32,742 bases of DNA, from the IMG/VR virus record IMGVR_UViG_3300028197_000084, positions 1 through 32,742 of that record; one strand, written 5' to 3'. Made by a program: the position numbers and the translations under genes. The notes beneath the pieces are model-generated. The model ran no database searches. It had not been told where the DNA came from and saw only the letters and a program-made list of their open reading frames with translations. Positions 1 through 32,742 of the stretch are shown piece after piece. The first letter of the stretch is position 1; each line of letters starts with the position of its first letter. This DNA comes from a virus.

Positions 1-1
1 T

Positions 2-1291
2 AGCGCCTACTTGTTGACAGTTGATCTTGTAAAAGCTAAAAACAATGTAGGATTTGATTATTACACAGAAGGGGTAGACGTATTTGTATTAATAACCTTG
101 CCCAGAGTTGCGTACACGGACGAGGGTAACTACAAAGAAGGAATGGCAAATAAAGTAAACTTAGCCAATTTAACTCATTATCTTAGAGAAGACGTTGTTA
201 TAGGTATGCCCGGAATGTCAGCGACTCCCTCATTACCAGAGGGTTTCAAAGTAGAAGATTATGACATTCAAGGTAGTGATGGTACAGCGTATCAAAAAGC
301 CGTTGAAGGTTTAACTTTTTCAATCAATAGAAGAATTAATATGGCATCACCGGGACCAGTTTTTCCTATGGTAATAGCCCTCCCTTTGACGAGTAACCGT
401 AGAACTTATGGTCCTTGGATGACATCCTCAACAGATAACGGTAGGCTTGAATACATTTCAGATGAATCGTTAACTCCTTGGGGTTATAATGGCTACAATG
501 GAATGAATGAAGCTGGAAACCTTTTATCTTCAAGAACTGTTGCAAGCGATTTATCTAACGAGAGAGCATCATTTAACATGGTGGGCTGGCCTAGCGGCTT
601 GACTGTCGCTGGTTTACTAGAAAATGGCCCAGCTATAACTAGTATTAATGTAGACTTTAGTGCGCAAGGAGTAAAGACTACTGTAACTATGGATTCGTAC
701 ACTCCCTCTTTTGGCAAGATGCAAAAACAAAGATCAGATCAACTAAAAAAAGTCGCTAGCATGGGAAGAGAACTTGCAGACCAAAGAAACAAACTTATAA
801 GAAAAAATATTATTAACTCTAAAAGTAATTTTAATTTTGCTGAAGGTCAAAAAAGATTAGAATCTTATATTGATACAGTGCAAAGAAATAGATCATACGG
901 AAGAGATCATAGCACTCCTTTGGAGCGAGGAGAGACTAAGAATAATAATATTTCCACATATGATTTTCAGCCTACTAAAGCAATAATAAACAATACGTCG
1001 TATGATCCAGAAAAACCACCAGAAGGTGATTTTGTTGGAAGTGGACTGTTGATTAAAAATAGCTCTGTTCAAAGCTCACAAGACGCTTCAGAGATGAGCG
1101 CCATAATGGCTCAAAGTAGATTTCAATATCATAAAAATTATTTTAATAGTATATCTACTTCTAATGATGAAATGTTCCACCCCGCTTCGTTTACTTGGCA
1201 CTATGTTTTGCCTAATATAAAACAACCTATTGATAGAATGATTTATTTAGACGACCTAGATAATGATGAAAACGTATCATATTATGACTAA
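2..1291 (+). CDS. Virion structural protein, C-terminal part (5' end outside window)
   Basis: The reading frame is open from the first bases of the window (codons from position 2, no stop upstream), so this is the last ~429 residues of a longer protein. No enzyme motif is visible. The first ~200 residues are rich in Gly, Pro, Asn and beta-type sequence. Near residue 235 there is a segment reading TVTMDSYTPSFGKM, followed by a Lys/Arg-rich stretch (about 240-300) that looks helical. The C-terminus is Asn/Asp rich. It is followed after 12 bases by the next gene, whose ribosome site (AGGAG) lies in the gap, so the two are probably co-transcribed. The lack of catalytic motifs and the neighbours suggest a tail or baseplate component; the exact role is not recognisable. 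Confidence 0.6.
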   Translation, partial: SAYLLTVDLVKAKNNVGFDYYTEGVDVFVLITLPRVAYTDEGNYKEGMANKVNLANLTHYLREDVVIGMPGMSATPSLPEGFKVEDYDIQGSDGTAYQKAVEGLTFSINRRINMASPGPVFPMVIALPLTSNRRTYGPWMTSSTDNGRLEYISDESLTPWGYNGYNGMNEAGNLLSSRTVASDLSNERASFNMVGWPSGLTVAGLLENGPAITSINVDFSAQGVKTTVTMDSYTPSFGKMQKQRSDQLKKVASMGRELADQRNKLIRKNIINSKSNFNFAEGQKRLESYIDTVQRNRSYGRDHSTPLERGETKNNNISTYDFQPTKAIINNTSYDPEKPPEGDFVGSGLLIKNSSVQSSQDASEMSAIMAQSRFQYHKNYFNSISTSNDEMFHPASFTWHYVLPNIKQPIDRMIYLDDLDNDENVSYYD

Positions 1292-1303
1292 CAGGAGTTA
1301 ACA

Positions 1304-4300
1304 ATGCATAAAGGAAATGCTATAAGTTCATTGCCAGCTGGACACTATTTTTACATAGCGGGATTACAACGCTATGGATTGGCTGTTATGAGTAGAGAAG
1401 ATTTTAAGGAAATAGTAAAAGAATCAAACTCAAACTTGCCCGAACCACTACATGATTATTCTGGTTCTGATATATTTAATTTTTTGACTACAGAGTATGG
1501 AGCAGTTTCTTTTCAACATAAGTTGTATGACGACTCTGGTGGCTACATTTTTAAAACTTACGCGCTTAATGATCTGATTGATTTGTTAGACTATGTTAAT
1601 GATACGCCTTATAAAGAAAGGATAGAAACAGCTAATTTATCTAGCAAAGAAAAGAAAATTGCACAAATTCAAAATAGTCCTGAAGGATGTTTGATTGCTA
1701 ATAGAAATTGGGACACCGGAAAAGACAAGTTTGATGATGATGGTTATTCTAAAAGTGTGAAGATTTATTTTCATAAAAAACACCAAGAATCAACTGATCG
1801 CGTTCCATCTTTCAAGTCAGACACCCTGTTTACGGCTCATCCCAGAAGGCGCAGTGGGGCTAAGTACGCTTTTAAACAATCTTTAAAAGAGGAAACTGGA
1901 GTATATGTTGGCAAGGTCAATCTAACAGAATCAGACTTCGCTTCTATGGTATCGGCTCCTTTAAAAATGATATACAATCATACAGAAGGAATGTGGGAAT
2001 CCAGTTCTAGTTTTTTATGTATGCTTTTAGATGATGTAGATGCTGCTGAGATATTAGATCCAGCTGTAGCTCCTGATGGTCTGGACTATGATTCTGATTA
2101 CTTTTATGGAGGTTCAGCATCAGCTTCTGTGTCAGACTTTAAAACCGGATCAGCTATGCCTATGACTGTGCAGGGTAATAATCCTCGATCTTTTGGTCCC
2201 AACCTAATAAAGTATGACAGTTCGACTAAAGTTGAAAAAGTTAGAGTTGTAAATAGGACTACTCAAATATTTTCTAAAGGTGAGATAGCTCTAGCCATGC
2301 AGATTGATGGAGAAAATTTGTTAATTAAAATTAGCGGAGAAGGCGTTATACAAGAACGACCTCCTGCTTTTAAAGGTCCGTGGTTGTTTTCTAAATTCTT
2401 AGCTAGTTCTGATGATTATTTTAGATTAACCAATGGAGATTTTGTACAGGCTGGCGATGAAATTATTAATTTTGTTTATGATAAGTTTTATAGGGATAAT
2501 GAAACTAGACTACTCTCTATTGATTACTTTCAAGATAACGCTCTTAATCAAACTAAAAGCAATCTAGGTAGACCAGATACCACAACTGGAACTTTGACAG
2601 ACAATGCTTATAGTGAAAGAATTAATGTTTCTGCTCCTACTGATGATTCGACATCAGTAATAATTGATGACTTAGATGTTCAACAGATTAATATGTTTTG
2701 GGGACCAGTGTTTAATGGGGGGTATGCTGGTAAAAAGTTTAAGGATGGAGATGGTGGAGAGGGTAAGGAGATAAGTGAATTTCAAATTCCAGCAGAAGTA
2801 GCCACTCTTGGACCATTTAAAAACAAAGCGGGAGACTATGATGGTTCTCCAATTGAAGACCATCAGGATTTAATTTTAAAAATAAACGGTGGTAATCCAG
2901 AAGAAATATCAAACTTGAGATCCTCAGATGATCGCTATATATACGCGAGCGGTTGGAATGCTAAACCAAACGATGCTAATACTATACAGTTTTCTCTTTG
3001 TCCAGCAGAACTTTATGCCCATCTTGACTCTACAACTAGAGTTATAGTTGATGGTAAATTATTTAGTAGTGCAGAAGAAGAATGTAGAAATTTCTATGAC
3101 AGCGCAGATGATTTTCACGGTATGGGAGCTGGTACAAACTTGTTTGGAGGTGCAACGTTTGGTAGTTTTACTTCTAAAGAGATCGCTGATAAACACCTTT
3201 ATGATAGTAGGCAAACATCTGTTGGTCCAAAGTATGACGCTTTCATACAAAAAGAACCTAGCCAATTTCATAGACCTCAAGGTTGCTACAAAATGTTTGG
3301 AGATGATAATAATAATAGTGCGTATCTTGGCGCGAACGCTGTAGGAACTACTTGTGCAAGACGTTTAGTTTTTAGAAGTGGAGCTTGGGTATTAAATGTA
3401 GACACAGAGCAAGTGTTTGGCACTCAAGGTGTTTTCTATGGAGGAGGTGGTGGTGGAAGTATTAGCATGACCATATTGCCGTTCGTAGGAAGCTGGGTCA
3501 ATGATACTAGAGGAAAGACCATACAGGGAACCACTGTTGTTTGGGGGTCTTCTATGGATAGAATTGAAAGTTTTGGAACAGCCGCTCTGCATGTACAAGT
3601 GTACGATGGTTGGCCTAGAGAAGATACGTTATGGTTATCTCAATACGCACAACCTCTTCATTTCAACCCTGAATCGCATGGTTCCGAAGGCGAAGAAGTA
3701 GAGACAGAAGTTGATAGCTGGGATGCTGCGGAAGAAAAATTTGTAAAAATTATAGTAAAAACTAGAGCTTTGGAAACTAGAGTTGATTATACTGTCCCAA
3801 CAAAAACAAGCTATGCAGTAGTTCAAAACGCTAGGAAGGTAATTTACACTCCGGGATTCGCTTTGCAAGGAGACGAGGTGCCATTAGGACAGGTAGAACC
3901 TACTATAGAATTAAAACCCAACCATTTATGGATTAGCAAATTTGATAGAAGAGGTCAATTTATAACTAAGTACGGATATAGTTATGATAGAAAAGTCATT
4001 GGAGTTGGTGGAACACTAGGTATTGTTGATGGTGGCGATAAGTTTGAAGTAGATCAAATGTGTCTATTAAATCAAGGAGTAGCTATTAAAGTTACAGCGG
4101 TAGATGAAGAGGGTGGAATTACGAATTTTATAATTGCTGACAGTGAAGACTTTGAGGAGGAATGCGCTACTGGCAATAGATCATCTGGAAATTGTCCTGT
4201 AATTATACCAAGTAGAACTGAAGATGAGGATGAAGTTAATCATTATAAATGTCGAGGAGAAGGCTTTGATCCAAAAACTTTTGGTCAATATGTAGATGGT

Positions 4301-4651
4301 GATATTGTTGATACGCCTCTAGAAATGTTGGTAACTAACCCCGCAGGTGGAGCATCAGCGACTGTATCGTTCTCTAGAGCCTACTGCTACAACAAGCCTA
4401 TGTGGGACTATGGACCTAAAGACCAGAGCGGTATGGTAAGGGTTAGCAAGCCCAGCGAGTCTGGACAGAAACGTGTCGTAGGCACTAGATCAGCACAGGT
4501 AGCAATAGAAGATAATCAAAATAGCCCATACCCCGGAGAATACGAGATTTTTACATACTGTCATAATGACATAGGAATATGCTTACAAAAAGATCCAGAT
4601 ATTACAACTGGCATACAAATGCATAACTATATTAAAGCAACTTTTGGCTAG
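1304..4651 (+). CDS. Large virion structural protein (1115 aa), function unknown
   Basis: ATG start, preceded by AGGAG seven bases upstream (CAGGAGTTAACA). The protein is long and dominated by Gly, Asp, Ser and aromatic residues with no enzyme signature, as in phage tail, baseplate or fibre-associated proteins. A run of six glycines lies about two thirds along, directly before SISMTILPFVGSWVND, and may be a hinge between two globular halves. Several cysteines cluster in the last 150 residues. The C-terminus ends shortly before the next structural gene. Probably a baseplate or tail protein by size and context; this is inference, and I do not recognise the family. Confidence 0.6.
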   Translation: MHKGNAISSLPAGHYFYIAGLQRYGLAVMSREDFKEIVKESNSNLPEPLHDYSGSDIFNFLTTEYGAVSFQHKLYDDSGGYIFKTYALNDLIDLLDYVNDTPYKERIETANLSSKEKKIAQIQNSPEGCLIANRNWDTGKDKFDDDGYSKSVKIYFHKKHQESTDRVPSFKSDTLFTAHPRRRSGAKYAFKQSLKEETGVYVGKVNLTESDFASMVSAPLKMIYNHTEGMWESSSSFLCMLLDDVDAAEILDPAVAPDGLDYDSDYFYGGSASASVSDFKTGSAMPMTVQGNNPRSFGPNLIKYDSSTKVEKVRVVNRTTQIFSKGEIALAMQIDGENLLIKISGEGVIQERPPAFKGPWLFSKFLASSDDYFRLTNGDFVQAGDEIINFVYDKFYRDNETRLLSIDYFQDNALNQTKSNLGRPDTTTGTLTDNAYSERINVSAPTDDSTSVIIDDLDVQQINMFWGPVFNGGYAGKKFKDGDGGEGKEISEFQIPAEVATLGPFKNKAGDYDGSPIEDHQDLILKINGGNPEEISNLRSSDDRYIYASGWNAKPNDANTIQFSLCPAELYAHLDSTTRVIVDGKLFSSAEEECRNFYDSADDFHGMGAGTNLFGGATFGSFTSKEIADKHLYDSRQTSVGPKYDAFIQKEPSQFHRPQGCYKMFGDDNNNSAYLGANAVGTTCARRLVFRSGAWVLNVDTEQVFGTQGVFYGGGGGGSISMTILPFVGSWVNDTRGKTIQGTTVVWGSSMDRIESFGTAALHVQVYDGWPREDTLWLSQYAQPLHFNPESHGSEGEEVETEVDSWDAAEEKFVKIIVKTRALETRVDYTVPTKTSYAVVQNARKVIYTPGFALQGDEVPLGQVEPTIELKPNHLWISKFDRRGQFITKYGYSYDRKVIGVGGTLGIVDGGDKFEVDQMCLLNQGVAIKVTAVDEEGGITNFIIADSEDFEEECATGNRSSGNCPVIIPSRTEDEDEVNHYKCRGEGFDPKTFGQYVDGDIVDTPLEMLVTNPAGGASATVSFSRAYCYNKPMWDYGPKDQSGMVRVSKPSESGQKRVVGTRSAQVAIEDNQNSPYPGEYEIFTYCHNDIGICLQKDPDITTGIQMHNYIKATFG

Positions 4652-4662
4652 TTTTTCGTGTA

Positions 4663-4668
4663 TATAAT
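4663..4668 (+). promoter_or_regulatory. Possible promoter -10 element before the 253-aa structural gene
   Basis: The 47-base gap after the 1115-aa gene contains a perfect TATAAT within GTGTATATAATAG. No good -35 hexamer lies 16-18 bases upstream (the sequence there is ACTTTTGG). It could be a phage-type promoter recognised mainly through the -10, or chance in AT-rich DNA. Its position in a rare gap, just before a likely highly expressed virion gene, is the main support. Confidence 0.3.
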
Positions 4669-4698
4669 AGTGTTGACACCCACAAATGGAGAAAAATA

Positions 4699-5460
4699 AT
4701 GGCAACAATCAAATTTTACGGTAACGTCACTGACGAAACCCAAGACCTTATAGATCACACCACTGGAAGTGGCATTGGCTTTTTTGGCTCTCAGTTTGGA
4801 GTTCCCGTAGCTTTAACTGATGTTCAGCAAACAACGTGGGTAACTACTGAAGATGGAGGAGATGCTGGCAATCAACTTAACAATAATGCATTATTTAGCA
4901 ATCCAGCTCCAGCTGAAACTACTGTAGAGGGTAAGATTAAGATTAACGGAGCTGATCCAATTAACTTGAGTAGACTTCCTAATTATCTTACAACTCTTAA
5001 TATTAGATTTGAACACGAAACACCTGTTATTGCATCTCAACCTAAGATTATTATTTTTGACAGATCAGCCATTACACAACATGCTGTAGACGTTAAAACA
5101 TATGTTTATGAAGCTAGACATCCCCTTGCTGGTCAAGACAAAACAAATCTCGCCCACAGAGGAAAAGCTGAAAACCATTGGTCAACATTTGATCCGGGTG
5201 TTGGTGGAAATCCCACACCAATGTCGCTTTCAAATTCTCCCGGACCCAGCGGATTGAACACTACAGTTTCAGACACTGGCGCTGGAACAGACTATTTCAA
5301 TTACTTATCAACTCTTCCCGGAGTTTCAGTAAATGATTACGATAAAGGTGGAGCTGGAGAATTTATGAGACATGATTGGTATATTGCTCTAAGCTCTTCA
5401 CCTATCGAAATTGGTCAGAAGAGAGAGTATGGATTATACTTTACTGTAGATTACTTATAA
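4699..5460 (+). CDS. Virion structural protein (253 aa)
   Basis: ATG start with GGAG seven bases upstream (TGGAGAAAAATA). The sequence opens MATIKFYGNVTDETQDLID and is full of Thr, Asn, Gly and short beta-type runs, without enzyme motifs. A segment LTTLNIRFEHETPVIASQPK followed by IIIFDRSAIT, and later EARHPLAGQDK and LAHRGKAENHW, looks like a conserved phage structural family that I cannot name. It is the last gene on the + strand before a strong terminator. It may be a tail or capsid surface protein; its small size and own possible promoter would fit a protein made in many copies. No signal peptide or membrane segment is seen. Confidence 0.6.
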   Translation: MATIKFYGNVTDETQDLIDHTTGSGIGFFGSQFGVPVALTDVQQTTWVTTEDGGDAGNQLNNNALFSNPAPAETTVEGKIKINGADPINLSRLPNYLTTLNIRFEHETPVIASQPKIIIFDRSAITQHAVDVKTYVYEARHPLAGQDKTNLAHRGKAENHWSTFDPGVGGNPTPMSLSNSPGPSGLNTTVSDTGAGTDYFNYLSTLPGVSVNDYDKGGAGEFMRHDWYIALSSSPIEIGQKREYGLYFTVDYL

Positions 5461-5538
5461 AAACTATTAACGACTATGGGGGGTAAAGGTAACGCAAGCA
5501 CTACCATACTCAGTAAAAGTAATTAGAGTTTAATAAAA

Positions 5539-5572
5539 AAAAGGGGAAAGGTTTTTACGCCTCTCCCCTTTT
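5539..5572. terminator. Bidirectional intrinsic terminator between convergent genes
   Basis: A 13-base stem (AAAAGGGGAAAGG paired with CCTCTCCCCTTTT, one A-C mismatch) closes an 8-base loop (TTTTTACG). The left arm is preceded by further A residues, so - strand transcripts end the stem with a long U run; + strand transcripts end with four U. It sits between the + strand virion genes and the - strand replication genes, which end towards each other, so it should stop transcription from both sides. The rest of the 129-base gap (5461-5589) holds no convincing gene. Confidence 0.85.
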
Positions 5573-5589
5573 CCCTCATCAAGCTGGTA

Positions 5590-5922
5590 CTACTCAGCTG
5601 TTTTAGTTTTTGGATTCCACTTGGTCCACCCGTTATCAGGAAGCCATGTGTCTCCATCTTTACGCTTTGGAAATAGTCCTCCACCCTTCTTCATAGAACC
5701 AAACGCAAGTTTAGCCCCACAATCCATACAGCGTAATTCAAAGTATTCATTTTCATCCACAGTTCTAACTACAAACCTAAGATTTTCAGACCCACATTTG
5801 CCACACTTGCTTTCTTCAAAAACCTCTTGAAATCTTGAGATTTGCATAAATAGTTCTCGATGTGTATCTGCATCAAACTCTGCTGCGATTCTACCATTTC
5901 CTGTCGTATACGTTAACTTCAT
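5590..5922 (-). CDS. Zinc-ribbon protein (110 aa), last gene of the replication operon
   Basis: Two Cys pairs, CGKCGSEN and CMDCGAK, about 26 residues apart in the middle of the protein form a likely four-Cys zinc ribbon. The tail is basic and Trp-rich (LFPKRK, then WLPDNGWTKWN). The start chosen is the second Met: its ATG overlaps the stop of the upstream gene (ATGA) and has GGAG six bases before it, whereas the first ATG has a poorer site. The tight coupling to the candidate annealing protein suggests a shared task, possibly ssDNA binding or loading of the recombinase. That is inference; no direct function is known to me. Confidence 0.65.
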   Translation of the reverse strand: MKLTYTTGNGRIAAEFDADTHRELFMQISRFQEVFEESKCGKCGSENLRFVVRTVDENEYFELRCMDCGAKLAFGSMKKGGGLFPKRKDGDTWLPDNGWTKWNPKTKTAE

Positions 5923-6692
5923 GAGTTTCTCCATTCTTCGTTATAACCAACAATCTCTTCAGGGATTGTACTTTTATCTCGCTGATAGTTATTGAGAACA
6001 TCAATGATCTCGCTAGCTACCTTCTTAGAAATCTTACGATTATTATCTACATTAAAAATATCCTTGAACAACTTTGATCCATTGACTTTTAGTTGTTTAC
6101 ATTTGATATCAATAAAATTATACTGAGCATCACTCATCCTTCCTGTGTCGTCATAGTCTCCAGCGCTGCTACTGTTCTGCTTAGAAAGATCACGAACGAT
6201 TTTAGCAGTATCTTTCTTAGTCAGTTCTTCTGCCGCAACGCCCTTGATCTTGAGAACTTTACGTAATGCCCTAGCTTCTGCTCTAGTGCTGGCGATTGCT
6301 ACAGCGAAGGCGCAGAACATGTCATCTGTATTACCTTCCCATGAATCTGCTACTTCTGCACATCTTAGCCCGCTAGCAAATTCTATAGTAAAAATAACAG
6401 TAGCTCTACCATGATGGTCGTCACGATCAGTAGGCTTTACCCACGTTGGACCACTGAAAGACATTGGCCCTAGAACTAGCTCAGAAACCCTTCTAAGCCC
6501 TGTTACAAGTGGATGTCCATTCATCATCTCATCTTCTTGAAAGAGCGTCATGGCGTATTCATGCCATTCTGGAGACAACATTGATGGCGCGTCTCCAAGT
6601 ATTACGTCTTTAACAGAAGTGTCCGTATTAGATGGTGTTTGCAATTCTTCAACTCCTTCAAATAAGTTAGTTTCCATATCTTCAGATAACAT
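5919..6692 (-). CDS. Candidate Rad52-like single-strand annealing protein
   Basis: 257 aa. The central region (about 95-152) has a beta-rich part followed by CAFAVAIASTRAEARALRKV, which resembles the A-x-T-x-A-x-x-R-A-L-R motif of Rad52/Erf-type annealing proteins. A linker follows, then a C-terminal helical module (about 186-235; MSDAQYNFIDIKCKQL, ISKKVASEIIDVL) of a type often attached to phage recombination proteins. The start is an ATG with AGGAGG four bases upstream; a TTG seven codons earlier would swallow that site. If correct, it would anneal complementary ssDNA during phage recombination, alongside RecA and the RecB-like nuclease encoded in the same operon. The family call rests on motif memory, not on a search. 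Confidence 0.45.
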   Translation of the reverse strand: MLSEDMETNLFEGVEELQTPSNTDTSVKDVILGDAPSMLSPEWHEYAMTLFQEDEMMNGHPLVTGLRRVSELVLGPMSFSGPTWVKPTDRDDHHGRATVIFTIEFASGLRCAEVADSWEGNTDDMFCAFAVAIASTRAEARALRKVLKIKGVAAEELTKKDTAKIVRDLSKQNSSSAGDYDDTGRMSDAQYNFIDIKCKQLKVNGSKLFKDIFNVDNNRKISKKVASEIIDVLNNYQRDKSTIPEEIVGYNEEWRNS

Positions 6693-6702
6693 TCTTCCTC
6701 CT

Positions 6703-7476
6703 TTATGCTTCAATTTCTATATAACGTTTTGATTGACTTGGGAACTTTTTGCTGATAGATGTAAGCTTATCAATAAGTTTGTTTTTCAACACTTCTTTAG
6801 TCCCCAACGATAGGGTGTCTGTAGTATGCCTTACTCTTATTATAGCAAAACCCTTGCTTAAAATCAACCCTGTTTTGTTAGAATCTGCTTTTATTTGTTT
6901 TTTTAGTTTGTCCTCCCCCCAAATTGGTAAGAAGTGAGAAGGTCCATCAACTTCAATAATACATTTAACATCTGGGAAATACATATCTATTTCTAAGTTC
7001 TCATTTGGTATTAAATTCTTCTTATGTATATGTACAGTAAATCCTTCTCTGGATATTTCTCCAGCAAGAAACCTTTCCAATTTAGATCCTTCCTTGCCAG
7101 CCTTGCGTATAGCTTGAATTGCTTTGGTTCTCATGATATCTTTTTCTTCTTCAGACATTTCACTCCATTTTCTACGAGCAAAGTCTACCCTCTTATCATA
7201 TTCATCTTGTGAAATATTATCCCAATATTTTTTAAGAGAATGGCTAATTTTTAGCTTCTCTTCCTTACTTCTCTTTCTCCCCTTTGTTGGTATAATAGAT
7301 ACTCCTTTTTGAATTGCATTTTTTTGCGCCGTACTTTTATCGTTTAGCTCAATATTTTGTTTAATTAATACCCTTCTTATTTTATTAGGATAAGTATTTA
7401 ATTCTTTAGCTATTTCATACGTACTCATTTTTTTGTTTACGTACATATCTACAATGTTAGTATTAGTGTTTTTCAT
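6703..7476 (-). CDS. Vsr-like (PD-(D/E)XK fold) homing-type endonuclease with HTH and NUMOD3-like repeats
   Basis: 257 aa in three parts. Residues ~10-45 form a helix-turn-helix (MSTYEIAKELNTYPNKIRRVL). Residues ~66-130 are basic with a NUMOD3-like element (GRKRSKEEKLKIS), as in DNA-binding regions of homing endonucleases. Residues ~132-215 form a Vsr/DUF559-type nuclease: LERFLAGEI, then LEIDMYFP, IIEVDGPSHF and a final strand FAIIRVRH. The acidic residues of IEID, EVD and the His after DGPS are the likely active site. ATG with AAGG upstream, two bases after the previous stop. It is probably a free-standing mobile endonuclease gene that targets a related phage locus. No intron or intein is evident around it. 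Confidence 0.75.
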   Translation of the reverse strand: MKNTNTNIVDMYVNKKMSTYEIAKELNTYPNKIRRVLIKQNIELNDKSTAQKNAIQKGVSIIPTKGRKRSKEEKLKISHSLKKYWDNISQDEYDKRVDFARRKWSEMSEEEKDIMRTKAIQAIRKAGKEGSKLERFLAGEISREGFTVHIHKKNLIPNENLEIDMYFPDVKCIIEVDGPSHFLPIWGEDKLKKQIKADSNKTGLILSKGFAIIRVRHTTDTLSLGTKEVLKNKLIDKLTSISKKFPSQSKRYIEIEA

Positions 7477-7478
7477 GA

Positions 7479-7901
7479 TTAACCTTCCAAGAAAGTTTCT
7501 ATAAATTTTTGTATGTCTGATGGCGTCACTCCTGATAGTCTTTTAATATCCTCAGAGTGTTTTTCATTACCAGCTAATATAACTATATCCTTATTTCTTA
7601 ATAGAGCCATTAATAATGGAATATTAAACTGCTGTCCTAAGTATACAAACGCTGGCTTGATGTCTTGATTCTTCTTAACAATAGTCTCTATGTCTTCTAC
7701 AACAAATGACAGTACTAAACCAGAGAACAAAGACATTTCTGGGAATCCAAAGCTAGCACATTGATTTGTGAATTTAACATATCCTTTAGTAAATATACAT
7801 ACGTCATTAACGTTCCTAGCTCTAACTTCGTTGATAACAGCATGTATCGCAGAATATATATCTTTATTTGGTAGATCGCAAATCCCTATGTTCTTCTTCA
7901 T
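7479..7901 (-). CDS. Protein of unknown function in glycan cluster (140 aa)
   Basis: The start used is the ATG of MKKNIGIC, which has AGGAGC at a good distance; a longer frame would overlap the upstream gene and lacks a site. The sequence alternates short hydrophobic strands and helices (DVCIFTKGYV, LVLSFVVEDIETIV, PAFVYLGQQF, DIVILAGN), so a Rossmann-like alpha/beta fold is plausible. There are no signal peptide, membrane segment or catalytic motif I can name. It follows the RgpF-like gene by eight bases and is the last gene of the cluster before the homing-type nuclease. It could be a remnant or single domain of a GT-B glycosyltransferase, but this is weak. Confidence 0.55.
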   Translation of the reverse strand: MKKNIGICDLPNKDIYSAIHAVINEVRARNVNDVCIFTKGYVKFTNQCASFGFPEMSLFSGLVLSFVVEDIETIVKKNQDIKPAFVYLGQQFNIPLLMALLRNKDIVILAGNEKHSEDIKRLSGVTPSDIQKFIETFLEG

Positions 7902-7909
7902 AATAGCTC

Positions 7910-8683
7910 CTAAATAAATATGTTTTGTTTTTTCATACACAAAGATACATAATAATAGAATCTCTCAAGCGCATGAGGCATGTCTCCATCTTCTCTGTAT
8001 GCTTCTGGAAAAAAGTTAGGATGTACGACAGACTGAGATACCTCCAAGACATCCTTACTAATTATAAACATATTACCAGCAGTAAATTTAAAGTTTAGTC
8101 TGTCTTTATCAATGTAACCGTGTACGTCGTACAATATATACTGTAGTTCTCTAAGCCATATTAATGTTTGCCTTGCTAATACTACTCCCTTTTTTTCAGA
8201 CATTGCAGTCTCTTTGTCAATTGCTATAAGTTTTTCTTCACTTAAAAGAGGCTCAAGTCTTTTTGGATTTGCTGAAGATATCATACCAACATCTTCTTTT
8301 AAGTAAGTATTAACAGTATCTGCATTGTCTACTAGAGGGTCTAGGTTTTGATCTACCCAATCTCTTTTGCTTGGGTTTTTATCATGAGCGTACAGTACAA
8401 ATTCTTTATCTTCCTCATTATTAGTTTGGATTGATTTAAAAAATCCAACTTGATCATTTCCACAATTTTCTACATATACTGCTCTTACATCTGAAAATTT
8501 ATCTTGACAATAGTTTAACAGTCTGTCGTTTGCTTTTCCATCTGTATTGAATGATACGTTAATTCTTTTCCCCTTCCACCCCTTGTGTATCTTGTCTATT
8601 AAGTATATAGATTCTTCTTCATACCATAGATGTAGATGAACTTGTATTTTATTTTTATTTAATTCTTTTGTAGTCGTAGTCAT
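7910..8683 (-). CDS. RgpF-like polysaccharide synthesis glycosyltransferase-related protein
   Basis: 257 aa. The order of motifs matches the rhamnan synthesis protein F (RgpF) family: an opening strand VHLHLWYEEESIYLI, then VYVENCGNDQVGFF (the family usually has an N-R-G-R-D motif here), EFVLYAHDKNPSKRDW, VGMIS, FTAGNMFIIS, and FFPEAYREDGDMPHALERF. The last segment, with DG...AHALER-type residues, is the best hallmark. Members of this family act in the assembly of cell-wall or O-antigen polysaccharides. Soluble: no membrane segment. The start has no clear ribosome site but lies one base after the preceding stop, so translation is probably coupled. Together with the GT4 genes it suggests synthesis of a short glycan. 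Confidence 0.7.
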   Translation of the reverse strand: MTTTTKELNKNKIQVHLHLWYEEESIYLIDKIHKGWKGKRINVSFNTDGKANDRLLNYCQDKFSDVRAVYVENCGNDQVGFFKSIQTNNEEDKEFVLYAHDKNPSKRDWVDQNLDPLVDNADTVNTYLKEDVGMISSANPKRLEPLLSEEKLIAIDKETAMSEKKGVVLARQTLIWLRELQYILYDVHGYIDKDRLNFKFTAGNMFIISKDVLEVSQSVVHPNFFPEAYREDGDMPHALERFYYYVSLCMKKQNIFI

Positions 8684-8684
8684 A

Positions 8685-9548
8685 TTATATTTGCTGGGGA
8701 AGTTGTGATAGTATTGAAATTGTTCTATTAGCAGAGGTATGCTTGGCAGCTACCGCTTGTTTGATTTCTTGAAAATCTTCTTGCTTGTTATCTTCATTAA
8801 AGTCTAAGTTAATATCTAATTTTAATATTTTGTCTAGACTCTGTTTGATTTTATCAGGATTTTCAGAAATAAAATATGTTTTTTCAGCTCTGTATAAAGA
8901 TTCATAAAACATTTGATTTAAACCATTATCTATATTGCAAAAAATAACTTGTTCATAATTATGAATTATATGTTTACACAACCCTACTATGTCAAAATTT
9001 ATATCATTGATAATATTAGAGCTTCTACAAACAACGTGGTATGTTTTTCCCTTGTTTTGTATTTTATCTAATTGTTCTTTGCTGTCTACAAATATCAAGC
9101 TTTCTATTTTCGTATGCCAATCTAGTCTGGTATCTTGATTCTTAGTTATATTTACATCTGCGCAATCTCTTATATTAAATGATTTATTTAGTATTGAGCT
9201 TGGGATGTGCTTGTTATTCATGTTTCCAAAGAACCTAAATTCAACATTGTTTTCTTTTAATTTAGAATACACGGTTTGGATGTGAGCAATCTTACAGTTA
9301 TCTGTATTGATTAGTAGTTTTATACCCCTATTCTTTTGGTGTTCTTTCATGAATAGAAATAAATCTTTAGATATAGTATTGCAGGAAGTTATATAAACAC
9401 TGGGATCAAACGAATTCATAATTTCATAAACTGCATATTCAAAAGTATTCATGTATATTTCATGTTGTTCGTTACTATCTATATGTTGATACAAGTACAA
9501 AGATTGTGTACTATCATGGTCGCTGTAGTTATCAATTACGAATTTCAT
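8685..9548 (-). CDS. Protein of unknown function in glycan cluster (287 aa)
   Basis: ATG with AGGAG five bases upstream. The first ~100 residues look like the N-terminal Rossmann half of a GT-B enzyme (a strand with DNYSDHDS, then FEYAVYEIMNSFDPSVYIT, IKLLINTDNCKIAHIQTVY). The middle also has alternating strands and helices (VEFRFFGN, YHVVCRSSN, EQVIFCNIDNGLNQMFYESLYRA). The last part resembles the position of a donor-binding domain but the usual E-x7-E motif is absent. The C-terminal 40 residues are polar and probably flexible. It may be a divergent glycosyltransferase or a partner of one; I would not assign an activity. It overlaps the end of the upstream gene by 17 bases. Confidence 0.55.
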   Translation of the reverse strand: MKFVIDNYSDHDSTQSLYLYQHIDSNEQHEIYMNTFEYAVYEIMNSFDPSVYITSCNTISKDLFLFMKEHQKNRGIKLLINTDNCKIAHIQTVYSKLKENNVEFRFFGNMNNKHIPSSILNKSFNIRDCADVNITKNQDTRLDWHTKIESLIFVDSKEQLDKIQNKGKTYHVVCRSSNIINDINFDIVGLCKHIIHNYEQVIFCNIDNGLNQMFYESLYRAEKTYFISENPDKIKQSLDKILKLDINLDFNEDNKQEDFQEIKQAVAAKHTSANRTISILSQLPQQI

Positions 9549-10293
9549 ATTGACTCCTGATCTTATTATATGTCCTTATATTCTTAATCTTAGCGATGCT
9601 TTTTTTATTAATTTTCCCAGACACGTTGTGAATTCTAACTATTTCATTCATAGCTTCAAAGAAAAACTTTTTTCTAAAGTTTTTAGATTTTAAAATATTA
9701 TGCAGATCGTATATAATATCTTTACCATTAACAAAAACAATTTCACACCAAGGCTTGCTGGCTCCGTAGCAGAAAAACTTAATCTTCTTATCGCTTGTGT
9801 TCACTCTTATCTCAAGGCTCTCTTCTTCTTTATCATTTAGCATGGCGAATGAATTAGAAAAATCACAACCGTCAAATATCTTGCTTTCAAAAAATAAGTT
9901 ACCATCCATAAAGCAGAGGTTGTCATTTGTTGTATTGTTTAAGCATAGTCTTGCTGTTTCACATGAGTTTGTAGTTTCGTAATTTTTATTTTCTATAATT
10001 CTTACTGGTTTATTGCTATAATTTTTGATGATATGATCATGAAGTATATCAGAACAATGGCCCAAGGAAACAATAATCTCATAGTTGTTAAATTTTCTAT
10101 CTATAGCTGTAATTTGTTTGTCTATTAAATACTGTCTCCCTATCTTAGCAAAACATGCAGGTTCACTCTTTTTAAACCTTTGTATGCTCTGCCCATGAAG
10201 CAATACGAATGTAATGAACTCATCATACTTTTTAGTAGCTTTTTTAGTTCTAATAGTCTTTGTTTTTTTTATACTAGCTTTTCTTTTTCTCAT
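9532..10293 (-). CDS. Nucleotidyltransferase-like (GT-A fold) protein with altered active-site motif
   Basis: 253 aa with a very basic first 22 residues (MRKRKASIKKTKTIRTKKAT). Residues ~28-135 follow the layout of sugar-phosphate or choline-phosphate nucleotidyltransferases: a first strand and loop (FVLLHGQSIQRFKKSEPACFAKIG), a helix LIDKQITAIDR, a strand IIVSLGHCSDILHDHI, the N-x-x-Y-x-x-T-N segment ENKNYETTNSCETA, and FMDGNLFFE in place of the metal-binding D. The usual G-x-G-x-R...P-K loop is only partly kept (HGQSIQR...EP...K). It may activate a sugar or choline for the cluster, or be an inactive relative. It overlaps its neighbour by ATGA. Confidence 0.5.
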   Translation of the reverse strand: MRKRKASIKKTKTIRTKKATKKYDEFITFVLLHGQSIQRFKKSEPACFAKIGRQYLIDKQITAIDRKFNNYEIIVSLGHCSDILHDHIIKNYSNKPVRIIENKNYETTNSCETARLCLNNTTNDNLCFMDGNLFFESKIFDGCDFSNSFAMLNDKEEESLEIRVNTSDKKIKFFCYGASKPWCEIVFVNGKDIIYDLHNILKSKNFRKKFFFEAMNEIVRIHNVSGKINKKSIAKIKNIRTYNKIRSQYEIRN

Positions 10294-10709
10294 GCTTTAA
10301 TTCCGTTAATGAGTAACAAATTATTTTTTCTCTCAGCTTGAACTATGTTTATGCTACCCTTTGTTAATATTTCCTTTACTTCGTATACATTCAAAACAGA
10401 TTTATACGCTTTTAATATTTCACTAACTGACTCTGAGTTCATAGACCCATTAGTGAAAGACACGGAGATAGATTCAAAATCTATTAATGCTAAAGAAATT
10501 TTTCCACCCTTTGCTATTCTAATTATACTATCCTGTAGAGCTTTTACGCTTTCTTCGTAAGAAAGACATCCAAGGCATTCATTAATAATTAATAACTCAC
10601 ATGAAGATTGAGGAACTTCTTCAAAAAACTTCGCATCATAATTAGCAATGTCTAAGTTGACACATCCTTCTATAAAATCTTTTTTGCTATCTGTAATGTT
10701 TACTTTCAT
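10290..10709 (-). CDS. SAM-methyltransferase-like protein lacking the SAM-binding N-terminal half
   Basis: 139 aa from the second Met, whose ATG overlaps the upstream stop (ATGA) and has AGGA nine bases before; the first ATG would sit directly on that site. The sequence resembles the second half of small class I methyltransferases: VNLDIANYD, a strand CELLIINECLGCLSYEESVKAL (the place of the 'HvlEH' segment), a helix, then RIAKGGKISLALIDFES (the 'lkpGG' turn). The G-x-G-x-G motif of the first strand is missing, since the protein begins just after where it should be. It may have lost catalysis, use a partner, or belong to another fold. A role in glycan tailoring is inferred from context. Confidence 0.4.
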   Translation of the reverse strand: MKVNITDSKKDFIEGCVNLDIANYDAKFFEEVPQSSCELLIINECLGCLSYEESVKALQDSIIRIAKGGKISLALIDFESISVSFTNGSMNSESVSEILKAYKSVLNVYEVKEILTKGSINIVQAERKNNLLLINGIKA

Positions 10710-11209
10710 TTTGCGCATTCCTGTTCTACTGTTGTCAATGTTTCAACAAGTTGATTAGAGTCGTAGTAATTTGCTATAATATGTTGTTTGTTTTTAATAT
10801 TCCAGCTATGACATATATCATTAGATGTAAAAACATTTACATTGCTTCTCGATCTTTTGACCATATTAACTAATCTTACTGAACCATATGCACTTGCTGG
10901 TTTGTCAATAAATAATAAGAACGGTATTTTTAATACATCGGATGCATTCTCCAGCGTTGCAATCATACTTGGATCATTTGAAAAACCCACCACAACGTTG
11001 TATAGTATGTGTGGAAGTACTTTGCCGTCTGGGAATAATAGTATGTTTCCTGTATCCTTATAAGATTTTTTATTATTCTCTTGGTCTACATTAGCTACAA
11101 AGAATGTCATGTCTACATTCTCTACCGTTCTAACAAGCGATTCATTTATATGAGACATAAGTACGTTAAGCTTGATGTCTGATACTAATTCTTGAAAAAT
11201 TTTACTCAT
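10706..11209 (-). CDS. Protein of unknown function in glycan cluster (167 aa)
   Basis: ATG with AAGGA eight bases upstream, overlapping the end of the GT4 gene before it. Alternating strands and helices (MTFFVANVDQ, GNILLFPDG, ILYNVVVGFSND, IPFLLFIDKP, NVNVFTSNDICHSW, HIIANYY) suggest a single Rossmann-like domain, similar in style to the 140-aa protein at the other end of the cluster. No catalytic motif is recognisable and there is no membrane segment. I call it a hypothetical member of the glycan cluster; one possibility is a standalone GT-B half-domain. Confidence 0.5.
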   Translation of the reverse strand: MSKIFQELVSDIKLNVLMSHINESLVRTVENVDMTFFVANVDQENNKKSYKDTGNILLFPDGKVLPHILYNVVVGFSNDPSMIATLENASDVLKIPFLLFIDKPASAYGSVRLVNMVKRSRSNVNVFTSNDICHSWNIKNKQHIIANYYDSNQLVETLTTVEQECAK

Positions 11210-12317
11210 ATAGTAATTCCTTCATTATTTTTCCTACTTCTTTCAAGCCAAAGTTCTTGCCAAAATTATGACAATTGCTAATATCTGTAGAGTTTTTATT
11301 ATCATAATAGTATTTCATAGCGTTACACAAATGTTCTTCGCTAGGATCAAACCATAGTTCTGCGCCTGTAAATATATGTGGGAATGCTCCGTTTTGTTCA
11401 TTGCATATTCCATATTGACCATCAATAAGCGTCCCAGTGTTTTTGTTATTTTTATCTATAAACTCTTTAGGTCCACCTTCATTGCTGCATATAGGAGTGC
11501 TGCCAAAACACATTGCGTCAAAAGCTGGTAAAGACCAAGCCTCTCCATGACTTGCTCCTATAAAGCAATTACAATGCTGATGTAATGAATAGATAAAGTC
11601 TTCGTCAGTGTTTGCTGTTATAAATTTTACAGCGGCATATTGTAATCCATTGTTATAAATTCTCATTTCTTTCTGTATATCTGAACACAGCTTGCGGCAA
11701 TAAGAGTCTAGAGATTGAGTAGACATAGAGAATTTTTTTACTTTAATAAACAACATAGTGTCATCAGAAGCGTTAAAAGTTCTGTAGTAACATCTTATAA
11801 TAGACTTTAGATTTTTCCTATCATTAATATCTCCAATGAAGTAAAACTTAAAATCATTACTATTTGTTCCAAAGTTTACCTCTTTGTATTCTTTTGTGTA
11901 TTTTTCAGTTGCTACAGCTTGAGGTACATTTTTAACTTTAGAATTTAACAATTTGCTGGTATGTTCTTTGAGTTCATTATTTGTTACCCAGACTTCATCT
12001 GCTAAATCTAGATTTAAATGCCACATATTTTTTTGATTAAATATAGACTCTGCATAATAATATGCTATATTTTTTTTAACACTTGTTGTTCCAATAAAAT
12101 GATGTGGTAATACATTCTGTATACAGTGTGTCACACTTTGTAGATCTTTCTGTTCTAGTTTTTTTATCTCCTCCGGTATCTCAGACTTTTTATTAGTTAG
12201 TTTTATATTTCTACATACTACATCTACCCCAGCAGCATCTAATGCTAGTATGTTATTGATTGCTGCGTTTGACCATCCACTATCTTCTTTATAGTGCGCT
12301 GTATAAAGTACTTTCAT
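11202..12317 (-). CDS. GT4-family (GT-B fold) glycosyltransferase
   Basis: 371 aa. The N-terminal domain opens MKVLYTAHYKEDSGWSNAA, the typical first strand and Gly-rich loop of GT4 enzymes. The C-terminal domain has the strand FKFYFIGDINDRKN and the donor-site segment ASHGEAWSLPAFDAMCFG (about 255-271), the equivalent of E-G-F-G-L-P-x-x-E-A-M-A, then TPICSNEGGPKEF. The second acidic residue of the E-x7-E motif is Asp here. It would transfer a sugar from a nucleotide donor to an acceptor in the cytoplasm. It overlaps the other GT4 gene as ATGA and has no good ribosome site of its own, so coupled translation is likely. Confidence 0.8.
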   Translation of the reverse strand: MKVLYTAHYKEDSGWSNAAINNILALDAAGVDVVCRNIKLTNKKSEIPEEIKKLEQKDLQSVTHCIQNVLPHHFIGTTSVKKNIAYYYAESIFNQKNMWHLNLDLADEVWVTNNELKEHTSKLLNSKVKNVPQAVATEKYTKEYKEVNFGTNSNDFKFYFIGDINDRKNLKSIIRCYYRTFNASDDTMLFIKVKKFSMSTQSLDSYCRKLCSDIQKEMRIYNNGLQYAAVKFITANTDEDFIYSLHQHCNCFIGASHGEAWSLPAFDAMCFGSTPICSNEGGPKEFIDKNNKNTGTLIDGQYGICNEQNGAFPHIFTGAELWFDPSEEHLCNAMKYYYDNKNSTDISNCHNFGKNFGLKEVGKIMKELLYE

Positions 12318-13972
12318 TGTAGATTAAACGCATCCTTCCTTTGTTGTTCGTAATGATTTTCTTTCATTCTCATCATATGGCAATTTCTATAAGCCGTTTC
12401 AAAGTTAAATGTACTTTTTCTTAGATTGCCATCTTGAATTGCAGAGCTGTCATTCTGATACATCCCAGCCGTCGCAGATGTTGTAAATCCATACATTATA
12501 TCTCTAATCATACGTTGATGCATGTGAGATCCAATTAATTCTGGCTTACATAAAACGTGGGCAAATAAATAATCTACACCTTGTTCAATAGTATCAAACT
12601 GTTTTTCTGAAGGCATCGGTTTAGGGGATATTATTCTAGGTGGAGATAGCCAAGTCTCTTCATCTGGAACAATATCAAAAGAATCAAAACATCTTTCCCA
12701 AACGGCTCCACTTTTTTCCCACTGAAAATGTTTTAAGAAATTTTGCTTTATAGTAAAACCTATCTTTTTTCTCATTGTTTCAGGAAGCTTGAAAAACTCG
12801 ATTATTTCTTTTGCTGCGTAGTCATTATCTGGAACGGCTCTCATGCAACCTGTTTCCATCTCTTTGTAAAGCGCTTTAGGTGGTAGAGCTATTCCTTCTA
12901 ATTTACTAATAACACTTTCCATAGCTGAATAATTAACTGATGCTACAGGTATACTGCTAGCAGCGGCTTCTACTTGAGGTAAGCCAAATCCTTCTGAGTT
13001 AGCATATTGCACATACAAGTCAAAACATTGCATGATTGTAGATAGGTCTTCATAAGAAAGACCATTCTGAACACTAACCATAATACCATCTAAGTCTTGA
13101 GTGTATGGCGATATAGCTCTGGGTCCACAAAAGAAAGAAGCAAAAGGCTTATTAGTTTTAGTGCATAGATAAGTGAATAAAACATGAGAACCTAAACTAT
13201 GTTCTTGCAATAACTCTGGAATATCCCAACCCATGTCTGGAAAGCTAGTGTGGCAGTAGAGGTAATAATTATAAGGATCTTCAACAGAATCTAATATTTT
13301 CCTGAATGTTGCAAATAGATCTGGGTATAATTTTCTACGTTGATTTCTCATTACCGTGCCTATAATTTTTGAGTCTTTTGGTATATTCATAGACGTTCTA
13401 CACTCATCTTTATCCTTCATAATAGTATATGCCTCATGGGCAGATGGTGGAGCAGACCCAATATAATTAATGTTATAATTGCTTTGCTTCTTTAGTACTT
13501 CTCCAGACCAATCTGAATAACTCAAGCAAGCATCGGCTGACTTAAACGTTTCCATCCAGCTAGTTGCTTGAGGTGCAGCATCAACGGTTGGCATAATGCA
13601 CCACTTAAAAAATGGTCTATACGTAGAACGTTCTACAAATTCTATCATCCAGAAATCTCTGATATCGCATACGATGTCAGGTTGGAATCTCAGGCAAGTT
13701 TCAGGAAATTTGTATTCTCCAAACTGATTAGAATGGCTCTCAGAAAACACACGGCGTTCTTCCTCGCTAGCGTTTCTTGATAGAGAAGCTGCAAAATATT
13801 CCCACTTGATATCTAGAGACCGAGGATCGTCTGGACTTCCATAAGATGAAAGTTCAGCTATTTCATACTTTCCCGTATCGTATAAGTAGTTTAATATTTC
13901 TCTAGTGTATGTAGCATAACCAGTGTTAAGAAATGTAGCCTCTGTGCAAAACAATATACGTTTTTTTCTCAT
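12314..13972 (-). CDS. Large GT4-family glycosyltransferase (552 aa)
   Basis: The N-terminal domain begins KRILFCTEATFLNTGYATYTREIL. The C-terminal domain has IIGTVMRNQRRKLYPDLF and the donor-binding segment ANSEGFGLPQVEAAASS around residue 335, a good match to E-G-F-G-L-P-x-x-E-A, followed by IPVASVNYSAMESV. The last ~130 residues are an extension beyond the usual GT-B length, of unknown role. The start chosen is ATG overlapping the ssb stop (ATGA); a TTG three codons upstream is possible but unnecessary. It is the first gene of the glycan cluster. Some phages use such enzymes to glycosylate virion proteins or modified bases; which applies here cannot be read from sequence. Confidence 0.82.
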   Translation of the reverse strand: MRKKRILFCTEATFLNTGYATYTREILNYLYDTGKYEIAELSSYGSPDDPRSLDIKWEYFAASLSRNASEEERRVFSESHSNQFGEYKFPETCLRFQPDIVCDIRDFWMIEFVERSTYRPFFKWCIMPTVDAAPQATSWMETFKSADACLSYSDWSGEVLKKQSNYNINYIGSAPPSAHEAYTIMKDKDECRTSMNIPKDSKIIGTVMRNQRRKLYPDLFATFRKILDSVEDPYNYYLYCHTSFPDMGWDIPELLQEHSLGSHVLFTYLCTKTNKPFASFFCGPRAISPYTQDLDGIMVSVQNGLSYEDLSTIMQCFDLYVQYANSEGFGLPQVEAAASSIPVASVNYSAMESVISKLEGIALPPKALYKEMETGCMRAVPDNDYAAKEIIEFFKLPETMRKKIGFTIKQNFLKHFQWEKSGAVWERCFDSFDIVPDEETWLSPPRIISPKPMPSEKQFDTIEQGVDYLFAHVLCKPELIGSHMHQRMIRDIMYGFTTSATAGMYQNDSSAIQDGNLRKSTFNFETAYRNCHMMRMKENHYEQQRKDAFNLQ

Positions 13973-14295
13973 GTAGACCAATCCTCAAAATCGTTGTCTT
14001 GACAAATATCAAATTCATTTACTCTGAATATAAGCGTTTCATCATCTTTAGATATGTGTTTAGCTGAAGCTTGTATGGTAATCTTAGTACCTTTTTTTGC
14101 AAATTTTTCAATCGTTTCTGCCCCAGTGTGCCAAGCTTCGCAATGTATGTATGTGGGAATTCTACTTTTCTCTCCAGTGCTTTTGGTCCTTCTGTAAGTA
14201 TATACCACTATCGCAAATTCTGCAAGCAGAACATTGCCAACGTAAGAAGTGTGTGGGATTTCTACTAGATATCCGGTGAAACAACAGTTGTTCAT
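13969..14295 (-). CDS. ssb: Single-stranded DNA-binding protein
   Basis: 108 aa with the OB-fold pattern of bacterial SSB: NNCCFTGYLVEIPHTSYVGN, then LAEFAIVVYTYRR, IPTYIHCEAWHTGAETI, KKGTKITIQASAKH and FRVNEFDIC. The end is acidic (DNDFEDWST), like the SSB interaction tail, but lacks the terminal Pro-Phe. It would coat ssDNA at the fork and contact polymerase or recombination proteins. ATG with GGAG five bases upstream. A 47-base AT-rich gap separates it from the DnaE C-half gene, and it overlaps the GT4 gene that follows, so replication and glycan genes are in one transcript. Confidence 0.88.
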   Translation of the reverse strand: MNNCCFTGYLVEIPHTSYVGNVLLAEFAIVVYTYRRTKSTGEKSRIPTYIHCEAWHTGAETIEKFAKKGTKITIQASAKHISKDDETLIFRVNEFDICQDNDFEDWST

Positions 14296-14342
14296 TCTAT
14301 CTCCTATCTTTATATATTAGCTTGGACAATCTTAAAAAACAA

Positions 14343-15908
14343 TCATAATTCGTGAATTTTTTCAACTATAAAAGAAGCATCGTTCTTCTGTACGTTGCCA
14401 CAAAATAGAAGATTATTACCTTCGTATAATATATACTTATATTTATTCTTTACAGTTGGGAATATTATAACACTATCTAGAATACATGAGTCGTCTTCTA
14501 TAGTTAAGAAGGACATCGTCTGGCCTTTAGAATCTCCTTTACTTATTTTGTAGTCATATAACCTTTGTATATTTGCTACAACGCAGAGATTCTTTCCCTT
14601 CTTACCATTCACAATATCTTTACATGTAGTATTAGCAGCTGAAGTGTCTGCTGTATCTATTTTATTTGAAGTTATAGGACATCCAAGCAGTCTTGTTTCT
14701 TGCTCAATAATCCATGTTATATCATCTTCTAGACTGTAAGGTGGATCGTTAAGAAGTTGTATCTCATTTTCTACAATTTGCTTCCTTTCTTGCTTACTGG
14801 TTCCTCCACCTTCCTTTTTAGTAGGAGCCAAAGACTTCAGGCAGTCTGTGAAGTTGTCCCACTTATTATCCTTATAGTTTTTTTGAATCCATGTTTGTTC
14901 AGCCTTAGTTAGAGTTCGATATATCTCATAATCATATAGCGCTTTATTCCTGCTAATCTTTCCATTAAAATCTCTAAAGAATCCTATAGATGACAATCCT
15001 TTAAATGCAGTAGAGTTGATCTTTGGTGATAAAAATAATAATATTTCTAACCAGTTAAATTTATATATTTTTTTATTTAGTTCATCCTCTGCTTCTTGTA
15101 TTCCAGTTACAACCTTGTCTCCCGTTTTACCCGTTAGTGATTTAATATCCTTAATTCCAAAATATATTTTCTTCTTTTTGGCGTTGAACTTTTCCTGATA
15201 ATTAGCAACACTAGGAGTTCTAGCCTGAATGTCAAAGAGTTTTGCTTCAGAAATTAGTTCATATATCTCCTGATGTGGATCTTGTTTTTCATTTGCGTAA
15301 TAAAGATATGCAAGAAAAAACTCTTCTGGACTATGAGCCTTTTCATAAGCGCTCCAGTAAGAACACACAGCGTATGATATGCTATGTGATTTGTTAAATG
15401 CATACCTTGCTGATGCTTGAATCCAGCCGAATATTTGTTCTGCCTCTTCCTTGTTTACAATCTTAGCCTTCTTAGCTCCAGCAATAAACTTCTTTTTTAC
15501 CTTAGCCATTAGATCTGCTTTCTTTTTACCAATAGCTTTTCGTAATTCATCTGCTTCTTCAAGGTTGAAGCCAGCTATTTTTTGCGCGATACGCATAGAC
15601 TGCTCTTGATAAACTAGAACTCCATACGTAGGCAGCAACACCTCTTCTAGCGATTCATGCAAGAATGTTACTTCTTCACGACCATGCTTACGATCAATAA
15701 AGTGTTGAGTCATAGACTTCCCGTCCACGAAAGCTTTTAAACATCCGGGACGAATGATAGCAATTAATGCTGATAACTCTTCAATATTGTTTGGCGCAAG
15801 CTTCTTTGACCAAGACTTTCCAAGATTACTTTCTAGCTGAAAGACACCCTTGGTTTTACCTTCTGCAAATAGTTGCCAAGTTTCTTTATCGTCATATTCA
15901 TTTGACAT
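14343..15908 (-). CDS. dnaE: DNA polymerase III alpha, C-terminal half (fingers, HhH, OB)
   Basis: 521 aa. It begins NEYDDKETWQLFAEGKTKGVFQLES, matching DnaE just before the fingers. It continues with the expected fingers motifs IIRPG, HFIDRKHGREE, PTYGVLVYQEQSMRIAQ, ADELRKAIGKKK and FNKSHSISYA (171-180). Later come a helix-hairpin-helix-like segment (IYFGIKDIKSLTG, about 260) and an OB-type domain near the end (NLCVVANIQRLYDY...SFLTIEDD). The catalytic aspartates are not here; they are in the separate upstream gene. The start is ATG at 15908, overlapping the exonuclease stop by 11 bases; an upstream TTG is less likely. The beta-clamp motif could not be assigned. It must pair with the N-half to polymerise DNA. 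Confidence 0.9.
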   Translation of the reverse strand: MSNEYDDKETWQLFAEGKTKGVFQLESNLGKSWSKKLAPNNIEELSALIAIIRPGCLKAFVDGKSMTQHFIDRKHGREEVTFLHESLEEVLLPTYGVLVYQEQSMRIAQKIAGFNLEEADELRKAIGKKKADLMAKVKKKFIAGAKKAKIVNKEEAEQIFGWIQASARYAFNKSHSISYAVCSYWSAYEKAHSPEEFFLAYLYYANEKQDPHQEIYELISEAKLFDIQARTPSVANYQEKFNAKKKKIYFGIKDIKSLTGKTGDKVVTGIQEAEDELNKKIYKFNWLEILLFLSPKINSTAFKGLSSIGFFRDFNGKISRNKALYDYEIYRTLTKAEQTWIQKNYKDNKWDNFTDCLKSLAPTKKEGGGTSKQERKQIVENEIQLLNDPPYSLEDDITWIIEQETRLLGCPITSNKIDTADTSAANTTCKDIVNGKKGKNLCVVANIQRLYDYKISKGDSKGQTMSFLTIEDDSCILDSVIIFPTVKNKYKYILYEGNNLLFCGNVQKNDASFIVEKIHEL

Positions 15909-16581
15909 ACAAATTTCCGTTTGCAAACGCCTTGTCTAGTTCAATGTTTTGGTAGACAGCCCTGTGTGTCTTCAATAGCTTTATAAAGATATTAGCTGTA
16001 TCTTTAACATCTTGCAAAGCATCGTGTGCATTTTCTGAACTAAGACCCATGCGTTCACGCAGCGTGTCCATGCTAATTGATCTAATGCTAGGATCACCCT
16101 CTGTCCACATAAACATATTGTCCATTAAGTCTACTTTGTGTACCTTGCTAAATATTGTATTCTGACTCCTTTTTTCGTCGTAACGCACCTTGAGATCTTT
16201 ACATATTCTATTAAGCATAATCATATCATAGCCAATAATATTATATCCAACTGGTATGGGGGCAAAGAATGGTTCACCCTTCCAGTTATATTGATCTACA
16301 AACTTGATGAACTTATTCCACACGGGCTTTAAAGCGGGAGCTTTAGCTAAACCTTCTCTAGTTTTGCCAGTAACTTTTAATGCACCCTCTTCTATTGGAT
16401 CGTATCCTGCTGCAATAGCTTTTTCATCGTCGATGATGGGCTTGATCTCGCTGTTAAATTCACCCTTCACCTTTAGATTTCTACCATCAATTGCAAGCGC
16501 TGCGATTTGAGTAGGCATACACATGTGAGGATTCCTACCTGTGGATTCAAAATCAAATACGATGTAGTCTCTATTTGCCAT
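15898..16581 (-). CDS. dnaQ: DnaQ-like DEDDh 3'-5' exonuclease (proofreading)
   Basis: 227 aa. Exo I motif IVFDFESTG (D10, E12), Exo II around GYNIIGYDMIML (D119), Exo III NAHDALQDVKDT (H186, D191). All four acidic residues and the His are present, so it should be active. The insert between motifs I and II includes a P-I-x-x-D-A/P segment typical of this group. It lies between the two polymerase genes and overlaps the downstream half, suggesting a fixed proofreading partner. This fits the degraded PHP domain of the polymerase N-half. ATG start, two bases after the preceding stop. Confidence 0.9.
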   Translation of the reverse strand: MANRDYIVFDFESTGRNPHMCMPTQIAALAIDGRNLKVKGEFNSEIKPIIDDEKAIAAGYDPIEEGALKVTGKTREGLAKAPALKPVWNKFIKFVDQYNWKGEPFFAPIPVGYNIIGYDMIMLNRICKDLKVRYDEKRSQNTIFSKVHKVDLMDNMFMWTEGDPSIRSISMDTLRERMGLSSENAHDALQDVKDTANIFIKLLKTHRAVYQNIELDKAFANGNLYVK

Positions 16582-16583
16582 AA

Positions 16584-17075
16584 TTAGTCCTTCTTTTCTA
16601 GTTTCTCTAGTTTATCAATGCTTAAGTTATAGCAGTCTGCTTTAACCTTAAAATTATTACTTGGATCAATGTCGCCCTTCTTTAGTTTTCTAGCCTGTTT
16701 AAAATACTCAGCCTTGTCCTTTTGTCCTAACACCCATGCTTTTACAGGTCTATCACCTTCAAATTGTACTCTTACAAAAAGGTAAATATCACATCTTTGT
16801 TTTGTATTGAATGCAGCTACTGAGCAGTCGTAGTGTGGCTTAGGAGGACTTGTACATCGCTTGGTTTTTACATCATATGTTTTGCCACCGCTCACAATGT
16901 CAAAGTCATAAGTGTTAGCTTTAACTCCACCAAGATACTTCAAAGCTATCAACTCTCCTATAAAACCAGCAACGTTACCTTCGCCTTTGGTTATAGAATT
17001 TTTAAGCTTGCCCAAATCTTTAGCCATTACTCTTGCTTTAACTCTCATATAACCTGTAACTTCAACCTCTATCAT
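16584..17075 (-). CDS. PD-(D/E)XK-type nuclease-like protein between the polymerase halves
   Basis: 163 aa. A helix with E (VAGFIGELIALKYLGG), then YDFDIVSGGKTYDVKTKR, gives the E...D...D-x-K core of a PD-(D/E)XK nuclease. The strand CDIYLFVRVQF and the segment AWVLGQKDKAEYFKQAR follow, then a tail with SNNFKVKADCYNLSIDKL, an arrangement I associate with small phage endonucleases or restriction-like folds. ATG with AAGGA eight bases before, sitting in the end of the DnaE N-half gene, which it overlaps by 14 bases. It may process replication or recombination intermediates. It could also be the trace of a mobile nuclease that split the polymerase gene; the sequence does not settle this. Confidence 0.7.
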   Translation of the reverse strand: MIEVEVTGYMRVKARVMAKDLGKLKNSITKGEGNVAGFIGELIALKYLGGVKANTYDFDIVSGGKTYDVKTKRCTSPPKPHYDCSVAAFNTKQRCDIYLFVRVQFEGDRPVKAWVLGQKDKAEYFKQARKLKKGDIDPSNNFKVKADCYNLSIDKLEKLEKKD

Positions 17076-18627
17076 TAGTCAATTCCTTAATTTTCATTAG
17101 CTTGTCTAATAGATTAATTCCTAAGACATCAAATTTTACATGACCCAGCGCTTCTAGATCAGACATTTCTAATCCTGCTATTTTTTCTGCACTGCCTCTC
17201 TGTTTTACCATTGGACAAACTTTGTGCAGTGGCTCCTTCGATATAACCACTCCCGCTGCGTGTTTGCCCTGTGTCTTGAAGGTTCCTTCAATGTCTATAG
17301 CCTGCTGGAAATATTGTGCATAATCTCCTTCTAACTTCCCATCTTCTGTAACGTGACAAAAATCTCTCAATTCATCAGGACGATTTATCAGAGACCATTT
17401 AATGATAGATCTATCTTCTTCGTCCATCTCTGCAAGTTGGTCAGAAATTTCTGCTTCATTTGGTACACTCTTTGTTATAGCATTCATTTCTCCAAAAGAA
17501 CAAGCTTCATTTATACGTAGCACTTCCTTAATGGCGCTACGGCCTTGAAGTCTGCCGAATGTAATCATTTGACTTACATGTTCTTTGCCATACTTGATTT
17601 TTAAATAGTCAATAACATTGTCTCTTTTTTTACCGGGAACGTCCATGTCAATATCTGGGAGAGAAACATGACCGCCCGTATTACGACCAGCATTATAAAA
17701 TCTTTCAAACAAAAGATCGTGTTCTACCGGATCTATCTTAGTAATACCTATTAGATATGATATTAAACAGCCAGCAGCAGATCCTCGTCCCGGTCCAGCT
17801 AACCAACCTTTATCTTTTTCGACATGTCTAATAATGTCTTGAACGATTAAAAAGTATCCAAAAAGATCTGCGTCTTTTATGACTTGAAGCTCTTTATTAA
17901 ATCTATCTAAATATCTATTCTTATATTCTTCTTCTTTAACTTTTCCAGTATCAATAAGTAACCTTCTCCAACCTTCTCTAGCTAATGCTTTCAGGTGTTG
18001 TTCTTCTGAAGCGCCATTTGGACATTTAAATTTAGGCAACATGGGTGGACTAAGTATGTCATATTCTTCACATTCTTCATATATATATTTTAATTCTTTG
18101 GTCTCCACGCTTGCCTGTATGCACTTGTCATTGTTTGTAAAAAAATCAACATTTTTCTTAGACAGTTCGTGATTGCGAAGTTTTTTTTGTATTTTTGGTA
18201 GAGTAGTCTTAAGTTCTGAACACATAAGAATCCTATGCAGATCAGCGTGTTCTGGCTTTGCGTAATAAGAAGCTGATAACGACTTACTTAATAATATAAG
18301 ATTATCCTTAGACATAATTTCTTTAGCTATGTTTTTAGACAGGTCTCCATTTTCATCAAGAGACGAAACCATCTGAATGAGATCATTCCATCCCTGTCTA
18401 TTCTTAGCGTACACGGTGGAGCTGTCAAAAGTACAACCAAGTATTGGTTTTATGCCAACGCCTTTACAAGCTTGATAGAAAGACACACAGCCAGAAATTG
18501 TTTTATAATCTGAAATTCCACACGCTGGATAATCATTATCGGCACAAATCTTGGCAAGCTCTGTGGGCTTTGAGAAACCTTTTAACAAACTATAATGTGT
18601 AAAATTATGCAACGGAAACCAGTTCAA
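17062..18627 (-). CDS. dnaE: DNA polymerase III alpha, N-terminal half (PHP and palm)
   Basis: 521 aa. Residues 1-~190 form a PHP-like domain (LHNFTHYSLLKG, GIKPILGCTF) whose metal ligands are degraded: the second His of L-H-x-H-T is Phe and the usual T-D-H is S-D-Y. The palm follows with AGPGRGSAAGCLISYLIGIT, LPDIDMDVPGKKRD (catalytic D327 and D329), MITFGRLQGRSAIKEV, KTQGKHAAGVVIS and HVKFDVLGINLL (catalytic D500). The protein stops 21 residues after D500, where intact DnaE continues into the fingers. No intein sequence is present at the end. The TTG start is supported by TAAGGAG six bases upstream and by the PHP motif beginning at once. It needs the C-half at 14343-15908. Confidence 0.9.
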   Translation of the reverse strand: MNWFPLHNFTHYSLLKGFSKPTELAKICADNDYPACGISDYKTISGCVSFYQACKGVGIKPILGCTFDSSTVYAKNRQGWNDLIQMVSSLDENGDLSKNIAKEIMSKDNLILLSKSLSASYYAKPEHADLHRILMCSELKTTLPKIQKKLRNHELSKKNVDFFTNNDKCIQASVETKELKYIYEECEEYDILSPPMLPKFKCPNGASEEQHLKALAREGWRRLLIDTGKVKEEEYKNRYLDRFNKELQVIKDADLFGYFLIVQDIIRHVEKDKGWLAGPGRGSAAGCLISYLIGITKIDPVEHDLLFERFYNAGRNTGGHVSLPDIDMDVPGKKRDNVIDYLKIKYGKEHVSQMITFGRLQGRSAIKEVLRINEACSFGEMNAITKSVPNEAEISDQLAEMDEEDRSIIKWSLINRPDELRDFCHVTEDGKLEGDYAQYFQQAIDIEGTFKTQGKHAAGVVISKEPLHKVCPMVKQRGSAEKIAGLEMSDLEALGHVKFDVLGINLLDKLMKIKELTNDRG

Positions 18628-18651
18628 TATTTTCTCCTTAGATTATTTCAA

Positions 18652-18657
18652 AGTATA
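18652..18657 (-). promoter_or_regulatory. Possible -10 element upstream of the polymerase N-half gene
   Basis: TATACT lies about 25 bases before the TTG start of the polymerase gene, in one of the few intergenic gaps (18628-18720). The hexamer 17 bases upstream (CTACAC) is a poor -35. The same gap also holds TATAAATA. Either could be a phage promoter or chance in AT-rich DNA. Confidence 0.25.
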
Positions 18658-18680
18658 GCAACGATACGGAATAAGTGTAG

Positions 18681-18688
18681 TATTTATA
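18681..18688 (-). promoter_or_regulatory. TATAAATA element resembling a T4-type late promoter
   Basis: The - strand reads CGTACTATAAATACTACAC about 55 bases before the polymerase start. TATAAATA is the T4 late promoter consensus. No T4-type late sigma is visible in this window and the polymerase should be an early gene, so it may be coincidental. Confidence 0.2.
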
Positions 18689-18720
18689 GTACGACAATAC
18701 CGGCTAAACGCAGCTACTAA

Positions 18721-18819
18721 TCAATCAACTTTATTGGGATTGGGAGGCAAGGGTCTTTTAACAGGTTCTTTAGGTCTTGGAGAGTCAGTCAATGGATAGC
18801 TTTTTACTTTCTTTGTCAT
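18721..18819 (-). CDS. 32-aa basic, proline-rich small protein
   Basis: A short frame starts inside the end of the PAP2 gene and runs into the gap before the polymerase gene. It has ATG with AAGGAA seven bases upstream, and a stop at 18721-18723. The peptide begins MTKKVKSYPLTDS and ends in PRPKEPVKRPLPPNPN plus four residues. The composition (eight prolines, seven Lys/Arg) is not what random AT-rich DNA gives. It overlaps the PAP2 gene by 35 bases in another frame. The PxxP-like spacing would suit binding to a partner protein, but no function is known. Support: site, spacing and composition; against: very short. Confidence 0.45.
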   Translation of the reverse strand: MTKKVKSYPLTDSPRPKEPVKRPLPPNPNKVD

Positions 18820-19471
18820 CTGAGATTCCTTTTATAAGCTTGTATAATTTTTCAACAACAATCCTTGAAACTTTGTTATCACTAGCGTAGTGAACGCCCT
18901 GTAATATTCTAGCATATCCACAGTAATTAGACAACTCAAAAAACTTATCTTTAAACTCTGGATATTTATCTGAAAGAACATGAGCAACTAACTCGGAATA
19001 CATCATATGACCACTAGGATATGATGGAGTGTGATGAGTTTCAGTATACAAAACATCTATGTCTAAATTAAAATAAGGAGCTAATTGTTCTGGTCTAGCT
19101 CTATTATAGTAAAACTTTAGAGCGTACATATACTGCTCTATAATATTATAATAATCATTAAACAAAGCCTGTGGAAAAACTAAGCCGTTTTTCTTTAGTA
19201 ATCCTAAGTAAAGCTCAAGCGGGTCTCTGTCAACAGACCTTATTAAATCAATTTCTTTATTAGTTCTGATCTTTGTAAGTCTGGATATTTCACTTAGCTC
19301 TTTTCCTGTAGTTAGACTACTGTTTTTAGCTGGTGCAGGTATGATTGTTTTTAGATCTATATCTAATATTGATATAGTATCATCATATCTTACTCTTTTT
19401 TCTAAGTAAGTTACCTCGTCTATAGGCTTTTTGGAATCTATAATTGCTGCTACTTTATTTATTAAGCTCAT
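18785..19471 (-). CDS. PAP2-family phosphatase (class A acid phosphatase-like, soluble)
   Basis: 228 aa with the three phosphatase motifs in order: K-x6-R-P (K119 ... R126 P127, KFYYNRARP), P-S-G-H (152-155 in PSYPSGHMMYS) and the third motif ARILQGVHYASD, where the usual first Ser is Ala but Arg188, His194 and Asp198 are kept. The histidines of the active site are therefore present. No signal peptide or membrane helices are seen, unlike lipid phosphatases of the family, so a cytoplasmic role is likely. The substrate is unknown: a nucleotide, a sugar phosphate or a lipid head group are possible. It overlaps the DUF6356-like gene and lies just before the polymerase genes. ATG with GAGAG close upstream. 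Confidence 0.85.
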   Translation of the reverse strand: MSLINKVAAIIDSKKPIDEVTYLEKRVRYDDTISILDIDLKTIIPAPAKNSSLTTGKELSEISRLTKIRTNKEIDLIRSVDRDPLELYLGLLKKNGLVFPQALFNDYYNIIEQYMYALKFYYNRARPEQLAPYFNLDIDVLYTETHHTPSYPSGHMMYSELVAHVLSDKYPEFKDKFFELSNYCGYARILQGVHYASDNKVSRIVVEKLYKLIKGISDDKESKKLSID

Positions 19472-19676
19472 ATTCTCTCTCAGTAAATACTTTGTCTAAT
19501 CTTTGAACTAACCTAGTACCCGCTCTACGTCTAAAGCATGGTAAAAAACCATGTATACATAGATATACACCAGCTCTTATACATATTAACCCATGATATA
19601 CAGCAAATCTAAAATGTTGCCAATAAGTCATGTTGTTTTCATCTAAATGATTATTCCATTTTTTCTTGAGTTCCAT
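19455..19676 (-). CDS. Small DUF6356-like membrane-associated protein (73 aa)
   Basis: The start chosen is the ATG two bases after the stop of the EF-hand gene; longer versions of the frame run through that gene and are not credible. The pattern W-x3-L-x-E-x3-TYWQHFRFA, a hydrophobic stretch (VYHGLICIRAGVYLCIHGFLPCF, about 26-48) and a positively charged tail (RRRAG) fits a small phage and bacterial family I know as DUF6356. One weak membrane helix with basic flank suggests inner-membrane attachment. Function unknown. It overlaps the PAP2 gene by 17 bases; a link between the two is possible but unproven. Confidence 0.65.
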   Translation of the reverse strand: MELKKKWNNHLDENNMTYWQHFRFAVYHGLICIRAGVYLCIHGFLPCFRRRAGTRLVQRLDKVFTEREYELNK

Positions 19677-19677
19677 A

Positions 19678-20307
19678 TTACCACGCCTTGCAAGACCAAT
19701 AGCGAGCCTTCCATTTTGGACCGGGATTCGCACAGTTATGTCTAGCTCTAAAAGACTTTCTTCTTGCTGGATTATCCTTCTTGATAGACATGTTAGGATC
19801 GCCAAAGTTTACTTTAACAACATTGCCAGATCCATTTTTGACATAAACGCTTCTTTTCTTAGGCCCATCTGGAGTTAAGAATGGCTTTCCAAGCTTAACT
19901 TTTCTGCCCTGATATTCTGCTGCCATACCCTTACATCCACACCCATCTGATTCTTTATTTTTTTTCTTACGTAATATTTCAAAGTCTTCTTTACTTACTT
20001 TGCCATCGTTGTTTACATCAAGAGATTTTTTTTGTTTATCAGAAGGTTCTGATTGTGCCTTTTTCCAAGCGTCTGGATCTGGCCTATCTTTATCGCCTTT
20101 CTTGGCGGGTTTATAGTTTTTGCCTTCTCGTTCTTTCTTCTTACGGATATTTTCCCACAGTGAAGCAGCGTCATATTCTCCTTCATCTTCTCCACAATCT
20201 TCATATTCAGCTTCTGTAGGTATATAAAAATTTTCTTCTGTTAGTTCTTCTGTAGAACCATAAGTTTGAAAATTATACTCTTCATCAGCTTCTTCTATAA
20301 AAGACAT
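19678..20307 (-). CDS. EF-hand protein with C-terminal Trp/Cys-rich domain
   Basis: 209 aa from an ATG with AAGGAG six bases upstream; the longer frame starts inside the preceding glycosyltransferase gene. The N-terminal 60 residues are acidic. A calcium-loop motif DVNNDGKVSKEDF (97-109) matches D-x-N-x-D-G-x-x-x-x-x-D. A Cys segment DGCGCKG follows. The C-terminal ~70 residues (KKRSVYVKNGSGNVVKVNFG, ARRKSFRARHNC, KWKARYWSCKAW) form a compact, conserved-looking basic domain. I recall similar tails in head or packaging-related phage proteins and in uncharacterised proteins, but do not assign a role. Calcium binding is likely from the loop residues. Confidence 0.6.
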   Translation of the reverse strand: MSFIEEADEEYNFQTYGSTEELTEENFYIPTEAEYEDCGEDEGEYDAASLWENIRKKKEREGKNYKPAKKGDKDRPDPDAWKKAQSEPSDKQKKSLDVNNDGKVSKEDFEILRKKKNKESDGCGCKGMAAEYQGRKVKLGKPFLTPDGPKKRSVYVKNGSGNVVKVNFGDPNMSIKKDNPARRKSFRARHNCANPGPKWKARYWSCKAW

Positions 20308-20317
20308 AATCAGCTCC

Positions 20318-21172
20318 TTATAAAGTTTGTTTAATGGCAGCATTAAGTAAGTAATCAATGCTGCCGGGAGGAATCTTTTCTTTAAAATGTTCGTAAGCGC
20401 CCGTTATCATTTCGTGTTCTGGATCTTGCGTTAGTTCTAGCCATCCTATAAAATAATTCCATATTCTGTCTTCTAGAATCAGCGGGTATGGTACACCTTG
20501 AGGTCTAGAAAATCTATGCATCCACTTGAGTTGAGGTAAGCAAATTGCTTTCCCCCCAAACTGTCTGAACTTTTCATGTATATATCCTTCTTCTCCACCA
20601 AATCCTTTGAATTTTTTATTAAAGCCAACCCAATTTTTCGTTTCGCACGAGAATAGTCCACAACCCTGCATGGGTATTTCAAATGGATCTCCCTTTCGTA
20701 ACGCTTCATGGTTTGTATCCCAAGTACCCCACATTCCAGAAGACCATCCCGGTTTGAAATGTGTTGAAGGATTTTTAGTGTCTAAGCCATCATATACTAA
20801 TGGTCCAGTTATTATATCCTTACAGTCTGGATTCTTGGAATAATATTCTAATAGTGACGATATAGCTCCGTTAAATATTAATACATGACAATCCATAGAG
20901 ATGGTATATTTACTCTTAGATTGTCTAAAAATTTCATTTCTGACTGTTGTGCTTTTTTTCAGAGTGTACGGTATGTATATTCCATTTTTAATCCACTTCA
21001 TAAACTTTTCATTAGCTTTACCATGAGGCGAATCTGGATTATTATCTACTAAAATTATCTCTGTTTGATCAGTATTAAATATTTCATGGTACATGCGTAA
21101 TGCTTGTATGCTAAAAAATACTCCATCATGATCGTCATATGTTGCCATACCTAGCGTTATTATTTTTTTCAT
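20318..21172 (-). CDS. GT2-type (GT-A fold) glycosyltransferase
   Basis: 284 aa. The opening TLGMATYDDHDGVFFSIQAL is the first strand and loop of GT2 enzymes. It continues with EIILVDNNPDS, then ISMDCHVLI (D94-x-H96 in the place of the metal-binding D-x-D) and the acceptor-site segment FKGFGGEEGYIHEKFRQFGGKA (about 188-209) with the catalytic acidic pair. WMHRFSRPQG follows. It should transfer a sugar from a nucleotide donor in the cytoplasm. It sits outside the main glycan cluster, between the RecB-like nuclease and the EF-hand gene, 7 kb upstream of the GT4 genes in the same transcription direction. ATG start one base after the preceding stop. Confidence 0.82.
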   Translation of the reverse strand: MKKIITLGMATYDDHDGVFFSIQALRMYHEIFNTDQTEIILVDNNPDSPHGKANEKFMKWIKNGIYIPYTLKKSTTVRNEIFRQSKSKYTISMDCHVLIFNGAISSLLEYYSKNPDCKDIITGPLVYDGLDTKNPSTHFKPGWSSGMWGTWDTNHEALRKGDPFEIPMQGCGLFSCETKNWVGFNKKFKGFGGEEGYIHEKFRQFGGKAICLPQLKWMHRFSRPQGVPYPLILEDRIWNYFIGWLELTQDPEHEMITGAYEHFKEKIPPGSIDYLLNAAIKQTL

Positions 21173-21173
21173 A

Positions 21174-22199
21174 TTATCCGGGAGCCTCGTAAAATCCTAT
21201 GTCAAATCCTTCTCTAGTACAGTCTTTTATGGTTTTATCCATACCATTCTCTTTGAGATGCTTCTCTATATACATACACATATTTTGGTCTGTTCCGGGC
21301 CAATTGTTTTTGTAATAATGGCAGAGTTTTGTACATTTAAAGCTACTTCTGGTGCTAGAAATGGGTGTTGGGAACACATTTTGCTGGATTTTTTGAAAAC
21401 GAACCTTGAGCATTTCTAAGAATTTGTCATGATCTGACCTGTCAAAACACATGGAAAATGGACCACCATCCTTGATGAAGAAAATGGTCATTATTGCCTG
21501 CTTATAGTCAGGAAACAGCTTTGATATTGCATAATTATATAGCAATAATTGTGGATCAGATAAAAGTTTCTCATATGTCTTCTCTTCGCCTGTTGCCCAA
21601 TCAATCCTTCTGCCCGTCTTCCAATCAATCACTTCTATTGTGTCATCGTCTGTCTGGGTAACAAGATCTATCGTACCTTTAATGGCTAATTGACCTTCAA
21701 CTTCTTTACCGTCTGGCATTGTGTATTTAAATTTAGCCCAATCTTCCTCGATGGGTATGTCAAAGTGTGGCTCTGGAGCTACTATATTCCTTTTTCTTGG
21801 GTCAAACTGACCATCATTCCATTGCAATGCTTGCCAAGTCCATTTTCTACAATCTTCTCTCTCTTTCTTATACCATTCGTGATGGCTTTCTTGCGCTGTG
21901 TAGCTGTCAAAGCTTTGGTCTAGAAGATCATTTACTATATCATAGGTGTCTAAGTGTGACTTGTTGATAGAAATATCTCCCAGCATGTCGTCTTTGATTA
22001 CCAACTTTCTTTTTTTGCCAGCACCTTGTTTTGCGAGCTGAAGACTAGCTAAGACTTCTAATACTTTATGCACTATAGTTCCTTGTACTGCTTTTTTACC
22101 ACTCAAAGTTTGATATCCAAGAACGTAGGTTATAAAATACTGCATTTGACAGTATGCATAATTATTATAACTAGACGATCTTATATAAGTAACTAACAT
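21174..22199 (-). CDS. RecB/Cas4-like PD-(D/E)XK exonuclease with probable Fe-S cysteines
   Basis: 341 aa. The start is the ATG with GGAG six bases before, two bases after the kinase stop. Motifs in order: QGTIVHKVLE (His of RecB nucleases), AIKGTIDLV, EVIDWKTGR (D-x-K), and DPQLLLYNYA (Q-x-x-x-Y). One Cys lies near the N-terminus (about 17, YCQMQYF) and three or four near the C-terminus (about 289, 293, 308, 327; CTKLC...C), the layout of Cas4/AddB proteins that carry a 4Fe-4S cluster. It probably resects DNA ends for the RecA-like or annealing protein encoded nearby. No helicase domain is attached. Confidence 0.8.
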   Translation of the reverse strand: MLVTYIRSSSYNNYAYCQMQYFITYVLGYQTLSGKKAVQGTIVHKVLEVLASLQLAKQGAGKKRKLVIKDDMLGDISINKSHLDTYDIVNDLLDQSFDSYTAQESHHEWYKKEREDCRKWTWQALQWNDGQFDPRKRNIVAPEPHFDIPIEEDWAKFKYTMPDGKEVEGQLAIKGTIDLVTQTDDDTIEVIDWKTGRRIDWATGEEKTYEKLLSDPQLLLYNYAISKLFPDYKQAIMTIFFIKDGGPFSMCFDRSDHDKFLEMLKVRFQKIQQNVFPTPISSTRSSFKCTKLCHYYKNNWPGTDQNMCMYIEKHLKENGMDKTIKDCTREGFDIGFYEAPG

Positions 22200-22201
22200 G
22201 T

Positions 22202-22924
22202 TTAGCTCCACATCCATTTAAAGGTTTCTATTTTTTGTACAAGTTCTAATATTTTCAAGTTTTTATTATCAATGATTTCATCAAAATTATTCCAATCATA
22301 ATTGTCTTCATCTAAAGCTGACTCGCATGAATGATCTGAGTGAAAAGGATCTCTAGTCAATCTAAGTACTACGCCTCCCGCTTTCTTTATAGACTCTACC
22401 TCGTTTGGGAATCTTACGTCTGGAATAATAGCGACTGAAGACCCTTCTGCTTTAATAGTTTTAATTGTATAATCTACCCACACGGTATCTTTAATTTTCC
22501 TCATAACGTCAGTTCCTAGATATTGCAAAAATTCTCTAGAAGTCATCTTGTGCTTCCACCCGTTCTGGCTATATGGAGTCGAAGTATTTTTGTCCGTGTC
22601 TGATCCGTAGACTTGATCTGGCGTAAGGTCGAACAGATCTATGCTCATTTTCTTTAGATAGTCTGCAAAGTGATAGGCTTTAATATAAGGCCAAAGGTTA
22701 GATTCTGCATACGAAATAAACTCTTCATCGCGCCTCAGTATATCAAAGATACCCCAGCCGATATCTCCGCTAGCTGTAGCTGTTTTAATTTGTAAATTTC
22801 CTTCTTCGTTAATGGCATAGTCTTGAATCATATTGAGATTCTTTAAAACAATACCATTAACTATATTGCCAACAGTGTTTTTCCCAGATTGCTTTCTGCC
22901 AGATATTCCAATTATTTTAGTCAT
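22202..22924 (-). CDS. Deoxynucleoside monophosphate kinase
   Basis: 240 aa with P-loop GRKQSGKNT (9-17), a middle segment SREFLQYLGTDVMRKIKDTVWVDY and strand-loop IIPDVRFPNEVESIKKAGG, all as in the phage dNMP kinase family (T4 gp1 type). It phosphorylates dNMPs to dNDPs, feeding DNA synthesis with RNR and dUTPase encoded in the same operon. ATG with AAGGA eight bases before, overlapping the primase stop by one base (TAATG). The length is close to that of T4 gp1. Confidence 0.85.
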   Translation of the reverse strand: MTKIIGISGRKQSGKNTVGNIVNGIVLKNLNMIQDYAINEEGNLQIKTATASGDIGWGIFDILRRDEEFISYAESNLWPYIKAYHFADYLKKMSIDLFDLTPDQVYGSDTDKNTSTPYSQNGWKHKMTSREFLQYLGTDVMRKIKDTVWVDYTIKTIKAEGSSVAIIPDVRFPNEVESIKKAGGVVLRLTRDPFHSDHSCESALDEDNYDWNNFDEIIDNKNLKILELVQKIETFKWMWS

Positions 22925-23940
22925 TAGTATGTTCCTTCTAGGCTACTTAATAATCTTTTCTTGATTTCTTTAACACTCATATCTCCAACGTCTTTCTGTA
23001 ACAATTGAGGAAAAGTAAGCTTGTACATACGAGAAAGCTTTCTTTGTATCTCTACCTTGGATTCTCTTCCAGCTTGGTCATTGTCTGTTAATATAATTAA
23101 CCTAGTAACTGGAAGCTTAGTTATTTTATTCATTTGTTCTTGCGAAATATTCTTACCAAATATACTTACAGCATTCTGGACTCCTGCTTCGTGCATTCTC
23201 CAAACGTCTCCTTGACCTTCTAGTATATATAAGCATGAAGTTTTGTAAGCCGTCTTGATTGCATTATGATAATTATATAAATAAAACCTTTTGTTGAAAC
23301 CAGTAGGATAGAATAAAAACTTAGGTTGTCTGTACTCTTTTACTGATCTACCTATGGCAGCAACCACCTTAGAGCCATCATCATTATGTATTGGTATTAC
23401 CGATCTATATTTCATTATACCTGTTTCGCTGGAATCTCCCACAGAAAAATATTTAAGAGTAGATTTTTTAAAGCCTCTATCATAAAAATAATCTGAAGGA
23501 ACATTAGCTGAAAAATTTAGCTCAACCTCTTTATCTATATTAGTTCTTTGCTTAATGTTTATATGTTTTGTAATATAAGAAAAATAATCCTCGTCCAACA
23601 CCTCTTGATTGATTGGACCTCGCGTTGTGTATACGCTAAACTCCTGAGTGACCCACTTGAGGACATCTTTAAACTCTAAATCCTCACCACATTTTTTAGA
23701 TAATACTCCTAAAATTAATCCAAATATATCGTTGCTATGTTCTTCCTGACAGTCTCTAGTCCAGCACTTCCAGATGCCTCTCTCTGGGCAAAAAGAAAAA
23801 GCTCTAGGATTATCACTGTCTTCATGAATAGGACAAGTTGAGTATATATTATTATTAAATGACTCACACTTCATACCTAATTTTTCAAACACTAACTCTG
23901 CGTTATTGTTCAGATGAGTCTTCAGTTGCTTCAAGTTCAT
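22924..23940 (-). CDS. DnaG-like DNA primase (zinc finger and Toprim)
   Basis: 338 aa. The N-terminal zinc finger has C36-x-x-H39 (TCPIHEDSDNPRAFSF) and C59...C64 (WKCWTRDC). The Toprim domain has YILEGQGDVWRMHEAG (E241, D245) and LIILTDNDQAGRE (D286, D288). Both catalytic sets are intact, so RNA primer synthesis is expected. It lacks the C-terminal helicase-binding domain of full-length DnaG, as in many phage primases. It overlaps the end of the helicase gene by 38 bases, which fits the usual primase-helicase pairing. AAGGTG precedes the ATG by a short spacer. Confidence 0.88.
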   Translation of the reverse strand: MNLKQLKTHLNNNAELVFEKLGMKCESFNNNIYSTCPIHEDSDNPRAFSFCPERGIWKCWTRDCQEEHSNDIFGLILGVLSKKCGEDLEFKDVLKWVTQEFSVYTTRGPINQEVLDEDYFSYITKHINIKQRTNIDKEVELNFSANVPSDYFYDRGFKKSTLKYFSVGDSSETGIMKYRSVIPIHNDDGSKVVAAIGRSVKEYRQPKFLFYPTGFNKRFYLYNYHNAIKTAYKTSCLYILEGQGDVWRMHEAGVQNAVSIFGKNISQEQMNKITKLPVTRLIILTDNDQAGRESKVEIQRKLSRMYKLTFPQLLQKDVGDMSVKEIKKRLLSSLEGTY

Positions 23941-25372
23941 CTTTCACCTTGTCCATATTGTTAATTAATCCAGTATCTCCTACAGGAGAATTTTTAATTT
24001 CGTTTCTGGTTTGTAGCTCTAACAGCTTTGCGTGTGAACCTATCATCTGCATATTGATATAGTCTCCGTCATCCATGCCCGCTCCATGACGACTAACAAT
24101 GGGTACTAACTTTCTGTTTCCTGAAGTTGGACCATCCTCTGCTAACTCTTCTGGAGACTTTGCTTTAAAAATACTGAACGAAGTGCATAACCAGATAAGC
24201 CTATCTGATCCACTTACTGCATCTGTGCTTTCCTTGCTTATTCCATCACGATTTAATTGCACGAAGGATAGACAGGGTACATCTAACTTAACGCATAAAT
24301 TATGAAGAGATGTAATTTGAAATCCTAGTGCTTGATATTCCTGAATGTTGTTTGTAATTGATGAAGATGACATTAGCTTTAAATAATCATAGATGATTAA
24401 GCATTCATTCGTTTTACCGTTCTCATCTGTTTTTACTTCTTGCACTACCCATCTTCTGATCATGTTTAGTATTTGTTCAAACGGCTTACCAGCAACGCTG
24501 ACATAACTATACGGTATAGAATCTATTTCCTTAACAGCTTCTTGTACTCTATCTCTTTTTGATTCTTCATCCACAAATTTTCCAGTAGCTACCTCATTGA
24601 TTGGCACTCCACTAATATTTGCTATAAGTCTATTAAGGTGATCTTCTTTAGACATTTCTGTATCTAGTACTAACACTGGAATCTTTAACTTAGATACGTT
24701 GAGGGCAACGTTGTCAGCAAATACCGACTTGCCAACTTTTGGTCTTGCAGAAACAAGGTCAACGCACTTACGTCGCAAACCACCACCAATGGCTTCATCG
24801 TAGCGCGAGAATCCCGTTGGTATACCAATAATATCACATTTGTTTTCTTCCAAAAATTTGACATAATCCTCTATACCCTCTCCAATTTTTTCTGGATTCT
24901 CTCCACCATCGTCTTCTCTTAAAAAATCTGTTACTGGATCTTCTAGAATCCTAATAATTTCATCTACACTTTCAGTTCCATCAATCTTTCCTACATCACT
25001 ATGTACTTTATCTGTTAGCTTTCTTATGTTTCTGGCAAATTCAAACTTCTTAATTTGAATAGCGAAACCAAGTATGTTTTCCACCATTATGGGAAAGTCA
25101 TATAGAGTCTGTAAATACTTTAGCTCTTGCTTTGTGCTTAGTTGCTCTACTACTTTTAACTTTTCTGCTGACGCCAGTATAGTAGATATGTCTGGAGTCT
25201 GATCATTAGATATTACATCTTCTATACATGCAAATATCATTTTATTATTTACATGCACAAAGCTATCTCTAGTTATAAATCCATCAACATTTATGTATCC
25301 ATCAATGCCATGCTGTAATAATCCAGAAAGGACTGCTCTCTCAGCACCAACGTCTAATAACTTTTCTTCCAC
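23903..25372 (-). CDS. dnaB: DnaB-like replicative helicase
   Basis: 489 aa. Residues 1-~150 resemble the DnaB N-terminal domain (AERAVLSGLLQHGID, FVHVNNKMIFACI). The RecA-type ATPase has IIGIPTGFSRYDEAIGGGLRR, Walker A SARPKVGKS (208-216), VLVLDTEMS, Walker B CLIIYDYLKLM (D329), and CLSFVQLNRDG with the sensor Gln. It unwinds DNA 5' to 3' at the fork. The last 50 residues are acidic and may bind a partner. GTG start with AAAGGA six bases before. It is preceded by one of the rare gaps in the operon, which holds a possible promoter. Confidence 0.9.
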   Translation of the reverse strand: MEEKLLDVGAERAVLSGLLQHGIDGYINVDGFITRDSFVHVNNKMIFACIEDVISNDQTPDISTILASAEKLKVVEQLSTKQELKYLQTLYDFPIMVENILGFAIQIKKFEFARNIRKLTDKVHSDVGKIDGTESVDEIIRILEDPVTDFLREDDGGENPEKIGEGIEDYVKFLEENKCDIIGIPTGFSRYDEAIGGGLRRKCVDLVSARPKVGKSVFADNVALNVSKLKIPVLVLDTEMSKEDHLNRLIANISGVPINEVATGKFVDEESKRDRVQEAVKEIDSIPYSYVSVAGKPFEQILNMIRRWVVQEVKTDENGKTNECLIIYDYLKLMSSSSITNNIQEYQALGFQITSLHNLCVKLDVPCLSFVQLNRDGISKESTDAVSGSDRLIWLCTSFSIFKAKSPEELAEDGPTSGNRKLVPIVSRHGAGMDDGDYINMQMIGSHAKLLELQTRNEIKNSPVGDTGLINNMDKVKDELEATEDSSEQ

Positions 25373-25415
25373 AGATATTCCTTTGATTTAAAATTAACAA
25401 TCATACCCTTTAAAG

Positions 25416-25421
25416 ATTATA
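25416..25421 (-). promoter_or_regulatory. Possible promoter -10 before the helicase gene, inside a small palindrome
   Basis: The 87-base gap between the helicase gene and the preceding gene contains TATAAT on the - strand, 43 bases upstream of the GTG start. The hexamer 17 bases further up (TTAGTC) is a weak -35. The -10 overlaps an inverted repeat TATAG-G-CTATA, which could be an operator. It might give the replication genes an extra start point within the operon. Confidence 0.35.
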
Positions 25422-25459
25422 GCCTATACAATCATTGGGACTAAAGATAATTAATTACA

Positions 25460-25867
25460 CTAACTGTTACCTGAACACCTATCACAACGATAGTATTCTC
25501 CAAACATCAGTGATGGACTAATTTGAAATGTTTTTCCACAAGCATGACATTTGACATTCTTTTTCTTAGGTGTCGATCTATTTCTTGGAGTTCTTGCAAC
25601 GTGGGGAGTAGCAACATCTTTAGCTTCACCAGTGTCTGTCCATGTGTTTTTCCCAGCTTTTACTTTTGACCTATTCTTTGAGTTGTCAAAGCCTTTGTTC
25701 ATAGTAAAATCTCCATCAACAGATTCTGAAATTGTTTCTTCAGAGCTAGCTATGAAAGGGGGATGTGTAGTAGAAGGCTCGTCTGGAACTTCTCCTCCAG
25801 ACAATGCTTCCAATAAAGCACGTTTTTGTTCTTCTGTCAATGTTTTTATAAACTCATCCATACTCAT
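25460..25867 (-). CDS. Protein of unknown function with C-terminal zinc ribbon (135 aa)
   Basis: It starts MSMDEFIKTLTEEQKRALLEAL, a short helical segment. A long polar, Ser/Thr/Pro-rich, probably disordered middle (about 25-100) follows. It ends with a four-Cys zinc ribbon (CHACGKTF ... YRCDRCSG). The ATG overlaps the stop of the upstream gene (ATGA) with AGGA eight bases before. Zinc ribbons of this type bind nucleic acid or proteins; placed just before the helicase gene, it could help load the helicase or regulate transcription. This is speculation from position only. Confidence 0.65.
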   Translation of the reverse strand: MSMDEFIKTLTEEQKRALLEALSGGEVPDEPSTTHPPFIASSEETISESVDGDFTMNKGFDNSKNRSKVKAGKNTWTDTGEAKDVATPHVARTPRNRSTPKKKNVKCHACGKTFQISPSLMFGEYYRCDRCSGNS

Positions 25868-26328
25868 GTTCTCTTTCCTTTTTCTAATAGAATGTCTGCT
25901 TTACGTTTTAGTTCATATATCTTACCCTCTAGGGATTGAACTCTTGACTCTGCAATCTCACGATAGTGATCTACTGTGGCTGCATATTCATCGTTTACAA
26001 TTATAAGTGGTCTACGTTCCTCATATTTAGTATACTTACTGAACTGATCGTGGTTTTTTGCAACCATTTTATTTAACTTGTCATTACACCAACTGAGCGC
26101 AATCTTCTGCATATTTAATTCATCTTGTAGATGTGTAGAGAAGCTGTACAATTCATAAGCCCAAGTGAATAGTTCGTCTTTAGTAAGAATACTTATAGTA
26201 TCTTTGCTAGCATTAGCACATCTATGCCAATCCTCTCTGAAATCCTTGTTAAACCTAGCATGGCTAGCATTGAGGAAGTCATCTATCATAGCTCTTAATT
26301 CAGCTAGCTGCTCATTCGCTGTTTTCAA
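25864..26328 (-). CDS. Helical protein of unknown function (154 aa)
   Basis: The TTG start has GGAG eight bases upstream; the next Met is 13 codons further in. Most of the sequence is charged and helical, with a segment NMQKIALSWCNDKLNKMVAKN, then YTKYEERRPLIIVNDEYAATVD, and a terminal coiled-coil-like helix (AESRVQSLEGKIYELKRKADILLEK). The middle and end look like a conserved phage family of unknown role. It overlaps the Vsr-like nuclease gene by 17 bases and the next gene by 4. No enzyme motif or membrane segment. Confidence 0.6.
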   Translation of the reverse strand: MKTANEQLAELRAMIDDFLNASHARFNKDFREDWHRCANASKDTISILTKDELFTWAYELYSFSTHLQDELNMQKIALSWCNDKLNKMVAKNHDQFSKYTKYEERRPLIIVNDEYAATVDHYREIAESRVQSLEGKIYELKRKADILLEKGKRT

Positions 26329-26737
26329 TTTGATCTCTCCATTGCTCGTCTGTATCTGAGTACTTCAATACTATTATATCAACTCTATTCAATTCGCACC
26401 ACTCTATTTTGTCTTCATCCTTAGCTTGTCCTGAGATGAAATCAGCTTTATTTTTATGAAAGAACGGAGTATATTCATAATGTTGCTGACCATGAACTTC
26501 TATTGCTAATTTAATTTGGGGGATTAAAAAATCGAGAAAAAGCACACCCTTCCTGTGGCTTGGGGTACTGCCCGGAAGTTTTACTTCCTCTAACATCCGA
26601 TAAGAATGAAACATCTGTTTGAGTATATTCCTTGCTCTTATGTGATACTTCGATCTTTTCCTTGTGTCGTTTGCTGCCACTGAATATCCGCTTAAATTCC
26701 AAACGTACTCTCTGCCATTTAAACCTGTAACCTTCAT
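26312..26737 (-). CDS. Small Vsr-like/DUF559-type endonuclease
   Basis: 141 aa. The core is LFLDFLIPQIKLAIEVHGQQHYEY (D69, E80 and H82, H86), the signature of Vsr/DUF559-type nucleases, followed by FFHKNKADFISGQAKDEDKIEWC and a last strand VDIIVLKYS. The N-terminus MKVTGLNGREYVWNLSGYSV and a basic helix (RKRSKYHIRARNILKQMF) precede it. ATG with GGAG six bases before. It lies downstream of recA and may cut DNA in recombination, or be a mobile gene like the larger Vsr-like protein at 6703-7476. Its compact fit in the operon favours a resident function. Confidence 0.72.
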   Translation of the reverse strand: MKVTGLNGREYVWNLSGYSVAANDTRKRSKYHIRARNILKQMFHSYRMLEEVKLPGSTPSHRKGVLFLDFLIPQIKLAIEVHGQQHYEYTPFFHKNKADFISGQAKDEDKIEWCELNRVDIIVLKYSDTDEQWRDQIENSE

Positions 26738-26810
26738 TTATTACTCCCATAAAAAGCTTTGATAGCAATATTCCTAGTGCTACATTTATTATAACTAAAA
26801 TATCTATCAT
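26511..26810 (-). CDS. Possible overlapping small membrane protein (99 aa), doubtful
   Basis: An ATG four bases after the stop of the 51-aa gene opens a frame that begins IDILVIINVALGILLSKLFMGVI, a good single membrane helix, then a basic stretch. From residue ~25 it runs in another frame across the Vsr-like nuclease gene for 227 bases, which is unusual. The ribosome site is weak (AAAG). The first 73 bases are the only unassigned DNA here. Either a small membrane protein with a long overlap or a chance frame. Confidence 0.22.
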   Translation of the reverse strand: MIDILVIINVALGILLSKLFMGVINEGYRFKWQRVRLEFKRIFSGSKRHKEKIEVSHKSKEYTQTDVSFLSDVRGSKTSGQYPKPQEGCAFSRFFNPPN

Positions 26811-26814
26811 AGCT

Positions 26815-26970
26815 TTATTTCTTGTTTGTGCTGTTAACTACTTTTTTAAGTTTTCTTTCGGCTGTTCTTACAGTCTTTAATGCAGCGACTGTAAGCTCAT
26901 AGTCTTGCTTGTAAGCCTGCAAAGCATCTAGAATTCTCCAAGCTTCTGTTTTTGTTATGTCTACTTGCAT
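26815..26970 (-). CDS. 51-aa basic helical protein downstream of recA
   Basis: The ATG overlaps the recA stop (TAATG) with AAGGAG eight bases upstream, and the frame ends with TAA at 26815-26817. The peptide starts MQVDITKTEAWRILDALQAY and continues as one long charged helix (KQDYELTVAALKTVRTAERKL) with a Lys-rich end. Coding status is supported by the strong site, the coupled start and the plausible amphipathic helix. Function unknown; it could be a small RecA partner, by position only. Confidence 0.7.
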   Translation of the reverse strand: MQVDITKTEAWRILDALQAYKQDYELTVAALKTVRTAERKLKKVVNSTNKK

Positions 26971-28082
26971 TAAAATAGCTCCTTTATTCTATCGTATATG
27001 AACGAAGACATGTCTGGATTATTATTTAAAAACTCTAGAGTGTTGTTAGCACCTTGAAATTTAAAAAATCTTTCTATATCTTCTTCCTTGTCAGAAATAT
27101 TATTATCGCTTAAAAGTTTTTGTACTACTGGATCTTCTAAGTTATCAATTGCACACTGTATTGTGTACCAAGCACCAGCAGTTTTAATCAATCTAAATTC
27201 ACATGCAATTTGTACAACTTCCTGAGTTTCGTCAATACCAATTCCATATCGAATCCAGCCTTCAGATGTACTACTTGGTAGTCCTCCAGCGCAAGATGTT
27301 TTAATAGACCAGTTAGCAATCTGTCCAACGTGAGGACCAGTATCCTTTGGAACTTGCCACCTACCTCTATGAGTTATTACCATATTGGTTCCAGCTTGGT
27401 ACTGTAACATATTGCCACAATCTGCCATCTTAGAAGGAGAGTATGGTGATCCACCAGTGTTAGCAATGTTGTGGGTTACGCAGATCAAGATGGTTTTATT
27501 CTTCATAAGCCTGCCACTGATACGTTTGAAAAACATAGATAGCAGTCTGGGTAATGCGTTGCGTACTCCAGTTCTCACATCACCGTCTAGCTCTACCTGC
27601 GGGACCATGTTTGATAATGAATCTGCAATAATCAAACACCCCGGATCATTATTAATATAATATTCTGTAATATTTAAGAATTCCTCTGCTGATAAAATTT
27701 TATCGTCTGTTGATTCTACTATCAAGATATTTTCTGGATCTAGTCCTTTAATGCCATCAAAGTTTTGTTTGGAAAGCCTACCTTCAGTGTTGAGGTAGAT
27801 TACACGCTTGCCTCTTGCTTGACATTTAGCAGCAAAATGAAGGGCGGTTGTAGTCTTTCCAGATTTTGGATCTCCAGTCATTACTACAACACTTCCCTCC
27901 CTCAACCCGCCACCCAAGGCAATGTCTAAAGCAGGCGATATTCCTATTACTTCTAGATTATTAATAGTCTCAAGTACTTCTGTTCCGCTTCTTACGACAT
28001 CTCCATATTTACCCACAACAGAATTGCTAACCAAGTCTGTATCAAATTTGTTAGTTACCTTTTTACGCTTAACTTTACTCAT
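26970..28082 (-). CDS. RecA/UvsX-like recombinase
   Basis: 370 aa. ISPALDIALGGGLREGSVVVMTG leads into Walker A GDPKSGKTT (70-78), then RVIYLNTEG, Walker B CLIIADSLSNM (D154), and ILICVTHNIAN. The middle segment ADCGNMLQYQAGTNMVI is where RecA loop 2 and the following strand lie. It forms filaments on ssDNA and promotes strand exchange. The last ~80 residues differ from bacterial RecA, which points to a phage lineage. It overlaps the upstream gene as ATGA with GAGGA before the start. It works beside the RecB-like nuclease, SSB and candidate annealing protein of this operon. Confidence 0.88.
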   Translation of the reverse strand: MSKVKRKKVTNKFDTDLVSNSVVGKYGDVVRSGTEVLETINNLEVIGISPALDIALGGGLREGSVVVMTGDPKSGKTTTALHFAAKCQARGKRVIYLNTEGRLSKQNFDGIKGLDPENILIVESTDDKILSAEEFLNITEYYINNDPGCLIIADSLSNMVPQVELDGDVRTGVRNALPRLLSMFFKRISGRLMKNKTILICVTHNIANTGGSPYSPSKMADCGNMLQYQAGTNMVITHRGRWQVPKDTGPHVGQIANWSIKTSCAGGLPSSTSEGWIRYGIGIDETQEVVQIACEFRLIKTAGAWYTIQCAIDNLEDPVVQKLLSDNNISDKEEDIERFFKFQGANNTLEFLNNNPDMSSFIYDRIKELF

Positions 28083-28606
28083 TTATTCCTCAACTTGTTT
28101 AGTGAATTTTTCTTTTGTGAATACTGTTTTTTTCTTGTCTGCAACTTCTTTTGTTCAACTTCTGGAACTTCTACATCTTGCGCTGTTTCATCACATAGTT
28201 TCAAAAAGTCTGTGTGTTCTTTATGATACCTCTTTACGGCTTCTATTGCAACAGGATTATACTTCCATCCTGTACGATTATGGGCTTTGATTCCAATGTG
28301 ATATACATTTTTAAAATGTTCTGATCTCACAGCAGCAATGATTGTAGGTGGGTCAAATTTCTTTTTCAATTGTTTAGCAGCCTTCATGTTTCTCATGAAT
28401 GCATCGTGATACTTATCTCCTTTAGTCCAGAACTTATAAGATGGTTTATCCATCTTGAATTCTTCTGTCCATCTAAGAATTAAATATTCTGCAATAAAAG
28501 ATTCAAATGTGCAATGTTCACCAGTATGCCTATGTTTATACCGATGTGTTTCTGACCACTCTTTTTGGTAACTCTTATTAAATAACTTAGGCTTTTTCTT
28601 TGTCAT
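28079..28606 (-). CDS. Conserved-looking basic protein of unknown function (175 aa)
   Basis: A very basic protein (Lys/Arg/His rich at both ends). The central part CTFESFIAEYLILRWTEEF, YKFWTKGDKYHDAFMRNMKAAKQL and DPPTIIAAVRSEHFKNVYHIG looks like a folded helical domain seen next to recA-like genes in other phages, as far as I recall. The C-terminal 40 residues are polar and probably disordered. No enzyme motif. Coupled to recA by ATGA. DNA binding is plausible from charge, nothing more. Confidence 0.6.
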   Translation of the reverse strand: MTKKKPKLFNKSYQKEWSETHRYKHRHTGEHCTFESFIAEYLILRWTEEFKMDKPSYKFWTKGDKYHDAFMRNMKAAKQLKKKFDPPTIIAAVRSEHFKNVYHIGIKAHNRTGWKYNPVAIEAVKRYHKEHTDFLKLCDETAQDVEVPEVEQKKLQTRKKQYSQKKNSLNKLRNK

Positions 28607-29024
28607 AAATAACTAATGCTCTTTGTATACAACCTTCTACACTGTCTTCAAATGTTACATCTTCTATTAATTCTGGAGTCGTCCATAGAGTTCTATTTAC
28701 TATACCATCCTTGACATAGCCTATTCCATAGCAGTGCTTTGTCTCTCCACCCATTTTGCCTTTAGCTGTTTTAGATAGATAAACTCCATCTGCACCAATT
28801 GTATTTTTTGTAACCTCTCTACTGCTATACTTTAAGCTTACAGAGTCTATAGTTACTTGCATCTTTTTGCAATAATCTCCAATTGTCAACCACTGATTAT
28901 AATCTGATAAATAAATGTCTTGACCGTCAGAAGTTTTTACCAGAATCCAAACCTTTCTCCTGTCTTCTTCAGACAGTTGTAAGTATGCTTCTCTAAATTG
29001 TTCAAAGCCAAAAAGGTAATTCAT
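28587..29024 (-). CDS. Protein of unknown function (145 aa)
   Basis: The start is the ATG that overlaps the stop of the HTH gene (ATGA); an upstream ATG six codons earlier lies inside that gene. It begins MNYLFGFEQFREAYLQL and includes WILVKTSDGQDIYLSDYNQW, a beta-rich middle (TIGADGVYLSKTAKGKMGGETKHCYGIGYV) and an acidic end. There are no catalytic, zinc or membrane signatures. It overlaps the downstream 175-aa gene by 20 bases. Confidence 0.55.
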   Translation of the reverse strand: MNYLFGFEQFREAYLQLSEEDRRKVWILVKTSDGQDIYLSDYNQWLTIGDYCKKMQVTIDSVSLKYSSREVTKNTIGADGVYLSKTAKGKMGGETKHCYGIGYVKDGIVNRTLWTTPELIEDVTFEDSVEGCIQRALVIYDKEKA

Positions 29025-29305
29025 TTTATACTCGTTATACATTTAGATGTAGGTCTCTCAAGGCTAGCCTTCTGTGCGTCTGCCATGCTGGATGCATTTT
29101 CTGTCATAATTGTAGCACCAGACTGTCGAGCGAATTGATCTCCAACAGTCAATCCTTTAGACGGATTCTTCTTTAGATAGTTTTCAATAGTGATTTTTGA
29201 TCTAGTCAAATCTTCAGCTATGACTTCAATAGCTAGTTCATTTCTATTACCTTCAATGTAATAGACTTCTGCTTTGTTAAGTGGTCCTCTTTTAATCTTA
29301 GCCAT
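29021..29305 (-). CDS. Small helix-turn-helix protein (94 aa)
   Basis: It begins MAKIKRGPLNKAEVYYIEGN and has the helix-turn-helix stretch LAIEVIAEDLTRSKITIENYLKK (about 24-46). A polar segment then leads to GDQFARQSGATIMTENAS, a motif I associate with a family of small DNA-binding proteins in T4-like and other aquatic phages. It is likely a DNA-binding regulator; target unknown. ATG with GGAG eight bases before, overlapping the preceding gene by 8 bases. Confidence 0.7.
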   Translation of the reverse strand: MAKIKRGPLNKAEVYYIEGNRNELAIEVIAEDLTRSKITIENYLKKNPSKGLTVGDQFARQSGATIMTENASSMADAQKASLERPTSKCITSIK

Positions 29306-29636
29306 TTATAAAACTCCTCTGAGCGCGAGTAAGGTACAATGAATTATTACTTTGAAGATACATCATGTAATAGTCAAAGGTTTTCTGATTAACTTGTTTT
29401 AATAAACAATTCATATTCTTCTTTTTATTACTATCCATGCCTAAAGAATCATATAACAATCCATTTATAGTACTTACATAAAATGTTTTAGATTCAGTAC
29501 CATCTGAAAATGTTTGTGCCAGAGAGTGTGCAACTGCAAGAGGTTGATTGTCTGTTTCATTACCTCTTGCGTCATACATAGTTCTTTTATTTGTTATTTG
29601 TTCAATATTTTGTTCAGCATTATCTATGTATTTCAT
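29298..29636 (-). CDS. Protein of unknown function (112 aa)
   Basis: Starts MKYIDNAEQNIEQITNKRTMYDA, coupled to the FmdB-like gene as TAATG. The middle TFYVSTINGLLYDSLGMDSNK and end QKTFDYYMMYLQSNNSLYLTRAQRSF are helical and aromatic. No motif recognised, no membrane segment. It may be a small regulatory or structural protein; nothing more can be said. Confidence 0.5.
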   Translation of the reverse strand: MKYIDNAEQNIEQITNKRTMYDARGNETDNQPLAVAHSLAQTFSDGTESKTFYVSTINGLLYDSLGMDSNKKKNMNCLLKQVNQKTFDYYMMYLQSNNSLYLTRAQRSFING

Positions 29637-30034
29637 TACTCACCATTCCTTATATAATTTCTTTTTTGTTCTGGAGTCATCTTATTAATCTTGTCTAACT
29701 TCTTATTCTTTACTGCCTCTTCTTGTCTTCTTGTTTTCTTGTCGTGCGCTCTTTTTTCCTGACGCTCTCTCATGTCTGATTTGTTCCATTCGACCTTAGT
29801 AATAACTCTTCCATCAGGCAAAGTATTGTTACCTTCTTCATAGCGCTGTTCAGCAAGCTGTCCAACAGTTGTAGGACTACCACGTTTAACGCTTGCGTGA
29901 ATGCCTCCGTATATAATTCTTTGTAGAGAATTCTTTTTACACTTTGGGCATTTAGTCAAAGCATCATCTTTTATAGACTGAGAAACGTCTTTGATTAGAT
30001 GTCCACATTCTTGACACTCATAGTCGTATATCAT
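29636..30034 (-). CDS. FmdB-type zinc-ribbon protein (132 aa)
   Basis: The N-terminus MIYDYECQECGHLIKDVSQS, then CPKCKKNSLQRIIYGG, gives the four-Cys zinc ribbon of FmdB-like regulatory proteins. A long basic, helical tail follows (EKRAHDKKTRRQEEAVKNKK) ending in MTPEQKRNYIRNGE. It probably binds nucleic acid. The start overlaps the phoH stop (TAATG) with GGAGAG before it. In bacteria the FmdB domain is linked to regulation, but its role in phages is not established. Confidence 0.75.
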   Translation of the reverse strand: MIYDYECQECGHLIKDVSQSIKDDALTKCPKCKKNSLQRIIYGGIHASVKRGSPTTVGQLAEQRYEEGNNTLPDGRVITKVEWNKSDMRERQEKRAHDKKTRRQEEAVKNKKLDKINKMTPEQKRNYIRNGE

Positions 30035-30711
30035 TAACTCTCCAGTGCGTATAAAATCTTGCCAATAATTCCATTCCTCTGTATATCATGATACTCTAAT
30101 TTGCAAATTCCGACACCTTCTACATTAGATAATCTTTCAATACAGAAGTCAAGACCGCTATCTCTAGAAATATCAGTCTGTTTATTATCACCATTAATAA
30201 TAACTGTAGAATGATTTCCCATTCTTGTGATAAACATTTTAATTTGTTCCCTACTACAATTTTGGGCTTCATCTAAAATCATCATAGAGTCGTGAAAAGT
30301 AGAACCTCTCATAGTTTCTAATGGCTCAAACTTAATTCTTCTTTGATTAAAGTACATTCCAAACTTATCTCTACCTAGAAAGAATTTTAAATTTTCTTCC
30401 ATAGGTTGTAAATATGGTTTGATTTTATCGTTTAATTCTCCCGGCAAAGATCCAAGATCTCTACCAGTACAAATTAGCGGCCTAGTAACAATTACTGTAT
30501 CTATTTCGTCTCTAAGTAATTTTTGAGCTGCTAATCCCGCTGGTATAAAAGATTTACCGCTACCAGATGGTCCAGTACAAAATACTACATCGTTTTCTAT
30601 GATAGATCTTATATATTTTTTTTGGTTTTCAGTTTTAGCCTCTAGTTGCTGTGTTCTAGGTTTATTCTTTTCTTGACGCTTTTTTCGATTGTTATGTGCC
30701 TGTGCTGCCAA
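30034..30711 (-). CDS. phoH: PhoH-like ATPase
   Basis: 225 aa. The N-terminal 30 residues are basic. Walker A is CTGPSGSGKS (45-54), followed by IVTRPLICTGRDLGSLPGEL, MRGSTFHDSMMILDEAQNC (Walker B D147-E148), and VIINGDNKQTDIS, all hallmarks of the PhoH family. An RNA-related helicase or ATPase role is proposed; the phage function is unclear although the gene is common in marine phages. The only in-frame start that keeps the ATPase is TTG, with GGAG eight bases upstream. It overlaps the dUTPase gene by 20 bases. Confidence 0.9.
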   Translation of the reverse strand: MAAQAHNNRKKRQEKNKPRTQQLEAKTENQKKYIRSIIENDVVFCTGPSGSGKSFIPAGLAAQKLLRDEIDTVIVTRPLICTGRDLGSLPGELNDKIKPYLQPMEENLKFFLGRDKFGMYFNQRRIKFEPLETMRGSTFHDSMMILDEAQNCSREQIKMFITRMGNHSTVIINGDNKQTDISRDSGLDFCIERLSNVEGVGICKLEYHDIQRNGIIGKILYALES

Positions 30712-31120
30712 AACCGTTACTCCCTCGTTGCGAGGTTTCTAGTTCCTCTCTTAACATTAAAGAGACAACAGGAACCTCTTGGAATATAATCTGCGCGATT
30801 CTATCCCCACGTTTTATTTCTACATCTACATCAGAAGTATTGTATAAACAAACCATGATCTCTCCTCTGTAGCCAGAGTCTATAACGCCAGCTAATACAT
30901 CTATGCCCTTCTTAACAGCTAGCCCAGATCTGGGCCAAATTAATCCAGCCATATTTTCTGGCATATCAAAAGATATACCAGTTTTAATTGTTTGTCGTTC
31001 TCTTCCAAATACCCATATGTTTTCGTCAGCAATAAGGTCAAACCCAGCGTCTGACCTGTGTGACTTAAATGGCATCTGTGCCGTTTTAGTTAGTAATTTA
31101 TATGATACAAATCCCATCAT
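30692..31120 (-). CDS. dut: dUTP diphosphatase (dUTPase)
   Basis: 142 aa with all five motifs of trimeric dUTPases: SDAGFDL (23-29), PRSGLA (63-68), GVIDSGYRGEI (78-88, catalytic Asp), GDRIAQIIF (105-113) and RGSNGFGSTGT (132-142). It hydrolyses dUTP to dUMP, keeping uracil out of DNA and supplying dTMP synthesis. The start is the ATG with AGGAGG seven bases upstream; a longer frame would begin before that site. It sits between RNR and phoH genes. Confidence 0.95.
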   Translation of the reverse strand: MMGFVSYKLLTKTAQMPFKSHRSDAGFDLIADENIWVFGRERQTIKTGISFDMPENMAGLIWPRSGLAVKKGIDVLAGVIDSGYRGEIMVCLYNTSDVDVEIKRGDRIAQIIFQEVPVVSLMLREELETSQRGSNGFGSTGT

Positions 31121-31131
31121 CAATATTCCTC

Positions 31132-32742
31132 CTAAATGATGTCGCACTTACCTCCAGCACAAGCTACTTCTTGAACTGGATTAACATTATTTTCTTTTTC
31201 TATAATTTTAGTATAGTCAATGTCTTTATATTCACGTTTAATATCTAGCCATTCTTTCCAATTATAAACATCTTTCATGCAATATGTTAGTTGTTTTAAA
31301 TCACCATCCATATATTTGTCAGCAAACTTTTGACATTTATCTTGATAAGACTTTCTATCTTTACCTTTAATTTTTTGACCAACACCTAACAAGCTGTCGC
31401 AAGCAGCCCAAAGATTATCTTCATAAAGAGAAAGTCCAACCTCTATTAATCCGCTAACAAACATCGCAGCGTCTCCGTAATGTTGTATTTGCTCACTAGG
31501 TAAATACACGGTTGTGAACGGAGCTTGTGCATAATCTTTATCTCCAGCAATAGGAAGTAAAGAAACCCCACAAAAATACTTACGATTCTTGTAAATGTAG
31601 TCCGTAACAGCATCCCATTCATCTGGCTTAACATTAATAGTATTAGACACATTGTGTGTTAGCCAAGGTTGAGTACACTGTTTAGGATTTTTCCCATTCA
31701 TAACCCAGTTTCTTTGTGTATCTCTTACATATTCAAGAAGATCAATTGCTCCAACCTGATTTTTAATCTTCGCACCATCTGGAACCTCTACGCAGAAAGC
31801 TACAACATCATCCGAGTCATTATTAGACCATACGGACTCTTCACAGGCTCTAGGATTGATTGTTTTAAAGTGCTGATAGATTGGTTCCATTTTATTTGCT
31901 TGGACTCTACGAATGTATCTCTTGGCGTGATGGGGATGTATGCCAGACGATGTTCCAAGAATACAACTTGACGTACCTTCTGGCTTGACACACGTTGTAC
32001 GTGCAGCTTGATTAACACCAATTAATAATGCTAATTCTTTATTTGTTTCCTTAACTATTTCTGCGCCTTTCTTCTGCACTTCTGGATCAAGACATATTTC
32101 GTGCTGCTCCATAATCCCCGTCATAGATACACCTAATAAAGCTTCACGACTAATAATTCTTTCTGAAACTTCTCCAAGATACGGGAAGCTAGCAAATCCA
32201 GCTTGTAGCGTTCCAATGATTGCAGCAGAAGCACACGCTTCATAAAATTCTTTTTTGGTTGTTACTTTGGAACAGTTAATAGTCGATAGATTGCAAGCCT
32301 GCCATCCAGTTTTACCTGTCTGTTCATCCACGGGCCACATGCCAATTTCTACACATGGATTTACAATAAGCTCTGTAGAATCAGACCAAACAAATCCCGG
32401 CTCTCCAAACTCTTTTACGGATTGCATTAGTTCAGAGAACTGTTCCTTAGTTGTTTCGTTTCTTAGTAAAAGAGCAGAGTTGTTTGATCTTCCACGCTGT
32501 GGATTTTCCATAAACCATGATCCAGTTTTGGCTTTTGCCATTTCTTCATCGTCAGCGGAAAACAAACAAATTGTAGCGCTACGACGAACACCTCCACTAA
32601 TTACAGCATCAGCGCCATACATTACTATATCATATGCTTCAATAGGTCTAAGTTTCTTCTGTCCATTTTTAATAGCTCCATCAAGGGTCTTCTTGATACT
32701 TGTAAGAGCATTTCTTAAAGGATCTGGGCCGGGAGCCTTCCC
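31132..32742 (-). CDS. Class II (B12-dependent) ribonucleotide reductase, C-terminal 536 aa
   Basis: The frame is open to the right edge, so the N-terminal part is missing. The visible chain starts GKAPGPDPLRNALTSIKKTL and contains MYGADAVISGGVRRSATI, RGRSNNSALL, IVNPCVEI (with the radical-forming Cys), ACNLSTINCSK, CVKPEGTSSCILGTSSGIHP and a C-terminal pair CAGGKC that would recycle the active-site thiols. These fit monomeric adenosylcobalamin-dependent RNRs (Lactobacillus leichmannii RTPR type), which reduce nucleoside triphosphates. There is no separate small-subunit gene in the window, consistent with class II. It supplies dNTPs and depends on host cobalamin. Confidence 0.88.
   Translation of the reverse strand, partial: GKAPGPDPLRNALTSIKKTLDGAIKNGQKKLRPIEAYDIVMYGADAVISGGVRRSATICLFSADDEEMAKAKTGSWFMENPQRGRSNNSALLLRNETTKEQFSELMQSVKEFGEPGFVWSDSTELIVNPCVEIGMWPVDEQTGKTGWQACNLSTINCSKVTTKKEFYEACASAAIIGTLQAGFASFPYLGEVSERIISREALLGVSMTGIMEQHEICLDPEVQKKGAEIVKETNKELALLIGVNQAARTTCVKPEGTSSCILGTSSGIHPHHAKRYIRRVQANKMEPIYQHFKTINPRACEESVWSNNDSDDVVAFCVEVPDGAKIKNQVGAIDLLEYVRDTQRNWVMNGKNPKQCTQPWLTHNVSNTINVKPDEWDAVTDYIYKNRKYFCGVSLLPIAGDKDYAQAPFTTVYLPSEQIQHYGDAAMFVSGLIEVGLSLYEDNLWAACDSLLGVGQKIKGKDRKSYQDKCQKFADKYMDGDLKQLTYCMKDVYNWKEWLDIKREYKDIDYTKIIEKENNVNPVQEVACAGGKCDII

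What the first reader, a model, noticed from the sequence alone, without database searches (positions are those of the whole stretch)
14343..18627. DNA polymerase III alpha split into two genes between palm and fingers, with a nuclease and an exonuclease gene in between
Seen: the N-half (17062-18627) ends 21 residues after catalytic D500. The C-half (14343-15908) begins about 20 residues before the FQLES fingers motif. Compared with E. coli DnaE only about ten linker residues are missing, and neither gene is degraded, so both are under selection. All three catalytic Asp are in one half and the fingers in the other, so neither can work alone. Known: cyanobacterial DnaE is also split, but at the later KSHS site and joined by a split intein; here the KSHS site is intact and no intein sequence is seen. 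Inference: a non-covalent two-subunit polymerase.
Basis: partly seen in the sequence, partly recalled or inferred. Interest (0 to 1): 0.82.

Follow-up and report, generated by a model that had tools for sequence, protein, structure and literature searches.

The report
Phage replicase permanently in two pieces
A large group of uncultured aquatic phages encodes its main DNA-copying enzyme, DNA polymerase III alpha, as two separate proteins with the proofreading-nuclease gene between them, so one of the best-studied bacterial-type replicases can apparently be rebuilt from two unjoined pieces.

Summary
In this 32.7-kb virus fragment a full DnaE-type polymerase is encoded as an N-half (PHP, palm, thumb, all three catalytic Asp) and a C-half (fingers, KSHS, OB domain), cut at about E. 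coli residues 576-587. It is not an assembly error or pseudogene: all 207 distinct IMG/VR loci in which both halves are visible keep them as separate ORFs with a DEDDh (DnaQ-like) exonuclease gene between. dN/dS is mostly 0.01-0.08 for both halves. Each of 30 long contigs has one palm gene; in 20 of them I also found one fingers gene and no PolA or PolB. No intein or known intron RNA was found at the break. The 'nuclease' (16584-17075) is optional, and more alike between loci than the polymerase halves, so it looks like a mobile endonuclease. The group is one clade of uncultured phages (contigs up to 238 kb). One cultured phage, Rossellomorea phiT1, has the same break without the exonuclease gene. 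Best reading: a non-covalent two-polypeptide C-family replicase, perhaps a trimer with its proofreader, like the 'genes in pieces' of T4-related phages (43A/43B, Aeh1 NrdA). Assembly and activity are inferred, not shown. New variant of a known kind.

The parts
17062..18627 (-). N-half of DnaE-type DNA polymerase III alpha: reduced PHP, palm with D325/D327/D500, thumb
   Evidence: Pfam PF02811 and PF07733; E. coli DnaE alignment to residue ~576; AF2 pLDDT 85 / pTM 0.81, Foldseek to E. coli/Taq alpha E 1e-28 to 1e-29
14343..15908 (-). C-half: fingers (FQLES, KSHS), following region and OB domain; a TTG start at 15926 is possible
   Evidence: Pfam PF17657; aligns to E. coli DnaE from 591; AF2 pLDDT 86.6 / pTM 0.76, Foldseek to Taq/E. 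coli alpha
15898..16581 (-). DEDDh 3'-5' exonuclease (proofreading-subunit-like), always between the halves
   Evidence: PF00929 and phrog_192; D10, E12, D119, H186, D191 invariant in 16 diverse members; between the halves in 207/207 loci
16584..17075 (-). Optional PD-(D/E)XK-like endonuclease gene, likely mobile
   Evidence: No family match; the same insert in 10 relatives; about 90-94% identical to copies in loci whose N-halves are about 73-76% identical to the window's
15909..17061 (-). The break between palm and fingers as it appears here: exonuclease and nuclease genes, no intein, no Rfam intron

Best explanation
The phage makes its only recognisable replicative polymerase as two polypeptides from one tightly packed gene string (N-half, [optional mobile nuclease], proofreading exonuclease, C-half). 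The N-half carries the nucleotidyl-transfer active site and the C-half the fingers and DNA-contacting domains. They fold separately and join non-covalently across the normal palm-fingers interface, probably with the exonuclease as a third subunit. The gap lies in the loop between two helices, so nothing essential is lost. The break most likely began when a mobile endonuclease or gene rearrangement split a single dnaE, and was kept because the pieces still assemble. Shown: the gene arrangement, its conservation, purifying selection, intact catalytic residues, fold of each half, and absence of another recognised polymerase in the contigs searched. Inferred: assembly, activity, the exonuclease as a subunit, and the origin of the break.
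For: Separate ORFs with the exonuclease between in 207/207 distinct loci. dN/dS mostly 0.01-0.08 for both halves and the exonuclease in pairs not saturated. N-C correlation of pairwise distances 0.94 and N-exo 0.90 (expected for any linked genes). Catalytic motifs invariant. Exactly one palm gene in each of 30 long contigs; one fingers gene in each of 20; no PolA and no PolB in 20. No Hint/intein profile in either half. No Rfam intron. Folds as expected. Gene starts often overlap the preceding stops, which fits coupled translation. Precedent: split T4-type 43A/43B co-purify and have polymerase activity; split Aeh1 NrdA is fully functional (PMC2988022).
Against: No complex model and no biochemistry. 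No contig is known to be complete, so a further polymerase could lie outside it. Co-variation of distances does not prove contact.
Confidence: 0.83

Rival explanations
1. The two halves are joined after all, by an unrecognised split intein, RNA splicing or a programmed frameshift.
For: Some relatives do have extra breaks mended by real or likely split inteins at other sites (L272, L295, L093), so trans-splicing occurs in this gene family.
Against: No intein profile in the halves. The N-half ends within 0-15 residues of the last conserved helix and the C-half starts about 20-60 residues before FQLES, too short for intein pieces. No Rfam intron. Variable genes lie between the halves (N stop to C start 0.6-6 kb), which rules out a conserved frameshift.
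Confidence: 0.05
2. The halves are relics or have separate non-polymerase roles, and the host replicase copies the phage genome.
For: No beta-type clamp was found in 24 contigs, the tau-binding end is missing, and the PHP metal site has decayed in the window's clade, so the enzyme has lost cellular attachments.
Against: All three catalytic Asp and the fingers motifs are invariant; strong purifying selection on both halves; DnaB helicase, primase, SSB, UvsX-like and exonuclease genes sit in the same region.
Confidence: 0.09
3. Assembly error, sequencing frameshift or recent pseudogene.
For: The window itself is a single environmental contig.
Against: 207/207 loci share it, with a real gene in between and low dN/dS.
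Confidence: 0.01

Closest known systems
Split PolB (gp43A/gp43B) of Aeromonas phages 25 and 44RR; Aeh1 NrdA 'genes in pieces' (reviewed in PMC2988022)
   Same: Essential phage enzyme encoded as two ORFs, mobile endonucleases at the break, non-covalent function shown experimentally
   Different: B-family polymerase or reductase, not C-family; reported for single phages rather than a whole lineage; no proofreading gene inside the break
Rossellomorea phage phiT1 gp20/gp18 (PV767480)
   Same: DnaE cut at the same palm-fingers loop, no intein in either half by family search
   Different: Full-length PHP; a 49-aa gene rather than the exonuclease in between; lone case found; common origin neither shown nor rejected (AU p 0.52)
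Minimal split Pol III alpha of group 2.2 jumbo phages (Iyer et al. 2021, PMC7824862)
   Same: Pol III alpha in two stand-alone proteins proposed to reconstitute
   Different: Minimal catalytic core, genes far apart, accompanied by a PolB; here nearly full domain set, adjacent genes and no PolB found
Cyanobacterial split DnaE (Ssp/Npu)
   Same: DnaE encoded in two genes
   Different: Break at KSHS and joined by split intein; here KSHS intact and no intein
Cbastvirus DnaE (Tenacibaculum phage Larrie, ON950054)
   Same: DnaE in two adjacent phage genes
   Different: Break between LFERF and DIDxD inside the palm, with about 50 extra residues at the N-piece end

Membership tests
C-family DNA polymerase III alpha (DnaE) | Three catalytic Asp (PDIDxD and KFD) and GPGRGSAAG palm motif | tested here: met
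   Asp residues invariant in 23 diverse members
C-family DNA polymerase III alpha (DnaE) | Fingers domain with FQLES and KSHS | tested here: met
   PF17657 E 8e-48; alignment
C-family DNA polymerase III alpha (DnaE) | Single polypeptide | tested here: not met
   Separate ORFs in 207/207 loci
C-family DNA polymerase III alpha (DnaE) | C-terminal OB domain | tested here: met
   Weak alignment to E. coli 1009-1060; OB-fold Foldseek matches; tRNA_anti-codon Pfam in relative L272
C-family DNA polymerase III alpha (DnaE) | tau-binding C-terminal domain | tested here: not met
   C-half ends with the OB strands
Intein-joined split DnaE (cyanobacterial type) | Split intein sequences at the break | tested here: not met
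   No Hint/intein match in the window halves
Intein-joined split DnaE (cyanobacterial type) | Break at KSHS | tested here: not met
   KSHS intact in the C-half
Phage 'genes-in-pieces' enzymes (43A/43B, Aeh1 NrdA) | Two ORFs for one enzyme with a mobile endonuclease at the break | tested here: met
   Endonuclease VII-type HNH inserts in ~31 loci, PD-(D/E)XK-like in 10; not in every locus
Phage 'genes-in-pieces' enzymes (43A/43B, Aeh1 NrdA) | Pieces co-purify and are active | not testable with these tools
   Needs biochemistry
Minimal split Pol III alpha of jumbo phages (Iyer 2021) | Only catalytic and template-binding modules, with a PolB in the same genome | tested here: not met
   PHP and OB present; no PolB in 20 contigs
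DnaQ/epsilon-type proofreading exonuclease (15898-16581) | DEDDh catalytic residues | tested here: met
   D10, E12, D119, H186, D191 invariant

The most novel reading that the evidence does not exclude
An obligate three-subunit C-family replicase (palm subunit, exonuclease, fingers subunit) in which the proofreading exonuclease physically bridges the two polymerase pieces, explaining why its gene is never lost from between them, fixed in a whole lineage of large phages.
Probability: 0.25. Interest if true: 0.8.

Novelty: new variant of a known kind. Interest (0 to 1): 0.6.

Why it matters
A replicative C-family polymerase fixed in two unjoined pieces across a large, diverse phage lineage would give a natural, testable case of how far a replicase active site can be divided, a ready-made split polymerase, and a window on how mobile endonucleases and inteins break genes: this same gene family shows at least four other break or insertion sites, some with inteins.

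Tried and rejected
Intein joining at this break: no Hint/intein profile and no room. Intron joining: no Rfam match. Frameshift fusion of exonuclease and C-half: the overlapping arrangement is not conserved; many loci have genes in between. A second polymerase: PolA and PolB absent from 20 contigs. Phage clamps: no DNA_pol3_beta_2 in 24 contigs; the T4-type clamp search rang nowhere, controls included, so it says nothing. Host by genome search: the only close hit in genome contigs was a 9-kb contig binned as Flavobacteriales (L140), itself of this viral arrangement, hence probably misbinned. One origin with phiT1: not resolved (AU p 0.52). Literature: no paper found in the held library describes this break; subscription papers were not searchable.

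Full report
What is there. The window is a 32,742-bp IMG/VR virus record. On the minus strand, four packed genes read N-half polymerase (18627-17062), nuclease (17075-16584), exonuclease (16581-15898) and C-half polymerase (15908 or 15926 to 14343). The N-half matches Pfam PHP and DNA_pol3_alpha to the end of the model, and the C-half matches DNA_pol3_finger. Against E. coli DnaE the N-half stops at about residue 576 and the C-half resumes at 587-591. Predicted single-chain structures are good (pLDDT 85 and 86.6) and match the corresponding parts of the E. coli, Taq and M. tuberculosis alpha subunits. The N-half ends in a helix (505-519) and the C-half begins with a short tail before its first helix (8-15), so the cut is in an inter-helix loop.

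Is it real and general? Scans of the viral contig collection with either half fetched several hundred loci. After removing duplicates, 207 loci (206 viral contigs' loci and the contig L140, or fewer contigs if near-copies remain) show both halves. In all 207 they are separate ORFs and in all 207 the exonuclease gene lies between. The scans used one half at a time, so fused relatives would also have been found. The most compact form is N-exo-C, with the exonuclease start overlapping the N-half stop by 7-14 nt and often overlapping the C-half start as well; this fits coupled translation. dN/dS is 0.02-0.08 for the N-half and 0.01-0.08 for the C-half in pairs where synonymous change is not saturated. 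Pairwise distances of N and C correlate at r = 0.94; this shows co-inheritance, not contact.

The nuclease is a passenger. It occurs between N and exonuclease in 10 fetched relatives; most loci lack it. It is about 90-94% identical to copies in loci whose N-halves are 73-76% identical to the window's, so it seems to move on its own. The same intervals carry other insertions: an Endonuclease VII-type HNH gene in about 31 loci (PF02945), other HNH genes, FkbM-like methyltransferases and glycosyltransferases (family calls for the last two by eye). The break is therefore an insertion hotspot.

Only polymerase found. Each of 30 long contigs (55-238 kb) has exactly one DNA_pol3_alpha match. In the 20 that I also searched, there is exactly one fingers match and no PolA or PolB. 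No beta-type clamp was found in 24. No contig is known to be complete.

Relatives and origin. In a tree with bacterial and phage DnaE, the 10 split representatives form one clade (SH-aLRT 100), apart from bacterial DnaE. No cultured phage is close: all phage-collection matches are below 60% identity. One cultured phage, Rossellomorea phage phiT1, has DnaE cut at the same loop (573 + 469 aa, 49-aa gene between). The data neither support nor reject a shared origin with it (AU p 0.52). In the window's own clade the PHP domain has shrunk and lost metal-site residues that the more distant members keep.

How it most likely works. The pieces assemble non-covalently into a standard C-family polymerase, with the linked DEDDh exonuclease supplying proofreading and perhaps bridging the pieces. 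The precedent is direct: split gp43A/B of an Aeromonas phage co-purify and polymerise, and split Aeh1 NrdA is fully functional (PMC2988022). That this happens here is inference.

What is known. Splits of DnaE are known at KSHS with an intein in cyanobacteria (own knowledge), and a minimal Pol III alpha in two proteins has been reported in jumbo phages together with a PolB (PMC7824862). Tenacibaculum phage Larrie is deposited with two Pol III alpha genes cut inside the palm. I found no description of a near-full-length DnaE fixed in two pieces at palm/fingers with its proofreader in between. I file it as a new variant of a known kind.

Wider point. Members of this family carry further breaks: a split intein at KSHS with an endonuclease gene between (L272, intein profile above cut-off; L295 similar by eye), probable split-intein pieces at GRG|SAAG (L093, by eye), an in-frame intein (L252; intein profile just below cut-off), and an endonuclease gene at HIS|MPDID (L430 and others). 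This makes a mobile-element origin of the universal break plausible, though not shown.

Noticed in passing
L272:12970-15853; L295:9732-12690: The C-half is broken again at FNK|SHS, the cyanobacterial DnaE split site, by a split intein (TIGR01445 above cut-off in L272) with an endonuclease gene (DUF559/NUMOD3 or LAGLIDADG_3) between the pieces: a polymerase in three pieces.
   Followed up: partly
L093:4334-6305: N-half broken at GRG|SAAG, with probable split-intein N- and C-pieces read by eye (no intein profile matched in NCBIfam).
   Followed up: partly
L430:1108-4098 (also L414, L416, L432-L438): N-half broken between LFERFY...HIS and MPDIDID with a LAGLIDADG-like endonuclease ORF (by eye) in the gap; no Rfam intron and no intein profile found, so how it is mended is unclear. 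Close to the break in Tenacibaculum phage Larrie.
   Followed up: partly
L252:9732-12077 (same contig as L353): In-frame intein with an HNH-like endonuclease region in the C-half at IRPG|CLEA.
   Followed up: partly
L272:9728-12083; L121; window 19678-20358: DUF1501 and DUF1559/prepilin genes inside the polymerase region of L272, and a dockerin-domain gene in the window, suggest planctomycete-like hosts (from general knowledge of those families).
   Followed up: no
L302:3203-6485 (PV767480.1): Rossellomorea phage phiT1 has DnaE in two genes cut at the same palm-fingers loop with a 49-aa gene between; neither half matches an intein profile.
   Followed up: yes
L307:3983-7879 (PP511521.1): Dulem virus 36 DnaE is interrupted at the FNK(G/S)H site by an endonuclease-like ORF, without intein-like ends by eye.
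   Followed up: no
L140 (NZWA01000066.1): A 9.4-kb contig in a Flavobacteriales MAG carries this phage N-exo-C arrangement and is probably misbinned virus.
   Followed up: no
window 6703-7476 and 26312-26737: HNH/homing endonuclease genes elsewhere in the window.
   Followed up: no
window 31132-32622: Ribonucleotide reductase gene about 47% identical to Rhizobium phage RHph_I1_18 and Pseudaeromonas phage KLEP7, whereas the polymerase has no close cultured relative.
   Followed up: no
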